From assembly GCF_900110215.1 (NCBI RefSeq), contig NZ_FOCX01000014.1, positions 1-64,000 on the forward strand: a stretch of DNA of 64,000 bases, given 5' to 3'. This document shows positions 1-64,000 of this stretch, one piece after another. The DNA comes from Halorientalis persicus (GTDB lineage: Archaea > Halobacteriota > Halobacteria > Halobacteriales > Haloarculaceae). Within the stretch, counting starts at the first letter, position 1. The number at the start of each line of letters is the position of its first letter. The notes beneath the pieces were generated by a model. The model did not search any database. It was given only the letters and a program-made list of their open reading frames with translations, and had not been told where the DNA came from. Both the position numbers and the translations under genes were made by a program.

Positions 1-629
1 CTGTAGATGTCGGGAGCGGTCGGGGTGCCGCGCTCGTCACGGTGACACACCGTAGCCAAGGCAGCATCCCCGATGTCCACCCCGACCGGCGTCCGGTCTG
101 TAGGGTCGGACGCCGACCGCTTCTCGAGATCGCGGGTCGCGGTGACGTGCAGATACCACTTGCCGTCGCGTTCCAGTAGCCGACACTCACCCATCTCGGC
201 GTCACCCGCGTGCAACGCTTCCAGCCACGGGCGTTGCTCGGGGTTTGCGGCGGTGGGGATCCAGAGGTGGTAGTCGTCGTGGTGCGGGATTTTGACGTAC
301 CACTCGTAGTGGTTCTGCGGTTGGTGGTCGAGTTGGACGCCCTCGTTGGTGAACTTCACTGGGTGGTCGTCGTGGAGTTCGTCGGCGTTGTAGCTGCCGC
401 CACAGAGCTGTGGAACATACTGCTTGAGGGCGTTTTTCGCGTACCCGGAGAGTTCGTACTCGACCACCACTTCGTTGGCGGCGGACTGCGTGGTGCAGTC
501 CGCGTCGAAGGCGGCCTGAAGCGCCTGCTGGTAGGCGTCTCTCGTCTCGCGGAGCTTGCGCTCTTTGTGCGTATTGGGGTTGACGAGGTGCAGCTCCAGC
601 GTTTTGGTGACTTCAAGCAGATTCCTCAT
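1..629 (-). CDS. tnpB: TnpB RNA-guided nuclease, N-terminal part
   Basis: This is the N-terminal ~209 residues of an IS605-type TnpB, the omega-RNA-guided nuclease ancestral to Cas12. It runs off the window start. It aligns almost colinearly with the second TnpB at 5854-7220: shared stretches include ETRDAYQQALQAAF and LSGYAKNALKQYVPQL. The first RuvC aspartate motif GVDIGDAAL is just inside the window. The start ATG at 629 overlaps the end of tnpA by 17 nt, the usual tnpA-tnpB arrangement, so the two are probably translated from one message. The catalytic Glu, the second Asp and the zinc finger lie beyond the edge, so intactness cannot be judged. Confidence 0.85.
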   Translation of the reverse strand, partial: MRNLLEVTKTLELHLVNPNTHKERKLRETRDAYQQALQAAFDADCTTQSAANEVVVEYELSGYAKNALKQYVPQLCGGSYNADELHDDHPVKFTNEGVQLDHQPQNHYEWYVKIPHHDDYHLWIPTAANPEQRPWLEALHAGDAEMGECRLLERDGKWYLHVTATRDLEKRSASDPTDRTPVGVDIGDAALATVCHRDERGTPTAPDIY

Positions 630-999
630 GGTTCTGAATGTACTGTTCGACGGTTTCTTGCGAGACGTGTCCCGCCGTGCTCGCGTAGTAGCCGCGTGCC
701 CACTGGATTTTCTCGCCGTCGTGGTCGGCGTGACGGTGGTTGTATTTCCGCGAACTGATGCCCTTGAACCAGTTGGCGAGCAGGGCAGGGCTGTGCTTTG
801 GCGGGCTGCTCACGAACAGGTGAACGTGGTCCGGCTGGATGGCGAGGTCTTGGATGTCAAGTCCTTTGTCGTCGGCTATCTCGTGGATGATGGATTCCAC
901 ACGGTCTGCGACCTCTCCCGTGAGTACCGATTGCCGGTACTTCGGTATCCACACTATGTGGTAATTGAGGTTGTAGGTCGCGTGCCGTGTGGTCTTCAT
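613..999 (-). CDS. tnpA: IS200/IS605 Y1 (HUH) transposase TnpA
   Basis: A 128-residue protein of normal length for the family. It shows the HUH metal-binding motif in QPDHVHLFVS and the catalytic tyrosine in the C-terminal helix (VEQYIQNH), plus the family N-terminus with YHIVWIPKYR. TnpA cuts and rejoins single-stranded element ends that are recognised as hairpins. All expected parts are present, so this copy may be active. It could also act in trans on the tnpA-less element at 5778-7420, which keeps a closely similar left end. Confidence 0.93.
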   Translation of the reverse strand: MKTTRHATYNLNYHIVWIPKYRQSVLTGEVADRVESIIHEIADDKGLDIQDLAIQPDHVHLFVSSPPKHSPALLANWFKGISSRKYNHRHADHDGEKIQWARGYYASTAGHVSQETVEQYIQNHEESA

Positions 1000-1198
1000 C
1001 TGTATTGTACACTATGTATCTCGGTGGACAAATATCTTGGGTAGACGGTGGGAAATCCGGGGCTGAAACAGAACGGTGGATTGGCACACTATGGTGTCCG
1101 CTTAACCCCCGCCTGAAGGCAGGGGTATGCGCTCGCTGTCTTTATCACTTCGCTGCGCACAACCAGAGATGGCTGTAGATATACACTCTTAGGTACAG

Positions 1199-1333
1199 GA
1201 TTGTTGGTGGAGAGCCATCTGGTGGTTTTGTAAGAACGTGACTACGTGATCACTCAATCCAGAACCGGGCGAGATCGGTTGAACGAGAGATCTCAGAGAA
1301 CTCACCCAATCCACGAGATCGTCACCAACAATC
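1199..1333. repeat. 135-bp segment bounded by 11-bp inverted repeats (possible MITE/IS remnant)
   Basis: GATTGTTGGTG at 1199-1209 is exactly inverted as CACCAACAATC at 1323-1333. The interior has no open frame. A broken minus-strand reading looks protein-like, as if it were a decayed transposase end. No matching target duplication flanks the repeats. It lies between the IS605 element and a lipoprotein gene. Confidence 0.35.
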
Positions 1334-1440
1334 TACGCCACAAGAGCGTATGAATTCCTGCACACTCTGCTGGCGACAGATCACAAACATCGATGTTAGC
1401 GCCGCAATTTTTTTATCGCTATCATCGGAGGGATAATCGT

Positions 1441-2106
1441 ATGCAGCGACGTGCCCTCCTCGGAGCTCTCGGAGCTGCCCTCGGCTTGGCTGGCTGCTCG
1501 GGACGATCCACCGAAGGTCAACAAACTCGCCGCCAAACTGTACCGGAAGAGTCGAACTCAAGCCCTCATCAAACATCGAACACGGATACACCCAGCGAGT
1601 CACCAACGCAAATGCGCACCTCTAAGACACCAACAACGAACACTAGCACACCAACTGAGACCGTGACAAGGACACGGACGCCTCACTCAGACCTGGTCAA
1701 TCTCAGAATCGGTTACGAGGCTCATTTTCGTGATCATTTCGGTGGTGAGGCAGCACCATCAGGAAAGCAATGGCTGATTATACGATACAAAGCGTATAAT
1801 TTCGGCAGTAGTGGCGTTTCACTCGCACCAGCAGACTTTCACTGGGTAGGAGATAATGAAACCGTTGATACACCAACGGGACCGGTACCGTATACGTTTC
1901 TTGGTCGAAGATCGTATACTACCTCAGACGCGATATACCCAGATCAGTCGGTAATTCGTAGTATGACGTTTGCAGTTCCCCGATCAGCTACGAGTCAGCG
2001 ACTTGACCTTGATTATGCACCACCAGCGACTATTGAGATGTATCCAACAAACTTACCAGACCAACGGAATTGTCAACTTGAGGGGTTTGACTGTAAGGGG
2101 CTTTGA
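1441..2106 (+). CDS. predicted Tat lipoprotein, DUF4352-like fold
   Basis: The product (221 aa) starts with a twin-arginine signal (MQRRALLGALG) and a lipobox LAGC at about residues 17-20, so it should be exported folded and lipid-anchored. Residues 22-80 are a Ser/Thr/Pro-rich linker typical of haloarchaeal surface proteins and a likely O-glycosylation region. The remaining domain is beta-rich with a 'WLIIRYKAYNFGSS' strand pattern like DUF4352/Ig-like lipoproteins; that family assignment is an inference. I chose ATG 1441 over an upstream start at 1393 because it puts the twin arginines at residues 3-4. It is one of several lipoproteins in this accessory part. Confidence 0.75.
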   Translation: MQRRALLGALGAALGLAGCSGRSTEGQQTRRQTVPEESNSSPHQTSNTDTPSESPTQMRTSKTPTTNTSTPTETVTRTRTPHSDLVNLRIGYEAHFRDHFGGEAAPSGKQWLIIRYKAYNFGSSGVSLAPADFHWVGDNETVDTPTGPVPYTFLGRRSYTTSDAIYPDQSVIRSMTFAVPRSATSQRLDLDYAPPATIEMYPTNLPDQRNCQLEGFDCKGL

Positions 2107-2283
2107 GGAAAGCACAACACTCTCCTATCGAAGGAGTGTTCGATATCGCGGTTCAAGCTATTCAAAGGAGGACAATATTCAGTAGTAAAGGATTTGATCA
2201 CGCATCAGTAAGTGTCTTCCAACGGATTAATTGGAACCTCACGGATTGTTCCCGTGTCCTGAAACATACATGATAAATAAACA

Positions 2284-2982
2284 ATGAAGCGGCGCGAATA
2301 TCTGCTCACCGCTAGTATAGCTATCGGTGCCGGTGGCTGTATGGAACACGATCCTGTTGCAACCCTTCATCCCCAGTCAAATACCGGTGCTGGGCCGACA
2401 TATGCAAGCCTCGGAACTGAACGTCTGATTATTGCTGGATCACTCATTGGTGAAGTACCGTGGGCATACATAACAGTCTCAAATAATACCGATTTTGACC
2501 AAGGACAACTAGAACTTAGCATAAGCTTCTACGATAGCAACAACTCACTGCTTCAACAGCGCTCGCATTCGATCGCCATATTTCCAACAACAACAACTTG
2601 GACAATATACGACCCAGTTACAACCACCAATAGAGACACCGTAGCATCCGTTGAGGCTCGTATCAAACAAGCTGAAACCGATTTAAATGTCAATACTCCA
2701 GACGCTATCCAGGTTGAACAATCTGCGCTAACAGCCGATTCCGGAACAGGTGTTACCGTTACTGGCACAATATCAACAGGAGACTACAGTGGTCAGCTCC
2801 AACTGATCGGCTTGGTCTATGATGCAGAGGACCGATTTAGAGGAACAGTCACGACGACATCCAATCGGTTAGATGCCAACGAACAGTGGGACTTCAGCGC
2901 ATCAAGCCCCTCAATACGGACACCGACGGACCAATCAGATCCGAAGAGAGTCGAACTACGGATAGATAGTATAAAAAATTAA
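2284..2982 (+). CDS. predicted Tat lipoprotein, FxLYD-like
   Basis: A 232-residue protein with an RR-containing N-terminus (MKRREYLLTA) and a lipobox GGC at about residues 17-19. It is predicted to be exported by Tat and lipid-anchored. The mature part has two similar beta-sandwich-like halves, each with a 'gqlelsisfYDsnnslL' or 'GLVYDAEDRF' segment, as in FxLYD-domain proteins of Halobacteria. The substrate and role are unknown. A TA-rich stretch precedes the ATG, and the gene is followed 43 nt later by the end of the convergent surface-protein gene. Confidence 0.7.
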   Translation: MKRREYLLTASIAIGAGGCMEHDPVATLHPQSNTGAGPTYASLGTERLIIAGSLIGEVPWAYITVSNNTDFDQGQLELSISFYDSNNSLLQQRSHSIAIFPTTTTWTIYDPVTTTNRDTVASVEARIKQAETDLNVNTPDAIQVEQSALTADSGTGVTVTGTISTGDYSGQLQLIGLVYDAEDRFRGTVTTTSNRLDANEQWDFSASSPSIRTPTDQSDPKRVELRIDSIKN

Positions 2983-3025
2983 TCACTTTTTGCAGGTGCA
3001 ATCGAGGAGCCAAACTCTTCTCCCA

Positions 3026-4810
3026 TCAGTTGGCGAGCGTCCGCCGTGCAATAACATAGAGTACCACGGTGCAGAAGGCACTACCAAGAGTATACGGCAG
3101 GATAGATACGAAATACGAGATCAACGACTCAAAAATAGAGAGATTCTGTGTAGCTGTTGCTGTTCTAGTGGACACCTGTGTTGTCCTCTGCTGATGTGTG
3201 GTGGTTAACGTTGGTGTACTGCCTTTATTCTCAGTCGTCGTAGATCGCGACTGGGGCGGTGTCATCACTGTCTCTGTTGGGACATTTGGTGTCGGTTGTG
3301 AGGTCTGCTGTGGATCCGGACGGGTAATTTGGTATCTTTGAATATGTTCCGTACCAGCCACATCCTGAACTCGCACTTGGACAGTAACTGGATACGAATC
3401 AACGTCGAGAGATTCCTTAAATTCTAAACGACTAGTCGTTTCATCAGCCTGCAAAACAACGATATCCGAGAGCGTTCCATCATCCAATCGTGCTTCGATC
3501 TCGGCATTGGAAAACCGCCCCTGGTCAATCGTACCCACAACTCTTGCAGTCTGGTTCCCGAGTCGTTGGGTAGCCTGCGTGTCGATAACGATGTTAGGGG
3601 AGACAAAATCCGAATAGGAAAGGGAATAATTTAGCGTTACATTATTTCCAACAAGGTCGGTTGCCCACAATGAAATACCATCTCCGGCTAGTGAAGCAGG
3701 AATCTCAACGGTAGTGGTGTACTTTCTCTGTTGTTTATAGATATTGTTCTCAGAATAATATGAATGAAGGCCCGTGTTATTGCCGGACCCCAACTGCCGA
3801 CCGAACGATGAAATCCCAACATTATCTGTCACCTGGATTTTGAGTGCAACCGCTGATTGTTTATGCAGTGGAGTTGTTTTCAGAATCTCTATATCCGGGG
3901 ACTCTTGATCGGAAATATTCAGGACAAACGTATACTTGCGGTGGTTATCTTTTGCGTCAGTTGTTTCGACTGTGATATAATTCGTGCCATTCGTCTGGTT
4001 TTTTCGATTTGGACCAAGCGTTAGTTGCTGTGTGAATGAGTTGCCAGGATCGTCGATAACATATCGCGTTCGTTCTGTCTGTTCCCCGTTGAATGTGTAC
4101 TCATAGCGGTGTTTAATTACAACTCGTTGAACAGAACTTCGGTCGGTCAATTCTCCACTGAGCGTAATATTTGAGGTATTGAGAGTGTAGTTTTGCTCCG
4201 GTGGTTTCAGGCCTGTTGTAACGAATGGTTCCTCAAAATTGATCCGAGGTGCAATCGCGTCTTCAACGATGGTTGTCGAGTGAACTGTAGTTGTATTTCC
4301 GATTGCAATCACGGACACACGATGGCCACCATCGCGAAGATCCAGTGTAGTTGTTGTCGAGAATTTTGTATCGTTTGGAGAGTACGTTTGTTGAGTCCGG
4401 CCATCGATACGGATAAGAACCGATTCGAGAGCAGTTGTTGATCGAATTGATATCCCAAGGCGGGGATCTTCACCAGTGGTGATTCGTGATCCATTTTGTA
4501 GCACTCGACCATTCACAGTCACAGTAATATCTGTGTTAGAAGGAATCGCCGATTGAGTGGTGTCATTCGATATCGTCGAGTTGTTTTCGACGAGCATTGG
4601 TGTGCCACCGGCACTTCCCATACAGCTTAGAACGAAACAGAGGAGAATAGTAGTCAGAGTTATACCGCTCAGAATACCCGTAATCTGTCTTCGACAGTTG
4701 TTTTCACCATTCAGTGACGAGTCAGCATCAGCCACATCTACCACCGATAGTCGACTTGGGAATATAAATCCATGTTTCAGTTCATCTGTGGACGAGATTC
4801 GTTGTGGCAT
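3026..4810 (-). CDS. membrane-anchored surface protein with Ig-like repeats and Thr-rich stalk
   Basis: The product (594 aa) has an unusually long N-terminus before a hydrophobic segment at about 43-68 (ITGILSGITLTTILLCFVLS). Several Ig-like beta modules follow (about 90-470), then a Thr/Ser/Gln-rich stalk (about 490-555) and a C-terminal membrane segment ending in Arg-Arg. This is the layout of a cell-surface adhesin or receptor, but no catalytic or binding motif is visible. No PGF-CTERM sorting motif is seen; anchoring appears to be by the terminal helix. A Cys in the first hydrophobic segment could be a lipobox, but the context is poor. The gene is divergent from the lipoprotein at 4876. 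Confidence 0.7.
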   Translation of the reverse strand: MPQRISSTDELKHGFIFPSRLSVVDVADADSSLNGENNCRRQITGILSGITLTTILLCFVLSCMGSAGGTPMLVENNSTISNDTTQSAIPSNTDITVTVNGRVLQNGSRITTGEDPRLGISIRSTTALESVLIRIDGRTQQTYSPNDTKFSTTTTLDLRDGGHRVSVIAIGNTTTVHSTTIVEDAIAPRINFEEPFVTTGLKPPEQNYTLNTSNITLSGELTDRSSVQRVVIKHRYEYTFNGEQTERTRYVIDDPGNSFTQQLTLGPNRKNQTNGTNYITVETTDAKDNHRKYTFVLNISDQESPDIEILKTTPLHKQSAVALKIQVTDNVGISSFGRQLGSGNNTGLHSYYSENNIYKQQRKYTTTVEIPASLAGDGISLWATDLVGNNVTLNYSLSYSDFVSPNIVIDTQATQRLGNQTARVVGTIDQGRFSNAEIEARLDDGTLSDIVVLQADETTSRLEFKESLDVDSYPVTVQVRVQDVAGTEHIQRYQITRPDPQQTSQPTPNVPTETVMTPPQSRSTTTENKGSTPTLTTTHQQRTTQVSTRTATATQNLSIFESLISYFVSILPYTLGSAFCTVVLYVIARRTLAN

Positions 4811-4875
4811 CTCTCGGCTACGTGACTACAGAGCAAGTCACAACACTAATCCGGTACTTCGGTTATAGCGTAGTT

Positions 4876-5676
4876 ATGGACAAACGTCTAGCCGCCCTCA
4901 TTGGACTGTCCGTCCTTGTTGTTCTTGCTGGCTGTAATGGCGCAACGGGTCCACAGTCTCCATCGAGTACAACCACTGAGCCCGGACAAAACGAGACAGA
5001 CCAACCGGAAGTAGTCTATAATGGCGTCCAGTTGCCGGATGGAACAACAGCCACCCACATTAACGAAACGCAGGTCCTCACCGCGCAGCAATCTCTGTTA
5101 GCGAGTCAGGACTACCGTGTTGGGATAAATCTGACACATGCTGCAGCTAGAGGGGTGGCTAATACGACTACCATCATCGCCAGTAACAGAAGTCATCAAC
5201 AGTTATATCTCCAGAGTAATTTACCCGGTCGAACGCTGGAAGAGTACTATACAGCAAATCGATCACTTTCTCGGACTGAGATTGGAAACGAAACTTCTGT
5301 TCGCGAAAGTGAGGTCGATTCGTTTGAGGGGATTCATAAACGCAAAGCACGACCGGGTGATCTACTGACGACGCTTCTGACTACAGCGGAGTTTACTGCT
5401 GTTGATACGACAGCAATTGATGGCCACGATGCAATCGTGTATAATATAACAGATGTCTCTGGGTCTAACTCTAGTCGTTTTCCGCCGGTAATCGAACGGT
5501 TCAATGGATCAATGACCATTGACGATCGCGGCCTCATTCGAGATATCTCACTTACAACATTAGGCGTCCGGAATGGGACAGTAGAAGCAATGTTTCAGGA
5601 GTATCAGACACTCAAGTATGGAGATGTTCGGGTCCAACAGCCCGGCTGGGTCCAAAACCAGTCACAAGGAACCTAA
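4876..5676 (+). CDS. predicted lipoprotein, haloarchaeal LppX/DUF7537-like
   Basis: The start at 4876 gives a Sec-type lipoprotein signal (MDKRLAALIGLSVLVVLAGC) with the lipobox ending at Cys20; an in-frame start at 4804 would bury it. The mature protein has a short Ser/Thr linker, then a ~200-residue domain with the rhythm of outer-surface lipoproteins that bind lipids (LppX/LolA-like), which many haloarchaea hold in several copies. That family link is an inference. It is divergent from the surface protein at 3026-4810; only 65 nt separate the starts, so the promoters must overlap. Confidence 0.7.
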   Translation: MDKRLAALIGLSVLVVLAGCNGATGPQSPSSTTTEPGQNETDQPEVVYNGVQLPDGTTATHINETQVLTAQQSLLASQDYRVGINLTHAAARGVANTTTIIASNRSHQQLYLQSNLPGRTLEEYYTANRSLSRTEIGNETSVRESEVDSFEGIHKRKARPGDLLTTLLTTAEFTAVDTTAIDGHDAIVYNITDVSGSNSSRFPPVIERFNGSMTIDDRGLIRDISLTTLGVRNGTVEAMFQEYQTLKYGDVRVQQPGWVQNQSQGT

Positions 5677-5777
5677 CAAAATTTGCGAAGAGGGAGAAAG
5701 TGCGTACACAAATTTTCTGTGGCTGTCGAATCTTCGGTGGTCGAATTAGTTGTTAAGTCGCGGTCCGCACAGCCAGT

Positions 5778-5860
5778 CTTGACCTCCTCCTCCGCGTGAA
5801 CGCGGAGGAATCCCACCACGGGATTTCAGGCCGAGTGTAGCGGCCTGTTGGTTTCAAGAC
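5778..5860 (-). ncRNA. putative omega-RNA scaffold / right-end hairpin
   Basis: TnpB guides (omega-RNAs) are made from the 3' end of tnpB and the element right end, running into flanking DNA. Here the minus strand downstream of and overlapping the tnpB stop carries a GCCGCTACACTCGGC-type hairpin and then the TCCTCCGCG/CGCGGAGGA hairpin ending near 5778. The guide would be read from the flank below 5778. The role follows from the family; there is no direct sequence proof of transcription. Confidence 0.55.
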
Positions 5861-5902
5861 GCATACGTTCCACACGTCTCTTGCTGGGTTTCAGCATCGT
5901 CC

Positions 5903-5952
5903 CCAGAAATCCGGGATTTCTGGTGTGCGAACGAATCGCTGCGCGATTCGTT
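5903..5952. repeat. twin-hairpin mini-insert A (in tnpB tail)
   Basis: Two perfect short palindromes lie side by side: CCAGAAATCC-G-GGATTTCTGG (5903-5923) and AACGAATCGC-TGC-GCGATTCGTT (5930-5952), separated by 6 nt. The surrounding protein reads DSHA..DAETQQ, which would be continuous without a 57-nt insert of 19 codons. That points to an in-frame insertion. Confidence 0.8.
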
Positions 5953-5992
5953 AACGGCGTGGCTGTCTTGTGGCCCGGTCAAAGAGGTCGTT

Positions 5993-6036
5993 CGGAAATC
6001 GAAGATTTCTGTGATCACGAGAATCTTCGATTCTCG
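5993..6036. repeat. twin-hairpin mini-insert B (in tnpB tail)
   Basis: CGGAAATC-GAA-GATTTCTG (5993-6011, one G.T pair) and CGAGAATC-TTC-GATTCTCG (6018-6036) are separated by 6 nt. The likely original protein ran SATDG-(A)-TSLTGPQ. The extra segment is about 51 nt (17 codons) and keeps the frame. Confidence 0.75.
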
Positions 6037-7349
6037 GACGACCCCATCCGTAGCCGAGTCATCGTCACCGACCTTCTGCCGGAAAGCCCGGTCGCTTTGG
6101 CGGTGACTCTCTCCACTACGGTAGCGGTCTGCAATGTTTATCGCCCCGTTCACGTCGGCTTGGTACTCACTGACCCAACAGTCGTCGTTCGAGCATCTGA
6201 ACGTCGCCTGTCGTGGCCGGGAGCCATGTTCACCGCAGGCGTAGCACGCCGTCGACGTGTTCCGGGAATTCACCGTTGCGACGGGAATCCCTTTCTCGGC
6301 GGCTTTGTAGCGAATCTGTGTGTGGGGCTTCGCAAAGCCCCACCCGTGCAACCGACGGTTCATGTACTCGCCGTAGTCCATGTTCTCGCGGATGTACGTC
6401 AGGTCTTCCAGCACCAGCACTAGGTTCTCGACGGATCGGCGTACTCAGCGACCTCGCGGGCCACACGGTGGAACACGTCGTCAATCTGGTCCCACAGTGC
6501 GTCACCGAATGAGTCTGCGATTCGCTCACTGCCGCGCTGCTGCAGGCGTCTCTTGGCGGTAAAGTGCGTTTTGCGGAGCCGACGAACGGCTTTGGCGTCG
6601 TCGGCCCACAGTCTGGGGCAAACAGGAGACCCGCTCTTGTCGCGGTGACACACCGTGACGAGACTCGCTTCTCCAATGTCTACACCGATGGGCGTTTGCT
6701 CGTCGGCGGACGCCTCAGATTTGTCCTCCACGTCGCGGGTAGCGGTGATGTGAAGATGCCACATTCCGTCCCGCTCGAACAACCGACTCTCACCCATCTC
6801 GGCATCCTCTGCGTACAACGCTTCAAGCCACTTCCGCTGGTCGGGATTGGCGCGTGCCGGAATCCAGAGGTGGGAATCCTCGTGGTGCGGGATTTTGGCG
6901 TACCACTCGATCGCGTTCTGTGGCTGATGGTCGAGTTGCAGGCCTTCGTTGGTGAACCGTACCGGGTGGTTGTCGTGAAGCTCGTCGGCGTCGTAGCTGT
7001 TGTGGAGTTGTGGGACGTACTGCTTGAGGGCGTTTTTCGCGTAGCCGCTCAGGTCGTACTTGACAACCACGTCGTTGGCCGCTGACTGTGTGTCACAGCC
7101 AGCGGCGAAGGCGGCCTGAAGCGCCTGCTGGTACGCGTCCCGTGTCTCGCGAAGCTTCTGTCGCTTGTGGACGGTCGGGTCCACAAGCTTCAGTTCGAGC
7201 GTTTTCGTGACCTCGCCCATCGTCGCCGTACTCCATCTGTGAGTTGTGAGAGACATATACCTGGGCCATCCAGGGTGAAAGTGAAACGGTGGGAAATCCG
7301 GCACTGCAATAGAACGGTGTATTGTCACCCCTGCTGTCCGCTCGACCCC

Positions 7350-7407
7350 GCCTGTTCGCTTCTCGGTTCCCACAGAGCGTCGGAACACCCGTCACTCACG
7401 GGAAGGC
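7350..7407. repeat. left-end hairpin of element 2 with enlarged loop
   Basis: GCCT (7350-7353) pairs with AGGC (7404-7407). In the first element the same stem has a 2-nt loop; here it encloses 50 nt. Within the loop GTTCC/GGAAC (7366-7370/7382-7386) and CCCGT/ACGGG (7388-7392/7398-7402) form two small hairpins, similar in layout to the twin-hairpin inserts but with weaker stems. Confidence 0.5.
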
Positions 7408-7420
7408 GGGGGTATGCGCT

Positions 7421-7602
7421 ACTATCTCTATCAGCACACAAATCCCGAGCAGTACTGGTAGCCATCGCATGGCGGGCCCTGCCCCGAGGACGAGCATTAG
7501 GATACCGGCCACGTGGTTCTCAACGGAGACAGTACTGATTGCTCGGATCCCGTGTGGAACCTCTTTGATCCGCTCACCGAGAAAGTCCAGTTCGTCTATC
7601 AT
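7421..7602 (-). pseudogene. small membrane protein (DUF2892-like) truncated by the IS element
   Basis: Reading from ATG 7602 (MIDELDFLGERI), a soluble N-terminus is followed by a hydrophobic hairpin ending ..LLGICVLIEIV, where the element's left end begins; the remaining readable residues are element sequence. Removing the element and joining near 7421 to 5777 gives ..LIEIV-TGCADRD.. in an open frame, resembling the TG-x-C end of the second helix in DUF2892 (YgaP-type) proteins. The junction is inferred, so the restored frame is tentative. An in-frame start at 7629 is also possible. Confidence 0.5.
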
Positions 7603-7728
7603 GGACAGTACCTCAATCAGAGGGTACATTCGGTGCGATTTGACCGTCGTAGCAGCGGGGTAGCAGAGCGATTTCCCACATCGTCTTTGGCACAGTTATT
7701 AGGATATCCGAAATGAACGAACGAGTAG

Positions 7729-7881
7729 ATGTGGGGAGATCTAGTGTTAGGAAGCGGATTGGCAGTGATTGGGGTTGTCGTCGGACTCATCTATACCGGC
7801 CCCGGAGCATGGTTGGGTGCCATTATGGTGGTTGCTGGTATCATTGTCGTCCTGGGACCGATTTGGGCGGAGATTAGATGA
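7729..7881 (+). CDS. small two-helix membrane protein, 50 aa
   Basis: The frame opens with ATG at 7729 just after an in-frame stop and encodes 50 residues. Nearly all of it is two hydrophobic helices (about 6-24 and 28-46) separated by YTGPGAW and closed by WAEIR. This is a common form for small haloarchaeal membrane proteins. It could instead be the tail of a larger decayed gene, because the upstream DNA is disturbed by the IS insertion. No function can be assigned. Confidence 0.45.
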   Translation: MWGDLVLGSGLAVIGVVVGLIYTGPGAWLGAIMVVAGIIVVLGPIWAEIR

Positions 7882-8565
7882 GTCGTCGCCAAGGGAGGAG
7901 CAGGTTCACCGCGTAGCACCATCATGCTCGTTGATGATGACTCTGGTGTCGAGTCCGCCGTGGCATCCAATTCTCTTGATGTTCAGCAACCATACGTTAC
8001 TGCCCTCAGACTCTCCATTGGTGATTGTGGACTAAGCGATCTCCCGAAGTTTCAAGCCAGGTATTTTGTGCGAGTATTACCGTGGGGAAAACAGTGTCGT
8101 ACGCTCGGTCGATATCAGCCGAATGGGCTAGCCGATGAAAACGGGTGATCTGCCGGAATCCACAATCAGCCGCCGCTCTGGTTGAGAGTGCACTTGAGCA
8201 GCCAGCACGTAGCAGTGTTGCACCCACTGCAGGTCCATCACCCGAAGTCATAGTAACAGGCGTAATGCTTTTCAAGAATTTTGATATCAACCATAACCCC
8301 CTATTCAGTGTTCCGTCTTGGCCCGATTTCGCCGGTGGCTTCGACGTCAAACTATTCAATGACAAAAGAAATAAATTTAGTATGTTACCACAGAACCAAT
8401 GGAAGTGCATCAAGATAACCAAAAGTATATGACTTCGAGATACAGAGAAGAAACTGAATAAATGGTTAGTCACAATCCTGTGAGAGCAAAATCAGTCTGC
8501 AAACAAAATGCCGCAGACAATGCATTCTATAACAGAGTGCGCCCATCTACAGTGTTTAACAGCCA
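7882..8565. other. about 680 nt without a convincing gene
   Basis: Short frames exist on both strands (for example 7924-8148 plus and 8006-8473 minus), but none has a recognisable domain, a suitable start context or convincing composition. The segment is AT-rich and probably decayed DNA plus the promoter of the gene starting at 8566; an AT-rich stretch near 8521-8530 precedes that gene. Confidence 0.5.
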
Positions 8566-10227
8566 ATGAGAAAGATTATAATTTCACTTGTAACGTTTTC
8601 TGTACTCATATCGACCGTCGGAATTGCGCCCACAGCCAGTGCTGATACCAACCCGGGTCCACAAGGAGCCAGTGTAGCTCAGATTAGTCAATCTTCCGGA
8701 CAAGTGATCGGTGAGCCCGATATTTCGATTAGTTCAACAGTCGAAGAATTTAGTCCAGGGACATCATCACAATTCCGACTATCGTTGACTAACCGGGGTA
8801 AAATCAAGCGTGCTGGCCCCTCACGATATCAAAGCCGCGTCACTACTGCTCGCGGTGTCACTATCGAAATTAAAGATGGTAACACACTGTTTGATGTTTC
8901 AACTGGAACAGTTACAGCAGGGAACGTTCCGACAGGAACGGTCCAGACAGATCCGATCTCGATAACTGTACCTGAAAAAGTAGATCCTGGAACGTATACA
9001 ATTCCAGTCGAATACGAGTACGACTATACACGAATCGTCTCGTACGATAGCACCGGCGCGGAATACAATGACTTCACAGAGAGCGTCAGTGGTTCAATCA
9101 CCATTCGTGTCCGCAACCAAGCACAGTTCGAGGTCGTAGAACAGGAGACGACAGCACAGATTGGCGACACGAGCGATATCAGTCTCACCTTAGAAAACAC
9201 GGGAACCCGACCTGCCAGTGATGCGAGTGTGAGTGCCTCTTCTCGGAGCGATGAACTCACCTTTGGGACTGGTTCGGGAAGTTCAACTGCATACGCCGGC
9301 AGTACATGGGAACCGAACGAACGCAAAACCGTGAATTACAGTGTTGCGCTCGCTGATGACGCAACACAACGAGCCTATACACTCAATCTGAACGTCGATT
9401 ACACTGATACGGATGGAATTGATCAGACCTCCCGCACATTGAAAGCGGGAGTGCCGACAGTCTCGGCACAGGAATTCGACGTCGAAAATGTCGAATCTAC
9501 ACTCCGTGTTGCCAGAGAAGGGGGGTTAGAAGCGACGATCGTAAACCAAGGACCCCAGACTATCAGTGCTCCTATTGCTACTCTTCGATCGAACAATCAG
9601 AACCTCAATATCAATAATCCAGAGTTTGCACTCCCCGATCTTGCGCCTGGGGAACAGGCACACGTGAATTATACGGTTGATGTGAGCAGTGCAGCAGATG
9701 CTGCTGTCCAGCAATTCAATTTCGAGATTGCATACGACAACCAAAACGGTGAGCGGCGGACGAGTGACCTAATCCCAGCAAACGCCCGTATCAAGCAACA
9801 GCAAGACCAATTCATTGTCGAACCCGTCAACCAGACAGCAATAGCTGGAGAAGAAACCACTCTGGAACTCAGGGTGACCAACAATGGCGAGAAGCCTCTG
9901 CGTAGTATCGAAGGGAAAGCGTTCCTTGATGATCCACTGAGCAGTAGTGATGATGAAGTGTTCATTGATCGATTAGGGCCTGGAGAAACCACGAATGTTT
10001 CAGTTGCGCTCAGTGTTGGTAGCGGAGCTCTCGAAAAAACCTATCCGTTCTCGATTGACTTCCAGTATGAAATGCCAGATGGCGATACCGAAGTCTCGAA
10101 AACGTACAACGTCCCGATCCAGGTTGAGCAAATCGAAGAGGACGGAGGGCTTCCACTCCCACTGATTGGCGGCGTTGCTGTTCTTGTCTTCGGTGCTGGT
10201 ATTGTCTGGTATACGCGGCGGGAGTAG
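8566..10227 (+). CDS. exported CARDB/COG1361-type protein, RND-linked (module A)
   Basis: A 553-residue protein with a signal peptide (about 1-26, ending TASA). It has four or more CARDB/NEW3-like beta modules; the signature is a repeated 'LAPGEQAHVNYTV' or 'LGPGETTNVSVAL' turn at about 365 and 475. A C-terminal membrane helix (about 528-548) is followed by RRE. COG1361 proteins of this form are predicted to stand outside the membrane on a single anchor. The stop is 27 nt before the RND gene, and the same pair recurs inverted at 19495-15462. A partner or substrate-channelling role for the transporter is an inference. Confidence 0.8.
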   Translation: MRKIIISLVTFSVLISTVGIAPTASADTNPGPQGASVAQISQSSGQVIGEPDISISSTVEEFSPGTSSQFRLSLTNRGKIKRAGPSRYQSRVTTARGVTIEIKDGNTLFDVSTGTVTAGNVPTGTVQTDPISITVPEKVDPGTYTIPVEYEYDYTRIVSYDSTGAEYNDFTESVSGSITIRVRNQAQFEVVEQETTAQIGDTSDISLTLENTGTRPASDASVSASSRSDELTFGTGSGSSTAYAGSTWEPNERKTVNYSVALADDATQRAYTLNLNVDYTDTDGIDQTSRTLKAGVPTVSAQEFDVENVESTLRVAREGGLEATIVNQGPQTISAPIATLRSNNQNLNINNPEFALPDLAPGEQAHVNYTVDVSSAADAAVQQFNFEIAYDNQNGERRTSDLIPANARIKQQQDQFIVEPVNQTAIAGEETTLELRVTNNGEKPLRSIEGKAFLDDPLSSSDDEVFIDRLGPGETTNVSVALSVGSGALEKTYPFSIDFQYEMPDGDTEVSKTYNVPIQVEQIEEDGGLPLPLIGGVAVLVFGAGIVWYTRRE

Positions 10228-10254
10228 AATCAAATAAATTCCGCCACATAATAC

Positions 10255-12714
10255 ATGATTGATTATCAAAAATATATTGAAATAATCGACGACTGGATCG
10301 TCAATCGCGATACCACAGTCGTTGGTATCTTCCTAATTGTGACGCTGCTGCTCTCGGGAGGTCTCGGAATGACGGCTACTGATTCGGGAACGTCACAATT
10401 CACGGAGAATGTTCCAGCACAAGAAGCATTCGATGAGGTGAATGATAATTTCGAGCGACAACCTTTCGAACGTGGGACTGGGAGTACAACCCTCATACAT
10501 AAGAGTAACAATGTCCTCTCGAAGTCCTCTATTCTCGAAATGCTACGGGCCCAGCACCGGCTCAAAGAAGATGACTCTCAGGACGTTGTCGGAACGAACA
10601 GTGTTGCACAGTCAGTTGCGCTAACCGTTGATCCAAACGCCACAACGTTATCTGCTCAAATCGACGCAGTTGAATCTGCTCCGGCATCAGTGGTGAAACA
10701 AGCAGCCCAGCAGACACTCGACGAACGGCCGAGTATCGCTGGATTGCTTAGTAAGGATCTCAATCGACGAGAACCCTCCGCATCAGCAACTATTGCGACC
10801 GTTACTCACCGTGTTGAAGGGACTTCTGATTCTGCAGGTACGCAGGGAACCTCACCACTAACACCGATTCAGCAAGAGGCTGTATTCATTGTTGGATCAA
10901 CAGGCGCTGATATTACGGTCTTTGGCAGTGGGTTGATTTCTGCCGAACTACAGAGTGTCATCAGTGACTCACTGATTCTCGTAATTCCCGCCGCTGTAAT
11001 TCTCATTCTGTTTTTCCTGATCGTCTCCTATCGCGACCCATTTGATCTGTTGATCGGATTGATCTGTCTTGGAATGGCGATACTGTGGACATTTGGGTTC
11101 ATGGGCTGGGCAGGAATCCCATTTACTCAGATGTTGATCGCCGTTCCACCGCTTTTGCTTGCAGTAGGTATTGACTTTGGAATCCATGCCGTCAATCGCT
11201 ACCGCGAAGAACGCGTTCAGGGAACAGAAGTCTCGACATCCATGCGCTTAACGACTGACCAGCTTCTCCCGGCTTTCTTCATCGTAACCGGGACGACAGT
11301 TCTCGGATTCGCTGCCAATGGTGCGAGCGATCTCGCCCCGATCCGTGATTTTGGACTGGTCGCTGCGGTTGGGATCGTCTTTACATTCTTGATCTTTGGT
11401 ATTTTCCTCCCGTCGCTGAAACACTTTATCGACCGCAAACGCGAAAAATACAACCTACCGACATTCAGTATCGCACCGATCGGGTCTGAAGATTCGGCCG
11501 TCGGTCGTGTCTTGACTGTTGGTGTGGGTATTGCTCGGCGAACCCCACATACGTTCTTCGTCGTTGTGTTGCTCTCGACAGCTGTGATGGGTGCCTACGG
11601 AACAGGCGTCGATACCCGCTTCACCACGGAAGACTTCCTACCACCAGAAGAGAATCCCGAATACTTCGAGGAGTTACCAGCATCACTCGCACCCAGCGAG
11701 TACACTGTGACAGATACAATAAACTTCTTAGAAGAGAACTTCGAGAGCAGTGAATCTGATTCTGTCACAATATATATGGAAGGTCCGATGCAGCAAGACT
11801 ACGCATTGGAATCCATCTATAAAGCAAATCAAAACCCACCGGATTCCTTCGTGAGTAATGGCCGACGTGCCAGTGCCACGAGTATTCTTGGTGTCATCAA
11901 CCAGTACGAACGACAGTCACCGGAATTCCGACAGCTCATTCAGGCAAACGACATTGATAACAATGGAATCCCGGACAAGAATTTGCCAGCGATCTACGAC
12001 GAACTCTATGCATCACCGTATGGAGACGAAGCTCGTTCGTATCTAACAGATGACTACTCGAAAGCCCGAATCGTGTATTCAGTCAAATCCGATGCGTCAC
12101 AGGCAGAAGTCACTGCGGATACACGAGAGCTAGCAAACGATATGCGGTTTGAAGCAACAGCGACTGGCAGCGTGGTGGTTCTAAAGGCAGTCTCAGATGT
12201 CATTGCTGAATCTGCGTATATTAGCTTGGCGTTGGCGATACTCGCTTCGGCTGTCTTCCTCGTAATCGCCTATTGGATCATAGAGCAGCGGCCTAGCCTC
12301 GGGATTGCAAATCTAGTGCCGATTCTTGTCACTATTGCAGCACTGGCAGCTACAATGCGGTACCTCGATATTCCGTTCAACGTGCTAACTGGGACGACAC
12401 TGTCAATCGGTATCGGACTGGGTATTGACTACTCAGCACACCTCGTCCATCGATTCTCTGAGGAGTTCCGAGATTCGACAACTCTCTTTGAGGCCCTCTC
12501 AATTGCAGTAAGCGGGACTGGGGGGGCGCTAGCTGGAAGTATGCTCACAACAACTACGGGTACTGGTGTACTCGTACTCGCAATTACACCAATTCTCGGG
12601 CAATTCGGCCTTCTCATTGCCTTGAGTGTCCTGTACTCGTTTGTCGCTTCAGTCGTCATTCTGCCCACAACATTAGTGGTGTGGGATGAGGCACGAGAGG
12701 TGAGTCCGATATGA
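10255..12714 (+). CDS. RND superfamily (HAE3/MMPL-type) transporter, module A
   Basis: A full-length 819-residue transporter with the duplicated RND layout: one helix, an extracytoplasmic domain, and a block of five helices, repeated once. The helix-4 signatures GIDFGIHAVNRYREE (about 305) and GIGLGIDYSAHLVHRFSEE (about 720) mark the HAE3/COG1033 branch, which is powered by ion gradients and in bacteria exports lipids and other hydrophobic compounds. It follows the CARDB-type gene by 27 nt and overlaps the TetR gene by 4 nt (ATGA), so the three form one operon. The substrate is unknown. Confidence 0.88.
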   Translation: MIDYQKYIEIIDDWIVNRDTTVVGIFLIVTLLLSGGLGMTATDSGTSQFTENVPAQEAFDEVNDNFERQPFERGTGSTTLIHKSNNVLSKSSILEMLRAQHRLKEDDSQDVVGTNSVAQSVALTVDPNATTLSAQIDAVESAPASVVKQAAQQTLDERPSIAGLLSKDLNRREPSASATIATVTHRVEGTSDSAGTQGTSPLTPIQQEAVFIVGSTGADITVFGSGLISAELQSVISDSLILVIPAAVILILFFLIVSYRDPFDLLIGLICLGMAILWTFGFMGWAGIPFTQMLIAVPPLLLAVGIDFGIHAVNRYREERVQGTEVSTSMRLTTDQLLPAFFIVTGTTVLGFAANGASDLAPIRDFGLVAAVGIVFTFLIFGIFLPSLKHFIDRKREKYNLPTFSIAPIGSEDSAVGRVLTVGVGIARRTPHTFFVVVLLSTAVMGAYGTGVDTRFTTEDFLPPEENPEYFEELPASLAPSEYTVTDTINFLEENFESSESDSVTIYMEGPMQQDYALESIYKANQNPPDSFVSNGRRASATSILGVINQYERQSPEFRQLIQANDIDNNGIPDKNLPAIYDELYASPYGDEARSYLTDDYSKARIVYSVKSDASQAEVTADTRELANDMRFEATATGSVVVLKAVSDVIAESAYISLALAILASAVFLVIAYWIIEQRPSLGIANLVPILVTIAALAATMRYLDIPFNVLTGTTLSIGIGLGIDYSAHLVHRFSEEFRDSTTLFEALSIAVSGTGGALAGSMLTTTTGTGVLVLAITPILGQFGLLIALSVLYSFVASVVILPTTLVVWDEAREVSPI

Positions 12715-13316
12715 ATGACGACATCCCATTCGAGATCAAATCGACCGGGACAAAAGGACTCATTATAGAATCGGCCTATCGAGCATTGTTAGAGCATGGC
12801 TATGCTGATCTCACCATGCAACAAATTGGCGAAAAATTGCCGAGAAGCACATCCATTATATACACATATTATGACGGGAAAGAGGATCTTCTCTTCGATC
12901 TGCTCCGACATCTGCTGCAATGGCTTGAGCCAGAAGAACCTGTTACAGATGCAGACCCACATGAGCAATTACTCTCACAGATTGGTGTTTTGTTGAATCT
13001 TACAAATGAAAGAGTGGATAGAAATGGACTGGTTACCATTGCTGTACTCCGGGCGAATACACAGCAGAACGTTCGCTTTCAGGAGGAGTTTGAGCGGATA
13101 GATACGGTGTATAAAAACCACTTTTCGACACTCATTGAATTGGGAATCGAAAACGATCGATACCGTACGGTTGATCCAGAGACAGTCGCATCGTACCTCT
13201 ATTCGACAATTCTTGGACAGATCGTGTTATCAGTCACAACTCACGAGAGTGGGGACGCTGCCAGTATTGAACACGAAATAAAGGAGTATATTCGATCACG
13301 GTTGCTTAGGAGTTGA
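12711..13316 (+). CDS. TetR/AcrR-family regulator of RND module A
   Basis: The product is 201 aa, normal for the family. The N-terminal helix-turn-helix is clear at about 20-65 (HGYADLTMQQIGEKL, then YTYYDGKEDLLFDLL). The C-terminal ligand and dimer domain is divergent, so the inducer cannot be guessed. The ATGA overlap with the transporter gene shows co-expression, which fits a local repressor that senses the exported compound. No clear operator palindrome is visible before 8566. Confidence 0.88.
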   Translation: MNDDIPFEIKSTGTKGLIIESAYRALLEHGYADLTMQQIGEKLPRSTSIIYTYYDGKEDLLFDLLRHLLQWLEPEEPVTDADPHEQLLSQIGVLLNLTNERVDRNGLVTIAVLRANTQQNVRFQEEFERIDTVYKNHFSTLIELGIENDRYRTVDPETVASYLYSTILGQIVLSVTTHESGDAASIEHEIKEYIRSRLLRS

Positions 13317-13356
13317 AGAGAACTACCAGTGATACCGTATATCTGCAGACTCGAAG

Positions 13357-13962
13357 TCATTTTTTGAGATAGGGTAGGAACTGGGCTGTCACGATTTCTC
13401 GAATCTGGTCGGGGCTCATCTCTGAGTTTGTAGTGTGTCTATTCAGTATTCCACCAACAATTATCAACAGGAGGTGTTGTGCTGTCAGATGAGCATTTAC
13501 GTCTCGGAATACATTCTCTGCTATCCCATTATTGATAATCTCGACAAACAGATTCCCCAACCAGTGATAGATTTGAGTGAACTGATCGCGGTATAATTGC
13601 TTGTGTGGAGATTGAGACTGAATCTCCAGCAGAGCGGTCTGCATCTGGAAAATCTCTTCGCTAGAAGAATTATCGGGCCCATATAATAGAACATCTACAA
13701 GATCCAACAATTGTTGCTCTGGAGATGAATCTTCGTCGATCTGAATCGTCTCTCTAAATTCAGAGAGAAGATAATTCAAAAATGCTGCGAGAATATCTTC
13801 CTTCGTGTCATAATGGTAATGCAATGCCGCCTTTGATTTACCAAAGTTATCAGCTATTGATTGTATCGTGAGTCCTGCATATCCATGCTGCTGGATTGCA
13901 TCATACGTTGCCTGCATGATCTCCTGTTTAGTGTCGCTAAACCCACTATTATTATCAGTCAT
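13357..13962 (-). CDS. second TetR/AcrR-family regulator
   Basis: This 201-residue TetR protein converges on the first. Its HTH reads HGYAGLTIQSIADNFGKSK followed by the usual HYHYDTKEDIL. It is the same length as the 12711-13316 protein but too different to be a recent copy. It is encoded downstream of the LAGLIDADG-like gene on the same strand (72-nt gap) and lies between the two RND modules, so it may regulate module B, which lacks its own TetR gene; that is an inference. Confidence 0.85.
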   Translation of the reverse strand: MTDNNSGFSDTKQEIMQATYDAIQQHGYAGLTIQSIADNFGKSKAALHYHYDTKEDILAAFLNYLLSEFRETIQIDEDSSPEQQLLDLVDVLLYGPDNSSSEEIFQMQTALLEIQSQSPHKQLYRDQFTQIYHWLGNLFVEIINNGIAENVFRDVNAHLTAQHLLLIIVGGILNRHTTNSEMSPDQIREIVTAQFLPYLKK

Positions 13963-14034
13963 AAAACTCTATTTTACCAGTCATTTGTGGTCGCCCTGAG
14001 TGCATTCCATCTTAAAAATAGCCAGATAAGAATA

Positions 14035-14529
14035 TTAGGAAATGTCCCCCCATTCGTTTTGGAAGAATTCTAGATCGTATTTTGCCCGATTAGCGCGCCC
14101 AACCCGTTCCCGGAATGTCTCAATGTCTTCCATCAAAGAGAGGAACGATTGTTTTTCACGATGATCCCCGTCGTTGAGACGGGGGATAATAGTTTCACAG
14201 AGGAGATCAACCGCATCATCCCGAACAACGAGATACGGAACGACAAGTTGAAGAAAGGTCTGGAGACTATCTCTGCGGCTAACAATAAGCTGATACGAAT
14301 CATAGGTTGTCTCCCGATCAGAGTCAACACGATATGCGATTTCGTGAGCCTCACAAAAGCTAGTTAATAAATCGAGACTCTTTTTTGCAGAAAGCTTGAT
14401 TCGACATTGTGTTTGGATCCCAAAGCCGATGCGACTGTCTGACCTCTTCGCTACCGTAATCACAATACCAGCGTGATTATCAACAAGCCCAGCAATATAC
14501 GGTGTCCGCCAGTCCGAACATTCAACCAT
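14035..14529 (-). CDS. single-motif LAGLIDADG-like protein, degenerate active site
   Basis: A 164-residue protein whose N-terminus reads YIAGLVDNHAGIVITV, an altered LAGLIDADG motif. Downstream segments (SLDLLTSFCEAH, YQLIVSRRDSLQTFLQLVVPYL) match the usual pattern of freestanding haloarchaeal LAGLIDADG proteins. The catalytic acidic residue of the motif is replaced (DADG becomes DNHAG), so cleavage is doubtful; DNA binding may remain, as in WhiA-like regulators. It is not inside an intron or intein here. The next gene downstream is a TetR regulator. Confidence 0.65.
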   Translation of the reverse strand: MVECSDWRTPYIAGLVDNHAGIVITVAKRSDSRIGFGIQTQCRIKLSAKKSLDLLTSFCEAHEIAYRVDSDRETTYDSYQLIVSRRDSLQTFLQLVVPYLVVRDDAVDLLCETIIPRLNDGDHREKQSFLSLMEDIETFRERVGRANRAKYDLEFFQNEWGDIS

Positions 14530-14637
14530 CAGTGCTGAATCATTGCTCCCTTCTGTTTAACTCTTACAGGAGATCGCCGTCACGAACAACGACCCGATAG
14601 CAGGAAGATTATTCAGCGTATCTGATCGCCGTTTGTG

Positions 14638-15459
14638 TCAATCAGAACCATGAATAGCCAGCACTGGGATATCAGTTGTTCGTAGTGTCCGTTCTGTGAC
14701 GCTCCCAAGGAGGTGTCGCTGAAGACCAGTACGGCCGTGGGTCCCCATTACTATTAGATCGGCACCGGTTTCAGCTGCGTATGTGTCGATTTCCTCGTGG
14801 AGGCGACCGCCCACGATGACAGTCGTCGGCGGTTGGCCAGTAGCGTCACGGACCTGAACAGTGGCGTTGTTGACGATCGATTGGCCCTCGCTTTCGTCGC
14901 CGACGTACAAAAGATGAAGTTGTGAGTTACAGGCCTCTGCAAGTGCGGTCGCATGATTCACCGCTGCGTCAGCATAGTCGCTGCCATCAGTTGGTACGAG
15001 TATATTTTCGCACCCAACATTGTGTGATGCAGATGCGTGTGCCGTAAGGACCGGTACAGAGACAGTCCGGATTGTCCGTTCAGCGACGCTGCCTAGCAAG
15101 TGTCGCTGAAGACCAGTGCGGCCGTGGGTCCCCATTGCAACCAAATCTATTTCTTTCTCGGTAACTGCAGTTGCGATAACCTCATATGGAGTCCCCATCT
15201 GAACGTGCCGTTCGACAGTAATATCATACTCAGGATTGATTTGTTCTGTCGCGTCTTTTGCCTGCTCTTGTAGTACCGTCCGTTGATGATCAGCCAAATC
15301 GGAAATATCACCAACGGATGTGATTGGGGATTGCTGTGGATCGACGACCGACAGAACATGGACGGTCGCGTTGAACGCACTTGCGATGCGTCCCGCATGG
15401 GTGCCGGCAACCTGTGCGCTCTCACTACCGTCGGTTGGGACAAGGATTGTGTCATACAT
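14638..15459 (-). CDS. tandem-domain universal stress protein
   Basis: Two UspA domains fill the 273 residues (about 1-140 and 147-273). Each keeps the ATP-binding pattern G-2x-G-9x-G-S in GTHGRTGLQRHLLGS. The two copies of that loop are identical in protein and nearly identical in DNA, which suggests internal gene conversion. The start is 2 nt after the RND stop, so it belongs to the module B operon. In module A the equivalent slot holds a TetR gene. The protein is presumably a cytoplasmic stress or energy sensor linked to transport. Confidence 0.9.
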   Translation of the reverse strand: MYDTILVPTDGSESAQVAGTHAGRIASAFNATVHVLSVVDPQQSPITSVGDISDLADHQRTVLQEQAKDATEQINPEYDITVERHVQMGTPYEVIATAVTEKEIDLVAMGTHGRTGLQRHLLGSVAERTIRTVSVPVLTAHASASHNVGCENILVPTDGSDYADAAVNHATALAEACNSQLHLLYVGDESEGQSIVNNATVQVRDATGQPPTTVIVGGRLHEEIDTYAAETGADLIVMGTHGRTGLQRHLLGSVTERTLRTTDIPVLAIHGSD

Positions 15460-15461
15460 AG

Positions 15462-17828
15462 TTAATCACCTCTTGTGGCATCCGGCCTGTTGGCAGTAGC
15501 CTCAGTAGCTGAAATACCAAGCGATGGTCCGAGGCTGAGTACCGCCGGTAAGATGGTGAAAGCCGTTGCGAGCGACATACCAATAGCGAGAACAGTTGTC
15601 GTGCCGAAATTCGCGAGAACGGGGAATCGCGACAGTATTAGAACACCAAAGCCGAAGATAGTAGTGAAACTCGACCCGACAATCGGACGAGAGAGTTTCG
15701 AGACGGCTGTCGCGGCCGCACCAACCGCTGTTTGACCGTTTGTCTCAATCTCGTACTCATAGCGTTCGAACACATGGATACCGTAGTCGACACCGATACC
15801 GAGCGTGAGCGATGACATTGTGATGGTCAGTGGATTCCACGGGATACCGAGGAGATGCATCCATCCAGTCACCAACAGGGCAGCGCTCCCGGCCACGCTC
15901 GTAATAAGTGCAGCGGCGATACGCCAAGATAGAAACACCAGTGACAGCAATATAAGCCCCAGTGAAAACGATAGTAGCGTCATGGGTGTCAAGCCGGCAG
16001 TGACGTTTTCAATAACGTTCCGGTTGAGGACCGGTTTACCCGTTACACTCAATTCCTCGGCGGTAGTAAGCGTCGCGTCAGCGTTGGAATTAAACTCCGA
16101 GATGAGCGTCCGGACGGATTCTCCTTCGATGTCGTCAACGTAAAATGTCAAGAGCATCGTACTCGGATTCTCGGCAGGTGGTTGGATGCTCGTTACTCCA
16201 GCCTCGGTACTCTGTCTTGAGATGAGTCGGTCCAATTTTGCGTTGTCGTTCGGTATTCGCCCATCGTTTCGAACCCGTATTGCGGATACGGGACTTTGGA
16301 CTGCGTTGACCTGGTCGTTCGCCAGCATCAGGCGCTGATAGGCCGCGATATCGCGGAACGTCTCGGAAGTGTACGGTTGGTCAGTCTTGACCATTACATA
16401 CACGACCTTGGGACTGTCGACAGTGTCAGATAAGCGGTCCATATCGTTTTTCGCATCGAGATTCTGCGGCCAGAAGTCCATCATCTCCTGCCGTGGCTCA
16501 ACCTGCGGGTAGGCATATGCACCGCCAGTGACGAGTAACAATGCGATCAGGAGTGTCAACAGGGGCTTGCCTCCGGTCACGACTTGCGTAAGGCGATAGA
16601 CACCGGCTTCTAACCAATCATCGCTGCGGGCCGTTTCGCCGGTAGCTTCAAGCGACTCATGACTTCCCTGATCATAGCGGACGAGGAGAGCGGGCAGAAG
16701 AGTTACTGACAGCACCATCGCCGCGAAGACGGCAATAGCACTCGTAACACCAAACTGCCTGACCGGAGGTACCGCGGACACGAGCAGTGAACCGAGGCCG
16801 ACGACGGTCGTTCCCATGGCGATGAGTAATGCACGCCCGGTAGTCTGTGCAGCCACGCCCGCCGCATCCAGAGGGGGAACACCAGCGCGGCGTTCCTCAA
16901 CGTACCGCGAGTGGATCTGGAGACCGTAGTCGATGCCGAGGCCGAGCGCGATGGGCATGACACCGAGCATGATGGCGTTGAAATCGTACCCCAACAGCCC
17001 CATCGCGCCCATCATATAGACGAGGGCTGTCAGCGCGGTTCCAAGCGGTAACAGAACGTGCCAACCCTGCTCAACTTTGTCGCGCATGACGACGTAGATC
17101 ACGCCGAAAATAAGCGCAAATGCGCCAGCGAACAGCGCGATCATCTCTGGGAGCATCAACCCGAACGCGGCATTCTCAAACACCGGTTGGCCAGTAATAG
17201 TCGTCGACATCCCTGGTGGAAGCGACGCCAGTGCCGTCTCGTCGCGCACTTCGCTATAGACAATATCAGAGCCGCGTTGTGGGAGAAAGTTTCCCCGCTC
17301 GAACCGATCGACGCTTCCGTACGTCGCAAGAACGATCGTCGTTCCGTGCTCGGGCACCATACGCGCAACCATCGCTGCACCTGCTTCGCTCTGCTCTCGC
17401 ACTTGATCGATGGCTCGACGTACGCCGGCTTCAGTCTCCGGAATTTCGCCGTCGTTACCCGATCTGATAATATCAGCAATCGAGGTGACCTGCGTGATAC
17501 CGTCGACGTTTGTGCGGTAGCGATAGTCGAGGCGGTCGATAGCTCGGATCGTTTCGGGATCGTAAAGCCGGTCCGACTTGACAACGACGAATACGTTGTT
17601 GCCGACGCCGAAGTCCTCTTTGACGGTTTCCCAGTTGTCGGCTGTTTGTGAGTCGTCGTCAATATACAGAGTCATTCCCATGCTCATCTGGACGCCGCTT
17701 AGGCCGACGCCCAGCGAAACAAGCGCCGTCACAAGTACGACAGCAAACACCTGTCGCTGGTGGACTGCAGCGTACCGGCCAGTTGCTTCGAGGCCGTCGC
17801 GGACGGCGCGTCCGAGCGTTGTTGTCAT
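15462..17828 (-). CDS. RND superfamily (HAE3/MMPL-type) transporter, module B
   Basis: A 788-residue RND protein with the same duplicated plan as module A. The helix-4 motifs are GLGIDYGLQIHSRYVEE (about 300) and GIGVDYGIHVFERYEYE (about 705), and large extracytoplasmic domains follow helix 1 and helix 7. It is clearly a paralogue rather than a recent copy of 10255-12714: sequence similarity is confined to the helices. It starts 3 nt after the CARDB-type gene stop and ends 2 nt before the Usp gene. It appears intact even though its CARDB partner gene is frameshifted. Confidence 0.88.
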   Translation of the reverse strand: MTTTLGRAVRDGLEATGRYAAVHQRQVFAVVLVTALVSLGVGLSGVQMSMGMTLYIDDDSQTADNWETVKEDFGVGNNVFVVVKSDRLYDPETIRAIDRLDYRYRTNVDGITQVTSIADIIRSGNDGEIPETEAGVRRAIDQVREQSEAGAAMVARMVPEHGTTIVLATYGSVDRFERGNFLPQRGSDIVYSEVRDETALASLPPGMSTTITGQPVFENAAFGLMLPEMIALFAGAFALIFGVIYVVMRDKVEQGWHVLLPLGTALTALVYMMGAMGLLGYDFNAIMLGVMPIALGLGIDYGLQIHSRYVEERRAGVPPLDAAGVAAQTTGRALLIAMGTTVVGLGSLLVSAVPPVRQFGVTSAIAVFAAMVLSVTLLPALLVRYDQGSHESLEATGETARSDDWLEAGVYRLTQVVTGGKPLLTLLIALLLVTGGAYAYPQVEPRQEMMDFWPQNLDAKNDMDRLSDTVDSPKVVYVMVKTDQPYTSETFRDIAAYQRLMLANDQVNAVQSPVSAIRVRNDGRIPNDNAKLDRLISRQSTEAGVTSIQPPAENPSTMLLTFYVDDIEGESVRTLISEFNSNADATLTTAEELSVTGKPVLNRNVIENVTAGLTPMTLLSFSLGLILLSLVFLSWRIAAALITSVAGSAALLVTGWMHLLGIPWNPLTITMSSLTLGIGVDYGIHVFERYEYEIETNGQTAVGAAATAVSKLSRPIVGSSFTTIFGFGVLILSRFPVLANFGTTTVLAIGMSLATAFTILPAVLSLGPSLGISATEATANRPDATRGD

Positions 17829-17831
17829 GGG

Positions 17832-19495
17832 TCAGGGCAGAATGCGGTCACCGAGGTCAGTTCTAAACACAATGCCGGTGAGTACCAACAGTGGGAGGAG
17901 TACGAGAGCTGCCAGCCCAGTCATACCGATACTCAGCGGCCCTCCAGTAGACTCAGTAACACGCACAGGCGCGGTCTCTACGTCGGCGACGGCATTCTCA
18001 CCGAACGCGTTATCGTGCTTGATGGTCGTATCGAGTGTGTACGTTTTCGGCGTTGCAGCACTGTCGACACTAACAGTAAATGAGACAGTCGCCGTCTCAC
18101 CTGGCGCGAGTGCCCCAACGTAGGCTGTGTCGTCGTCTGTCTCAAATGGCGAGTTCGTGTTGATGCGGACTTCGCTATCGTTCAGCGATGTCTCACCAGT
18201 ATTTCGCACGGTAAGCTCAATAGTCTGAGTCGAGCCTGCTGGGAGCTGTGCCGTATTCACCACCTCGAATGATCGCTCAGGACCGACTGACACATCAGTC
18301 GACATCGTTTCGCTCTCAACAGTGTTACCGTACAGATCATCATGGGCAACGGTTACCGACAGCGGGTACGTTCCATCAAGGCCCCGATCAGGTACTTCGA
18401 GTTTGAATCGCGCCGTCGAAGACTCGCCCGGTTCAAGCGTTCCGAGGCTCGAACCACTCGAAAGTAACGCAAATGATTCCATTGAGTGTAAATGGGCCCG
18501 AGCATCTGTCGCTGGTTGACTGCCTGTGTTCGTTACTGACAGTTCAACGATGCCAGTCGAGTCGACATACAGCGCCGATGTCGATGTCGTAAGATCAAAT
18601 TGGGGACCGGCAGTGACCGAAACGTTGGCCGTCCGAACTGCCGACTGCCGCGGATTGTCGTTCTCGTCTTCGTAGCGTAATCGGAAATCAACGCCGTACA
18701 ACCCTGCTTCTTCGGCACCAGTCACCGTGGTCTGGAAGGTCGCCGTCGCCGTCTCGCCTGGAGCGAGACGACCCAGTGCGACCCCGTTGCTTAAGGGTCT
18801 AAAGTGGGGGGACTCAACCATACTGAGTTCGGTGTTCCGGGCGACTTCCGTCCCACCGTTTTTGACTGTTACCGCGATACGGCCATCGGCACTATCGTAA
18901 AGTTCCTCACCGGTCGCTTCGATGATGTCGAGACGAACCGACTCTTCGATCTGGACAGTCACATGGCCTGTAATCGTCTCCGTGTCACGGAGTACGTAGT
19001 ACCCATCGTCATTAACAATAATCTGGTCGACGTACGTGTACGTCATCGTCACCGGCAGGTGATACGTTCCAGGCGCAGCATCTTCGGCAACTTCGACAGG
19101 AATCGCCGCCTGACTACTTCCGCCTGCGGGAATTGTCCCGAGACCTTGTTTGCCTGATTTTACGTCAAGTGGGGCGTTCCCAGTTTTGACCGTTGCCGCC
19201 GTTGTACCTGCTGAGCCAAGCTTAATTTGGTGTGTCCGGACCACTTGAGACAGCTCACCGATCGATCGGTCAAAATTTAGATTTCCCTCTTGTGGTTCTG
19301 AACTACCACAGTTAAAGTAGCTGTCTCGCCCGGTGACAGCGTGTTTCCTGACTGCACCGTTGGTTCCAATTCCGGTTCTGAGAAGTCGCTATATCTGGTT
19401 GCTGCCGCTGACGCTGGGCCCAGTGTCAAGGACGCCCCAACCAGAAGCAACACCAGTGCACCCGCTACGATTTGTCCACGGAAGCTATCTTGCAT
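17832..19495 (-). pseudogene. exported CARDB/COG1361-type protein, frameshifted (module B)
   Basis: The N-terminal frame from ATG 19495 encodes a signal peptide (ending ASAA) and LSPGETATLTVVVQN, then stops at 19277. The larger frame continues as NFDRSIGELSQVVRTHQ.. and runs to 17832 with CARDB-like modules and a C-terminal membrane helix ending in RILP. The frames rejoin if a CA dinucleotide is removed (or one base lost) in the CCACAAG stretch near 19,290. Everything after the break is well preserved, so this may be recent damage, a reversible slip or a sequencing error. A start at 19540 is also possible. Confidence 0.8.
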
Positions 19496-19822
19496 ATAAC
19501 CCACAATATTGTGCACAAGTGAATAAATGTGTCTGATCATAGTAGATGATGAATAATACAGTAATCAAAGACTATACATTACTTTTCGTAGGATGTATTA
19601 TCAACCAATGGTCAAAAAATAGTTATGTATATACCCAACAGTACAGTAGTGTACTAATATACAATATCGGAATCAACGATACTGAACAGTTGAGAGAGAG
19701 AGAGGAAACGAGGAATTATAAATACTCTAACAATAGAACTTGCTGACGGGTACTTGGCTGCCCTCACTCGTCACGAATTGAGTGGTCAAGCTTAACGATA
19801 CCGACCAGAACCACAGCAGAAA
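19496..19822. other. AT-rich intergenic segment upstream of module B
   Basis: No plausible gene was found. A 66-codon frame at 19546-19746 has unconvincing composition and no homology signal. The segment probably holds the module B promoter, with an A/T-rich box near 19,520-19,560 upstream of the minus-strand start at 19495. Confidence 0.5.
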
Positions 19823-19879
19823 GTGATTCTAGACCGTCACCAAGGGGGTCGACCGCTTCCACTCGTTCTGACGTGGCAT

Positions 19880-19990
19880 TGTGTCAAGTACAAAATATGG
19901 GCTAGAGGGTTCAAACACGACTACAACCGAAACCGACCGGATCAAGCGTTAGATGACCGCACTTCTCACGAAGAGGTTCAGAGATTGATA
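19880..19990 (+). pseudogene. fragment of an rve-type (IS3/IS481-like) transposase C-terminus
   Basis: The frame through this stretch reads HDYNRNRPDQALDDRTSHEEV, matching the 'YN..RPHQALGGRTPAEV' end of integrase-core transposases. Nothing upstream extends the domain, so only the tail survives. The reading continues without similarity into the end of the convergent gene at 20029. Confidence 0.4.
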
Positions 19991-20028
19991 CCCCCTGATA
20001 ACCCCAATGGCCCACCAAATCAGGTATG

Positions 20029-21294
20029 CTATGGATTTTCACGAGAGAAGTCTGTAGGTAATCGACGTCTGGTGTATACACCCTGACCCAACCGGCTCCG
20101 GTTGTAATCAAGGACATTTATAAACAATACATCTGATTTCAGTAATTCATTTGGCAGCGTTATGTTGACTGATAGAGACTGTGATCCGTCCACAGTTACT
20201 GTTTTTTCTCGAAGCCTACCCATATCATATACCTGCACAGCGATTATGGAGCCAGGTGCAACATTTGTATACCCTTGTATACTAATTGTATCATTTTTTA
20301 TTTTTGGGTTTGAGAATACATAAGCAAACCTTCCAAATACGGTATAGTTCGCCACAACAGCCTGGGAGTGGCTGAGGGTAGACACGTTAGATAGTTGTCC
20401 ATCACCGACAGTTAGAGAATATGTATTCCTTCGGTCAATATTGGGTTGGGTGGGAAGGAAGAGATACACGGAGTCGTTAGTGATTGCAGTCTTAGAGGGG
20501 CGCAAAGTAACTAACCGAGAGGCATCTCTACTAATCGATAGTTCAGTACCATGGCCGAGTAGTCCAGTTAGATTTGTACTATATTTTATTTCCCCACGAT
20601 CAGTTTCTGTTCGGTTCCCTACTATTGTCGTGTTTACCGTATGAGTATCAGTATATTCGGGATTAGATATACCCTCATACCGAACAACAAGATAGCTATC
20701 AGAGGGAATAGTTGCGTTTCCGTCTAGTGAGAATTGGATAGTGTTTGAATCAGGAGCAGATACATATTCAATAGAATTATTCAATGATTTCTCAATGAAT
20801 CCATCCTGATTTTCATCAACACCGAACAGTGTTATGTTATTTTTATATAAATTGTTATTTAAATGAGGTCGAATTTCATATTCAATCGATATTTGTTCTA
20901 ATTCACTAATAGGTTCATTCACCACAGGGACGACAGTGTGAGTCGTATTTGCGCTAGGGGTTGCTGGGGAGGCATATGCTATGTTACTACCAACAGATCT
21001 GTTATACGAGCAGCTTGTGTCATTTGATTTTGGAAATTGAATAGCCAACCAGTCTTCACTCGCGACGTGGTTGAAATCACTATATTGTGTTTTGTTTACC
21101 AGTTTTGCCGGATTTGAGAATTGTGCTGGTGCCCTTCCGAGCCTAATATTAGAATTATTATAATCACAGGCCTGAAGTTTATCACTTCTGCCATCGGAGT
21201 TAGTCTCGGCAACAGCTGTGCCGGTCCACACTAACGTAGTTAACAAAAGTATAGCAAGAGTGAACCAAAAAATTCGCTGAGCGTAGCGTTTCAT
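20029..21294 (-). CDS. exported Asn-rich surface protein (haloarchaeal surface-glycoprotein-like)
   Basis: A 421-residue protein with a Sec signal peptide (about 1-29, cut near AVA) and many N-x-S/T sequons, as expected for an N-glycosylated haloarchaeal surface protein. The C-terminal third (TVDGSQSLSVNITLPNELL, then VLFINVLDYNRS) resembles the beta domain repeated in BGTF-type surface proteins. It lacks a C-terminal anchor or PGF-CTERM motif, so it may be secreted, or held by partners, or truncated at the 3' end, where it meets the transposase remnant. The function is unknown. Confidence 0.65.
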   Translation of the reverse strand: MKRYAQRIFWFTLAILLLTTLVWTGTAVAETNSDGRSDKLQACDYNNSNIRLGRAPAQFSNPAKLVNKTQYSDFNHVASEDWLAIQFPKSNDTSCSYNRSVGSNIAYASPATPSANTTHTVVPVVNEPISELEQISIEYEIRPHLNNNLYKNNITLFGVDENQDGFIEKSLNNSIEYVSAPDSNTIQFSLDGNATIPSDSYLVVRYEGISNPEYTDTHTVNTTIVGNRTETDRGEIKYSTNLTGLLGHGTELSISRDASRLVTLRPSKTAITNDSVYLFLPTQPNIDRRNTYSLTVGDGQLSNVSTLSHSQAVVANYTVFGRFAYVFSNPKIKNDTISIQGYTNVAPGSIIAVQVYDMGRLREKTVTVDGSQSLSVNITLPNELLKSDVLFINVLDYNRSRLGQGVYTRRRLPTDFSRENP

Positions 21295-21309
21295 GCACCG
21301 ATTCGTTAC

Positions 21310-21681
21310 TTGTTTACTGTAATAAGCCTTGTGTGGCGGGTTAAGAGAGTGCTCAAGTTTGCTATGTCATACCGCGGCTTATTACTACTCACAGATGCAG
21401 CAGTATGTGATCACAGCCGGCCACTCGGTGACCGACTTATGCATGGGGCCCATGTACCGACAAGTGGATGTCCAGGACAGCGGATATCTAATGTGTCCTG
21501 AATTTTAGGAGAAATCAGACTGTGTGGAAACGTCAGACGCTATTTCAACCGACACCATACAGAGCGCACGAAACACGTTTAATCAGAGGGTATGGCCACT
21601 ACCCGTGATCCGCTCGGCTCGTCCCGCCTGTAGAGATGGTTGGAAGAAAGCTTGATACGGATCCAATATCGATGTTACAAT
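21310..21681. other. intergenic region, nothing assigned
   Basis: About 370 nt between divergent genes with no credible coding frame. A 7-bp inverted pair CAGGACA/TGTCCTG lies at about 21,472-21,500. No known element was recognised. Confidence 0.4.
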
Positions 21682-22389
21682 ATGACAAGGAGTGTCTTAC
21701 TTGTTCTGGGAATGCTCATTTTAGTTTCAATGAGCGTTGGAATTCTAATTGGGATTCAGCTCAGTAGCGGAACTGATTCTCCAGTTTCCAATCAGACAAC
21801 AGAAAGTCCACCAGACAATCCAACACCGACCCCCATTTCAGGTCCAAACCAGACACCATATGAAAATATGCGGACTACATCACCACAATCACCCAACCGT
21901 CAATTACAGGATGTCCTACTAAGTACGATTAACAGTTACCGGATTCAGCACGGTCGTAGCCCGTTAGATAATACAGGACCACCTACAGATCGGCTCAGAC
22001 AAATAGCGACAAACCATAGCCAAGATATGGCTACAGTCGGTGTTGCTAGAATCTCTTTGCGCGGAAGTACCAGTTCTGATCGCTATAGTGAGGCTGGGCT
22101 AAATAAGAGGTGTTCATTTCCATCCAACAGTGGTTATTCGACTATTGATCCCTCTGTCGGGAAGTTGGAACTGGTGGCCAACCCAGTTAGAGCACCACCA
22201 TATGAGAACGTTGAAGGAGGCTATAATGGAGATCCGTCTACAGTGGCAGAAAGTGCATTAAATACGTGGACTAGTTCAAACCAGGATCGTCGGAAGTTAT
22301 TATACAAGAATGCAGAGCAAGCTGGAATTGGTGTTGTAATCACTGATCGTGGCAGCGTATATCTAACAATTTCTTTATGTGGTGCCTGA
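21682..22389 (+). CDS. membrane-anchored CAP (SCP/PR1) domain protein
   Basis: ATG 21682 gives an N-terminal membrane segment (about 4-26), a Pro/Thr/Ser-rich linker to about residue 75, and a CAP domain to the end. CAP signs are INSYRIQHGRSPL, NHSQDMA, ESALNTWTSSNQDRRKLL and the closing GIGVVITDRGSVYLTISLCG. Bacterial and archaeal CAP proteins of this form are extracellular and of unknown activity. The usual second histidine motif is poorly kept, and the middle of the domain is Ser/Gly-rich. An in-frame start at 21640 is less likely. The stop abuts the IS6 remnant. Confidence 0.75.
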   Translation: MTRSVLLVLGMLILVSMSVGILIGIQLSSGTDSPVSNQTTESPPDNPTPTPISGPNQTPYENMRTTSPQSPNRQLQDVLLSTINSYRIQHGRSPLDNTGPPTDRLRQIATNHSQDMATVGVARISLRGSTSSDRYSEAGLNKRCSFPSNSGYSTIDPSVGKLELVANPVRAPPYENVEGGYNGDPSTVAESALNTWTSSNQDRRKLLYKNAEQAGIGVVITDRGSVYLTISLCGA

Positions 22390-22404
22390 CACGCCCATCT
22401 ATAC

Positions 22405-22647
22405 TATCGCACTGTGTTTACGAAGCCGTGTTTTTCGTCAAGCATACACCCCAGTAAAAAAGCCCGCCAACGACATGACCTTGATTTCAGATACGAACGC
22501 CACAGAAATCGGATCAGTGTCGAACGTGTCTTTCGTGAGGGAAACCACCGTGCTTTTTGATTCTCAAACTGTTTCAGCAAGCCAAGCGAGACACTGACGA
22601 CTGGCCGCCATCGTTCGCCTTTGCTTGGAATCAGCTAATCTGAACAC
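22405..22647 (+). mobile_element. remnant of the IS6-type element, inverted
   Basis: This stretch matches the 3' third of the transposase at 24174-24871 but on the opposite strand: RHDLDFRYERHRNR, SVERVFRE and FSNCFS can be read with frameshifts and substitutions. It ends in the same terminal repeat ATCTGAACAC (22638-22647). The 5' part of the element is missing. With the fuller copy it brackets the lipoprotein gene at 22877-24052. Confidence 0.7.
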
Positions 22648-22876
22648 TACTCCTGCACTCCCCGAGGGCTATAGTAATTTCCAGAAGGATCTACTCACAT
22701 CTCTCAGCAGATCTCGGAGAACCAACGAGACACGCTGTCTTCGGCAGATACCCCTGCAAAGACTTCCAGATTCTCCTATAGGCTGCTGACCACAGTCAGT
22801 GGATCACCTTACTTATACGCCCGGTTTTAGCCGGCAGATGTTTTAGATGGAAAGCAGAGAGACACAGTAGTAAGGT

Positions 22877-24052
22877 ATGAAACGACGAACCATGTTATTA
22901 ACTGCGGGCTCGATTTTTCTAGCAGGATGCTCGGGTAACCCAAGCCATGGCAATGGACAAGGCGTCTATCAGGGAGGAAGGGGCGTCGGGAGCCTAAATG
23001 AACCAGAGTTCAACTTTAGCAATATTGCCGACAGGCACGATTTTGATATTGGTCAAATTGAGCGAGACTTTGATTTTAATAGTAGCCAGCTTGGGTCAGA
23101 TGTAACATTTGATTTTGGGGAAGATGGTAATCGAGATGATCGGGAACAACTACCCACACCAGCCAAAAGCAACAAACAGGCAGCAAAGCATCTGCAAAAA
23201 GCACGTCAGAATCTGGTTGAAGCAATCGATATCTATGCAAGCTTTGGTGGGGCAGAAGCCGACATAACTTCTGTTTCCCCGACTACCGAGTCCTTTTCGC
23301 TCAGTCAAATTCAGAATGAAATCCAACGGACACGGAAGCCTCTAGTTGAAGCCTCAAAGTCAGCAACAGAGGGACAAAAAGTCTGGATACTTGCCCTTGA
23401 GCAAGTCGGAATTTTCCTCAAGCACGCTGCACAAGCGGACGCTGCACTTCAAAACGCACTGTCTGAATATCACACTGCAATAGGATATCTCGAAGATGGA
23501 AATACAACAACTGTAGATTCACCGATAACACGGCAAGATAAAAAAGTTTCAGATGCGAATGAAGCAGTCGATATAATTCAGTCTGAAACTGATGGTACAT
23601 CTATGCAGATTATTCATCCAAACGTACAAGATATGTACGAGGGTAAAATCACACAGCTAGAGACATTAATTGACTCATTCAGATCTCTATCGAATGCAGT
23701 CGAAGATATAAGCGATGGTCTTGCAGAGTTGGAAAGAGGTGTAAGTATGTATGCAGATAGAGAATATGATGGTTCTGAATTTCGATTGGATTCAGCTGCA
23801 TTTTCCTTACAAAAGGGACGAGATGATATCAAAAGTATCCGATCAGATGGAATCTTATACGATGCGACTGCCCCTGGTTTTGATCTTGCAAATACTTTAT
23901 ATAAAATTTCAAATAATTTACAACAAAGTGCGCAGGCGAAGCTGAATTACAACGATGATGCGTACACAAAATACCGTGAACAGGCGATTGAACATCTTGA
24001 GTCAGACAAACGAACAAGATATATGCAGGAAATTAACCAGATACAGTGGTAA
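22877..24052 (+). CDS. helical Tat lipoprotein of unknown function
   Basis: A 391-residue protein with a twin-arginine N-terminus (MKRRTMLLTAG) and the lipobox LAGC at about residues 15-18. After a Gly/Asn/Asp-rich linker (to about 95), the rest is almost all amphipathic helix with regular AxxxLxxA spacing, for example KHLQKARQNLVEAIDIY and LETLIDSFRSLSNAVEDI, as in long helical bundles. No family was recognised. Codon use is AT-rich, like its island neighbours. It lies between two inverted IS6-type sequences, so it may have arrived with them. Confidence 0.7.
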   Translation: MKRRTMLLTAGSIFLAGCSGNPSHGNGQGVYQGGRGVGSLNEPEFNFSNIADRHDFDIGQIERDFDFNSSQLGSDVTFDFGEDGNRDDREQLPTPAKSNKQAAKHLQKARQNLVEAIDIYASFGGAEADITSVSPTTESFSLSQIQNEIQRTRKPLVEASKSATEGQKVWILALEQVGIFLKHAAQADAALQNALSEYHTAIGYLEDGNTTTVDSPITRQDKKVSDANEAVDIIQSETDGTSMQIIHPNVQDMYEGKITQLETLIDSFRSLSNAVEDISDGLAELERGVSMYADREYDGSEFRLDSAAFSLQKGRDDIKSIRSDGILYDATAPGFDLANTLYKISNNLQQSAQAKLNYNDDAYTKYREQAIEHLESDKRTRYMQEINQIQW

Positions 24053-24173
24053 TTTGTCCAGAAGGCTCCAGAAGACACCTAACACAGATTCTACGCTGAT
24101 TTTGTATCCAGGAGTACACAAGAGTATATGCGTTGGCGGTTGATTGAGTTTGGCCCTAAATATTGGGTAGTGT

Positions 24174-24871
24174 TCAGATTAGCTGATTCCATGCGAAGGC
24201 GAACGATTGGAGCCAGTTGTCAGCTGTGTCTCGCTGGGCGTTGCTGAAACAGTTTGAGAACGAAGAGGTACGGCGTTTTACCTCACGAAAGACACGTTCG
24301 ACACTGTTCCGATTTCCGTGGCGTTTGTATCTGAAATCGAGGCCGTGTCGCTGGCAAGCGTCTTTCAGTGGTGCTGCACCATCGACGAGAAACACGGCGT
24401 TCACGAGAACGAAGTTCTCGTGCAGCCCATCAGAACGCTTTGCGTTCTGAGGACGTCGTCCACGTCGTGTTTCTCGCGGAGTTCAGCGAAGAACGCGTGA
24501 GCGAGAGCGTTCGTTCTCACGGGCTCAAGCTTTGTATGGAGTAATTCGTTCGTGTCGGGATCGACCGCAGCGTACAGCCAGTATTGCTCGTCGTTGAGTC
24601 GGATCACGGTCTCGTCAACCGCAACGTGATCCGGACTGCATCCAGTTTCGGGCTGTAGATCTGCCTTGTGAACCCAATTATGCACGGTGGATCGCGCTCG
24701 CTCGACACCGAATATATCAAGAACCGAAACGGTATTCGAAAGCGAGAGTCCGGCGAGATGCAACTGAATACCGAGCTTCATCAGCAGTCGCGGTGTCGCT
24801 TCTCGTTCAACAAACTCTAAGTCGATCTGGTCGGTACTCCCGCCGAGGCGTGTGTTTTCGGGCATGGACAC
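24174..24871 (-). pseudogene. IS6-family DDE transposase, interrupted
   Basis: The first frame (24871-24401) has the N-terminal HTH region and the first catalytic Asp in SPDHVAVDETVIRL. The second (ending 24174) has the second Asp in VFLVDGA and the Glu in SVERVFREVKRRT. The frames are separated by a 56-nt insert (24401-24456) made of two palindromes; removing it restores REKHDVDD-AVFLVDGA. DDE residues and ends are intact, so the insert is the only evident lesion. Confidence 0.85.
24402..24450. repeat. twin-hairpin mini-insert C (in IS6 transposase)
   Basis: CACGAGAAC-GAA-GTTCTCGTG (24402-24422) and TCAGAACGC-TTT-GCGTTCTGA (24430-24450) have 9-bp perfect arms, 3-nt centres and a 7-nt spacer. 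They lie within a 56-nt segment flanked by a CGT repeat that splits the transposase frame. The layout matches the two inserts in tnpB. Confidence 0.85.
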
Positions 24872-24913
24872 TCAGAAAACACATCGCCTCACTTTTCATC
24901 CTTATCTGAACAC

Positions 24914-25421
24914 CGTCCCGACAGACGAGACCACGACTGGCCCCACGTTGCCAAAGCAAGTAGAGCAGTCAGAGCACGACCGAATCCGAACCGTGGGGTG
25001 CCGATATATCGACAGCCATACCAGAGTCATAATCGGTCTAAACCACCATACGTGAGCCGATTATGAAAATCCAGCTTGTTAGTATACCTCAAAAACTCGT
25101 TATTAATATCTGTTGTCGGGGCAACATTCGGGTATACAGGGCCGCTACCGGCCGAATCGGCCCATTGATTCGACAGTCCGCCCAGTCCTAGTTCGTTTTC
25201 CAGTTCTCATTCTCTTATCTTGCGGGCTGTGGAGCCTGTTTATGAGTCTCAACGATTGTCCTAACTGCCCCGAAATCGCCTATACACGTCACTCAGTGGC
25301 TGGAACTGGTTATGAACCGGTGCCGGTAGCGGAGTTTTATCGCCAGCATAGGGGCGTACATCTGCAACGCCACCCTGCTGAATCACGTCTGATTAAGGAA
25401 CGACGTGAGAGACACAAGCGT
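24914..25421. other. junction between AT-rich island and GC-rich core
   Basis: No secure gene was found. A frame open from 25113 and joined to the next gene could start at 25242 (MSLNDCPNCPEIAYTRHS) and has a CxxC pair, but its composition is unlike the following gene. Base composition changes within this stretch. No integrase, tRNA gene or attachment repeat was seen. Confidence 0.5.
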
Positions 25422-25988
25422 ATGCCCCAGCCTTGGGACGAATTTCGCGACGACATCGCATCCGCTGATGCAGAGCGCGTCAACCCCGTCGTCGAAGAGG
25501 TCGGCGCGTGGGACATCGACGAGCGCGTTCGATCGTTCGAGGACTGCTTCGACGGTCTGACGACGCTGTACGGGGCGAGCGACGACGGCTACGTGCGACA
25601 GTCCTGTGTCCGCGTCACGGACGAACTCGCCCCCGGACTCGCGGCCGCGGTCAACCTGCAAGACGAGCAGGCATCGAGTCCGGACCGGGAGACCGTCGTC
25701 GACCAGACGGATGCGCTGTGTGGGTTCTTCCTCGAAGCGATGACCGACGAAGACGGCCGTGTCCGACAGTCAGCCAAGCAGGGACTGCAAGACGTCTTCC
25801 GGACCTACGACACGCTGGAGGAGCGCGACACGATCGAAGCGGTTCGGGCAGAGCTAGACGAGATGGCCTCGCGCTACGACGGCAAACGAGGGGAGCACCT
25901 CGAAGAAGCCAAGCGGACCGCAAACGCCAGCCTCGACTCGCCCCTCACGCAGATGGTTCAGGATGTCGCGGCGCGACTCGACGAGTAA
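25422..25988 (+). CDS. HEAT-repeat-like helical protein
   Basis: ATG 25422 gives a 188-residue acidic protein. Paired helices recur with the pattern 'DDGYVRQSCVRVTDELAPGL' and 'DEDGRVRQSAKQGLQDVF', characteristic of HEAT/ARM-type units; such folds serve as protein or nucleic-acid scaffolds. Longer in-frame starts (25242 or earlier) exist, but the added sequence is basic and compositionally different. It is the first gene of GC-rich type, 110 nt upstream of the structured element and the RNA-ligase operon, on the same strand, so a link to RNA repair is possible but not shown. Confidence 0.65.
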   Translation: MPQPWDEFRDDIASADAERVNPVVEEVGAWDIDERVRSFEDCFDGLTTLYGASDDGYVRQSCVRVTDELAPGLAAAVNLQDEQASSPDRETVVDQTDALCGFFLEAMTDEDGRVRQSAKQGLQDVFRTYDTLEERDTIEAVRAELDEMASRYDGKRGEHLEEAKRTANASLDSPLTQMVQDVAARLDE

Positions 25989-26098
25989 AACGCCATCGTC
26001 ACGGGATGGCCCTTTTGTGATCCGGGACCACACCGACAGAAAGTACTTACCACCGTGACAGAAACCGGGGAGTATGTCTCGGCCGCTGGTCGGACACC

Positions 26099-26169
26099 CA
26101 CGCGTCCGGTGAGCGGTTCGCGCGACCGCCTCCCCAGGCCGTAGCGGGCTGCGTCCCCGGACGCGTGGA
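26099..26169 (+). ncRNA. strongly paired RNA element before the RNA-ligase operon
   Basis: CCACGCGTCCGG (26099-26110) pairs perfectly with CCGGACGCGTGG (26158-26169), a 12-bp GC-rich stem. Inside is a hairpin GCGGT/ACCGC (26114-26118/26126-26130) and a weaker second arm around 26139-26150, giving a possible three-way junction. It ends 5 nt before the ATG at 26175. It could be a 5' leader structure, a small RNA or, less likely, an upstream terminator. Transcription is not shown. Confidence 0.55.
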
Positions 26170-26174
26170 TCACT

Positions 26175-26414
26175 ATGAACGAGGAAGATCGCCTTCGACG
26201 GGAGCTTCGCGCAGCGCGCGAGGAACTGGTCCGCAAACAGTCCCAGGGTCCCGCCGATCCGGACGCCTCCGAGAGTCAGCTGCCGCTGATGCCCGACCGG
26301 GACGAGCAGTTCCTCCGGCTGGCGTTGATGTCCGTCGAGGAACTCGAAACGCACGTCGAGCGACTTGAACGAGACCTCGAAGACCTGCGAGACGGTTTCG
26401 ACCACCCGGAGTAA
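26175..26414 (+). CDS. small coiled-coil protein in RNA-ligase operon
   Basis: A 79-residue charged protein with an N-terminal helix (EEDRLRRELRAAREELVRKQ) and a C-terminal heptad-like helix (EELETHVERLERDLEDLRD) separated by a Pro/Asp-rich hinge. It probably dimerises through a coiled coil. The stop is 1 nt before the ATG of the first RNA ligase, which indicates one transcript and coupled translation, so it may be a small subunit or adaptor of the ligases. No family was recognised. Confidence 0.65.
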   Translation: MNEEDRLRRELRAAREELVRKQSQGPADPDASESQLPLMPDRDEQFLRLALMSVEELETHVERLERDLEDLRDGFDHPE

Positions 26415-26415
26415 C

Positions 26416-27282
26416 ATGAAACAGTTCCCGTCGATTCCACGAGCCGCGAACGCGCCGGACGGCCTCTTCGACAGCGGCCACCTCTGGCTGCTCGAAAAAG
26501 TCGACGGGGCGAATTTCCGGTTCCAGCTCCGCCAGTCCGGTCAGTTGCGGTTCGGCGATCGGAGTCGTATCTACGAGACGGCGGACGCCGTTCCCGACCC
26601 GTACCAGCACGCCGTCCGGCACGTCCGGGCGGAACTGGACCGACACGCGCTCCGGGAGGCAGTCGAGGACGTCGAAACTGTCGTGTTCTTCGGCGAAGCG
26701 ATGCACCAGCACGCGATCGACTACGACTGGGAGCGGACGCCGTCCGTTCTCGGGTTCGACGTCTGGTCGGCGACCGAGGAGGGGTTTCTCCCACCGGACA
26801 CCGTCGAGCAGATCTTCGAGCGGCTGGGCCTCCAGCCGGTGAACGCCGTCGAGCGCGAACGCAACGCGCGGGATTTCCACCCCGAATCGTACACTATCCC
26901 GCAATCGGCGTGGTACGACGGGCCGGCCGAAGGCGTCGTCGTCCGGAACAAGCAGGGCCAGCGCGCGAAGCTCCTGCACCCGAACTTCCGGGAGGTCGAC
27001 GACACGGTCCCCGTCGACGGGTCGGCGTCGGAACTGGCCGAGCGATACGCGACCAGACGACGGGTCGAGAAGCTCGCGACCAAGTTCGAGGACAGCGAGC
27101 AGACAGTGACGTTTCAGACACTCTACGAGCAGGTCCTCGAAGACATTGTTCGGGAAGAGCACAAACAGCTCTACCACGGCGAGCAGTCGGTCGATATGAG
27201 CGAGTTCCGATCCGAGGTGGCCGCGCGGACGCGAGCGTTCCTCGACGAGTTCGAGCGCGATCAGGGAGGCACCGACGCATGA
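26416..27282 (+). CDS. RNA ligase (Rnl-type nucleotidyltransferase) 1
   Basis: A 288-residue ATP-dependent RNA ligase. Motif I is LLEKVDGANFRF with the adenylated Lys at about 28; motif III is VVFFGEAM (about 94-101); motif IV is AEGVVVRN (about 172); motif V is RAKLLHPNF (about 184). The remaining C-terminus is helical. The motif set fits the Rnl2/Rnl-like branch that seals nicked or broken RNA. It overlaps the next, second ligase gene by 4 nt (ATGA), and an upstream small coiled-coil gene is 1 nt away. Confidence 0.88.
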   Translation: MKQFPSIPRAANAPDGLFDSGHLWLLEKVDGANFRFQLRQSGQLRFGDRSRIYETADAVPDPYQHAVRHVRAELDRHALREAVEDVETVVFFGEAMHQHAIDYDWERTPSVLGFDVWSATEEGFLPPDTVEQIFERLGLQPVNAVERERNARDFHPESYTIPQSAWYDGPAEGVVVRNKQGQRAKLLHPNFREVDDTVPVDGSASELAERYATRRRVEKLATKFEDSEQTVTFQTLYEQVLEDIVREEHKQLYHGEQSVDMSEFRSEVAARTRAFLDEFERDQGGTDA

Positions 27283-28354
27283 AGGTATATCCGAAGATTC
27301 CGCGCTACGATCACCCGGTCGTCCCAGCGAATTTCTTCGACCAGCAGGATCTGACGCTACTGGAGAAGTTCGACGGGAGTTCGTTCCGGTTCACGCTATA
27401 CGACGACCGCTACGCGGCCCAGTATCCGGATCCAGTCGTCAAGGCTGCCGACGGTGACGGAAGTCTCGTGTTTGGAACGCGCAAAACGATCCGGGGGAGC
27501 CACCGGGATTCGCTCGACGATATCGACGGCGGATTGCACCGGGCCGTCCGCTGTCTCCGGGAGGGAATCGACACCGCAGCACTCCAGGAGCTCCACACGG
27601 AATACGACGAGCCAGTGATCGTCTACGCTGAGAACTTCGTTTACTCGACGCTCGACTACGGATACACGGACCGGTCCCTCCCCGCCCTAGTCGGGTTCGA
27701 CGTCCTGCCGTACTCGGCCATCGAGACCATGACGGCCCCGGGCAATCCCTACGAGGAGACGTTCGATGGATTTCTCGATCTGGTGACAGCCCGGGCTGTA
27801 TTCGATCGGATTCGCGTCCCTGACGTACCAACGAACCGATCATTCACTCCGGCGACGGTTCTGGGCAGTCCCGATGAAGGATTCGATCTCGAGTCGCACA
27901 CCTTCCCACAGTCGTCGCTGGCTGACGATGTTCGCGTCGAGGGTGTCGTGGTGCGGAGTGACGAGTCCGGTCGACGGGTGAAACTCGTCCGGGACGAGTT
28001 CGAGGAACTGAACCGGAACAGTTCGGGCGACAACCGGACGAGGCCGAATCCGGCGCGGAATATGTCGTCGCGACGTACTGTACTCCCGCCCGCATCCGGA
28101 AACAGGTGCGAAAGATGGTCGTCGAAGAGGGCCGGGAGTTCGGTCCCCACCTGAACGACGACCTCTACCCGCGCGTCGTCGAGGACATCTGGGCTGAACA
28201 CTGGCACGATCTGATGGATATGGACGTGGCGTTCACGCCGGTCGACGTCTATCCGCTGGTCGCTAAGCGCTGCATCACCGAACTCCGGAAGATGGAGACC
28301 AACGCCGAACTGAACGATGCCGACCCGACGGAGATCTGGAAACACCTCTCCTGA
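27279..28354 (+). pseudogene. RNA ligase 2, with a frameshift near its end
   Basis: From ATG 27279 the protein shows motif I LLEKFDGSSFRF (Lys about 30), motif III VIVYAENFV, motif IV VEGVVVRS and motif V RRVKLVRDEF, so all nucleotidyl-transfer motifs are before the break. At about 28,013-28,016 the frame shifts. One added base restores EQFGRQPDEAESGAEYVVAT and the helical C-terminus through 28354 (DPTEIWKHLS). The other frame runs on to 28154. The downstream part is well preserved, so the shift is recent or a sequencing error. The 3-to-4 kb region thus encodes two divergent ligases in tandem. Confidence 0.82.
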
Positions 28355-28424
28355 AGCCGATCTATTTCGACACCTCAGATCTGATCACAGGCAATGGTGC
28401 CCAGCACGTCATAAAATTATTCAG

Positions 28425-28483
28425 AGTATTGTACTTGAGAGTATCATACTCCAGAGTATGATTATGGAAAGTAGTATACTCCC
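28425..28483. promoter_or_regulatory. cluster of AGTA-TACT palindromes upstream of the ATPase gene
   Basis: AGTATTGTACT (28425-28435), AGTATCATACT (28440-28450) and AGTATACT (28473-28480) are close relatives. The longer inverted repeat ATCATACTC/GAGTATGAT spans 28443-28462. The cluster ends about 20 nt before the start codon at 28502, where TATA-box and operator elements are expected. The likely role is a binding array for a dimeric regulator. Confidence 0.55.
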
Positions 28484-28501
28484 GGGCCCCGAAGCATCCC
28501 T

Positions 28502-29893
28502 ATGGTCGAGTTCGTGAACCGGACGGCGGAACTCGAACGACTCCGTTCGCTCTACGAGTCGGACGACGCCGAACTCGCAGTGGTATTCGGGCGGCGGCGA
28601 CTCGGCAAGACGGAACTCCTGAAACAGTCGCTCGACGGGTACGACGATGCCGTGATATACCAGGCGAGACAGAAAACGAGTACGTTACAGCTGCAACAGT
28701 TCGTCGAGACTGCAGCGGAATCCTACCCGGATCTCGAACGGATCCGGGAGGAGTGGGAGGAGGTACTTCGATATCTCGCCGAGCGGGACGCGATCGTCGT
28801 CCTCGACGAGTTCCCGTATCTCGTCGAACAGGATGACAGCCTGCCGTCCGTACTACAGGCGCTGTTCGACCACGAACTCGACGATTCGGCTGCGACGATC
28901 GTGCTGGTCGGATCGTCGATCAGCATGATGGAGGAGGCGGCGCTACTGGGTAACAGCCCGCTGTACGGCCGGTCGTCGCTGAAGCTCGATATCAGACAGC
29001 TCCCCTTCGACGCCGCGATGGCGTTTTTCGACGAGTCGTATACCGCCGCCGAGCAGGTGAGTACGTGGGGAGTGTTCGGTGGCGTCCCGTACTATCTCGA
29101 GGAGGTGTCGCCGGACGCGACGCTCGCCGAGAACGTGCAGCGAACGATCCTCTCGCGACACGGGACGCTCCACGACGAACCGGACTACGTCCTCCGGATG
29201 GAACTCACGGAACCGACACGGTACTTCTCGATTCTCGAAGCGATCGCGGGTGGCAGTACGAGCCGAAACGAAATCGCGGGGACGACGGGGATCGACTACA
29301 ACCAGCTCTCGAAGTATCTCGATCGACTGTCCCGGTTACGGCTCGTCGATCGACACGTTCCGATCACCGAGCAGAAAGAGCGGAGCAAACGAAGCCACTA
29401 CCGGATCCGTGATCCCTTCTTTCGCTTCTGGTTTCGCTTCGTCTACGGATCGAGCGACCGGTACGACGAACTCGGGACCGACGCCTACGAGATCCTCGTC
29501 GAACCCGAACTGGCGGATTTCGTGAGCCACTCGTTCGAGGCGTTGTGTTGTTCGGCACTCCGGACGCTCTACCCCGAACACACGATCACGGAGACCGGCC
29601 AGTGGTGGTACGAGGACCACGAGGTGGACGCCGTCGGACTGACTCAGGGTGAAACACTGATCGCCGGCGAGTGTAAATTCCAGCAGTCGCCACTCGGCTA
29701 CGACGCGTTCTCGAAACTACAGACACACGTCGACGAACTCAGGTGGACGCCCGAGACGGGTAGCGAACGACGAGAAGAGTACGCGCTCTTCTCACGCAGC
29801 GGATTCAAGCCCTCGGTCGAAGAAGCCGCGACCGAACGGGACGACCTGCGACTGTTCACGGTCGAAGATGTCGTCGAAGCGCTGAAGAGTTAG
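28502..29893 (+). CDS. archaeal ATPase with DUF234 nuclease-like domain
   Basis: A 463-residue member of the archaeal AAA/STAND-like ATPases. Walker A is GRRRLGKTEL (about 32-41) and Walker B is IVVLDEFPYL (about 98-107). A winged-helix region follows (about 250-300; SRNEIAGTTGIDYNQLSKYLDRL). The C-terminal DUF234 domain has the endonuclease-like core EVDAVGL...IAGECKFQ (about 375-400), the E/D..E-x-K pattern of restriction-type nucleases. Family members are often mobile or stress-linked, but their role is unproven. The palindrome cluster upstream suggests tight control. Its stop overlaps the convergent epimerase by 4 nt. Confidence 0.85.
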   Translation: MVEFVNRTAELERLRSLYESDDAELAVVFGRRRLGKTELLKQSLDGYDDAVIYQARQKTSTLQLQQFVETAAESYPDLERIREEWEEVLRYLAERDAIVVLDEFPYLVEQDDSLPSVLQALFDHELDDSAATIVLVGSSISMMEEAALLGNSPLYGRSSLKLDIRQLPFDAAMAFFDESYTAAEQVSTWGVFGGVPYYLEEVSPDATLAENVQRTILSRHGTLHDEPDYVLRMELTEPTRYFSILEAIAGGSTSRNEIAGTTGIDYNQLSKYLDRLSRLRLVDRHVPITEQKERSKRSHYRIRDPFFRFWFRFVYGSSDRYDELGTDAYEILVEPELADFVSHSFEALCCSALRTLYPEHTITETGQWWYEDHEVDAVGLTQGETLIAGECKFQQSPLGYDAFSKLQTHVDELRWTPETGSERREEYALFSRSGFKPSVEEAATERDDLRLFTVEDVVEALKS

Positions 29894-30870
29894 TCTGATT
29901 CGGCGAGCAACCCACGAATCGAGTCCTCGACGCTCTCGGCCGGTTCCCAGCCCAGCCGATCCTGCGCCGCAGCCGTATCCACCCCGAACTCGTCGACCAG
30001 CGTCTCCCCGCTCCGGGGGTTCTCGACCAGTTCCACGTCGGCCTCGATGCCGCGTTCCTCCCGAGCGATCGACTGCACGAGTTCGGCCACTTCCATCACG
30101 CCCGGATCTTCGTCGCTGGCGATCTCGTACTTCTCGACCCCGGTCTCATCAGTACTGGACTGCTCGACCAGTCGCTCGGCGCTCTTGACGAACGCGTCGG
30201 CCACGTCCTTGACGTGAATGAAGTTCCGGGACTGGCTGCCGGGCTCGTAGACAGTCAGCGTCTCGCCGGCCAGCGCCCGGTTGACGAAGAAGTTGATCAC
30301 GGTCCCCTTCGAGACTTCCCGGCCGCCGACCTCGTGACGACCGTACAGGTTCGAGATCATGAACTGGTGGGCTGGGAAGGCCCCGTCGGCCAGCGTGTCG
30401 ATGGCCCGCTCGCCCAGCACCTTCGTCCGACCGTACCAGTTCAGCGGGTCCCGCGGGAGGTCGACGGTGATGGGAAAGGTTTCGGGGTCGCCGATGACGG
30501 CCATCGAGAAGGGGAAACACAGGGCAGTTCCGGTCTTCTTGCAGAACCACGCGACGTTGTTGGTCCCGGTGACGTTGACCTCGTAGGCCAGGTCGGGCTT
30601 GTCGTCGCAGTCGTCGACGCCGGAGATGGCGGCGAGATGGAGGACCACGTCCGCGCCGTCGAGGGCGGCCTCCAGTCGGTCGCGGTTGCGGATGTCGACG
30701 TGCTCGACGGGCACGTCGCCGACTTCGCGGAGATCGCCCAGATAGAAGTTGTCCAGCGCGGTGACGGTCCAGTCGGGATGGTCCCGCTGGAGCTGTGCGA
30801 CGACGCGGCTGCCGATGTAGCCCGCCGCGCCGGTGACGGCGACGTGGACGGACTCGGCGGAATCGCTCAT
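29890..30870 (-). CDS. NAD-dependent nucleotide-sugar epimerase/dehydratase (extended SDR)
   Basis: The Rossmann motif GAAGYIGSRV (about 13-22) and the catalytic pair Y-x3-K in NWYGRTKVLGE (about 150) mark an extended SDR. The usual Ser/Thr is in FPFSMAVIG. At 326 aa it has the normal length for UDP-glucose 4-epimerase-like enzymes; the exact sugar is unknown. ATG 30870 was preferred over an in-frame start 15 nt upstream. It is one of three SDR sugar enzymes within 5 kb, pointing to surface-glycan synthesis. Confidence 0.82.
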   Translation of the reverse strand: MSDSAESVHVAVTGAAGYIGSRVVAQLQRDHPDWTVTALDNFYLGDLREVGDVPVEHVDIRNRDRLEAALDGADVVLHLAAISGVDDCDDKPDLAYEVNVTGTNNVAWFCKKTGTALCFPFSMAVIGDPETFPITVDLPRDPLNWYGRTKVLGERAIDTLADGAFPAHQFMISNLYGRHEVGGREVSKGTVINFFVNRALAGETLTVYEPGSQSRNFIHVKDVADAFVKSAERLVEQSSTDETGVEKYEIASDEDPGVMEVAELVQSIAREERGIEADVELVENPRSGETLVDEFGVDTAAAQDRLGWEPAESVEDSIRGLLAESD

Positions 30871-30978
30871 GGACCCGTTGTCCACGCGAGGGGTTACAAA
30901 CCTTCGTGATCCGACCGGACTGACAGGTCCGCCGGGACCGGCGGATTTATCCGGCCGAAGCTACTGTTTCGGTGCGGT

Positions 30979-32064
30979 ATGGACGAACTGCGGACGGGAC
31001 TGAGCTACGGGGACGTGTTGTTGCTGCCACAGCGCTCGCCGGTCGACAGCCGGAGCGACGTGGACCTCACGACCAACCTGACGCCGGGCATCGAACTGGA
31101 GACGCCGCTGGTCTCGGCGGCGATGGACACGGTGACGGAGGCCGAGCTGGCAATCACACTCGGCGAGGCCGGCGGGATCGGGACGATCCATCGCTTCCTG
31201 ACCGTCGACGAGCAGGCCAGCGAGGTCGCGACGGTCGCCGACGCCGGCCAGCCGGTCGCGGCCGCCGTGGGCATCGACGAGGACCACGTCGCCCGGGCCG
31301 AAGCCCTCGTCACCGCCGGCGTCGACGCCGTCGTCGTCGACGTGGCCCACGGCCACATGGAACGCACCCTCGACGCCGTCGCCGACATCCGAGACGCGTT
31401 CCCCGACCTCGAACTCGTCGCGGGCAACGTCGCCACGCCCGCAGGTGTCGAGGACCTCTACGCCGCCGGCGCGGACTGCGTGAAAGTCGGCATCGGCCCG
31501 GGCTCGCACTGCACGACCCGGAAAGTCGCGGGCGCGGGCGTGCCCCAGCTGACGGCGGTCGACGACTGCGCCGAGGCCGCCGCAGACCTGGACGTGACCA
31601 TCTGTGCCGACGGCGGCATCCGGACCTCAGGGGACGCCGTGAAGGCGCTGATGGCTGGCGCGGACACGGTCATGCTGGGCAGTCTCTTCGCCGGGACGGC
31701 CGAGGCACCGGGCGATACCGTCGAGGTCGACGGCGTCCGGTACAAGCGCTCCCGGGGGATGGCGACGACCGCTGCCGCCGAGGACCGCTCTGACAAGGAC
31801 GAGAACGTAACTCAAGACGAGGGCGTCGAGGGGCTGACTCCCTACAAGGGACCGGTCGCCGACGTGGCCGAGGAGTTCTGCGCCGGTATCAAGTCCGGAC
31901 TCTCCTACTGCGGCGGGCACACCGTCCCCGACGCCCGCGAGAAAGCCGAGTTCATCCGGGTCGCGGCCAGTGCCCGCGAGCGCGAGGGTGCCCACACCGA
32001 CCAGGAGTGGGAGACTGTCAGCGTCGACAGCACGAAACACGCGCAGGTCGAGGGCGACGACTGA
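30979..32064 (+). CDS. IMP dehydrogenase / GMP reductase family enzyme without CBS domains
   Basis: A 361-residue TIM-barrel enzyme with the catalytic loop [15 protein letters not shown] (Cys about 178), VDVAHGH and the phosphate loop [11 protein letters not shown]. It lacks the CBS pair of canonical GuaB and is close to GMP reductase in length, yet VDVAHGH and [12 protein letters not shown] are IMPDH-like. So it may convert GMP to IMP or IMP to XMP, and the sequence does not decide. A GGATTTATCC TATA-like box at about 30,950 places a leaderless start at 30979. Confidence 0.8.
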
Positions 32065-32078
32065 GTCGGCGGAACAGT

Positions 32079-32104
32079 TTTGCGTACAAACACCCATACG
32101 CAAA
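32079..32104. promoter_or_regulatory. inverted repeat before vapB (putative autoregulatory operator)
   Basis: TTTGCGTA (32079-32086) is exactly inverted as TACGCAAA (32097-32104), with an 18-nt half-site spacing, ending 2 nt before the antitoxin ATG. VapB proteins usually repress their own operon through such sites. Confidence 0.55.
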
Positions 32105-32106
32105 CC

Positions 32107-32334
32107 ATGAGCAAGAACATCTCCATCTCCGACGACGTGTACCGGAAACTGAAGCGGGAGAAAGGGGATCGGAGTTTCAGCGAGGTCATCGAAGATCGAC
32201 TCGAGGCCGGCGGAAAGCTCGCGGACGTGACTGGCCAGGGGATCTTCGAGGAAGGCACACACGAGGATGTCAAAGACGATATCGGTCGGCTGAGCGGAGG
32301 GACGCTGGAGCGCCTGGACGATGAAACTCGTTGA
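32107..32334 (+). CDS. vapB: VapB-type antitoxin (haloarchaeal DUF7557/CopG-like)
   Basis: A 75-residue protein with an N-terminal ISISDDVYRKLKREKGDRSFSE segment typical of the DUF217/VapB antitoxins of archaea: a short beta strand and helix for DNA binding, then an acidic tail that would wrap the toxin. It overlaps the PIN toxin gene by 14 nt, so the two are translationally coupled. I took the start at 32107 because an upstream TTG would place the operator palindrome inside the gene. Confidence 0.82.
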   Translation: MSKNISISDDVYRKLKREKGDRSFSEVIEDRLEAGGKLADVTGQGIFEEGTHEDVKDDIGRLSGGTLERLDDETR

Positions 32335-32734
32335 TACGTCCACAGTCGTCGACATCGACCGCGGGAGCGTCGACCGGAAGGTCGAGAAACTCGACGACGA
32401 AGGCCGTCACGCGATCAGCGCTGTCACACTGACCGAACTCCGGTTGGGCGTGAACAAGCAGTACGAAACGGGCACAGAGACACACCGAGAGGCCATCGAG
32501 GACCTCGAGCGACTGTGTTCCCGGTTCGAGGTACTCCCGGCGAACAGACCCGTAGCTGTCGCGGCGGCCGACATAATCGCGGACCTGCAAACGCGTGGTG
32601 AGCCGTTAAACGACCTCCACGACGTCTACATCGCCGCGACTGGACGGACGGAACAACTCCCGGTTTTGACTGCGAACGTCGATCACTTCGAGCGCATCGA
32701 CGACGTGCAGGTCGTCGACTGGACGGAATACTGA
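32321..32734 (+). CDS. vapC: VapC toxin (PIN-domain ribonuclease)
   Basis: A 137-residue PIN domain with all acidic positions: LVDTSTVVD (Asp about 4), LTELRLG (Glu about 39), NDLHDVYIAA (Asp about 100) and TANVDHF (Asp about 118). PIN toxins cut tRNA or rRNA with Mg2+. It is the partner of the VapB gene it overlaps. The next gene is convergent and 18 nt away, so this is a compact two-gene unit inserted among sugar-metabolism genes. Confidence 0.9.
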   Translation: MKLVDTSTVVDIDRGSVDRKVEKLDDEGRHAISAVTLTELRLGVNKQYETGTETHREAIEDLERLCSRFEVLPANRPVAVAAADIIADLQTRGEPLNDLHDVYIAATGRTEQLPVLTANVDHFERIDDVQVVDWTEY

Positions 32735-32751
32735 GAGAAGCAGATCGAAGA

Positions 32752-33696
32752 TTACTCCGCGCCCGTGAACCGGTCGGCCAGGTCCCGCACGCCCTCCCGC
32801 AGGGACCACTCGGGCTCGAACCCGGTCTCGCCCAGGCGATCGAAGTTGACGTGATACGACGGCCCGGGATGTTCGTCTTCGAGGTAGGTCACGTCGACGG
32901 GGCCGACCTCGTCCCGGACCAGATCGGCGATCTCGCTGATCCGGAAGTTCCCGTCGTTGGTGCCGACGTTGTACACGTCGTGGCCCCACTCGTCGGGATT
33001 GCAGGCAGCGTGTTTGTACGCCGCGGCGGCGTCCTCGACGTGGATGAACGGTCGCCAGTTCGACCCGTCGCCGTAGACCGTCAGGGAGCGACCGGTCAGC
33101 GCGCGGAAGACGAAGTGGTTGACGACGAGGTTGAAGCGCACGCCGGGCGAGTAGCCGAAGTTCGTACTCATCCGCAGGGCGGTGCCGTCCATGTCGTGGT
33201 CCTCGCAGTAGTCCGCGAGGAGGGACTCGGCCTCGTACTTGGCCTCGGCGTAGGGGTTGATCGGGTCGGGGTCGACCGACTCGTCGATGTCCCGGCTCAT
33301 CGCCCGGCCGTAGATGTTACACGAGGACGCCGAGACGACGTTCTCGACGCCGAGTTTCCCCGCCGCCTTCAGGACGTTCTCGGTGCCGTCGTAGTTGACC
33401 GCCATCGTCTCGTCGCGGCGGTCGTGGGTGCTGGCCGCGCCGGTGATCGCCGCGAGGTGGATCACGGTGTCCACCTCCCGCATGGCGTTCTCCACGTCGC
33501 CGTACTCGCGCACGTCGCCCCGGCGGAAGTCGACGCCGTCGTCGGGGTCGGTCGCGAGCGTCCCCAGGAGCGCGCGGGGCGAGCCGCTGGAGAGCGAATC
33601 GAGGACGACCACGCGATCGACGGCGTCGTCGGCCCGGAGCATCGGAATCAGCGCGCTGCCGATATAGCCACAGCCGCCGGTGACCAGCACGTCCAC
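32752..33696 (-). CDS. NAD-dependent nucleotide-sugar epimerase (extended SDR) 2
   Basis: A 314-residue extended SDR with GGCGYIGSAL at the N-terminus, SSCNIYG around the catalytic Ser, and Y-x3-K in NPYAEAKYEAE (about 152). The active-site lid sequence FNLVVNHFV resembles dTDP/UDP-sugar 4-epimerases and dehydratases. It starts 3 nt after the stop of the SQD1-like gene, so the two are co-transcribed and presumably act on the same sugar pathway. Confidence 0.85.
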   Translation of the reverse strand: MDVLVTGGCGYIGSALIPMLRADDAVDRVVVLDSLSSGSPRALLGTLATDPDDGVDFRRGDVREYGDVENAMREVDTVIHLAAITGAASTHDRRDETMAVNYDGTENVLKAAGKLGVENVVSASSCNIYGRAMSRDIDESVDPDPINPYAEAKYEAESLLADYCEDHDMDGTALRMSTNFGYSPGVRFNLVVNHFVFRALTGRSLTVYGDGSNWRPFIHVEDAAAAYKHAACNPDEWGHDVYNVGTNDGNFRISEIADLVRDEVGPVDVTYLEDEHPGPSYHVNFDRLGETGFEPEWSLREGVRDLADRFTGAE

Positions 33697-33699
33697 GGC

Positions 33700-34878
33700 T
33701 CAGTCCTCCGACTCTTCCAGCACGCCGGGGAGGAACCGGTCCTCGTGGGCCTCGATGGTCTCGGTGTAGCGGGTCAGCGTCTCGAAGATGTCCCGGACGC
33801 CGCCCTCGAAGTCCTGGGCCTGCTCGCCGATGACCTCCATGTATCGGTCGTTCTCGATCTCCATCTTGTGGGTCTCGTCCTCGTCGCGCGGGTTCTCGAA
33901 GTGCTCGACGGCCACGTCGAGGTCGAACTCGTCGCCCACGTCGGCGATGGTCTCGGCGATCTCGACGATGCTGATGGCCCGCGTGACCTGGTTGTACACG
34001 GTCAGGTCGTCGGGACGCTCGTCGGGATCCACGAGCGCGATGCGGGCGAGTCCCTCGACGGCGTCTTCGAGGCTGATGAACGGTTTGCGCTGTTCGCCCT
34101 TCCCGTAGACCGTCACGGGGTAGCCGGCCACGGCCTGCGCGGCGAAGCGGTGCCCGACGGTCCCGAAGTAGTAGTCGAAGTCGAAGCGCGTTTTGAGGGC
34201 ATCGTCGGCGCGGGTCTCGTCGGTCTCGGTGCCGTAGACGATGGCCGTCCGCACGTCCGAGATCGGAATCGAGAACTGGCTCTGGGCCAGCCGGAGGTTG
34301 GCGGCGTCGTGGCTCTTGGTGAGGTGATACCAGCTCCCCGCCTCCGCCGGGAAGGGGACCTCGTCGCGCTCGCCCTGGTTCTCCATGACCGCGCCACCCT
34401 CCGGGATGGGGAACTCCGGCGCGCCGTAGACGCCCGTCGTCGTGGTCTCGATGAAGTGGGTGTCCGTGAGGTCGTGTTCCTCCAGCCCCCAGACGAGGTT
34501 CCGGGTGGCCTGCATATTGTTGTGCTGGGTGTAGTTGGCCCGCTCGCCGTTGATCTGTGAATAGGGAGCGGAGGGCTGGGCCGCGGTGTGGACGATCACG
34601 TCAGGTTCGTGGACGGTGAGTAGCTCGTCGACGAAGTCCTTCTCGACCAGATCGCCCTGGACGAACGAGAGGTTGTGCACGTCGTGGGCCTCGCGGGCCG
34701 CGGCGAGGCGCTCGTCCATCCAGCCGATGGGGACGGCGCTTGTCGAGCCGACCTCTTCGACCCACTCTCGCCGCTCGAAACTGTCCACGGCCAGCACTCG
34801 ATCGTCGGTTCTGGTCGCGATCCGGAGCGCGGTGGGCCACCCGAGGTAGCCGTCACCGCCTGTAACGAGTATCGTCAT
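33700..34878 (-). CDS. UDP-sulfoquinovose synthase-like SDR (SQD1/Agl3 type)
   Basis: A 392-residue SDR, longer than ordinary epimerases and matching the SQD1/SqdB/Agl3 class. The N-terminus GGDGYLGWPTALRIA has the 'GYLGWP' form of that class; the catalytic set is TTTGVYG and WYHLTKSHDA (Tyr/Lys about 183-187). SQD1 enzymes make UDP-sulfoquinovose from UDP-glucose and sulfite. In Sulfolobus Agl3 the product goes into N-glycans; in haloarchaea a sulfated glycan or glycolipid is plausible. It starts next to a 150-nt intergenic region and leads a two-gene operon. Confidence 0.82.
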   Translation of the reverse strand: MTILVTGGDGYLGWPTALRIATRTDDRVLAVDSFERREWVEEVGSTSAVPIGWMDERLAAAREAHDVHNLSFVQGDLVEKDFVDELLTVHEPDVIVHTAAQPSAPYSQINGERANYTQHNNMQATRNLVWGLEEHDLTDTHFIETTTTGVYGAPEFPIPEGGAVMENQGERDEVPFPAEAGSWYHLTKSHDAANLRLAQSQFSIPISDVRTAIVYGTETDETRADDALKTRFDFDYYFGTVGHRFAAQAVAGYPVTVYGKGEQRKPFISLEDAVEGLARIALVDPDERPDDLTVYNQVTRAISIVEIAETIADVGDEFDLDVAVEHFENPRDEDETHKMEIENDRYMEVIGEQAQDFEGGVRDIFETLTRYTETIEAHEDRFLPGVLEESED

Positions 34879-35027
34879 TAGTTACTCAGTTCGTGAGTAA
34901 CCATGTGCGGCTAAATAGTTTGTGATCTGTCACGGCTGGAGAGGGTCGGGACGGCCGACACAGGGGCGTCGGTCCGCGAACCTGTCGAAACCACTATACC
35001 GCCGGCTTGCGACGCGAGTGACAACTG

Positions 35028-36149
35028 ATGGAGTTGATCGACGAGAAAGGACGGTTGTTCGGTCGCGTCAACGTGGTCGACGCGCTCGTCGTACTGGTCG
35101 TGCTGGCGGTGGTCGCCGCAGGTGTCGCGCTGGTGACCGGCGGTGGCAGCGGTCCCGCAGGGCCGAGCGGCGACGGTGACGGTCCCGATTCGGAGATCCG
35201 GTACGCAACGGTCGCGTTCGGCGCGCAGCCGTCCTGGTTCGCGTCGGCGATACAGGCCGGTGACAACGTGACACTCGCCGGGTCGACGGCGTCGGTGAAC
35301 GTCACCGACGTGTACCTGACGAGTGCGGACGATGGACAGGTGGGCGTCTTCGCCCGGATCTCATATCCGGCAGGGACGGCCGTCGGTGATAGCCCGATCC
35401 GAGCCGGGCGAGCCGTCACCGTCGTCGGCGACGGATACCAGCGGAAATCGACGGTCCGCTCGGTCGGAGATACCAGCCCGATGCTTCGAACCGCAACGAC
35501 GCCGGCCGTCGTCACGACGACCGTCGAATCGTCGACTGCCGCGGCGATCCAGACAGGGGATCAATTCGCCGTCGGGAACCACACGCTCGCGACGGTCGAG
35601 TCCCTCGCGTCGGTGCCGACGAACCGGAGCGACGAACGGCGACTCCGGATCGGGCTCGACCTCGAAACGCTGTCCGTCGGTGGCGAACCGCAGTTCGCCG
35701 ACCGGACGCTCCGGGTCGGAACCGCCGTCCCACTCCGGACCAGTGGCGTCGACGGCTTCTCTGGGACCGTCACCGGTGTCGGCTCGCTCGACCCGGCTGG
35801 CGACGCCACGAACGTCACGATGACCGTCGCGTGGGAGAACGTCCGGCCCGACGTGGCCGACGCCATCGCGACGGAGATGGCCGAGAGCCACCGCGGCGCG
35901 ACTGCACGCGTCACCGCCCTCGCCTCGAACCCGGCGACGGTCGTCCGGGCCAACGAGGCCGGCGAACTGCTCGTCCGGGAACACCCCCGCAACCGCGACG
36001 TGACACTGACCGTCGACGCGACCGCCAGACAGCGCGGCTCGGAACTCCAGTTCCACGGCCGGTCGCTCTCGGAAGGCCGGACGGTCACACTCGAATTCGA
36101 GAGCGTCACGCTCCGTGGAACCGTCCTCGACTTCGAGACGAATGGGTGA
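35028..36149 (+). CDS. DUF4330 membrane-anchored protein
   Basis: The N-terminus LIDEKGRLFGRVNVVDALVVLVVL followed by a membrane helix (about 18-38) is the DUF4330 signature. The remaining ~320 residues are beta-rich and Thr/Val-rich, likely extracytoplasmic, with two similar halves. The function is unknown. It overlaps the downstream membrane-protein gene by 8 nt, so the two are translated together and probably interact. Confidence 0.8.
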   Translation: MELIDEKGRLFGRVNVVDALVVLVVLAVVAAGVALVTGGGSGPAGPSGDGDGPDSEIRYATVAFGAQPSWFASAIQAGDNVTLAGSTASVNVTDVYLTSADDGQVGVFARISYPAGTAVGDSPIRAGRAVTVVGDGYQRKSTVRSVGDTSPMLRTATTPAVVTTTVESSTAAAIQTGDQFAVGNHTLATVESLASVPTNRSDERRLRIGLDLETLSVGGEPQFADRTLRVGTAVPLRTSGVDGFSGTVTGVGSLDPAGDATNVTMTVAWENVRPDVADAIATEMAESHRGATARVTALASNPATVVRANEAGELLVREHPRNRDVTLTVDATARQRGSELQFHGRSLSEGRTVTLEFESVTLRGTVLDFETNG

Positions 36150-36768
36150 CCAGTCGATCCGTGATGGGTCCGTCGTCGCGCACCTCTACAGCACCGTCAG
36201 CGACTGGGCCAGAGACTCCCGGATCGCCCAGTCCCTCGATGCGCTCTCGGGCCGACTGTCGGTCGCGGCTACCGAGTCCAGAATCACCAGCACCGCAGCC
36301 ACCGTCGGCGACTGGATCCGCGCCTCGTGGTGTTACCGCTGGCTGACCGCCGAACCCGACCCCGACGTGATCGTCATCGACCTCCGGGAGACCTACACAG
36401 TGGCCCCGATCATCCGCGTGCTGGACCGTGTCGTCGACCCGCTTGCCGATGCGTGGGACGGGTCGGCGGTCGAAGCGACGCTGTCGGGGATCGCGGACGC
36501 ACCGGTCCGTGCCCTGGGGATCGTCGCGGTCGTCGCGGTGCTGATCGAGACGGCGCTCTCGCTGGCGCTCGGTGATCTCACGCAGTCCGGGCTCCTCGTT
36601 CGGGCGGTCGTGTTCGGGTTCGCCGCACTGGCGATTCAGGTCCCGCTGTCGGCCTCGGAACTCACCGAGACCCGCACCGGCCGACACCTCCGGGCGGTTC
36701 TGGAACCACCGGAGCCACGCGACGACGACGGCGACCACAGAAACAGCGACGACGGCGACCGCGACTGA
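36142..36768 (+). CDS. membrane protein paired with DUF4330
   Basis: A 208-residue protein starting at ATG 36142, inside the end of the DUF4330 gene. An amphipathic N-terminus with a region around YRWLTAEPDPDVIVIDLRETYTV precedes a hydrophobic C-terminal part with two or three helices (about 122-190). No enzyme motif was seen. The tight pairing suggests a two-subunit envelope complex. An in-frame start at 36115 exists but would deepen the overlap. Confidence 0.65.
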   Translation: MGDQSIRDGSVVAHLYSTVSDWARDSRIAQSLDALSGRLSVAATESRITSTAATVGDWIRASWCYRWLTAEPDPDVIVIDLRETYTVAPIIRVLDRVVDPLADAWDGSAVEATLSGIADAPVRALGIVAVVAVLIETALSLALGDLTQSGLLVRAVVFGFAALAIQVPLSASELTETRTGRHLRAVLEPPEPRDDDGDHRNSDDGDRD

Positions 36769-38559
36769 TTACTCGACGGTGACGCTTTTCGCCAGGTTCC
36801 GCGGCTTGTCGATGGACCGGCCGAGCATATCGGCGGTGTGGTAGGCCACCAGTTGCAACTGGACGTTCGCGACCACAGCGGCCACGCGGCGGTGCGTGTC
36901 GGGCACTTCCAGGACGTGGTCGGCGTATCGCTCCACGTCGCTCGCGCCGTCGGTGACCGCCACGACCGGCGCGTCGCGGGCCTCGACTTCCTTGACGTTG
37001 CCCACGGTCTTGGTGGCCTGCTCGTCGTCGCCGGTGACGATCGCGAACACGGGCGTGTCCTGGGTCACCAGCGCCAGCGGTCCGTGTTTGAGCTCGCCGG
37101 CGGCGAAGCCCTCCGCGTGTTTGTAGGTGATCTCCTTCATCTTCAGCGCGCCCTCCAGCGCGACGGGGTAGTGCAGGCCACGGCCGATGAAGAAGTACGA
37201 CTCGGCGTCGCGGTAGGCCTCGGCGATCTTCCGTGCTGTGGAGGTGTCGAGGATCTCCTGAACCGCGCCGGGTAGGTCGCGCAGGCCACTGATGACCTCG
37301 CGGGCGTCGCCGACGCTCGTGATCGCCAGCGCCAGCAGGTTCAGCGCCGCGATCTGGCTGGAGAAGGTCTTGGTCGCGGCGACGCCGATCTCCGGTCCGG
37401 CCCGGATGTACATCGCGTGATCGCACTCCCGGGCGGCCGTCGACCCGACCGTGTTGGTCACCGCGAGCGTCCGCGCGCCGCGCTTGCGGGCCTCCCGAAG
37501 CGCACTCAAGGTATCGGCGGTCTCCCCGCTCTGGGTGACGCCGATTACCAGCGCATCACCGATGGGCGGCGGGCTGGTGGCGTACTCGCTGGCGAGGAAG
37601 GCCTGGGCTGGGATGCCGGCCTGCTGGAACAGCTGGGCGGCGTAGACGGCCGCGTGGTAGCTCGTCCCACAGGCGACGAGGTGGATCCCACGTGGGGAGA
37701 GGTCGCCGAGATCGGCCAGGTCGACCTGTCCGGCGAGTTCGTCCACCCGACCCCGCAGGCACTGCCGGAGCGCGCGGGGCTGTTCGTGGATCTCCTTGAG
37801 CATGAAGTGGTCGTAGCCGCTCTTGCCGGTCTCCTCGGGGTCCCAGTCGACCGTGTCGACGGTCTTCTCGACTGGCTCGCCGTCCAGCGTGGTCACCCGG
37901 TAGCCGTCGGCGTCGACGACTGCGAACTCGCCGTCGGCCAGGTAGATCACCCGGTCGGTGTGGTCACGGAAGGCGGGCACGTCGCTGGCGAGGTAATATG
38001 CTTCGTCATCAATGCCCAACACCAGCGGCGAGTCGTTGCGCGCCGCGAAGATGCGGTCGACGCCCGACATGACGACCGAGACGGCGTAACTCCCCTCCAG
38101 TCGCGCGATGGCCTCACGGACCGCCTCCTCGGGGTCAGCGCCGTCGGCGAGGGCGTCCTCGATCAGGTGCGGGACGACTTCGGTGTCGGTGTCGCTGCGG
38201 AACTCGTGGCCGGCCGTCGAGAGTTCGTCCCGGAGTGCCTGGTAGTTCTCGATGATCCCGTTGTGGACGACCGCGACCTCGCGGTTGCAGTCCAGATGCG
38301 GGTGGGCGTTCTCGTCGGTCGGCGGTCCGTGGGTGCTCCAGCGGGTGTGGCCGATCCCGACCGAGCCCGAGGGACTGCGCTCTTCCAGCGCTGCCCGGAG
38401 GTCGTCGATCTCGCCCGCGGTCTTGCACACGTCGAGGTCAGAACCGGCGAGCGCGACGCCCGCAGAGTCGTAGCCCCGATATTCGAGTTTCGAGAGCCCG
38501 TGGACGAGCACGTCGAGGGTCTCGCCGTCGCGGCCGGCACAGCCGATGATCCCGCACAT
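36769..38559 (-). CDS. glmS: glutamine-fructose-6-phosphate aminotransferase
   Basis: A full-length (596 aa) two-domain GlmS. The Ntn glutaminase begins MCGIIGCAG with nucleophile Cys2, and the sugar isomerase half holds two SIS domains (GVTQSGETADTL at about 345 and the ELKHGPLALV loop), ending in the conserved DKPRNLAKSVTVE. It makes glucosamine-6-phosphate for UDP-GlcNAc. The ATG overlaps the stop of the glmU-like gene as TGATG, so translation is coupled. Longer in-frame starts are excluded because Cys2 must be exposed. Confidence 0.95.
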   Translation of the reverse strand: MCGIIGCAGRDGETLDVLVHGLSKLEYRGYDSAGVALAGSDLDVCKTAGEIDDLRAALEERSPSGSVGIGHTRWSTHGPPTDENAHPHLDCNREVAVVHNGIIENYQALRDELSTAGHEFRSDTDTEVVPHLIEDALADGADPEEAVREAIARLEGSYAVSVVMSGVDRIFAARNDSPLVLGIDDEAYYLASDVPAFRDHTDRVIYLADGEFAVVDADGYRVTTLDGEPVEKTVDTVDWDPEETGKSGYDHFMLKEIHEQPRALRQCLRGRVDELAGQVDLADLGDLSPRGIHLVACGTSYHAAVYAAQLFQQAGIPAQAFLASEYATSPPPIGDALVIGVTQSGETADTLSALREARKRGARTLAVTNTVGSTAARECDHAMYIRAGPEIGVAATKTFSSQIAALNLLALAITSVGDAREVISGLRDLPGAVQEILDTSTARKIAEAYRDAESYFFIGRGLHYPVALEGALKMKEITYKHAEGFAAGELKHGPLALVTQDTPVFAIVTGDDEQATKTVGNVKEVEARDAPVVAVTDGASDVERYADHVLEVPDTHRRVAAVVANVQLQLVAYHTADMLGRSIDKPRNLAKSVTVE

Positions 38560-39752
38560 CAGCGCATCACCTCCGCGCCGTCGGGGATCTGCCCGCGGAC
38601 GTGGGCTCCGGTGTGGAGGTGTGCCGACGGGCCCACGAGCGTCCCGGGGTCGACGCTCACGTCGCCCTCGGCGGTGACCCGATCCGCCAGTACCGCACCG
38701 AGTCGCTGGTCCTCGAAGACCTCGTTGCCGACGCGCACGTCCGCCTGCCCGCCGGGGACGACCGAGCCGGCCCCAACGTCCACGTCCTGGCCGGTCACGG
38801 TATCGATCAGAACGCTCCCAGCATCGACACGCGCGTCGGCGTCTAATACTGTGCGCTCGACGGTCACGTTCGCGCCGACGGTGACGTTGTACCCCAGCGC
38901 GGCGTCGGGGCCCACGACCGCGCCGGGTCCGATTTCGGAGTCCGGGCCGACGACCACGGGCGACCGCAGCGTCGCGTCGTCGTGGACGCGAGCGTCGTCG
39001 TGGACCCAGACGCCCTCCTCGCGCTGGGACACGTCGACTTTGCCCCGCGCCAGCACCGTCCGGGCGACGGTCAACAGGTCCCAGGGGTAGGTCGCGTCGA
39101 CCCACATCCCCTCACAGCGAATCCCGCGGACCTGCTCGCGGTCGGCGAGGCGCGCGATGGTGTCGGTCAGGGCGAGTTCGCCCGCGGATCGGGGCGTGTC
39201 GGCGATCTCGTCGAAAATCCCCGCGTCGAAGGCGTAGATGCCGGCGTTGATCAGCCGGTACTCCCCGGTCGTGGGTTTCTCGATTATCTCGGTGAGGGCG
39301 TCGTTTTCGAGGACGACCGCACCGTACTGGCCGGCGTCGGGATGTTCCATCACTGCGAGGGCGGCCCTGGGACCGTGGCGCTCGAACCCCTCGGCGACGG
39401 CCTCGACCATCGAGGACTCGATGAGTCGGTCGCCGTTGACGACCAGCGGCGGGCCGTCGACGGCCGCGCGGGCCTGCAGGAGGGCGTGGCCGCTCCCCAG
39501 CTGTTTGTGCTGGCGGACGTACTGGACGGGCACGTCCCGGTAGCTCGGGCCGAAGTGGTCCTGCACCCGGTCGTGTTTGTAGCCGACGACACAGACGAGT
39601 TCGTCCATACCGGCGTCGACCAGGGCGTCGAACACGTGTTCGAGGATCGGGCGGTTGGCGGCGGGCAACATCGGTTTCGGGCGGTTGCGCGTCAGCGGAC
39701 GCAACCGAGTCCCTTCACCGGCAGCGAGGACGACCGCCGTGCTGACGCTCAT
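38559..39752 (-). CDS. glmU: GlmU-like sugar-1-phosphate nucleotidyl/acetyltransferase
   Basis: A 397-residue bifunctional form. The N-terminal nucleotidyltransferase has AAGEGTRLRPLTRNRPKPMLP, and the C-terminal left-handed beta helix is built of hexapeptide repeats (about 250-370). Archaeal homologues make UDP-GlcNAc from GlcN-1-P. It lies directly upstream of glmS in one operon, which completes most of the UDP-GlcNAc route together and supplies N-glycans and lipids. The intervening phosphoglucosamine mutase is not in the window. Confidence 0.88.
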   Translation of the reverse strand: MSVSTAVVLAAGEGTRLRPLTRNRPKPMLPAANRPILEHVFDALVDAGMDELVCVVGYKHDRVQDHFGPSYRDVPVQYVRQHKQLGSGHALLQARAAVDGPPLVVNGDRLIESSMVEAVAEGFERHGPRAALAVMEHPDAGQYGAVVLENDALTEIIEKPTTGEYRLINAGIYAFDAGIFDEIADTPRSAGELALTDTIARLADREQVRGIRCEGMWVDATYPWDLLTVARTVLARGKVDVSQREEGVWVHDDARVHDDATLRSPVVVGPDSEIGPGAVVGPDAALGYNVTVGANVTVERTVLDADARVDAGSVLIDTVTGQDVDVGAGSVVPGGQADVRVGNEVFEDQRLGAVLADRVTAEGDVSVDPGTLVGPSAHLHTGAHVRGQIPDGAEVMR

Positions 39753-39865
39753 ACCAAATGGTTGCCGGCGGCCCGTTTCAACCTTCCGGCTGGCGACCCC
39801 AATTTTCCCGATTTTCGGGCCGTTAGTCGCCGTATTACGGTAATATCACCGAGAGTAGCGATCGA

Positions 39866-40723
39866 CTACTCGTCACTCATGGCATCGCTGGCCAGATTTC
39901 TCCCACGTGCGTTCAGTGCGACTTCCGTCCGAACGCGGACCTCGTCGACCGCGCCCATCTCCAGCAAGCGCTGGTAGATCTCTTCGACCTCGTCGGGCGG
40001 AATGCCGACGAAGTCCGACATTTCGAACGGCGAGACGCCCGAATACAACGCCATCAGAACCTGACTCTCCATGTCGTCGAGTTCGCCGACGTCGCCCTCG
40101 TTGCGCTCGACGGCGCTCGTAAACAGCGAGGACAGCGCCCGCGTGTGGCGTTCGGTCCCCGTCAGATGGGTCTCGACGCTGATGTCGTTCTCGGTGTGTT
40201 CGACGGAGATCACGGTGCGGTCGGCCCCCCGAACCGTCGACTGGCTCGTGTCGATCGTCCCGACGTTGTCCATGTCGATGGCGACCCGGCCGTCCGAGAG
40301 GGCCATCTTGATCCGCTCGTCGACGTAGCGGAACTTCGCTTTCTCCCACTCGGTGTCCTGGACGACGCCACCTTCGACGGCCGGGTGTTTGACCAGGAGG
40401 ATCTCGTCGTGCAGCAGTGCCCGACAGATCGTCTCCTCTAACTGGGCGTCGGGTAGCGTCAGGAAGATGACCGCGCTCCCAACCCGGACGGCGGTGAAAC
40501 TGGAGACGTGTTCGGTCGCCTCGATCTCGGGTGGATCGTCGACCAGCGAGAGCTTCGCCAGCGGCACCGTCTGTTTGTTCCCGCTGGTCGCCAGCACCAG
40601 CCGCTTGTTCGTCACGATCAGCCGGCAGGACTGCCAGTCGGCACCCTCGTCGACCTCGCCGCCCCGGACGGCATACAGGAAATCCCCTTGCGCGTCCAGC
40701 AGCTTCTGCTCGGCGTCGCTCAT
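39866..40723 (-). CDS. cheF: taxis protein CheF
   Basis: A 285-residue archaeal CheF. Shared features are VTNKRLVL, a LLVKHPAVEGGVV core, a SVETHLTGTERH strand, and a C-terminal winged-helix ending VEEIYQRLLEMGAVDEVRVRTEVALNARGRN. In Halobacterium, CheF links CheY and CheC/CheD to the archaellum switch (ArlCDE). It is solitary here; no other che or arl gene is in the window. The start at 40723 matches the MSDAE-type N-terminus of the family. Confidence 0.88.
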   Translation of the reverse strand: MSDAEQKLLDAQGDFLYAVRGGEVDEGADWQSCRLIVTNKRLVLATSGNKQTVPLAKLSLVDDPPEIEATEHVSSFTAVRVGSAVIFLTLPDAQLEETICRALLHDEILLVKHPAVEGGVVQDTEWEKAKFRYVDERIKMALSDGRVAIDMDNVGTIDTSQSTVRGADRTVISVEHTENDISVETHLTGTERHTRALSSLFTSAVERNEGDVGELDDMESQVLMALYSGVSPFEMSDFVGIPPDEVEEIYQRLLEMGAVDEVRVRTEVALNARGRNLASDAMSDE

Positions 40724-40945
40724 GGACGACCACCGTGCCGACGCGTGTCCTGTTTCCGGTCCATGCGTGCCTGACGTGACCACCGGCCGGGAGCGGCCGT
40801 CGAGTGACTCGACCACCGACCCCGCCGAACTGGTCGAACTCGTCGGTACCTACCCCGCTCTGAAAGATAAACGTTGTCGGGTCGTTCTCAGAAGTTGTAC
40901 GGACTGGCGAGTGCACGAGCGATTACGACTGGAAACGGTGGTCGA

Positions 40946-41755
40946 TCAAAGCAACAGGAGGCCACCGCCGACCAGGGCCAGCGTCCCGAAACCGACACAG
41001 ACGCCCCAGAAGGCGACCCGGCGGACCAGCGCCACCAGCGCGCCCACGGTGAGGTAGCCGACGACGGCGCTCACCGCGAGCGCCGTCACCGCCGCGGTCG
41101 GTGCCATCCCGAGCCCCTCGAAAGAGAGGAGTCCCGCACCGAGCGACGCGGGGATGGCGAGCAGGAAGGAGAGCCGGAGGGACTCGACGCCCTCGTGACC
41201 CCGCAGGAGGAGCGCGCTGACGGTCGTTCCCGACCGAGAGACGCCGGGGAGGATCGCCAGTCCCTGCAGGACGCCGACCGCCAGCGCGTCGACGAGGTCC
41301 GGTTCGGTCCGGCGGTCGATGCCACCCCGGGACTCGGCGACCTTCTGGACGATGCCCGTCACGACCAGCAGGCCGCCGATCAGCGCCACGAACGCGCCGC
41401 CGGCCAGCTCCGACACCAGCGCTTCGAGCGCGGTGTAGGCGGCCAGCCCGACGACCATCGAGGACAGCGTGGCCACGATCAGGAAGGACACGTCGGCGGT
41501 TCCCTCGCCGAACGGATCGTCCGCCGAGAGGTCGGGCAGTGTCCACAGCACGTCCCCGATCTCGTCGCGGTAGTAGACCGTCGCCGCCAGCGCCGTCCCG
41601 GCGTGGAGAAAGAGCGCGAATTGGACCGCCGCCCCCGGATCGGCGTTCCCGAGCAGGTTCAACACCAGCGCGACCGTCCCCTCGCTGGAGACCGGTAACC
41701 ACTCCAGCACGCCCTGGACGACCCCGACGATCACGGCGAGCAACTGCTCGTCCAT
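40946..41755 (-). CDS. uppP: undecaprenyl/polyprenyl-diphosphatase UppP family
   Basis: A 269-residue polytopic protein with both UppP motifs: EWLPVSSEGT (about 18-27) and LPGVSRSGTT (about 168-177). In archaea it should recycle dolichyl or polyprenyl diphosphate used as carrier for N-glycosylation, which fits the sugar genes nearby. About eight helices are visible and the length is normal. It is transcribed alone; the upstream region carries a short 21-nt tandem repeat. Confidence 0.9.
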   Translation of the reverse strand: MDEQLLAVIVGVVQGVLEWLPVSSEGTVALVLNLLGNADPGAAVQFALFLHAGTALAATVYYRDEIGDVLWTLPDLSADDPFGEGTADVSFLIVATLSSMVVGLAAYTALEALVSELAGGAFVALIGGLLVVTGIVQKVAESRGGIDRRTEPDLVDALAVGVLQGLAILPGVSRSGTTVSALLLRGHEGVESLRLSFLLAIPASLGAGLLSFEGLGMAPTAAVTALAVSAVVGYLTVGALVALVRRVAFWGVCVGFGTLALVGGGLLLL

Positions 41756-41882
41756 ACACCGGGGCCGGCGTCACGCGGCAAATATGGTTCGATACTGTGG
41801 CGGCGACCGCGACCTGGCCGATCGTCGCGTCGCCGGAAAAGAGTGGACCCGCGAGGGGGCGCGGGCCCGAACGAGAGTGAGT

Positions 41883-41945
41883 GGGTCCCGAAATGTGGGG
41901 AACGGGTCCCGGAGTGTGGGGAACGAGTCCCGAAATGTGGGGAGC
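41883..41945. repeat. three tandem 21-nt repeats
   Basis: Units at 41883-41903, 41904-41924 and 41925-41945 follow GGGTCCCGAAATGTGGGGAAC with few changes; a decayed fourth unit follows. They lie in the 280-nt gap between uppP and the R2-like gene. No palindrome is present. Confidence 0.75.
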
Positions 41946-42038
41946 GGGACTCGGGTCGCGCGCAGTTGGGGGAGTCGCGCTGTGGTGTTGGGAGCGTGCA
42001 GTCGGGATTCGCAATCGGGGTGTCGGGAACGGGGTGAA

Positions 42039-42971
42039 TCAGTCTGCCGCCGCGGCGCTCTCGTCCATGTCGACGAGTTCGTGAACGTCGGGGACCTCGG
42101 CGTCGGCGTCGGTGATGATCTCGATCCTGCGGGTGAGTTTGTCCCGGGAGTAAGCCACCAGCGGCGCGGGGTTCAGGCTCTCGGTCAGGTCGCTGAAGGT
42201 GCCCGCGACGTGGGGCATCAGGCTCTGGAGCGTCTCCTGCACCACGTCCTCGCTGACTTCGCCGGACTGGACGTAGCCACGGACCTTGTTCATCCCGAAG
42301 CCGACGTGACGGCCCTCGTCCGAGCGGACCTTGGCGATGCCCTCGACCAGCCCCTCCGAGTTGGGGAAGTCCTCCTCGGTGACCTCGTCGGAACCCTGGT
42401 CGGAGAAGGCCGACTGGAAGCCGTAGTAGCCGGTCTGAGCGAGGACGGATTCGACCACGAGGTGGTAGTGACAGTACGCCCGGACGCGGTTCTCGGGGGT
42501 GTCGTCGGTCAGCAGGCGCTCCATCGCTTCTTCGGTCTTGTCGAACAGCGCGATGTAGTCGTCGTTGAAATAGCGCTGGTCGGTCGGGTTGGTGACCTCG
42601 TAGCCCAGCTCCTCGGCGACGGGGTTGATGACCTCACGCCAGTAGCGGTCGAAAAACTGCGTGTGCTTGGCCTCCTCGTAGATCTGGCTGGAGAGGAACA
42701 TCTGGTCGTTGATGTCCTCCAGGACCATCGCCAGCGGCATCAGGTCCTCCGTGACGGCCTCCTCGCCCGCGCCGAAGCGAGCGATGGCGGTCCGGAGTTC
42801 GTCGAATTCGGCTTTTTCCGGGCCGTACTCGATCATCTTCTGTTTGTCCTCTTCGAGCCCCTCGATCTCGTAGGGGTCCCAGTGCCGGTAGACGGCGTTT
42901 TTGAAGTACCCCTGGGCGAACGAGTCCGGATCGAGCCGCATCTCGCGGCTGTCGTCCTCTACCTGTGTCAT
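42039..42971 (-). CDS. R2-like di-iron protein (R2lox or ribonucleotide reductase beta)
   Basis: A 310-residue ferritin-like protein with carboxylate ligands in helical pairs: SQIYEEAKHTQFFDRYW (E-x2-H about 100-103), YHLVVESVLAQTGYYG, and VRSDEGRHVGFGM (E-x2-H about 213). The length and absence of the usual radical-Tyr context favour the R2-like ligand-binding oxidase group over classical NrdB, but annotation of haloarchaeal members is divided. No nrdA gene is adjacent, which also favours R2lox. It is divergent from a Bat-type regulator (166-nt gap). Confidence 0.75.
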   Translation of the reverse strand: MTQVEDDSREMRLDPDSFAQGYFKNAVYRHWDPYEIEGLEEDKQKMIEYGPEKAEFDELRTAIARFGAGEEAVTEDLMPLAMVLEDINDQMFLSSQIYEEAKHTQFFDRYWREVINPVAEELGYEVTNPTDQRYFNDDYIALFDKTEEAMERLLTDDTPENRVRAYCHYHLVVESVLAQTGYYGFQSAFSDQGSDEVTEEDFPNSEGLVEGIAKVRSDEGRHVGFGMNKVRGYVQSGEVSEDVVQETLQSLMPHVAGTFSDLTESLNPAPLVAYSRDKLTRRIEIITDADAEVPDVHELVDMDESAAAAD

Positions 42972-43137
42972 CGTACACCCAACTGTTCGGGACGAGTCCC
43001 CTATCCGTGGTGCAAATCATCAGTGGGTCATTTATACCACCCCAATAGCACGGGCCCCGATCGGGGGTCAGGTGGGCCGGGACTCGCCAGCCGAGAGAAC
43101 CGTCGCACCCATATGGGATCGGCCGTTATCGGAGGTC

Positions 43138-43791
43138 ATGCGTTACGTGGAGATGGTGTTGCGGCCGGACCGGGAGGGCTTCCACCAGGCCGAGCAGGCG
43201 ATCGTCGACGATCCGGACCTCCAGCGGGTCGCGATCCACCACCTCAACCAGCTCGACGACGGCACCATCGTCTTCCTCTACGAGGCCCGGGGCCCCCTCG
43301 ACCGCGCGCGGGACCTGATGGACGGGCACGAGGACGTGCTGGAGTACAGCGTCTCCCGCGAGGGGTCGAAGCTCCACGCCTACATCCACTTCGAGCCCAA
43401 CGAACTCGTCGACGCGCTGTTCCGTGCGATGCAGGAGTACAGCATCGTCGTCGACACGCCCGTGGAGTGTCTGCCCGACGGCGGCCTCCGGATCACCGGC
43501 ATGGGCGATCAGGAGACGATCACCGAAGCGCTCGCGGTCGTCCCCGACAGCGTCGACGTGGAACTGGAGGCGATGCGCGAGTACCACCCCGACGACCGCC
43601 AGCTGTTTTCGATGCTCACCGACCGCCAGCAGGAGATCCTGCTCACGGCGGCCGAGTTGGGCTATTACGACGTCCCCCGCGATGCCACCTACGAGGACAT
43701 CGCCGCCGAACTGGATCTGGCCCCCGTGACCGTCGGCGAACACCTCCGGAAGATCGAATCGCGGGTGCTCACCGAGATTCTGCCGGGATGA
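43138..43791 (+). CDS. Bat-type HTH-10 transcriptional regulator
   Basis: A 217-residue protein with the haloarchaeal N-terminal regulatory domain (MRYVEMVLRPDREGFHQ) and the C-terminal HTH-10 domain: LTDRQQEILLTAAELGYYDVPRDATYEDIA, then LAPVTVGEHLRKIESRV. Proteins of this class (bacterio-opsin activator family) respond to oxygen, light or redox. It is divergent from the R2-like oxidase, so it is the natural candidate regulator of that gene. Confidence 0.87.
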   Translation: MRYVEMVLRPDREGFHQAEQAIVDDPDLQRVAIHHLNQLDDGTIVFLYEARGPLDRARDLMDGHEDVLEYSVSREGSKLHAYIHFEPNELVDALFRAMQEYSIVVDTPVECLPDGGLRITGMGDQETITEALAVVPDSVDVELEAMREYHPDDRQLFSMLTDRQQEILLTAAELGYYDVPRDATYEDIAAELDLAPVTVGEHLRKIESRVLTEILPG

Positions 43792-43834
43792 GGATCGTTT
43801 CGCCACGAGGAGGCCTCCGAAGGCAAATCTGCGG

Positions 43835-43862
43835 GGTAGTGTGCGTCCACACTACCATTTAT
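43835..43862 (+). promoter_or_regulatory. operator palindrome and TATA box of the AbrB-PIN pair
   Basis: GGTAGTGTG (43835-43843) is exactly inverted as CACACTACC (43848-43856), and a TTTAT box follows at 43858-43862. The box lies 26-30 nt before ATG 43888, fitting a leaderless transcript. The palindrome covers the BRE position, so binding there would block TFB. Confidence 0.65.
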
Positions 43863-43887
43863 GTCGGACGCCGTCGTACTCCCTGCT

Positions 43888-44139
43888 ATGAGTAGTGAGA
43901 GCCCCGATTCCGAGAGCAAAGTCTCGGGGAACCAGGCGAACATCCCGGCTCGCATCCGGCGGGAGCTCGATATCGACGACGGCGACAAGCTCCGCTGGTA
44001 CATCGAGGACGACGGGACACTTCGCGTTCAGGTCGTCCAACAACGGGGTGGCACGTTCAGCGACTTCGACGGCTACGACGGTGACCGGGAGACCACAGTC
44101 ACGACCGACCACGACGCGTGGGGCGTCGACGGCGAGTAG
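43888..44139 (+). CDS. vapB: AbrB/SpoVT-fold antitoxin
   Basis: An 83-residue protein with the AbrB swapped-hairpin motif SGNQANIPARIRRELDIDDGDKLRWYIEDDGTLRV, which binds DNA as a dimer, and an acidic C-terminal tail for toxin binding. ATG 43888 is preferred over 43861 because the TATA box is 26-30 nt upstream of it. The stop is directly followed by the PIN toxin ATG (no gap). Confidence 0.87.
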   Translation: MSSESPDSESKVSGNQANIPARIRRELDIDDGDKLRWYIEDDGTLRVQVVQQRGGTFSDFDGYDGDRETTVTTDHDAWGVDGE

Positions 44140-44574
44140 ATGCCCCGCACACTCGTCGATACGACTGTCCTCTTCGCGGCGGCGTACCGGCGCGACGGTG
44201 CACACGACGATGCCGTTCCGATTCTGCAGGGGATCGACGCCGCCGACCTGCCGGAAGCTGTGGTTCTCGATTATGTACTCGCGGAGACACTGAACGGGTT
44301 GACGACGCGGGCTGGCCACGACGCCGCGGTCGACTTCCTCGATAGAATCGAGGAGAACGCGCGGTTCCACGTCGACTCCCTGACCGCGGACGCGTTCGCC
44401 ACGGCGAAAGCACTCTTCCGGCAGTACGAGCAGTTCTCGTTGGTCGATGCCTGCATCGTCGCGTACATGCAGGCCGAGGGACTCGGCTATCTCTACGCGT
44501 TCGACGACGACTTCGACGCCGCCGCGGACGTGTATCGGCTCGACACGCCGACCGATCCTTATTCGCCTGGGTGA
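44140..44574 (+). CDS. vapC: PIN-domain toxin (VapC family) 2
   Basis: A 144-residue PIN domain with Asp in LVDTTVLFAAAY (about 6), Glu in YVLAETLNGL, Asp in SLVDACIVAYM (about 105) and the FDDDFD end. It starts right after the antitoxin stop, so the pair is coupled. The antitoxin type (AbrB) differs from that of the 32.1-kb pair (DUF217-like), so the two modules are unrelated in origin. Confidence 0.9.
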   Translation: MPRTLVDTTVLFAAAYRRDGAHDDAVPILQGIDAADLPEAVVLDYVLAETLNGLTTRAGHDAAVDFLDRIEENARFHVDSLTADAFATAKALFRQYEQFSLVDACIVAYMQAEGLGYLYAFDDDFDAAADVYRLDTPTDPYSPG

Positions 44575-44593
44575 GTCAGCGCTCCGACGGCGC

Positions 44594-46141
44594 TTACATA
44601 TCCGGCAGGCCGCCGAAGTTCATCGTCACCGACTTCTGCTGGGTGTAGTCCTCGAGCGTCGACTCGTCGAGTTCGCGGCCGATGCCGGACTGCTTGTACC
44701 CGCCGTAGGGACTGGGCTCGAACATATCGTTGTAGGTGTTGACCCAGACCGTTCCGGCTTCCAGGTCGTCGGCGGCCTGTTTCGCGTTCTCCAGATCGGT
44801 CGTCCAGACGCCCGACGCCAGCCCGTAGATGGTGTCGTTGGCCTCGGCCATCATCTGGTCGTAGTCCGACCACTCCAGGACCGAGAGGACGGGACCGAAC
44901 ACTTCCTCGCAGGCGATGGTGTCTCCGTTGTCGATGTCCGTGAGGATGGTCGGCTTGTAGAAGGGTGCGCCGTCGAGGTCGGCGTCGGCGGGCTGTTCGC
45001 CGCCGTATGCCAGCGTCGCGCCTTCTTCCAGCGCGGTGTCGACGTACGAGCGCACGTCGTCGAGGTGGTCGTGGTCGATGAGCGGGCCCACGTCGGTCCG
45101 GGGATCGAGCGGGTCGCCGATCTGGAGGTCGTCGGTGGCCTCGACGAAGGCCTCCAGGAACTCGTCGTAGATGTCCTCGTGGAGGAACATACGCGAGCCC
45201 ATGGTACACTGCTGGCCGACGTTGAACCAGGAGGCGATGATGCTCCCCTGGACGGCCTTCTCGATGTCGGCGTCGGGGAAGACGATGTTCGGGCTCTTCC
45301 CACCGAGTTCCAGCGACACCGGGGTAATGTTCTCGGCGGCGTTCTGCATCGTGTACTGGCCCGCCGCGGTCGACCCCGTCAGGGCGACCTTGCCGACGCC
45401 GGCGTGGCCGGTCAGTGCGTTCCCGACCTCGCTGCCAGCGCCGGTGACGACGTTGACGGCACCGTCGGGGAGGACCTCCTGGATCGTGCGGGCCATCTCC
45501 AGCGTGGAGAGGGAGGCCCGCGAGGAGGGCTTGAACACCACGGCGTTGCCCGCGGCCAGCGCGGGGGCCATCTTCCAGGCGACGAACATCGCCGGGAAGT
45601 TCCAGGCGCTGATGAGCCCGACGACGCCGTAGGGCTCGTTCTGCGTGTAGGTCAGCCGGTCGGGGCTAGCCGGCGGCCGGCGACCCTCGTCGGCGGTGCG
45701 GGCGAGGCTGGCGAAGTACCGGAACTGCTCGATGGCGACCTCGAGATCGACGAACATCGAGTGCTGGTTGGCCTTCCCCACCTCCAGCGAGTCGAGCCGG
45801 GCGATCTCCGACCGGCGGTCCTCCAGCCGGTCGGCGACTTCCAGCAGTTTGTTCGAGCGCTGCTGTGGCGACATGACCGACCACTTCTCGAAGCCCGCCT
45901 GGGCGGCCTCGACGGCACGGTCCACGTCCGCGGGTGTCCCTTTCTGGAACCGCGCCAACTGCTGGCCTGTCGTGGCGTCGACCGACTCGACCGTCTCGCC
46001 GCTGTCGGACTCGACCCACTCGCCGCCGATGAGCATCCCGTACTCCTCGTCACCCACCGCCTCACTGGCGACCTGCTCGTGTTTCTCGGCGACCGAATCC
46101 CCCACGTCCACCTGATCGGAATCGAAGTACTCGCGCTGCAT
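44594..46141 (-). CDS. NAD(P)-dependent aldehyde dehydrogenase
   Basis: A 515-residue ALDH of normal length. The catalytic Cys is in NVGQQCTMGSR (about 312), the general base Glu in SLELGGKSP (about 278), and the cofactor loop in LTGSTAAG. The substrate cannot be read from the sequence; it resembles betaine/succinate-semialdehyde type enzymes. An acidic 35-residue N-terminal extension precedes the domain. It is monocistronic, and the DASS transporter follows upstream on the same strand. Confidence 0.92.
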   Translation of the reverse strand: MQREYFDSDQVDVGDSVAEKHEQVASEAVGDEEYGMLIGGEWVESDSGETVESVDATTGQQLARFQKGTPADVDRAVEAAQAGFEKWSVMSPQQRSNKLLEVADRLEDRRSEIARLDSLEVGKANQHSMFVDLEVAIEQFRYFASLARTADEGRRPPASPDRLTYTQNEPYGVVGLISAWNFPAMFVAWKMAPALAAGNAVVFKPSSRASLSTLEMARTIQEVLPDGAVNVVTGAGSEVGNALTGHAGVGKVALTGSTAAGQYTMQNAAENITPVSLELGGKSPNIVFPDADIEKAVQGSIIASWFNVGQQCTMGSRMFLHEDIYDEFLEAFVEATDDLQIGDPLDPRTDVGPLIDHDHLDDVRSYVDTALEEGATLAYGGEQPADADLDGAPFYKPTILTDIDNGDTIACEEVFGPVLSVLEWSDYDQMMAEANDTIYGLASGVWTTDLENAKQAADDLEAGTVWVNTYNDMFEPSPYGGYKQSGIGRELDESTLEDYTQQKSVTMNFGGLPDM

Positions 46142-46238
46142 TCCTTGCGTCGTTCACCGGACCGGTAAAAACGAGTACTGCCTCAGTTGTTCGTCCGTTT
46201 AAGTCAGGAGTGGATACGAACGGGCTCCGTCCGGTCCG

Positions 46239-47813
46239 TCACCAGAGCAGGCTGGGCCAGACGAACTGGAAGAGCAACCAGATCAGGCCCGTGAGCACGA
46301 GCGTCATCAGGACGTTCAGGACCATGCCGGCCCGCATCATGTGGCGCTGTTTGAGGTGGCCGCTCCCGAAGACGATGGCGTTGGGCGGGGTGGCGACCGG
46401 CAGGGCGAAGGCGAAGCTGGCCGCGATCGCGCCGCTGACCGCCAGAAAGACCGCGGCCGCGACCTCGGTGAGTCCCAGCGTCGTAGCGAAGACGCCGCCG
46501 ATCCCGATGAGGATGGGGATGATGATGGTCGAGGTGGCCGTGTTCGAGGTCATCTCGGTGAGCAAGACGACCACGAGGACGACCGCCCCGACCACGAGGA
46601 CGATGGGCGCGCCGGTCAGCGACCCGAAGATGGTCTGGGCGAGCCACTCGGTCGCGCCAGTCGTCGCCAGGGCGTCGGCCAGTGCGATCCCGCCGCCAAA
46701 GAGCAGGATGGTGCCCCAGTCGATGTCGACGATGTCCTCCCACTCGACGGTGTCGGCCAGCACCAGCGCGGGGATGGCGTACATCCCGACCATGACGTAG
46801 TAGAGCAGCCCCTGGTGGCCGGCGACGCCGAGCACCGTCGCACCCTCGTCGGTGCCAAAGAGAGTGTTGAACCACGGCGTCGGCAGGACGCCCAGTCGCT
46901 GGACGAACACGTCGAGGCCGCCGACGATCCACAGGATCGCCGTCGCGGCGAAGATGTACGCGACCCGACGGCCCCGCGGCGACAGCGGCCCCTCCTCTCG
47001 CAGGTACTCCCGGGCCTGCTGGCGCGCGTCGCTCACGTCCTCGATCTCGGGCGGATACAGCCGGAAGGTGAGCAGATACCAGATCAGCGGGAGCGTGACG
47101 ACGACGATGGGAAGGCCGATGAGCAGCCAGTCGACGAAGCCGATCTCGTAGCCCAGGATGGCGTTGAGCTGGGTCGCCAGCACCGCGTTGGGCGGCGTCC
47201 CGATCAGCGTGCCGACGCCGCCGACGCTGGCGGCGTAGGCCGTCCCCAGCAGGGTCGCGATCTGCATATTCGAGAAGGTCTCGCTGTCGGCCGTCTCCTC
47301 TTTGAGCTGATCCCGACCGATGACCTGCGCGAGCACGCCCAGCGCGATGGGCGTCATCATCGCCGTCGTCGCGGTGTTAGACACCCACATCGAGAGGAAC
47401 GCGGTCGCGAGCATGATCGCGAGGATGAGTCGCCGCGGCGAGGACCCCATCCGGCTCATGATCCACAGCGCGATCCGCCGGTCGATGTTGTACTTCTGGA
47501 GCGCGTTCGCGATCATGAAGCCCGCGATAAAGAGGAAGATCAGGTGGTCGGCGAAGCCCGACAGCGCCGGGTCCATGTCGTTGTACACGCCGAGCGCCGT
47601 CAACAGGACCGGAATCGACAGCGCCGTCACCGCCAGCGGCACCACGCCGGTCACCCACAGCACGGCGGCGAAAAACATCGTCGCGATGGCGTACTGTCCC
47701 TTCGTCGAGAGCCCCGACGGGTCGAGCCCGAACGCGATAATCGTCGTCCCCACCAGCGCCACGACGAAGACGGCCAGTTTGCGCCCGTTCGTCCCGTTAC
47801 CGAGCTGTATCAT
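46239..47813 (-). CDS. DASS/SLC13-family anion:sodium symporter
   Basis: A 524-residue transporter with both SNT substrate motifs (SMWVSNTATTAMM at about 170 and MTSNTATST at about 425) and the repeated GTPPNAV/ATPPNAI loops, as in the Na+-coupled dicarboxylate and sulfate transporters. About twelve helices are visible. ATG 47813 was chosen; longer in-frame starts begin with a basic, unlikely segment. The adjacency to the aldehyde dehydrogenase might hint at dicarboxylate metabolism, but this is weak. Confidence 0.87.
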   Translation of the reverse strand: MIQLGNGTNGRKLAVFVVALVGTTIIAFGLDPSGLSTKGQYAIATMFFAAVLWVTGVVPLAVTALSIPVLLTALGVYNDMDPALSGFADHLIFLFIAGFMIANALQKYNIDRRIALWIMSRMGSSPRRLILAIMLATAFLSMWVSNTATTAMMTPIALGVLAQVIGRDQLKEETADSETFSNMQIATLLGTAYAASVGGVGTLIGTPPNAVLATQLNAILGYEIGFVDWLLIGLPIVVVTLPLIWYLLTFRLYPPEIEDVSDARQQAREYLREEGPLSPRGRRVAYIFAATAILWIVGGLDVFVQRLGVLPTPWFNTLFGTDEGATVLGVAGHQGLLYYVMVGMYAIPALVLADTVEWEDIVDIDWGTILLFGGGIALADALATTGATEWLAQTIFGSLTGAPIVLVVGAVVLVVVLLTEMTSNTATSTIIIPILIGIGGVFATTLGLTEVAAAVFLAVSGAIAASFAFALPVATPPNAIVFGSGHLKQRHMMRAGMVLNVLMTLVLTGLIWLLFQFVWPSLLW

Positions 47814-47915
47814 TGATACACGGTTCTCGATAGTGGCGACATTTACCAGTTTCCTTCTGTAATAGAGACGATACCACACCGCACGGAGCGGGTGGATCGC
47901 GACGCCGGTCGGGCG

Positions 47916-48167
47916 TCAGAAGTGGTCGACGAGCGCCCGAATCTGTTCGTCGGTGAGTTCCGCGGCGTAGAGGTCGAGCAGAGCGCGCCGGCGTGACGGG
48001 GAGAGGCCGCGACTGCCGCTCTCGAGCATCGAGACGTGGGCCTGCATGAGGTCGTCGACCTCGCGTTCGACGCCCCGTTGTTCGTAGCCGGCGGCCGTCC
48101 GGAGCAACCGCCACGCGTCGGGGGAGATCTCGTCCACGTCGACCGACCGGTCCTCGACCGGTGCCAT
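47916..48167 (-). CDS. small XRE-like helix-turn-helix protein
   Basis: An 83-residue protein. The central part GVEREVDDLMQAHVSMLESGSRGLS followed by RRRALLDLYAAELTDEQ has the XRE-type helix spacing seen in many small haloarchaeal regulators. ATG 48167 was chosen; a TTG start 9 nt upstream is possible. It lies upstream of and codirectional with the DASS gene, about 100 nt from it, so it could regulate the transporter or the divergent lipase. Confidence 0.68.
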   Translation of the reverse strand: MAPVEDRSVDVDEISPDAWRLLRTAAGYEQRGVEREVDDLMQAHVSMLESGSRGLSPSRRRALLDLYAAELTDEQIRALVDHF

Positions 48168-48379
48168 CACGTCCAACTAACCGGAATCGCCGTTAAAAGC
48201 GTTGGCACCCGCGACGACGACCCGTCCGTGCGGCCACACGGCCGAGCGCGTGTCGCCCCGGGAGAATTTTCGACTGGTAATCGAAACAGGAGCTTCTTCG
48301 ACACGTGGTAACCAGACCGGCGACCCAGCTACCAGTCAGACGTTTGTTTCGCCGTTCGAAAAGCGTTGTAAGGAGACAG

Positions 48380-48388
48380 ATATATATG
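48380..48388 (+). promoter_or_regulatory. TATA box of the lipase gene
   Basis: ATATATATG at 48380-48388 lies 24-32 nt before ATG 48412, the canonical haloarchaeal spacing for a leaderless mRNA, and supports that start. Confidence 0.65.
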
Positions 48389-48411
48389 CCACACGTTCAC
48401 ACTACGCAGGT

Positions 48412-49278
48412 ATGTCCGTCGACAGGGGGTCGGGTCGGTCGCGACCCGTCTTCCAGCAGTTGACCTCGAACCTCGCCGGACTGCGACGCTGTCGTCGCAA
48501 TGGGGGATGCCGAGTCGACTGCCGACACGAACGCACCGCATCGCACCGATTACCGTGGTCGACCAGCGAGTACGGCGGCTGGGGTGGCCACGAGTATCAC
48601 GAAACGGCGGCCGGCTCGTCGGAGACGCCGGTCGTGTTCGTCCACGGGAACCAGCGCGACGCCTGCGACTGGGACGCCCACGCCGAGTTCTGCCTGAACC
48701 GCGCGTTCTCCGGGGACGACCTCTGGGCGATCACCTTCGGATCCGGCAGCCCGAGTCACGCACGCATGGCCGACCAACTCGACGACTTCGTGGCCGAGGT
48801 CCGGGCCTACACCGGCAGTGAGCAGGTCTCGGTCGTCGCCCACAGCCTCGGCGTGACCGGTGCCCGGTACTGGCTCCTTCGCGAGGATCGCTACGACTGG
48901 GTCGACACCTGCGTGTTCATGGCCGGTGCGAACCACGGGTCGGTCCTGAACTCCTACGCTGCCTCCGCCGGCCTCACCGGCGGCACCTACAAGATGAGCG
49001 ACTTTCTGCGCCGTGACTACGACGCCGTCGACGACCACCCGCTCGCGGCGCTCAACGAGAACGAGACGCCCGGAGACGTGGACTACTACACCATCCGCGG
49101 GACCGACGACCCGCTGTTCTGGAACTGCGAGGACAGCCCCGCTCTGGAGGGGGCAGCGAACGTCCTCCTGCGGACCGACCACGACGGCGTCCGGGCGAGT
49201 CTGACCAGCATGGAGCGCACCTACGAGTGGCTCACCGGCGAGAAACCGTACAACCTGAAGACCACGTTACGGTCCTGA
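48412..49278 (+). CDS. secreted-type lipase/esterase (alpha/beta hydrolase)
   Basis: A 288-residue hydrolase with FVHGNQRDACDWD (oxyanion region) and the nucleophile elbow VAHSLGV (about 141-147), like class-2 lipases; the His is likely in LLRTDHDGV. The first ~55 residues are odd: SGRSRPVFQQLTSNLAGL looks like a damaged Tat signal, followed by an Arg/Cys-rich run. Another frame over 48,470-48,570 reads MGDAESTADTNAPHRTDYRG, far more haloarchaeal. Two compensating frameshifts may have scrambled the signal, so export is uncertain. The promoter supports the start at 48412. Confidence 0.75.
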   Translation: MSVDRGSGRSRPVFQQLTSNLAGLRRCRRNGGCRVDCRHERTASHRLPWSTSEYGGWGGHEYHETAAGSSETPVVFVHGNQRDACDWDAHAEFCLNRAFSGDDLWAITFGSGSPSHARMADQLDDFVAEVRAYTGSEQVSVVAHSLGVTGARYWLLREDRYDWVDTCVFMAGANHGSVLNSYAASAGLTGGTYKMSDFLRRDYDAVDDHPLAALNENETPGDVDYYTIRGTDDPLFWNCEDSPALEGAANVLLRTDHDGVRASLTSMERTYEWLTGEKPYNLKTTLRS

Positions 49279-49336
49279 TCGGCGGTCGCTCCCGAGAAAG
49301 GAAAGGGAATTAGGCGCGCCCCACCTCCGGTCGACA

Positions 49337-50644
49337 ATGACAGTCCTTTCGACCGCCCGCCGGGCGCTGGATTCCGGCCCGCTCTGTGACGCCTGTCTCG
49401 GGCGGCTGGTGGCCGACCGGAGCTTCGGACTGACCAACCGCGAGCGCGGCCGGTCGCTACGCGTCGCCGTCGCCCTGGAAGACGACGAGCCGGTCGGCGA
49501 CCTCGAACCCGACGACCCCTGCTGGGTCTGTGAAGGCGAGAGCGACCGCTACGAAGAGTGGGCCGACCGCGCCGTCCACGCCGTTGGCCCCTACGACTTC
49601 GCCACCTACCAGACGGGGACGAAAGTCCCACCCCTGCTGGAGGAGAACGACCGCCTCCTCCGCGAGGAAGTCGGGCTCGACCCCGACGCAGGCGAACAGC
49701 TCAAAAGCGAGATCAACCGCGAAGTGGGCAAGCGACTGGGTGCCGAGACCGACACCGAGGTCGACTTCCAGCGGCCGGACGTGCTGGTCCTGCTGGACCT
49801 GGCGACCGACGAACTGGAGGTGCAGGTCAACTCCGCGTTCGTCTACGGCCGCTACCGGAAACTGAAGCGTGACATCCCCCAGACCAAGTGGCCCTGCAAC
49901 GACTGCGGCGGGACGGGACTGAAACGCGGCGACACCTGCGAGGGGTGTGGCGGCTCGGGCTACCGCTACGACGAGAGCGTCGAACAACTCACCGCACCTG
50001 TCGTGCTGGACGCGATGGACGGCGAGGAGGCCGTCTTCCACGGCGCGGGCCGCGAAGACGTGGACGCGCTGATGCTCGAATCGGGCCGCCCGTTCGTCAT
50101 CGAGATCAAGGAACCACGGTCGCGCGACGTGGACCCCGCCGAACTGGAAGCCGAGGTCAACGAGTTCGCCGACGGCAAGGTCGAGGTCGAGGGACTCAGG
50201 CTCGCGACCCACGACATGGTCGAGCGCGTCAAGGAACTCGACGCGAACAAGACCTACCGGATGGACGTGGCCTTCGACGACCCCGTGAGCGAGGACGAGC
50301 TCGCGGACGCGCTGGCGGAACTCGACGGCGCGACCATCTACCAGGACACGCCCCAGCGCGTCACCCACCGGCGCGCGGACGTGACCCGGACCCGGGAGGT
50401 GTACGACATCGACGGTGAACTGACCGGCGAGACCGAGGCCGAACTGGAGATCAACGGCGAAGGCGGCCTCTACGTCAAGGAACTCGTCAGCGGCGACGAG
50501 GGCCGCACCGAGCCCAGCCTCGCCGGCCTGCTGGATACCGGCGCGGTCGTCACCGCTCTCGACGTGATCGACGTGGAAGGCGAGGACGAACCGTTCGCCC
50601 GCGACGAGTTCTTCCGGCACGGCGAGACCGACGACGTGGAGTAA
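49337..50644 (+). CDS. pus10: tRNA pseudouridine 54/55 synthase Pus10
   Basis: A 435-residue archaeal Pus10. The N-terminal zinc module has CDACLGRL...CWVCEGE (about 18-62), followed by the THUMP-like region. The catalytic Asp lies in REDVDALMLESGRPFVIE (about 238), and GRYRKLKRDIPQ is conserved. A second pair of CxxC motifs, CNDCGGTGL and CEGCGGSGY (about 185-210), is an inserted zinc ribbon common in haloarchaea. It makes Psi54 and Psi55 in tRNA. It starts 58 nt after the lipase gene. Confidence 0.93.
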   Translation: MTVLSTARRALDSGPLCDACLGRLVADRSFGLTNRERGRSLRVAVALEDDEPVGDLEPDDPCWVCEGESDRYEEWADRAVHAVGPYDFATYQTGTKVPPLLEENDRLLREEVGLDPDAGEQLKSEINREVGKRLGAETDTEVDFQRPDVLVLLDLATDELEVQVNSAFVYGRYRKLKRDIPQTKWPCNDCGGTGLKRGDTCEGCGGSGYRYDESVEQLTAPVVLDAMDGEEAVFHGAGREDVDALMLESGRPFVIEIKEPRSRDVDPAELEAEVNEFADGKVEVEGLRLATHDMVERVKELDANKTYRMDVAFDDPVSEDELADALAELDGATIYQDTPQRVTHRRADVTRTREVYDIDGELTGETEAELEINGEGGLYVKELVSGDEGRTEPSLAGLLDTGAVVTALDVIDVEGEDEPFARDEFFRHGETDDVE

Positions 50645-50731
50645 GTGCTGGCCGTCGGTTGTTGACCTGCTACCGTATCGTCACAACGATTTTCCGTCCA
50701 CAGCCCCTCGTTTTTCGTGAGGTGAGATACC

Positions 50732-50905
50732 ATGTGCCACGGCATCGATAATCACGTCGACTGGCGGAAGGAACTCCGCACGGCCGAGACCGACGACGGG
50801 GAGCCCCCGGAAGTCGACATCGCCGAGCCCGAGATCGACGAACACGAGATCTCGGAGCCGGAACTGGACGAACCCGAGTTGGGGCAGGCCGAACTGGACG
50901 ACTAG
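50732..50905 (+). CDS. small acidic repeat protein, 57 aa
   Basis: From ATG 50732 the frame encodes 57 residues: a short MCHGIDNHVDWRKEL start, then an acidic tail of EPEID/EPELD-type repeats (net strongly negative). An ATG in good context, high third-position GC and a clear stop at 50903 support coding. It would be a disordered acidic peptide; no family was recognised. It lies between pus10 and rnhB. Confidence 0.5.
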   Translation: MCHGIDNHVDWRKELRTAETDDGEPPEVDIAEPEIDEHEISEPELDEPELGQAELDD

Positions 50906-51033
50906 GCACGACGAGCGTAGTGTGTCGCGCCGAACTCGCGAGCGGTGACGGTGGAGCCGGGAGCCGTGCGACACACCCACGGGATGCGTCGCCGACCCCA
51001 CCCTTTTTATCCGCGTCATCCGACGCCGTAGCC

Positions 51034-51678
51034 ATGCAGTTCGGCGTCGACGAGGCCGGCAAGGGCCCGGTCCTGGGGTCGATGTTCGCCGCGGCCGTGC
51101 GGGCCGAGCCGGCCGCGCTCCCCGAAGGGATCGACGACTCGAAGAACCTCGCGCCGGCCCGCCGCGAGGAACTGGCCGAGCGGTTGCGCGGCGACGACCG
51201 GATCGGCGTGGCCGTCGCGGAGCTTCCGCCCGACCGCATCGACGACCCGGAGACCGACATGAACACGCTGACGGTCGCCGCACAGGCCGCGGCGCTCGAC
51301 GGCGTGGCCGACGACGGCGACGACGGGGTCGTCGACGCGGGGGACACGGACGCCGGACGCTTCGGTCGTCGCGTCGCCGACCGGGTCGCAGCCGACGTGT
51401 CGATCACCGCCGAACACGGGGCCGACGAGACGTACGCGCTGGTCGGGGCCGCGAGCGTCGTCGCGAAAGTCGCCCGGGACGCACACGTCGCCGACCTGGG
51501 GGCCGAGTACCCCGACACCGACGTGGGGAGTGGCTACCCGAGCGACCCGGCGACGAGAGCCTTTCTCAGAGAGTACGTGGCCGAGCACGGCGATCTCCCG
51601 GCGTGTGCGCGGCGCTCGTGGTCGACGAGCCAGGACGTGCTGGCGGCCGCTGAACAGTCGGCGCTCTCGGAGTTTTGA
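51034..51678 (+). CDS. rnhB: ribonuclease HII
   Basis: A 214-residue RNase HII with the DEAGKGPVLG active-site start (Asp/Glu about 5-6), GIDDSKNLAP and the VAKVARDAHV helix; further acidic residues lie in YPDTDVGSGYPSD. It removes RNA from RNA-DNA hybrids and misincorporated ribonucleotides. A TTTTTAT box at about 51,004-51,010 sits 24-30 nt before ATG 51034 and shows a leaderless start there, excluding the longer frame from 50920. Confidence 0.93.
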   Translation: MQFGVDEAGKGPVLGSMFAAAVRAEPAALPEGIDDSKNLAPARREELAERLRGDDRIGVAVAELPPDRIDDPETDMNTLTVAAQAAALDGVADDGDDGVVDAGDTDAGRFGRRVADRVAADVSITAEHGADETYALVGAASVVAKVARDAHVADLGAEYPDTDVGSGYPSDPATRAFLREYVAEHGDLPACARRSWSTSQDVLAAAEQSALSEF

Positions 51679-51721
51679 GCAGCGGCCGCCGACAGCTCAG
51701 TGGGCCGCCAGGCGCAAAGAG

Positions 51722-51765
51722 AGGGGACAGGGATTGTGGGTGGGGTGGGGGTGTTGGGGGAGTCG
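51722..51765 (+). other. G-run cluster (possible G-quadruplex)
   Basis: The segment has at least five runs of three or more G with short spacers (GGGG, GGG, GGG, GGGG, GGGGG, GGGGG). It lies between the convergent ends of rnhB and secD in a 200-nt gap without a gene. A terminator or structural role is possible. Confidence 0.45.
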
Positions 51766-51882
51766 CAAGCGCATCGCAGTGTGGGGTGACTGCGCCCGAG
51801 TCTACGGACTACATGACTACAAAAGTACAGGAGCGTTTTCAACGCGTGAAAATACCGTCGACGTGAGCGGACGCCGAGACCG

Positions 51883-53517
51883 CTACTGTTCGGTGTAGCG
51901 GTCCCGCTCTTCCTCGGAGAGCATCAGGTTCCGGAGGATGTCACCGTAGGCCGGACGCGTGACGAGCACACCCAGGAGGACGCCGACGATCGTGACGATC
52001 GCGAACCCGGTGAGGTCACCGAGCGACAGGACCGTCAGCGGACTCATCGCGATGATGGTGGTGGCCGCCGCGGCACCGATGACCCAGAACGCCTTCTTGA
52101 AGCGGCTCTGGAACACCTTGCCGGTAGCGACTTTCCCCTCCTGTAAGATCTCGTCGGCGATGATGATCAGGTCGTCCACCCCCGTTCCGATCACGGCGAT
52201 GAACCCGGCGATGTGCGAGAGGTCCAGCGCCAACCCGATCGCGGAGGCAAAGCCGAGCAACAGGAACACCTCTGCGGCGGCCGTCGCCAGCATCGGCACG
52301 GCGACCCGCGGACTCCCGTACCGGATGAACACGACCACGCTGACCGCGAGATACGCGACGAGTCCCGCAAGCAGCGAGAACAGCTTGAATCGCTCGGCGA
52401 CCGAAGGCAAGAGCGTGTAGGTGGTGCCCGCGGTGAAGTTCATCTCCGTCGGGATCGAGCCCGCACGGAGGTTGACCGCCAGCTGCTGGGCCTCGCTGAT
52501 GTTCGTCGTCGTCATCACGAACGAGGGGCTCTGGGCGAAGTCGCCGTTGTTCATCGTGTTGGCGAGGTCCCGGCTCATCGAGGCCGCGTAGACGACCTGT
52601 CCGTTCTGGACCGTGTACAGACAGTACCCGCTCGCGTTGTCCGGGTTCCGGTCCGCGTTGGGCGGACAGCTCCCGATCCCTTCGGCGGTGAAGCCGAACT
52701 CCTGAAGCCGCTGTGAGTATCGCTCGGCCGCTCCGTCTTGTCGGACCGACACCGGGACGTGGGGCTGGTTGATCCCGCTCTGGGGATCGGCCTGCTGAGC
52801 CGCCCCGATGTCCGTGAAGTCGCTGTTGTTCAGCAGCGGCGTCTCGCGGTAGACCGTCGTCCCGTTCTCCGAGACGGGGTAGCGAGCGACGATCTGGACG
52901 CGACCGGTCCCGGAGATCAGGTCCCTGACCTCCTGTTCGCCGGCGTTGGGAACCTCGACGACGATGAAATACTCGTCACCCGCCGCGGCGGTCTTGACGT
53001 TCCCGCCGGAGATACCGCCCTCGTTGATCTTATCGGTGAGGACGTTGACGACCGTGTCTCTGGTCTGGGCCGTGACGCCGTTCCTGATCTGGTCCTGAGA
53101 TACGTCGAACCCGTTGTTCCCGAGCGCCGTGGCGAACTCCGCCCGCGTGACGTTCTTCGAGAATACCTCGATGGTCCCGCCACGCTGGCCCTGGGTCTGT
53201 GCCTGGCCCTGGGCCTGCCGTCCGCCGGCACTCAACCGTACCTGGCTCGGTTCGAGATCGAGCTCTTCGGCGATCGCCTGGCGTTTCTCCGGGAAGCTCG
53301 TGTTCTGCGTGAACTGGACGTCCTCGGCAGTCATCCCGATCAGCGGCGCGCGAATCTGCGTGCCACCGGACAGTTGTAGCCCGTAGTCCAGACTAACCGG
53401 TTTGGCGTCGCCACCGCCGGTCGCCTGTGCGGCCACGTAGGGACCGAACAGGAGGGCGGCGCTCGCGAGCGTGAACAGGACGAGCAGGACGATCCGCCAG
53501 TTCTCTCGAAGGTTCAT
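51883..53517 (-). CDS. secD: protein translocase subunit SecD
   Basis: A 544-residue SecD: one N-terminal helix, a large P1 domain (beginning DYGLQLSGGTQIRAPL), and five C-terminal helices including the VIGTGVDDLIIIADEIL motif in helix 4. The RND-type SecDF complex uses the ion gradient to pull proteins out of the Sec channel. Haloarchaeal P1 is interrupted by a Gln/Ala/Gly-rich insert (about 105-118). It starts 13 nt after secF in one operon. Confidence 0.95.
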   Translation of the reverse strand: MNLRENWRIVLLVLFTLASAALLFGPYVAAQATGGGDAKPVSLDYGLQLSGGTQIRAPLIGMTAEDVQFTQNTSFPEKRQAIAEELDLEPSQVRLSAGGRQAQGQAQTQGQRGGTIEVFSKNVTRAEFATALGNNGFDVSQDQIRNGVTAQTRDTVVNVLTDKINEGGISGGNVKTAAAGDEYFIVVEVPNAGEQEVRDLISGTGRVQIVARYPVSENGTTVYRETPLLNNSDFTDIGAAQQADPQSGINQPHVPVSVRQDGAAERYSQRLQEFGFTAEGIGSCPPNADRNPDNASGYCLYTVQNGQVVYAASMSRDLANTMNNGDFAQSPSFVMTTTNISEAQQLAVNLRAGSIPTEMNFTAGTTYTLLPSVAERFKLFSLLAGLVAYLAVSVVVFIRYGSPRVAVPMLATAAAEVFLLLGFASAIGLALDLSHIAGFIAVIGTGVDDLIIIADEILQEGKVATGKVFQSRFKKAFWVIGAAAATTIIAMSPLTVLSLGDLTGFAIVTIVGVLLGVLVTRPAYGDILRNLMLSEEERDRYTEQ

Positions 53518-53530
53518 TGGTCCACCTCCG

Positions 53531-54415
53531 TCATCGTGTGACCCCCTCGTACTTGTACCAGCGAAGCAGGCTAAGGTTCAACATGTAGGTGTTCATCAGG
53601 TCCGCGGACAGCCCCATCACGAGGACGAGTCCGATCTGGGGCAAGAGCGGGATCGCGAGCAGGAACGCCGCGATAGACATCACGCTCATCGCGGCGATCG
53701 AGGTGAGCGTCATCGTCACCCCGGTCCGCATCGCCCGGTAGGCCGACTCGTAGAAGTCCCCGCGACGCCGCAGGATGTGGTTGTTCAACAGTACGTCGGA
53801 GTCGACGCTGTAACCGATCAGCATGAGCAGTGCCGCGACCGTCCCCAGCGAGAGCTTGATGCCGAAGACGTTCATCAGCGCTAGCGGGATCACGAGGTCG
53901 GAAAACGCCGAGATGACGATCGCGATCGACGGGACGAACGACCGGAACAGCAGGAAGATCAGGATGCTCATCCCTACGAAGGCCACGGCGAGGCCGATCA
54001 GTGTGAGTCGCACCGAGTCGGACCCGAAGCTGGCCGACGTCTCGCTGAACGAGGAGATCTCGTACCCCTGGCTCTCTATCGCTCCCCGCACGCCGTCGGT
54101 CTGCTGGGTCGTGACGATGTACTCCTGGGTGCCCCCGCTGACCTGCACCGGCTGGATCGTCGGATCGAGCCCGCTGAGGCTCTGTTCGATCTCGCTCTGG
54201 GAGGCGCTGGTCTGAATCTGTGCTTCGGTCCCGCCGGTGAACTCGATCCCGAGTGCCACCGGTGTGCCGGTCATGACGTACCAGGCGGCCAGGATCGCCA
54301 GCGCGACCGCGAGGACGGCGAGCGGCACCGCCGCGAGTTGTCTGTTCGTGTACCGCGTGTAGTCGACGTCGGGGAACCGGTCCGGGAGGTCGGTCATCGC
54401 ACTCATCCGGACCAT
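53531..54415 (-). CDS. secF: protein translocase subunit SecF
   Basis: A SecF of about 294 residues with the N-terminal helix, P1 domain (LGIEFTGGTEAQIQ) and the GYSVDSDVLLNNHILRRR motif in helix 4. ATG 54415 was chosen; 54406, 54397 and a longer start at 54475 are also in frame. A TTATT box near 54,480 lies about 65 nt upstream of the chosen start, so a short leader is likely. It is first in the secF-secD operon. The palindrome array at 54543-54658 lies just upstream. Confidence 0.92.
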   Translation of the reverse strand: MVRMSAMTDLPDRFPDVDYTRYTNRQLAAVPLAVLAVALAILAAWYVMTGTPVALGIEFTGGTEAQIQTSASQSEIEQSLSGLDPTIQPVQVSGGTQEYIVTTQQTDGVRGAIESQGYEISSFSETSASFGSDSVRLTLIGLAVAFVGMSILIFLLFRSFVPSIAIVISAFSDLVIPLALMNVFGIKLSLGTVAALLMLIGYSVDSDVLLNNHILRRRGDFYESAYRAMRTGVTMTLTSIAAMSVMSIAAFLLAIPLLPQIGLVLVMGLSADLMNTYMLNLSLLRWYKYEGVTR

Positions 54416-54542
54416 CCCCCGTTTCCGACTCCCGGTACCTCGAACTCCACCATACGCCACCGTGTGCAACAACATTGAATAAGCCTTCTTATCTCGGCTG
54501 TCGTTCCCACCCAGTCAGGCAGACAGCGATGGCTATCGGCTC

Positions 54543-54658
54543 GGGCTCGACTGGTGAGCGAAGCGAGACAGGGCTCGACTGACGCCGAAGTGCGTCAGTC
54601 GGCGTCCGCGCGAGTGAAGCGAGCGCGGGTTCGATTGGCGAACGGAGTGAGTCAATCG
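54543..54658. repeat. array of short palindromes at the histidine-kinase 3' end
   Basis: CGACTGACGC-CGAAGT-GCGTCAGTCG (54576-54601) is a perfect 10-bp-arm hairpin. A GC-rich hairpin CCGCGC/GCGCGG follows (about 54,606-54,628), then CGATTGGC/GTCAATCG (54632-54639/54651-54658, one mismatch), which covers the kinase stop codon. GGGCTCGACTG is directly repeated at 54543 and 54571. It may act as terminator or mRNA 3'-end structure for the kinase gene. Confidence 0.6.
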
Positions 54659-56388
54659 GCATCGACGGGTGGGCGACCCGAGGTGGTGTGGACGGTCGGC
54701 CCCTGGCGCGGGATCGAGATGGTGACGACGCTCCCGCTCACGTCTTCGTCCCGGCCGAAGGCCACCCGGTCGCGGAACTCGATCTCGCCGCCGAGCATCG
54801 TCACACCCCAGTTGACCAGCCAGAGCCCGAGCCCGCTCCCGTGTTCCAGGGGTGTCTCGGTGCCCTTGACCAGCACCTCCCGTTCCTGTCGCGGGATGCC
54901 GGGGCCGTCGTCGGCCACCGAAATTTCGACCTGGCCGTCGTCGGCCTCGATACGGACCCAGACGTGGGGCTGTTGACTGTCGTTGTGGACGACGGCGTTC
55001 TCGAGGACGTTCTGCAGGACCGATTCGAGGATGCCGGTCGAGCGAATCTCCAGTTCCTCGGGTAGGTCGGCCTCGATCTCGGCCGCGGGGTACTCGTGGC
55101 GGAGCGTGTCGAGTTGCCGGGTCACCAGCGACGGGAGATCGATCGGCTGGGGATCGTTGTGCCGGCGGGACATGATCCGCTCGATCTCGCGGGCCTTGGT
55201 ACCGGTCTCGCTCAGGTCGCGGGCGACCGACCGGACGCGGTCGGCCAGTTCCGCGTCCTCCCCGTCGAGGCGGTCGACGAGTTGGGTCGCACACACGTCG
55301 ATGACGTTCATGTCGTTGCGGAAGTTGTGCCGGAGGACCCGGTTGAGGACCTGCAACTGCTGGCGGCGGTTGGTCCGGTCGGTGATGTCCCGCAAGACCA
55401 GAATCCGACCGAGCTGTCGGCCGTGCTGGTCGGTCAGTGTCGAGACCTTCACCTCGTACTCGAAGGGACCGTCCGACGACCAGACGACGGTCCCTTCCCC
55501 GACCGGCAACTCGAACTCCGGATCGTCGAAGACGGCCCGGACCGAGCGGCCGACGACCTCGTCTTTCGAGAGGTCGAACTGCTGTTGGGCGAGCGGGTTC
55601 ACGTCGACGACCACGTCGTCCTCGTCGACGACGATCACGCCGTCACGCATATTCCGGACGACGGCGGTGCGGCCGATCTGGCGGGTCGCCGGGACGCGAT
55701 CCAGCAGGTCGGACCGGTAGAACGCGTAGCCGTAGGTGATACCGCTGATCGTGAACATATACGGCGTCATGTCCAGCCCGGGGATCGGGACGGCCCCGGT
55801 AACGGAGGCGACGTTGGCGAAAAGCGGGGCGGAGACGCCGAGCAGGAGCGCGACCCCCTGGTCGACGAACAGGTGATCGACGGTGAACACCAGGCGCATG
55901 ACGAGGACGATTCCGGCCAGCACGAGTGTGTACGCGTACGCGAGGAATCCCCAGAACACCGGGCCATGCGCCTGGACGCCGACAGTGACACCCTGGGTGT
56001 ACACCATCCGGACCTCCGACCAGACCAGTTCGTGGAGCGGGTTCGTCCAGACCAGCACGAGCATGACCGCCGCCGGCAGGGCCAGAAGTGCGACCGACCG
56101 GCGCGTGACCCGGTCGCCGTACCCCGTGTACTGCAGCGCGAACAGGGCCCAGGCCACCGGGACGCCGATCCGTCCGATCCAGGCGAACTGTTCGATCGTG
56201 ATCCAGGTCGCCCTATTCGGTGCCATGAGCGCGAACGCGCTCCCGCCGGCCCACAGCGCGATGGACCACAGCAGGAGCCGCAGGGCTCTGACCCCAGGTC
56301 CGCTACAGCGACGCCACGTCTCGACGAGAAACGCCGCTACGAGCACCATGGGCACGCCGAGCGCTAGCGCGTACGGTGATACAGACAC
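54652..56388 (-). CDS. 7TM-PAS histidine kinase
   Basis: A 578-residue kinase. The N-terminal seven-helix 'histidine kinase N-terminal 7TM' sensor covers about 1-225, a PAS domain about 240-350 (MRDGVIVVDEDDVVVDVNPLAQ), the HisKA box has LNRVLRHNFRNDMNVID (His about 360), and the ATPase has N, G1 and G2 boxes (VLENAVVHN, VADDGPGIP, GSGLGLWLV). The sensor faces the membrane; the signal is unknown. No response regulator is adjacent, as is usual in haloarchaea. Confidence 0.93.
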   Translation of the reverse strand: MSVSPYALALGVPMVLVAAFLVETWRRCSGPGVRALRLLLWSIALWAGGSAFALMAPNRATWITIEQFAWIGRIGVPVAWALFALQYTGYGDRVTRRSVALLALPAAVMLVLVWTNPLHELVWSEVRMVYTQGVTVGVQAHGPVFWGFLAYAYTLVLAGIVLVMRLVFTVDHLFVDQGVALLLGVSAPLFANVASVTGAVPIPGLDMTPYMFTISGITYGYAFYRSDLLDRVPATRQIGRTAVVRNMRDGVIVVDEDDVVVDVNPLAQQQFDLSKDEVVGRSVRAVFDDPEFELPVGEGTVVWSSDGPFEYEVKVSTLTDQHGRQLGRILVLRDITDRTNRRQQLQVLNRVLRHNFRNDMNVIDVCATQLVDRLDGEDAELADRVRSVARDLSETGTKAREIERIMSRRHNDPQPIDLPSLVTRQLDTLRHEYPAAEIEADLPEELEIRSTGILESVLQNVLENAVVHNDSQQPHVWVRIEADDGQVEISVADDGPGIPRQEREVLVKGTETPLEHGSGLGLWLVNWGVTMLGGEIEFRDRVAFGRDEDVSGSVVTISIPRQGPTVHTTSGRPPVDAD

Positions 56389-56552
56389 GTTCTCGACTAC
56401 CCCCTACGCCCCCTTCTCGGGCTCAGTTACCACTGTTAGATCCACCTGCATAAGAGTAGAGCCGTCAGAATCCGGCAATATTTAAGTACAGGTGAGAGGG
56501 CCGGCGAACGGACGCGGCTGTCGGGCCTGCCCTGGCCGGCAGCGGCCCCCAG

Positions 56553-57011
56553 TCAGGGGAGATACCGAACGCTGAGGGCCTGTCCGTCGGCACGGATCTC
56601 GACGCGGTCGACGTCGAGGCGCGCCGCGCGTGCCAGGGTCTCCTCGTCGTCGTGAACATCCGCGGCCGCGTCGGCGGCCTCGCCCTCGGGGACGGTGATG
56701 ACGTGGAGTTCGCCCTCGCCGGCGCGCTCCTGGCGGGTGACCTCCCCGACGGGCTGATCGGCGGCGATCTCTCTGGCCTGCTTCGTCGGTGGTTCCGGAC
56801 TTCGCTCGACCGGGATCGTCCGCTGGTCGGTGATCTCGACGACCTGCCAGGCGACCTCCATCGGCGGTTCGGGCTCGATGCTTGCAGTCAGGATCTCCCC
56901 GACCTCGACGCCGGGGTTGGTGGTCAGGGTGTGGACCTGGCTGTCGGTCACGTCCTGCAGGACCGCCGAGTCGCCGTCGGCAGCGGTGACGAGAAACGTG
57001 GCGTCTTTCAT
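56553..57011 (-). CDS. DUF5812-type haloarchaeal protein
   Basis: A 152-residue acidic protein from ATG 57011 (MKDATFLVTAADGDSAVLQDV). The N-terminal half looks like a small OB-like beta barrel (VGEILTASIEPEPPMEVAWQVVEI), and the C-terminal half is rich in Ala/Asp/Glu and ends with a beta strand. It matches the haloarchaeal DUF5812 pattern as far as memory allows; the function is unknown. It is 43 nt downstream of the small membrane-protein gene on the same strand. Confidence 0.7.
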   Translation of the reverse strand: MKDATFLVTAADGDSAVLQDVTDSQVHTLTTNPGVEVGEILTASIEPEPPMEVAWQVVEITDQRTIPVERSPEPPTKQAREIAADQPVGEVTRQERAGEGELHVITVPEGEAADAAADVHDDEETLARAARLDVDRVEIRADGQALSVRYLP

Positions 57012-57054
57012 GGGCGTCGCTTGTGGCTCGCGGGCTTTCCGCGTTTCGAGTCGA

Positions 57055-57615
57055 TCAGCGGAGCACTCGATCGACGACGGCGATGGCCAGGCCCGCCAGC
57101 GTCGGTGGCACCAGTCCCGCGATCGGGGGCAGTGCGTAGAGGACCCGAATGACGGGAGCCAGCAGGCCACTGGGTGGGTCGCGGCAGGTCACCTGATCAC
57201 CGAAGTTGTAGCACTCCGGGATGGAGATGACGAGTCCGACGTACAGCGCGAAGATGAAGGCGTAGCCCGCGACGCCCATCGCCAGGTCGTACCGGCCGTC
57301 GAGGTCGCCACCCTGGATCCGGCGACGACGGGCGAAGTACAGGACCGGGGCAACCAGCGGGGCGAACACCAGTGCGCCCACGAAGATGATGAACGCCCTG
57401 GAAAAGGTGAACACACCGCCGGGCGTCCCGGCGGAGTTGCCCAGTTGTACCATCACCGACACCGCGAACGCCAGCGCGGTCAGCAGTGCCAACAGCCCGC
57501 CGATCACGACGTACGAGCGGTACAGCCGTGAGTCGCTGGATCGGAGCGCGTAGGGAAACGCACCGAGGAGTCCGCGGTACGTCGCCTCGTCGTCACCGGT
57601 CCCGGCGTCGGTCAT
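57055..57615 (-). CDS. four-helix membrane protein, unknown function
   Basis: A 186-residue protein from ATG 57615 with a soluble acidic N-terminus (to about 32) and four hydrophobic helices (about 33-55, 68-92, 112-132, 150-180). A CysProx pair (ECYNFGDQVTCRDP) in the loop before the last helix may form a disulfide outside the cell. No family was recognised beyond haloarchaeal 'hypothetical membrane protein'. It is divergent from pgi with 93 nt between starts. Confidence 0.72.
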   Translation of the reverse strand: MTDAGTGDDEATYRGLLGAFPYALRSSDSRLYRSYVVIGGLLALLTALAFAVSVMVQLGNSAGTPGGVFTFSRAFIIFVGALVFAPLVAPVLYFARRRRIQGGDLDGRYDLAMGVAGYAFIFALYVGLVISIPECYNFGDQVTCRDPPSGLLAPVIRVLYALPPIAGLVPPTLAGLAIAVVDRVLR

Positions 57616-57708
57616 TGCCGGCGAGTAGGCGGCGGTCGCCGAAAAGCCACGCGGTTCCCATCCGACCGGAACAGTAGCGTTTTGCGCGCCCGGTGTGGAC
57701 GGACGACC

Positions 57709-59028
57709 ATGCAAGTCGACATCGGCAACGCGCTCGCGGCCGTGGCTGATCCGGGGGTCAGCCGCGACGCGCTGGAGCGACTCGACGAAGACGTGGCACG
57801 GGCACACGATGGCATCGCGGCGGGCCGGGCGGACGACGAGTTCGGCTACGCCGCGCTGAACCTGCCCGAGCGGACCGACGCCGCCGCGATCGAGGCCGCC
57901 GTCGAACCCGTCGCCGACGCCGAGGCCATCCTGACTGTCGGGATCGGCGGGAGCGCCCTCGGCGCGGCCACGATCTCGGAGGCACTGGGCGGACTGGACG
58001 ATGAGGGTGCGTCGGCCGACGCCGCGCCGCTGTACGTGCTGGACAACGTCGATCCCGCCCACGTCCGGGAGATTCTGGCCGAGGTTCCGCTCGACCGCAC
58101 CGCGGTCAACGTCGTCTCGCGGTCGGGCACCACCGCAGAAACCCTCTCGAACTTCCTCGTCGTCCGCGAAGCGATGGAGGAAGCCGGCGTCGACTGGACC
58201 GAGCGGACCGTCGTCACCACGGGCGAGGCGGGGCCGCTCCGCGAACTGGCCGACCGGCACGATATGCCTGCGCTGGACGTGCCGACGGGCGTGCCGGGTC
58301 GCTTCTCGGCGCTGTCGGCGGTCGGGTTGGTGCCCGCGGCGATCCAGGGCCACGACATCGAAGGCCTGCTGGCCGGGGGCCAACGGGCCGCCGACTCGCT
58401 GTCGTCCTCGCTGTTCGACTGCCCCGGCTACGCCTACGGCGCGGTGAGTTACGCGCTGGCCCAGCGCGGGGCCGGCATCAACGCCTTCGTCCCCTACGCC
58501 GAGCGACTGGAGTTTTTCGCCGAGTGGTTCGCGCAACTGTGGGCCGAGAGCCTCGGAAAGGACGGACTGGGCCAGACGCCCGCGCGGGCGCTCGGCGCGA
58601 CCGATCAGCACTCCCAGCTCCAGCTCTACCGCGCTGGCCCACGGGACAAGGTGGTGACCATGCTCCGCCCGCAGGAACGGGCCGACCACGAGATTCCAGA
58701 GACCGACATCGAGGGGCTGTCCTACCTCGGCGGGTCGACGCTCGGCGACCTGCTGGACGCGGAGTTCGAGGCGACCGAGGCCAGCCTCGCGGCCGCGGAT
58801 CGGCCCTCGGTCCGGGTCGAGATCGAGCGGCTGGACGCCGAAGCCCTCGGCGAGTTGCTGTACGCGATGGAGGCGGCCTGCGTGCTGTACGGCGAGTTGG
58901 CGAACGTCTCGACGTTCGACCAGCCAGCCGTCGAGTGGGGCAAGCGGGCAGCCCGTGGCCTGCTGGGCGGCGGCGAGTTCGAGGAGGCCGAGGCGGTCGC
59001 GGACAAGACCGAACTGATCGTCGAGTGA
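57709..59028 (+). CDS. pgi: glucose-6-phosphate isomerase
   Basis: A 439-residue PGI with two SIS domains. Signatures are VGIGGSALGA (about 75), SRSGTTAETLSNF (about 140), the PGI loop GATDQHSQLQLY (about 300) and the C-terminal helix QPAVEWGKRAARGLL with the catalytic Lys. It interconverts glucose- and fructose-6-phosphate and so supplies the substrate for GlmS. ATG 57709 is chosen over 57682 because it gives the family N-terminus. Confidence 0.95.
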   Translation: MQVDIGNALAAVADPGVSRDALERLDEDVARAHDGIAAGRADDEFGYAALNLPERTDAAAIEAAVEPVADAEAILTVGIGGSALGAATISEALGGLDDEGASADAAPLYVLDNVDPAHVREILAEVPLDRTAVNVVSRSGTTAETLSNFLVVREAMEEAGVDWTERTVVTTGEAGPLRELADRHDMPALDVPTGVPGRFSALSAVGLVPAAIQGHDIEGLLAGGQRAADSLSSSLFDCPGYAYGAVSYALAQRGAGINAFVPYAERLEFFAEWFAQLWAESLGKDGLGQTPARALGATDQHSQLQLYRAGPRDKVVTMLRPQERADHEIPETDIEGLSYLGGSTLGDLLDAEFEATEASLAAADRPSVRVEIERLDAEALGELLYAMEAACVLYGELANVSTFDQPAVEWGKRAARGLLGGGEFEEAEAVADKTELIVE

Positions 59029-59080
59029 GCGGGAACCCGAAGCACAGTCCATAAATCGCCCGCCGCCGTGGTGAGAGCCA

Positions 59081-60241
59081 ATGGCAGCAGTAGATGGAGT
59101 CGACGGTCGCGGATCCCGGACGACCGCAGCCCCGACGACGGGGCTGGTGCTGGCCGGGGTCGCGCTGGCGGCGAGCGGTCTCCCCTGGACCGGCGGGACG
59201 CCGATCGTCGCGGTGCCGGGCATCGACGGGAGCGTCGTCGGCGTCGTCCTCGCGGCCGGTGCGGCCCTGACCTTCGGTCTGCGCCGACACGGGATCGCCG
59301 ACCGTCGACTGGGCGCGCCGGTCGCTGGCCTGTTCTCGCTCGCGCTGTTTGGCTTCGCGCTCTACCAGCTGATGCGGCCGGCCATCGGGACCGACGCCGT
59401 CCCCGAAGTGGGGCTCGGGCTCCCCATCGCGGCGCTCGCGGGACTCGGCGCGGCCGCCGTCGCCGTCGCCGACTACGACGCCATCGCCGACGACGCCTTC
59501 TGGGGGAGGGTCAAGGGGGTCGCGGTCGCGATCGCGCTCGCCGGCGGGGCGTTCGTGAGTCTGTTCGTCGCACAGCTTCTCGCCGTCGTTCCGTTGTCGA
59601 TCGTGGGGCTCGTCGGACTGGAGCCGGACCTGCAGTCGCCGCCGGTCCTGACCGTCGTGACTACGTTCAGCTACCTCGGAACCGTCGGGTTCGTCGTCCT
59701 GTATCTCAAGGGCCGTGACCTCCCGTGGTCGTACGTCGACGTGTCGACGCCATCGGCGCGTGACCTGCTGGCCACCGTGGGCGGCCTGTTCGTCCTCTTG
59801 CTCCTGCTCGGGGGGGTCACGACGCTCGTCCAGCAACTCGGGCTTCCCTCCTCGGACTCCCAGATCCAGCAGCAGGCCATGGAGAACCCGCCGCTGGCGC
59901 TGTACTTCGTCGTCCTCTCCTTTCTCGTCATCGCGCCCGTCGAGGAACTGGCCTACCGCAACGTCGTCCAGAAGTACCTCTACGAGCACTTCAGCGGCCG
60001 GTCGGCCGTGATACTGGCCGCGGCGGTGTTCGGGGCCGTCCACTTCAGCCAGTACCAGTCGGCCAACCCGCTTGCGACCCTGACCACCCTCGTCACGATC
60101 TCCGTGCTCTCCCTGCTCCTTGGCTACGTCTACTACCGTACCGAGAACCTCGTCGTCCCGATCCTCGTCCACGGCGCGTTCAACGCCCTCCAGTTCCTCG
60201 CGGTCTACCTCCAGGCGACCGGGCAGCTCCCCGCGGCCTGA
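59081..60241 (+). CDS. CPBP-family intramembrane metalloprotease
   Basis: A 386-residue membrane protein. The C-terminal CPBP (CAAX-protease-like) domain has VEELAYRNVVQKYL (E-E-x3-R, about 288) and AAVFGAVHFSQY (His motif, about 325) plus a later 'VPILVHGAFNALQ' motif. A 4- to 5-helix N-terminal extension is typical of haloarchaeal forms. The substrate is unknown. A CATAAAT box at about 59,050 precedes the start by ~27 nt, giving a leaderless mRNA. Confidence 0.88.
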   Translation: MAAVDGVDGRGSRTTAAPTTGLVLAGVALAASGLPWTGGTPIVAVPGIDGSVVGVVLAAGAALTFGLRRHGIADRRLGAPVAGLFSLALFGFALYQLMRPAIGTDAVPEVGLGLPIAALAGLGAAAVAVADYDAIADDAFWGRVKGVAVAIALAGGAFVSLFVAQLLAVVPLSIVGLVGLEPDLQSPPVLTVVTTFSYLGTVGFVVLYLKGRDLPWSYVDVSTPSARDLLATVGGLFVLLLLLGGVTTLVQQLGLPSSDSQIQQQAMENPPLALYFVVLSFLVIAPVEELAYRNVVQKYLYEHFSGRSAVILAAAVFGAVHFSQYQSANPLATLTTLVTISVLSLLLGYVYYRTENLVVPILVHGAFNALQFLAVYLQATGQLPAA

Positions 60242-60350
60242 ACCCTTGCCGTCCCCTAGTTTCCGCGACAGATATCGAGAAACGGACCGAACGGGCGTGA
60301 GACGGTTGTCTGACGGGATTTTATACAGACCCGTGACAAATACGCGAGGT

Positions 60351-60503
60351 ATGCCAACCCGTTTCACCGTGGTCTGTGACGACGACCTCGCGAGCGAGGT
60401 CGAGTCGCTGGCCCACGAGTACGACCTCACCGAGGAGGAAGTACTCACGCAGTTGATCGACCTGGGGTTGGACGAGGCCCACCGGACGCGAAACCGGCAC
60501 TAG
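60351..60503 (+). CDS. small CopG/ribbon-helix-helix protein, 50 aa
   Basis: A 50-residue protein: FTVVCDDDLASEVESLAHEYDLTEEEVLTQLIDLGL has the strand-helix-helix arrangement of RHH proteins. A TTTTATA box at about 60,319-60,325 is 26-32 nt before the ATG, supporting a leaderless transcript from 60351. Its stop overlaps the stop of the convergent nob1 gene by 4 nt. It may be an antitoxin-like or stand-alone regulator. Confidence 0.72.
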   Translation: MPTRFTVVCDDDLASEVESLAHEYDLTEEEVLTQLIDLGLDEAHRTRNRH

Positions 60504-60958
60504 GCCGGGTTCTTCCGGGTGAGATCGCTCCCGCAGACGGGACAGCGGTCGTGGTCGTCGTCGAATTCGCGGCCACAGCCGCTACACTGGAACCGCCAGT
60601 CCCGTTGCTCGGAGATTCCGTCCCGAGCGATGACCTCGACGGCCACGTCGAGTTTCTCCGCGACGTTTTGCATCGCGTAGTCGTCGGTGACGAGGGTCCC
60701 GTCGAGTTCGAAGGCGGCGGCGACCAGCCGAACGTCCGTCCGGGAGAGTTCGTCGAAGTCGCCGGTCTCGCGGGCGGCCCGCTCGATCCGCTCGACGGTC
60801 TCTTCCTCGGGGATGTGGATGTGCATTCCGGAGCCCTCCAGCGCGTCGAACCGATAGGCACTCTCGCCTTCGAGTTCCTCCTGGACCATCGGGATCGACG
60901 CCTTGCGCTCCTGGGTGTGGTACTCGTTGATGAACGCCGACGAGTCGAGAATATACAT
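60500..60958 (-). CDS. nob1: rRNA maturation endonuclease Nob1
   Basis: A 152-residue archaeal Nob1: a PIN domain with LDSSAFINEY (Asp about 5) and DGTLVTDDYAMQNVA (Asp pair about 90), followed by a zinc ribbon CSGCGREFDDDHDRCPVCG. It makes the final cut at the 3' end of 16S rRNA. It lies upstream of and convergent with the RHH gene and 16 nt downstream of the PRC-barrel gene, which suggests co-transcription with the latter. Confidence 0.93.
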   Translation of the reverse strand: MYILDSSAFINEYHTQERKASIPMVQEELEGESAYRFDALEGSGMHIHIPEEETVERIERAARETGDFDELSRTDVRLVAAAFELDGTLVTDDYAMQNVAEKLDVAVEVIARDGISEQRDWRFQCSGCGREFDDDHDRCPVCGSDLTRKNPA

Positions 60959-60974
60959 CGAAAAAGAGTCCGGA

Positions 60975-61214
60975 TTATCGGTCGACGATCATGTGGTCCT
61001 TGACGGCCTGGACGCGGGGGACCGGAACCAGCAGGCGGCCGCGTTCGTCGGTGGGGAACTCCGATTCCCGGAGCATCTCGTCGGGTTCGACGACGAGGTT
61101 CTCCAGGCGGCCCGATTTGGCGTCCATCGTGATGTTGTACAGCATTCCCAGTTCTTTGCCGTCCGAACCCATGACGGCCTTCCCCGAGAGATTCTCCGCG
61201 AGTATCTCTGCCAT
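60975..61214 (-). CDS. PRC-barrel domain protein
   Basis: A 79-residue single PRC-barrel: MAEILAENLSGKAVMGSDGKELGMLYNI begins with the typical 'GK.V...G..lG' turn and ends VPRVQAVKDHMIVDR. In archaea this small protein is commonly beside nob1 or other ribosome-biogenesis genes, and PRC barrels occur in RimM, so a role in rRNA processing is plausible. A TTATGTAA-like box ~25 nt upstream of 61214 supports that start over 61235. Confidence 0.85.
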   Translation of the reverse strand: MAEILAENLSGKAVMGSDGKELGMLYNITMDAKSGRLENLVVEPDEMLRESEFPTDERGRLLVPVPRVQAVKDHMIVDR

Positions 61215-61380
61215 ACACGGCGTACTGTATTCCACTTACATAAACGCCACGGGGACGTGTGACGCGGGTCTGACGCCGACGAACCGGCCAGTTCCGTAAC
61301 TGCGGCGAGGACCGAAAAGGAGAAACTTAAATGGGCTGGCCGGTTGGTATCGCGTACGGATTCTCGAGGGTGATGTGCCA

Positions 61381-63195
61381 ATGTCTGACTCTACAGAAGC
61401 CGACGCCGACGCCGATGAGGCGGCCACGCTCCGGACCCCCATCGTCGCGGTCCTCGGCCACGTCGACCACGGAAAGACCACGCTACTTGACAAGATTCGC
61501 GGTTCCGCGGTGAGCGAGGGTGAGGCGGGTGCGATCACCCAGCACATCGGCGCGACGGCCGTGCCGCTCTCGACCATCTCGGAGATGGCCGGCGAACTCG
61601 TCGACCCCACGGACTTCGACCTGCCCGGCCTGCTGTACATCGACACGCCCGGCCACCACTCGTTCTCGACGCTGCGCTCCCGGGGCGGCGCACTCGCCGA
61701 CATCGCCGTCCTCGTCGTCGACGTGAACGACGGCTTCCAGCCCCAGACCGAGGAGGCCGTCGACATCCTCAAGCGGACCCAGACCCCCTTCATCGTCGCC
61801 GCCAACAAGGTCGACACCGTCCCGGGCTGGAACCCCAACGAGGGCGTCCCGATCCAGGAGAGCATGGAACAGCAGTCCGAACGTGTCCAGGGCGACCTGA
61901 ACGAACGCCTCTACGGCATCATCGGCGAACTCTCCGATCACGACTTCGCCGCCGACATGTACTGGCGGGTCCAGAACTTCCAGAACAACGTCGGCGTCGT
62001 CCCCGTCTCCGCGATGACCGGCGAGGGCGTCCCCGACCTGCTGACCGTGTTGATGGGCCTGTCCCAGCGGTACATGAAAGACGAGATGCAGATCGACGTG
62101 GAAGGCCCTGGGGCCGGCACCGTGCTGGAGGTCAAGGAGGCACAGGGCTTCGGGACGACCGTCGACGCGGTGCTGTACGACGGCACCATCCGCGAGGACG
62201 ACGAGATCGTCGTCGGCGGCCTCGAAGCGCCCATCACCACCGACGTGCGCGCACTGCTCCAGCCCAAACCGCTGGAGGAGATCCGGACCGATCAGGCCTT
62301 CGAGAAGGTGCCCGAGGTCTCGGCCGCGGCCGGGGTGAAGATCGCCGCGCCCGACCTCGACGACGCGATGGCCGGCGCACCCATCCGGGTCGTCCGGAAT
62401 CGGGACCGCGGACGCGTCATCGCCGACGTGGAGGAAGAACTGGCCGAGATCGAGGTCACCACCGAAGAGCAGGGTGTCGTCGTCAAGGCCGACACGCTGG
62501 GGAGTCTGGAGGCCATCGCCTCCACCCTCGACGAGGTCGACATCCCCATCGTCCGCGCGGAGGTCGGCGACGTGGCACCCCGGGACGTGCGGGTCGCCGA
62601 GACCGCCGAGGAAGAGAAACACGAGGTCCTGCTCGCGTTCTCCGTCGACGTGCTGGACGACGCCAAGCGCCTGGCCGAACAGGAGGGCGTCCGCATCTTC
62701 GAACACGACGTGATCTACCGGCTCGTCGAGGAGTACGAGGAGTACGTCGAGGAGATGGAACGCGCCCAGCAGACCCAGGTGCTGGAGAACATCACCCGTC
62801 CCGCACGCTTCCAGATCCTGCAGGACCACACCTTCCGGCAGAACGACCCCGCCGTCGTCGGCGTGGAGGTGCTGACCGGCACGGTCAAGCGCAACTCCAA
62901 CGTCGCGAAGTTCGAGGACGGCGAGTTCAAGCGCGTCGGCCAGCTCAAGTCCATCCAGGACGCCGGCGAGGACATCGACGAGGCCCGGATGGGCGATCAG
63001 GTCGCCGTCTCCATCGACGGCCCGACCGTCGGCCGCGGCATCAAGGAAGGCGACGAACTCTGGGTCTACCTCCCCGAAAAACACGCCAAGATCCTCGAAC
63101 AGGAACTGACCGACGAGATCCCCGGCGACGAACGCGAAGCGCTCAACCAGTACCTCGAAAAGCAGCGCAACCGGGACCCCTTCTGGGGCAAGTAG
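61381..63195 (+). CDS. infB: translation initiation factor aIF5B
   Basis: A ~604-residue GTPase. G1 is [13 protein letters not shown]3 is DTPGHHSF, G4 is NKVD and G5 is SAMTG, followed by the beta-barrel and the conserved C-terminal domain. It promotes ribosomal subunit joining. Two ATGs two codons apart (61375 and 61381) are possible. A TTAAAT box at about 61,326 lies ~50 nt upstream, so a short leader is likely. No intein interrupts the G domain. Confidence 0.95.
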
Positions 63196-63426
63196 TCAGT
63201 CGCGGTCGTCGGTCTCACCCTCGTCGCGTGCGGTTCCCAGTCTCGCCGTCACCAGCGCGTCGACGTTATAGAAGAGGATACCCACCGAGACCAGCGTCGT
63301 CAGCAGGTAGACGATGAAGCCGGGCGGCCCGCCGAGCGTCGTCCCGACGGCGGCCCCGGCGGTTCCCGCAAGCGTCAGTTCGAGCCAGGTGACAAGCACC
63401 CGGGACCCGAGTTTGGCGTCTGTCAT
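63196..63426 (-). CDS. small membrane protein downstream of cydB
   Basis: A 76-residue protein with two hydrophobic helices (about 9-30 and 36-56) and an acidic C-terminal tail. Its ATG overlaps the cydB stop (TGATG), so it is coupled to the terminal oxidase. It may be a haloarchaeal accessory subunit comparable in place, not in sequence, to CydX/CbdX. The sequence itself gives no further clue. Confidence 0.65.
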   Translation of the reverse strand: MTDAKLGSRVLVTWLELTLAGTAGAAVGTTLGGPPGFIVYLLTTLVSVGILFYNVDALVTARLGTARDEGETDDRD

Positions 63427-64000
63427 CAGTAGGACTCCTCCGGTTCGATCTCGCCGCTGAACGTCGAGTACAGCACCGCGAAGTAGACGAAGATCAGCGG
63501 GAGCAGGACGGCCGCGCCGACGGACATGAGGTTCAGCGGGAGCGTCGAGACGATCGCCTCCGAGACCGTGGTCCCGGCCGCCCGGTCGACGTATGGATAG
63601 GTCAGCCGTGCGACGACCGCGACCAGCGCGAACACCATGCCCGCGGCCGCGGCGAACGCCACGTAGTAGCGGTCCCGGACGGTCGCGAGCGCGTACACGG
63701 CCGCGAGGACGAGCGTCAGCCCGACGAGCGCGAGCGCGACCGGCGAGAGCAGGGCGGTCCGGACCGCGGGGACGGTCGCGTAGATCGTCCCCAGCGCGGC
63801 CACGACCAGCAGGAGGTACCCGGCCAGCGCGTAGAGGCTGTCCCGGCGCAGGTCGGCCCGCAGGTCGCCACGGGTCTTGAGCCGGAGGAACGCCGCCCCG
63901 TCGACGACCGTGAGCGCGACGACCGCGAGGCCGACGACGATTCCCGGGATCGTCAGCGTCCCGCTCGCGCCCAGCACCCAGTTGGCCACGAACACCCCCA
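63426..64000 (-). CDS. cydB: cytochrome bd quinol oxidase subunit II, C-terminal part
   Basis: The frame is open through the window end, so the N-terminus is outside. The visible ~190 residues have five to six hydrophobic helices and the order expected of the CydB second half (TYPYVDRAAGTTVSEA in a loop, then PLIFVYFAVLYSTFSGEI). It supports CydA in reducing oxygen at low tension. The downstream small membrane gene is coupled by TGATG. Confidence 0.8.
   Translation of the reverse strand, partial: GVFVANWVLGASGTLTIPGIVVGLAVVALTVVDGAAFLRLKTRGDLRADLRRDSLYALAGYLLLVVAALGTIYATVPAVRTALLSPVALALVGLTLVLAAVYALATVRDRYYVAFAAAAGMVFALVAVVARLTYPYVDRAAGTTVSEAIVSTLPLNLMSVGAAVLLPLIFVYFAVLYSTFSGEIEPEESY

Follow-up and report, generated by a model that had tools for sequence, protein, structure and literature searches.

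A hairpin RNA overlapped by a short leader ORF precedes a small coiled-coil protein gene, and often RNA ligase genes, in haloarchaea

What is a strongly folded RNA doing directly in front of a gene for a small coiled-coil protein and two genes with the look of RNA ligases? The locus lies in a 64,000-nt stretch of Halorientalis persicus DNA, the whole of which we call the window, and its nearest named relatives are those of Halorientalis regularis and H. salina. A preliminary description of the locus had suggested a self-contained RNA-repair or RNA-processing system, with the RNA as its possible substrate or regulator. Here, we compare the locus (Table 1) across haloarchaeal genomes, asking in turn what the ligases are, whether the RNA is real, what it travels with, and what a previously overlooked ORF at its 5′ side suggests about its role.

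Table 1. Features of the locus, in window coordinates
Feature	Position	Strand	Remark
TATA-like/BRE promoter-like element, CAGAAAG-TACTTA	26037..26049	+	kept in nearly all loci; putative function
Leader ORF (uORF), MSRPLVGHPRVR and stop, 12 codons	26074..26112	+	leaderless position relative to the TATA-like box
Structured leader RNA	26098..26168	+	conserved fold with covariation; without Rfam match
Outer stem of leader RNA	26098-26109/26157-26168	+	
Inner stem of leader RNA, with bulges	26113-26124/26140-26152	+	
Tip stem of leader RNA	26128-26131/26136-26139	+	
79-aa small coiled-coil protein gene, Arg-bearing N-terminal helix	26175..26414	+	accompanies the RNA
Ligase A, ATP-dependent RNA-ligase fold (predicted), motif I EKVDG, motif IV EGVVVR	26416..27282	+	
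Ligase B, divergent RNA ligase (putative) with C-terminal helical domain	27279..28354	+	frame broken near 28017

The operon and its two ligases

The gene order given in the preliminary description holds: the coiled-coil gene ends 1 nt before ligase A, and the tandem ligase genes share an ATGA at 27279. Two other elements had to be revised. Ligase B had been read as a single open frame to 28354, but a 1-nt deletion near 28017 (28010-28020, CGGAACAG, one G short of the relatives' frame) interrupts it; in relatives the protein is 358 aa and unbroken. Because the part downstream of the break is still constrained (dN/dS 0.08 compared to H. salina), we take the break for a very recent event or else an error of sequencing. 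The upstream gene at 25422-25988 had been called HEAT-like; a profile search gives this call only a weak match below the cut-off (E = 0.014), and the gene is common only to near Halorientalis relatives.

Both ligases had earlier been assigned to the Rnl type. Ligase A scores 69.2 bits against the Pfam RNA_ligase family (PF09414, cut-off 27), and ligase B, at 24.8 and 25.7 bits, stays just short of the same cut-off. In addition to the motifs listed in Table 1, the ligase A of the window has RAKL, with the motif V lysine. Its AlphaFold (AF2) model (pLDDT 90.8) gave 45 Foldseek matches at E <= 0.001, all of them nucleic-acid ligases with RNA ligases at the top, including archaeal Rnl3, T4 Rnl2, and the trypanosome editing ligase; the best were 2vug and 2hvr, at E about 3e-8. 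Judged by profile and predicted structure, ligase A is an ATP-dependent RNA-ligase fold protein (PF09414). The model has the nucleotidyltransferase fold of archaeal Rnl3 (PAB1020, TkoRnl) and T4 Rnl2, whereas the protein is shorter, has only 12-17% sequence identity to them, and by sequence falls outside the Rnl3 family. Ligase B is further removed, with no match to any PDB profile, and its AlphaFold model (pLDDT 49) was too poor for a fold search; the motif residues K30, D32, G33, E118, E221, and K235 are invariant among its relatives and its C-terminal domain is helical. We regard ligase B as RNA-ligase-like on the strength of these sequence features. When the ligase A of the window is aligned with L012, L014, and L018-L028, many haloarchaeal homologues, distant ones among them, prove to have neither the motif I lysine nor the motif IV glutamate (QEQPDG, QELVDG, and AGVVVR, for example), forming a widespread pseudo-ligase branch beside the intact ones.

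A hairpin RNA family and its companion gene

The strong 71-nt fold reported earlier was borne out on recalculation (-61.4 kcal/mol, z = -2.52, with none of 200 shuffles equally stable), and the same fold was found in nine loci, namely that of the window and eight relatives' loci retrieved by sequence. A covariance model built from eight of these nine led to an alignment of 31 haloarchaeal loci in which compensatory changes in the stem are abundant. Standard pairs fill 98.3% of its base-pair cells, 13 of the 27 pairs have changes on both sides, and double-change cells number 66 as compared to 16.4 in shuffles; sliding the partner by 1-3 columns lowers pairing to only 30-49%. Because this alignment had been fitted to the model, we redid the count on a structure-free MAFFT alignment of eight sequences, which was 97.7% paired with a covariation score of 0.292 versus 0.134. 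The inner hairpin is the most conserved part of the RNA, in sequence as well as in pairing. No Rfam family matched the RNA in the window at gathering score, and a relaxed search returned chance matches far below cut-off. The hairpin is thus a real and previously undescribed RNA family, present in a single copy in its own genome.

Several more specific identities for the RNA were considered and set aside. A pseudoknot between a conserved 5′ GGUC and a bulged ACC is contradicted by several loci that, by eye, break the pairing without compensation; for the inner loop, a plain helix register fits the 24/54 covariation better than does a bulged-G or kink-turn form; and no resemblance to tRNA or tmRNA was found.

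Searching with the covariance model yielded strong RNA matches in 22 of 392 haloarchaeal genomes, a sample that includes related genomes, many of them Halorubrum, which inflates some counts. Directly 3′ of every strong match lies a homologue of the small gene; across the 392 genomes the RNA is never alone. The listed distances from RNA to small-gene start codon are 5-10 nt, except at L139, where the scripted start is an ATA at 1 nt, probably mis-called since the homologous ATG is found 6 nt beyond it. Conversely, 23 of the 392 genomes have a strong small-gene match and 22 of these have the RNA, while in the remaining one (G209) a degraded RNA, scoring 25 bits, occupies the corresponding position. 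The hairpin has been lost from an extra small-gene copy in G191 and from one of the copies in Halarchaeum acidiphilum. In the latter species the intact copy is L162; in the second copy (L173:4360-4612) sequence between outer 5′ arm and start codon has been deleted, taking with it the hairpin and also the ATG.

In front of three remote homologues of the small protein (~40% identity; G099, G391, and G377), a diverged RNA occupies the corresponding position; it scores 31.7, 28.4, and 23.1 bits, respectively, is the best match in each locus, and keeps the core GUCCGC ... AAGCGGGC. Around these homologues lie unrelated genes, which by sequence inspection encode, for example, Orc1/Cdc6-like ATPases and secreted proteins. 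Since related operons have both the fold and the small gene, the refutation test set in the preliminary description is passed, and given their co-occurrence in 22 of 23 genomes and the diverged copies in the three remote homologues, we take the RNA and small gene together as the unit. No recognisable RNA was found with the more remote members of the small-protein family that were examined. Weak RNA matches in G412 and G363 have no adjoining small gene and were dismissed as chance. Paralogous pairs of remote small coiled-coil genes occur in G337 (L253/L254) and G347 (L255/L256), and upstream of either pair lies a conserved sequence that is peculiar to the pair and does not resemble the hairpin RNA.

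The small gene has a dN/dS of 0.16-0.28, and its product has invariant arginines in the N-terminal helix and matches no family above any cut-off. We rejected a viral origin for the module, as neither the small protein nor the RNA core has a match among viral contigs; plasmid occurrence amounts to one record, from Halocatena salina. A known anti-phage defence system was likewise rejected, with none of five proteins matching PADLOC profiles.

These properties bear on whether the hairpin might be excised to act in trans, as a small RNA bound by the coiled-coil protein in an RNP (an RNA-repair scaffold, for example), with cleavage just before the ATG turning the downstream mRNA into a leaderless one. 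The arginine-bearing helix and the conservation of the inner hairpin in sequence, beyond that of its pairing, would suit such a particle, and the 5-10-nt gap would make the cleaved mRNA nearly leaderless. We nonetheless consider this unlikely: the RNA holds a fixed place before an ORF in every strong locus and never stands alone, we recognised no bulge-helix-bulge or other processing signal, and the leader ORF and stop placement described below would be left unexplained.

RNA ligase genes are frequent neighbours of the unit. Ligase B occurs in 36 of the 392 genomes and together with the RNA in 12 (Fisher p = 2e-8, counting genomes as independent); in 11 of those 12 genomes it is encoded on the strand of the RNA, no more than 3 kb downstream. 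Adding three relatives from outside the sample (G001, G021, and G050) gives 25 RNA-positive genomes; ligase B is close downstream in 14 of them, G002 and G189 have ligase A alone directly 3′ of the RNA module, and G027 has an RtcB paralogue there (Pfam RtcB, E = 4e-55). Altogether, 17 of the 25 have one of three RNA ligase kinds (the two Rnl types and the RtcB paralogue) within ~3 kb downstream, which upholds the suggested link to RNA ligation, but ligases are not obligatory, since none adjoins the RNA in the other 8 or in any of the three remote loci. The RNA is in turn absent from many ligase B loci and most ligase A loci. Ligase A, matched in 46 of 97 relatives, often occurs alone, and three RNA-less genomes (G263, G101, and G347) have small-gene remnants upstream of ligase B.

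The idea of a self-contained repair or processing system therefore loses its support, because the RNA and small protein also exist without ligases. A narrower proposal is that the RNA serves as ligase substrate or cofactor, being circularised or repaired much as archaeal Rnl3 acts on C/D box sRNAs with closed terminal stems. TkoRnl does circularise terminal-stem sRNAs (PMC9014305), and the 17 genomes with a ligase close downstream point the same way. Too many loci have one partner without the other, however: the RNA has no adjoining ligase in 8 RNA-positive genomes and 3 remote loci, ligase loci of either type often have no RNA, and one substrate would have to serve three different ligase types, so that we judge this proposal very improbable. 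RNA ligases would be the usual, though not the only, genes under the control of the leader.

The RtcB paralogue, with VGVDVGCGM-type motifs, is found in 32 of the 97 relatives and adjoins the RNA module or ligase B at L078 (G027), L075 (G001), L077 (G050), and L192 (G306). In Halorubrum (L128, L134, L139, and L079), the small gene is followed by that of a conserved 89-aa protein (cluster C9) which belongs to none of the known families; ligase B usually comes next after it, and the vicinity often includes a SWIM zinc-finger protein (C5).

A leader ORF and a proposed translational gate

A short ORF running into the hairpin had been missed in the preliminary description. It is 12 or 13 codons long, and its last codons constitute the outer 5′ arm of the hairpin. 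In 28 of 30 distinct loci the distance from an ATG to the junction of outer and inner stems is exactly 36 or 39 nt, and other ATGs within 60 nt before the junction occur only singly. An in-frame stop falls at the junction itself in 28 of 31 loci (TGA 25, TAA 2, TAG 1) and in all three remote loci; it is absent in 3 of the 31, and the start has been lost in G246 (L136, ACG), G001, and G181. The peptides of the remote loci (MVVTPVAPSLF, MQIRTTVVPLSP, and MRSQMTMDLSSGD) are unrelated in sequence, and the RNA around their leader ORFs is wholly different, yet the placement of start, frame, and stop is kept. Strong coding constraint on the peptide could not be shown, pN/pS being only 0.78 as compared to 0.88 and 2.49 in the other frames. 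Because peptide constraint is weak, the position of the ORF appears to matter more than its sequence; unrelated peptides with a fixed stop are as expected if the function lies in reading the ORF rather than in the peptide made.

Haloarchaeal leaderless transcripts begin 23-25 nt from the end of a TATA box. In each of the 28 loci (of 31) with a leader ATG, an AAAGYAYTTA-like box ends at just this spacing before it. Transcription would then begin at or next to this ATG and the ORF would be read as a leaderless message; 72% of mRNAs in Haloferax are leaderless (PMC7531240). With the transcript start so placed by the TATA spacing, the conserved architecture is that of a short upstream ORF predicted to share its transcript with the small gene.

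Only 5-10 nt separate the 3′ arm of the outer stem from the small-gene ATG, which puts the arm within reach of an initiating ribosome, and the leader ORF overlaps this stem by supplying its 5′ arm. In silico, the median cost of opening the small-gene start region (-15 to +12) is 18.0 kcal/mol for the free RNA, as compared to 10.9 kcal/mol with a modelled ribosome at the leader stop (30 loci), figures that assume an E. coli-like ribosome footprint, 37 C, and standard low-salt rather than high-salt parameters. No second, mutually exclusive helix was found. From the 5-10-nt gap and the lower opening cost, we propose that translation of the leader gives ribosomes access to the small-gene start. 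In Haloferax, upstream translation opens blocking structures and coupling is tight at overlapping genes (PMC6728339).

We therefore favor, with moderate confidence, a role for the RNA as the 5′ leader of the operon mRNA, acting as a translation-gated attenuator of the small gene and the ligases co-transcribed with it. When the leader ORF goes unread, the long outer stem would form and close the small-gene start region; a ribosome at the leader stop would cover the outer 5′ arm, freeing the 3′ arm and allowing initiation at the small gene, and coupling would bring the downstream genes along. The likely sensor site is the conserved inner hairpin, right behind the leader stop. Its most likely ligand would be the small protein itself, giving feedback, because the hairpin is kept with the small protein despite differing cargo. 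The structure of the RNA, its linkage, and the architecture of the leader ORF are what the comparison shows; the leaderless start, the working of the gate in vivo, and its ligand and signal we infer. Of the two roles first offered for the RNA, that of substrate fits poorly with RNA and ligases so often being apart, while that of regulator, in cis, is favored by the overlapping leader ORF.

A simpler autoregulatory leader would have the small protein bind the hairpin and repress its own operon, the ORF being an unread by-product of conserved RNA. The constant company of RNA and protein amid different cargo would follow from it, as would the weak codon signature of the ORF, but a by-product should not keep its start, frame, and stop placement in remote loci that differ wholly in the sequence around it, nor does RNA conservation account for the exchange of TGA for TAA or TAG at the leader stop; we hold this version to be quite improbable. 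A more elaborate form of the translation-gated attenuator would make it ribosome-sensing: disturbed translation, for example from cut tRNA or rRNA, would hold ribosomes on the leader and the stem open, inducing the small protein and the repair ligases. We offer this form tentatively and hold it to be unlikely.

Known systems and genomic setting

Leader peptides and translation-gating mRNA hairpins are textbook bacterial devices, and the haloarchaeal arrangement looks like one of their kind, with an RNA that is absent from Rfam. Attenuators of the erm resistance genes and Salmonella mgtQ likewise have a short upstream ORF overlapping a stem that blocks the next start (PMC5118997, PMC8092293). 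The haloarchaeal leader differs from these in being archaeal, in the leaderless position of its ORF, in controlling other genes, in having a conserved inner hairpin right after the leader stop, and in that no second, alternative hairpin was found. Closer in organism are the Haloferax cases of upstream-translation-dependent initiation, or termination-reinitiation (PMC6728339), which follow the same physical principle in the same organism group, and coupled genes typically have the kind of spacing seen between the small gene, ligase A, and ligase B (1 nt, ATGA). Unlike in Haloferax, the upstream ORF here is a leader of 12-13 codons, and a conserved 60-70-nt hairpin region precedes the next start. 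The bacterial Rsr/YrlA/RtcBA RNA repair operon (PMC7790460) offers a looser analogy, also bringing together a noncoding RNA, a small partner, and an RNA ligase in one locus, whereas the ligases here are mainly of the Rnl type and the RNA is apparently a leader rather than a separate gene. Neither Ro60 nor a Y-RNA was noticed among the neighbours.

That uORFs regulate genes in archaea too has been stated in general terms in a tool paper (PMC10219788); in the open-licence literature we found no described case of a haloarchaeal leader-peptide or hairpin translation gate. If true, the ribosome-sensing attenuator would, within the open-licence literature searched, have no documented archaeal precedent as a leader-peptide attenuator. 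A leader ORF that is itself leaderless would be a distinct switch design, since most haloarchaeal mRNAs are leaderless. The signal that opens the switch would moreover point to the repair targets of the ligases in haloarchaea, because the regulated genes are often RNA ligases.

Broken transposase-like ORFs lie on the minus strand at 24174-24871, just upstream of the operon; many RNA loci belong to islands that also contain genes of TnpB-like, PIN/antitoxin, and Orc1/Cdc6-like type. Directly 3′ of ligase B, on the same strand, lies an ATPase_2/DUF234 gene (28502-29893), relatives of which are found near the module in H. salina (G004) and other genomes, in variable orientation.

Follow-up and report, generated by a model that had tools for sequence, protein, structure and literature searches.

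A predicted hairpin RNA conserved upstream of a small-protein gene, often ahead of RNA ligase genes, in haloarchaea

The hairpin directly before the gene at 26175 of the window (the whole stretch of Halorientalis persicus DNA analyzed, 64,000 nucleotides) is, on comparative sequence evidence, a conserved structured RNA and not a chance palindrome. Strong copies were found at 32 loci in 30 haloarchaeal genomes, all of them directly upstream of the gene for a small protein, P0001, on the same strand and with 4-10 nt between the 3' arm and the P0001 start. The hairpin is overlapped by a tiny upstream open reading frame (uORF), an arrangement that suggests translational control. We hold it about an even chance that the element is a cis-acting mRNA leader in which translation of the uORF, together with a probable bound protein, gates P0001 and the RNA ligases encoded behind it; the transcription start, the translation of the uORF, the direction of control and the bound factor are what we infer as parts of this reading.

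Fold, conservation and covariation of the hairpin

A sequence-only reading of the window had described a 12-bp perfect stem spanning 26099-26169 and ending 5 nt before a start codon. The perfect 12-bp outer stem is present on the + strand, one base further left, with its 5' arm at 26098-26109 (CCACGCGTCCGG) and its 3' arm at 26157-26168 (CCGGACGCGTGG); the gap between the 3' arm and the ATG at 26175 is 6 nt (26169-26174) and not 5. Within it lies a long inner helix, the 5' strand of which occupies 26113-26124 (GCGGTTCGC-GCG; 99.7% of cells paired) and the 3' strand 26140-26152 (CGT-A-GCGGGCTGC, with one bulged A). The apical part (26125-26139, + strand) consists of an ACC bulge and a variable small hairpin and was left unpaired in the two covariance models, R1 and R2. 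The inner 5-bp hairpin proposed earlier (GCGGT/ACCGC) can form, but the long inner helix is favored by both the minimum-energy and the consensus folds. The + strand fold was calculated at -50.8 kcal/mol (z -3.8), and none of 200 shuffled sequences was equally stable. Perfect inverted repeats of at least 12 bp with a loop of 3-80 nt numbered two in the window against a mean of 0.5 (maximum 3) in 40 order-1 Markov control sequences. Judged by length alone the 12-bp stem is only mildly unusual; it is significant because of its 32 copies in 30 genomes with covarying helices.

Several other identities for the hairpin were considered. As to a terminator, the window shows no run of T residues behind the 3' arm. 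A bulge-helix-bulge splicing motif was rejected on the predicted fold, whose bulges fall on the wrong sides of the 3-bp helix, one of them being a single base. A pseudoknot between an upstream GGUC and GACC of the core was checked by eye and is not supported by loci L049 and L053. Mimicry of another genomic site was likewise set aside: an exact match to the core 14-mer occurs once in the genome, and with up to two mismatches allowed the pattern itself gave 43 and 36 matches, fewer than the 111 and 105 of the backwards control. When the whole window was searched with Rfam 15, nothing scored above the gathering threshold of any family; with E values up to 10 the best match was mir-3017, on the other strand (20.3 bits against a gathering threshold of 51). 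A tRNA search of the window found none.

P0001 was located by protein similarity at 24 places (E < 1e-23) in 22 of the 392 genomes of the order that were searched. Model R1, built from the aligned upstream DNA of nine P0001 loci, gave 22 strong matches (E <= 2.5e-6) in the same 392 genomes, and the positive genomes were exactly the 22 with a strong P0001, nine of them matching by construction. The next match (G034, E 0.0098) was in a genome without a P0001 match. Model R2 was built from the 22 R1 loci and applied to four families of the order (146, 170, 125 and 26 genomes), with a gain of 10 strong loci, all with E <= 9e-11, from 8 genomes not among the first 22; P0001 stood behind every one. 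A profile search with 29 P0001 proteins in 384 genomes found no strong copy beyond the 24 places of the similarity search. The covariance model of homologous leaders that the sequence-only reading had called for could thus be built, and it finds 32 loci with covarying helices. The structured RNA which that reading had placed before the 26175 gene, and which it took to be refutable by a lack of conservation, is conserved.

Every strong P0001 copy found with a normal start carries the hairpin RNA. The two strong copies without it, G257 copy 2 and G175:C73, both lack the usual ATG and look decayed. On inspection of the DNA of the latter (L113) by eye, the hairpin is gone and the uORF start enters the P0001 copy out of frame; L113 is, to judge by its DNA, a natural loss of the hairpin. 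Among weaker model matches (E 2.6e-5 to 1), 13 were viewed by eye, including L127, L128 and L086, and were put down to chance; L146 and L147 proved to be one perfect palindrome matched on both strands. No P0001 was found by tblastn within 6 kb of the weak matches in G034 and G220.

Ten genomes with distant relatives of P0001 were also searched with R2. The RNA was absent by this search in eight and matched in G056 and G368 only. Two divergent copies scored weakly in a search of 71 kb, L055 with 24 bits (E 0.0008) and L059 with 20 bits (E 0.009). They stand close ahead of distant P0001 relatives, at 9 and 5 nt respectively, and both preserve the uORF layout, with a start, 11-13 codons and then a stop that falls on the inner end of the 5' arm or slightly beyond it.

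Among 30 distinct rows, in an alignment fitted to the model, which favors pairing, the paired share of the 701 cells was 95.7%, compared with 87.5% in shuffled controls. Half of the 24 pairs (12) had changed on both sides, in 69 cells, and none of 500 shuffles reached as high a value; when the partner strand was slid by 1-3 columns, pairing fell to 25-46%. For the 10 loci outside R2 (9 distinct rows) the corresponding figures were 94.3% paired and 86.5% shuffled, with both-side changes in 7 pairs (19 cells), values matched by 13 and 0 of 500 shuffles; further pair types were not above shuffles (223/500). RNAalifold on alignment A4, likewise fitted to R1, returned the same two helices. Both helices covary. 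In the outer stem, both-side changes were seen at 9 of the 12 pairs of the 30-row alignment, and its sequence varies freely. The inner helix is nearly invariant in sequence, with CGTAGCG of its 3' strand unchanged in 20 rows; one of its pairs is C-G, U-G or U-A and another is G-U or U-G. These wobble pairs of the + strand are mismatches if read on the other strand, and model scores for the reverse strand are far lower (in L033, for example, 29.6 bits against 102.1 forward). These features point to an RNA of the + strand.

Promoter element and upstream ORF

A BRE/TATA-like element with a consensus of about CACAGAAAGYAYTTAT lies at 26037-26051 (+ strand), its center 26.5 nt before the ATG of the uORF. 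The TATA-like box could be placed at all 32 loci using a pattern written by eye, with several alternatives for single loci (L037, L053, L124 and L148). The distance from its center to the uORF ATG was 25.5-27.5 nt in 28 of the 30 loci with a script-assigned ATG. The outliers were L148 (34.5 nt) and L053 (15.5 nt), the latter because the script picked a different upstream ATG. From the position of the box, transcription therefore probably starts on the uORF ATG. The expected site of a TATA box for the P0001 start (-34 to -21) is occupied by the GC-rich core, with a mean AT content of 0.30 over the 32 loci. With GC-rich core there and a TATA-like box before the upstream ATG, a start inside or after the stem, which would leave no leader and which the sequence-only reading had named as its own refutation, appears unlikely. 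Taken as a whole, that first reading is partly supported.

In Haloferax volcanii, 72% of messages are leaderless and structured leaders are judged untypical, and uORFs are listed in long 5'-UTRs (PMC4983044). Since most messages of that species are leaderless, a leaderless start of the uORF is plausible; from its sequence context, the uORF is probably leaderless, with transcription starting at or next to its ATG.

In the window the uORF occupies 26074-26112 (+ strand; 12 codons and TGA; MSRPLVGHPRVR), begins at the predicted transcription start and has its stop codon at the inner edge of the 5' arm. An ORF of 12-13 codons that stops at this point, with TGA, TAA or TAG, was found at 26 of the 32 loci. 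The remaining loci are broken at the start (L048, with ACG for ATG, and L124, with no ATG), stop after two codons (L052), or pass the usual stop and end at a TAG in the core (L046, L125 and L126). The encoded peptides are of the x-LVGKP-x type in close relatives and unrelated in L049, L055 and L059. The position of the stop is kept while the peptides are unrelated, and we take the conserved feature to be the point at which translation would end, not the peptide. Neither a conserved stalling peptide nor regulated amino-acid codons were found in the uORFs of the loci compared, and amino-acid-specific attenuation was rejected, as the last codons and the peptides vary between loci. A synonymous-change test was run on the 26 distinct 15-mers from all 32 loci. 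For the five codons before the stem the synonymous share was 0.263 against 0.226 expected, and 4 of 300 shuffles were as high; in the other two frames 157 and 298 of 300 were. The coding signal in these five codons is weak.

P0001, RNA ligases and neighboring genes

P0001 (26175-26414, + strand) is a small helical protein of 79 aa and the constant partner of the RNA. Members of the family are 76-83 aa long, and L126 has ATA where the start codon is expected. P0001 had no match at the cut-off in Pfam or NCBIfam. Its predicted structure consists of three helices (mean pLDDT 76), for which a Foldseek search returned no PDB match with E <= 0.001; no RNA-binding fold was recognized in the predicted model or by Foldseek. 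A scan of genome contigs matched P0001 in two Halorientalis species only, and a scan of viral contigs gave none. The PADLOC defence library gave no match for P0001, RNA ligases A and B or the second RtcB. On the Halocatena salina plasmid unnamed4 (L190), a protein of 1074 aa that matches nSTAND NTPase and TPR families is encoded close to the RNA and P0001, a setting that suggests a defence or mobile island.

Behind P0001 in the window are the genes for RNA ligase A (P0002, 288 aa; 26416-27282, + strand), which matches PF09414 (E 6e-19), and RNA ligase B (27279-28354, + strand), whose homologue in Halorientalis salina matches PF09414 just below the cut-off. The window ligase B matches that homologue partly in one reading frame and partly in another; a frameshift therefore interrupts the gene, whether in this genome or only in its assembly. 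Downstream of the RNA, a complete or incomplete RNA ligase gene was found at 20 of the 32 loci, either a PF09414 ligase of type A or B or a second RtcB; none was found in the downstream DNA examined at the other 12. Among the first 22 loci there is an RNA ligase at 15, namely ligase A and/or B at 14 and RtcB in G119; the seven without one are G278, G126, G284, G320, G180, G257 and G339. Ligase B was found at 5 of the further 10 loci, within the approximately 1.25 kb examined behind P0001, with a fragment in L134. Not all of the 14 are intact: there is a truncated ligase in G361, a 33-residue remnant in G021 and, in the window, the broken B beside an intact A. G119 has a better-scoring RtcB elsewhere in its genome, so the RtcB behind P0001 is a second, divergent copy. 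In G244 (L116), ligase B comes behind a P0001 fragment without recognizable RNA, and behind ligase B stands an RtcB that shares 81% identity with the G119 copy, which places two RNA-ligase families in one cluster.

A conserved 89-aa protein is encoded after P0001 at 12 of the 32 loci (7 of the first 22 and 5 of the further 10). Its gene precedes that of ligase B where ligase B is present, and in L097 (G178) it lies approximately 267-534 nt after the P0001 start. A 71-residue piece of this protein gave no Pfam or NCBIfam match.

Other features of the surroundings were recorded as well. A conserved protein of about 188 residues (25422-25988) is encoded just upstream of the promoter; H. salina and H. 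regularis each have a relative at this site, and a weak HEAT match fell below the cut-off. Upstream of the operon, 24401-24871 (- strand) holds a piece which we take to resemble an IS6-type transposase. An archaeal ATPase (28502-29893) matched the PADLOC candidate defence models PDC-S27 (E 9e-45), and its relatives were seen near P0001 or the ligases at several other loci. At 32080-32734 a small antitoxin-like ORF overlaps a PIN-like ORF, a pair that is VapBC-like by eye. Halogranum tailed virus 1 (KC292026.1) has an annotated RNA ligase at 105172-106095; aligned over 96% of the window ligase A, the two share 29% identity. Phage records with a weak relative numbered 184 in all.

Readings of the leader and related systems

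As a cis-acting leader, the element would work as follows. The mRNA would start at or next to the ATG of the 12-13-codon uORF, as judged from the TATA position. A ribosome would load leaderless at the uORF, traverse the 5' arm of the outer stem and halt at its inner end; since the uORF overlaps the 5' arm, a ribosome reading it would have to open the outer stem. The nearly invariant inner helix is a probable protein or ligand site, for which P0001 would be the first candidate. Occupancy of the uORF by ribosomes, together with the state of the core, bound or free, would leave the strong stem before the next ATG open or closed, and this state would set the translation of P0001 and of the RNA ligases behind it. 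With only 4-10 nt between it and the P0001 start, the closed stem would fall inside any ribosome footprint there. When a 28-nt footprint was masked at the approximate uORF stop, the mean accessibility of the P0001 ATG went from 0.36 to 0.44 over the 32 loci (up in 23, down in 6 and unchanged in 3); on such modeling a simple stem-opening mechanism appears poorly supported. The broken uORF at 6 of the 32 loci counts against the leader reading, as do the weak coding signal before the stem, the 12 loci at which no RNA ligase was found, the ATA start of L126, the eight genomes whose distant P0001 relatives had no matching RNA and the lack of a recognized RNA-binding fold in P0001. In its favor are the tie of the RNA to P0001, the covariation, the constant spacing of the TATA-like box, the fixed structural site of the uORF stop, also in L055 and L059, and the RNA ligases downstream.

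Four other explanations were weighed against it. P0001 might bind the invariant core and shut off or switch its own message, the uORF being a by-product of a start on ATG. We consider this unlikely, while recognizing that the RNA and P0001 are tied one to one among the strong matches, that the core is nearly invariant while the outer stem varies freely and that in G056 and G368 a divergent protein goes with a divergent RNA. It leaves unexplained the constant structural site of the uORF stop, kept with unrelated peptides; moreover, P0001 has no recognized RNA-binding fold, and the RNA went unmatched in 8 of 10 genomes with distant P0001 relatives. Rather more doubtful is an independent small RNA, processed from the leader and acting in trans with P0001 and the ligase in the manner of a Y RNA; the sequence-only reading, too, had raised an independent small RNA. 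The RNA is compact and self-contained, its neighbors are RNA ligases of two families (PF09414 types A and B and the second RtcB), and bacterial RNA-repair operons can encode Y RNAs (PMC7790460). Yet all 32 strong copies precede one and the same gene and share its strand, a conserved short ORF runs into the 5' arm, and no terminator-like T-run comes after the RNA in the window.

At the 32 loci a short ORF is followed by a strong stem and, 4-10 nt further on, by the P0001 start. This fixed order resembles that of viral shunt leaders (PMC5902531) and would fit a termination or hop device in which the ribosome ends the uORF, skips the hairpin and restarts at the P0001 ATG, stop and start being brought together by the hairpin. 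Such a device is very unlikely here, because the uORF ends after the 5' arm, so that the ribosome would have to open the outer stem in any case, and because the intact layout is missing at 6 of the 32 loci. That the stem is a DNA-level palindrome or a product of chance without RNA function would agree with the near-chance number of perfect 12-bp inverted repeats in 64 kb (two against 0.5 expected). The probability of this is close to nil: covariation over 30 distinct rows, wobble pairs that hold on one strand, the far lower reverse-strand model score and the one-to-one tie to a gene refute it as far as sequence can tell. A further, improbable idea is that of a self-sensing RNA-repair operon, in which the hairpin would mimic, or be, a target of the cleavage that the downstream ligases mend. 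If it were true, ribosomes stalled on the uORF or a cut apical loop would set the production of P0001 and the ligases.

Read as a cis-acting leader, the device is a leader with a uORF and hence of a known sort, in an unusual setting and with a new RNA core. It shares with attenuator and uORF leaders a short ORF at the 5' end of the leader that overlaps a hairpin before the regulated gene; this ORF, whose translation is predicted, is intact at 26 of 32 loci. Unlike the bacterial examples, the haloarchaeal leader is archaeal, is predicted to be leaderless and, in the window, lacks a T-run behind its 3' arm; its peptide varies in distant copies and shows no run of codons for a single amino acid, and its core is a nearly invariant structured RNA. 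In viral ribosome shunts the short ORF terminates ahead of the stem base, whereas the haloarchaeal uORF stops after the 5' arm, and the element does not have the shunt arrangement. In autoregulatory ribosomal-protein leaders the protein site is in the leader of the protein's own message; a possible site of this kind is predicted here too, but P0001 matches no ribosomal-protein family in Pfam or NCBIfam.

The bacterial rsr-yrlBA-rtcBA operon likewise has a structured RNA adjoining RNA ligase genes (PMC7790460). Of the haloarchaeal loci, G119 has a second RtcB and G244 has an RtcB behind its P0001 fragment and ligase B, while the ligases at the other loci are of the PF09414 kind. No Rsr (Ro60, TROVE), RtcA or RtcR was noticed among the predicted neighboring genes. 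The haloarchaeal RNA differs in sitting in an mRNA leader and in having a 79-aa helical protein as its constant partner. The HARP-Rnl3 pair of haloarchaea (PMC12153264) also combines an RNA ligase with an RNA-processing partner, but ligase A matches PF09414 and not PF18330, given there as the Rnl3 family. A search by titles and abstract openings, mostly outside the subscription literature, found no published description of the leader element.

Structured leaders are thought to be rare in haloarchaea. The leader described here retains its fold in four families of the order, often stands before one of three sorts of RNA ligase, and offers a testable exception in culturable species. It is an entry point to an uncharacterized archaeal RNA-repair gene cluster and to the small protein that constantly accompanies it.
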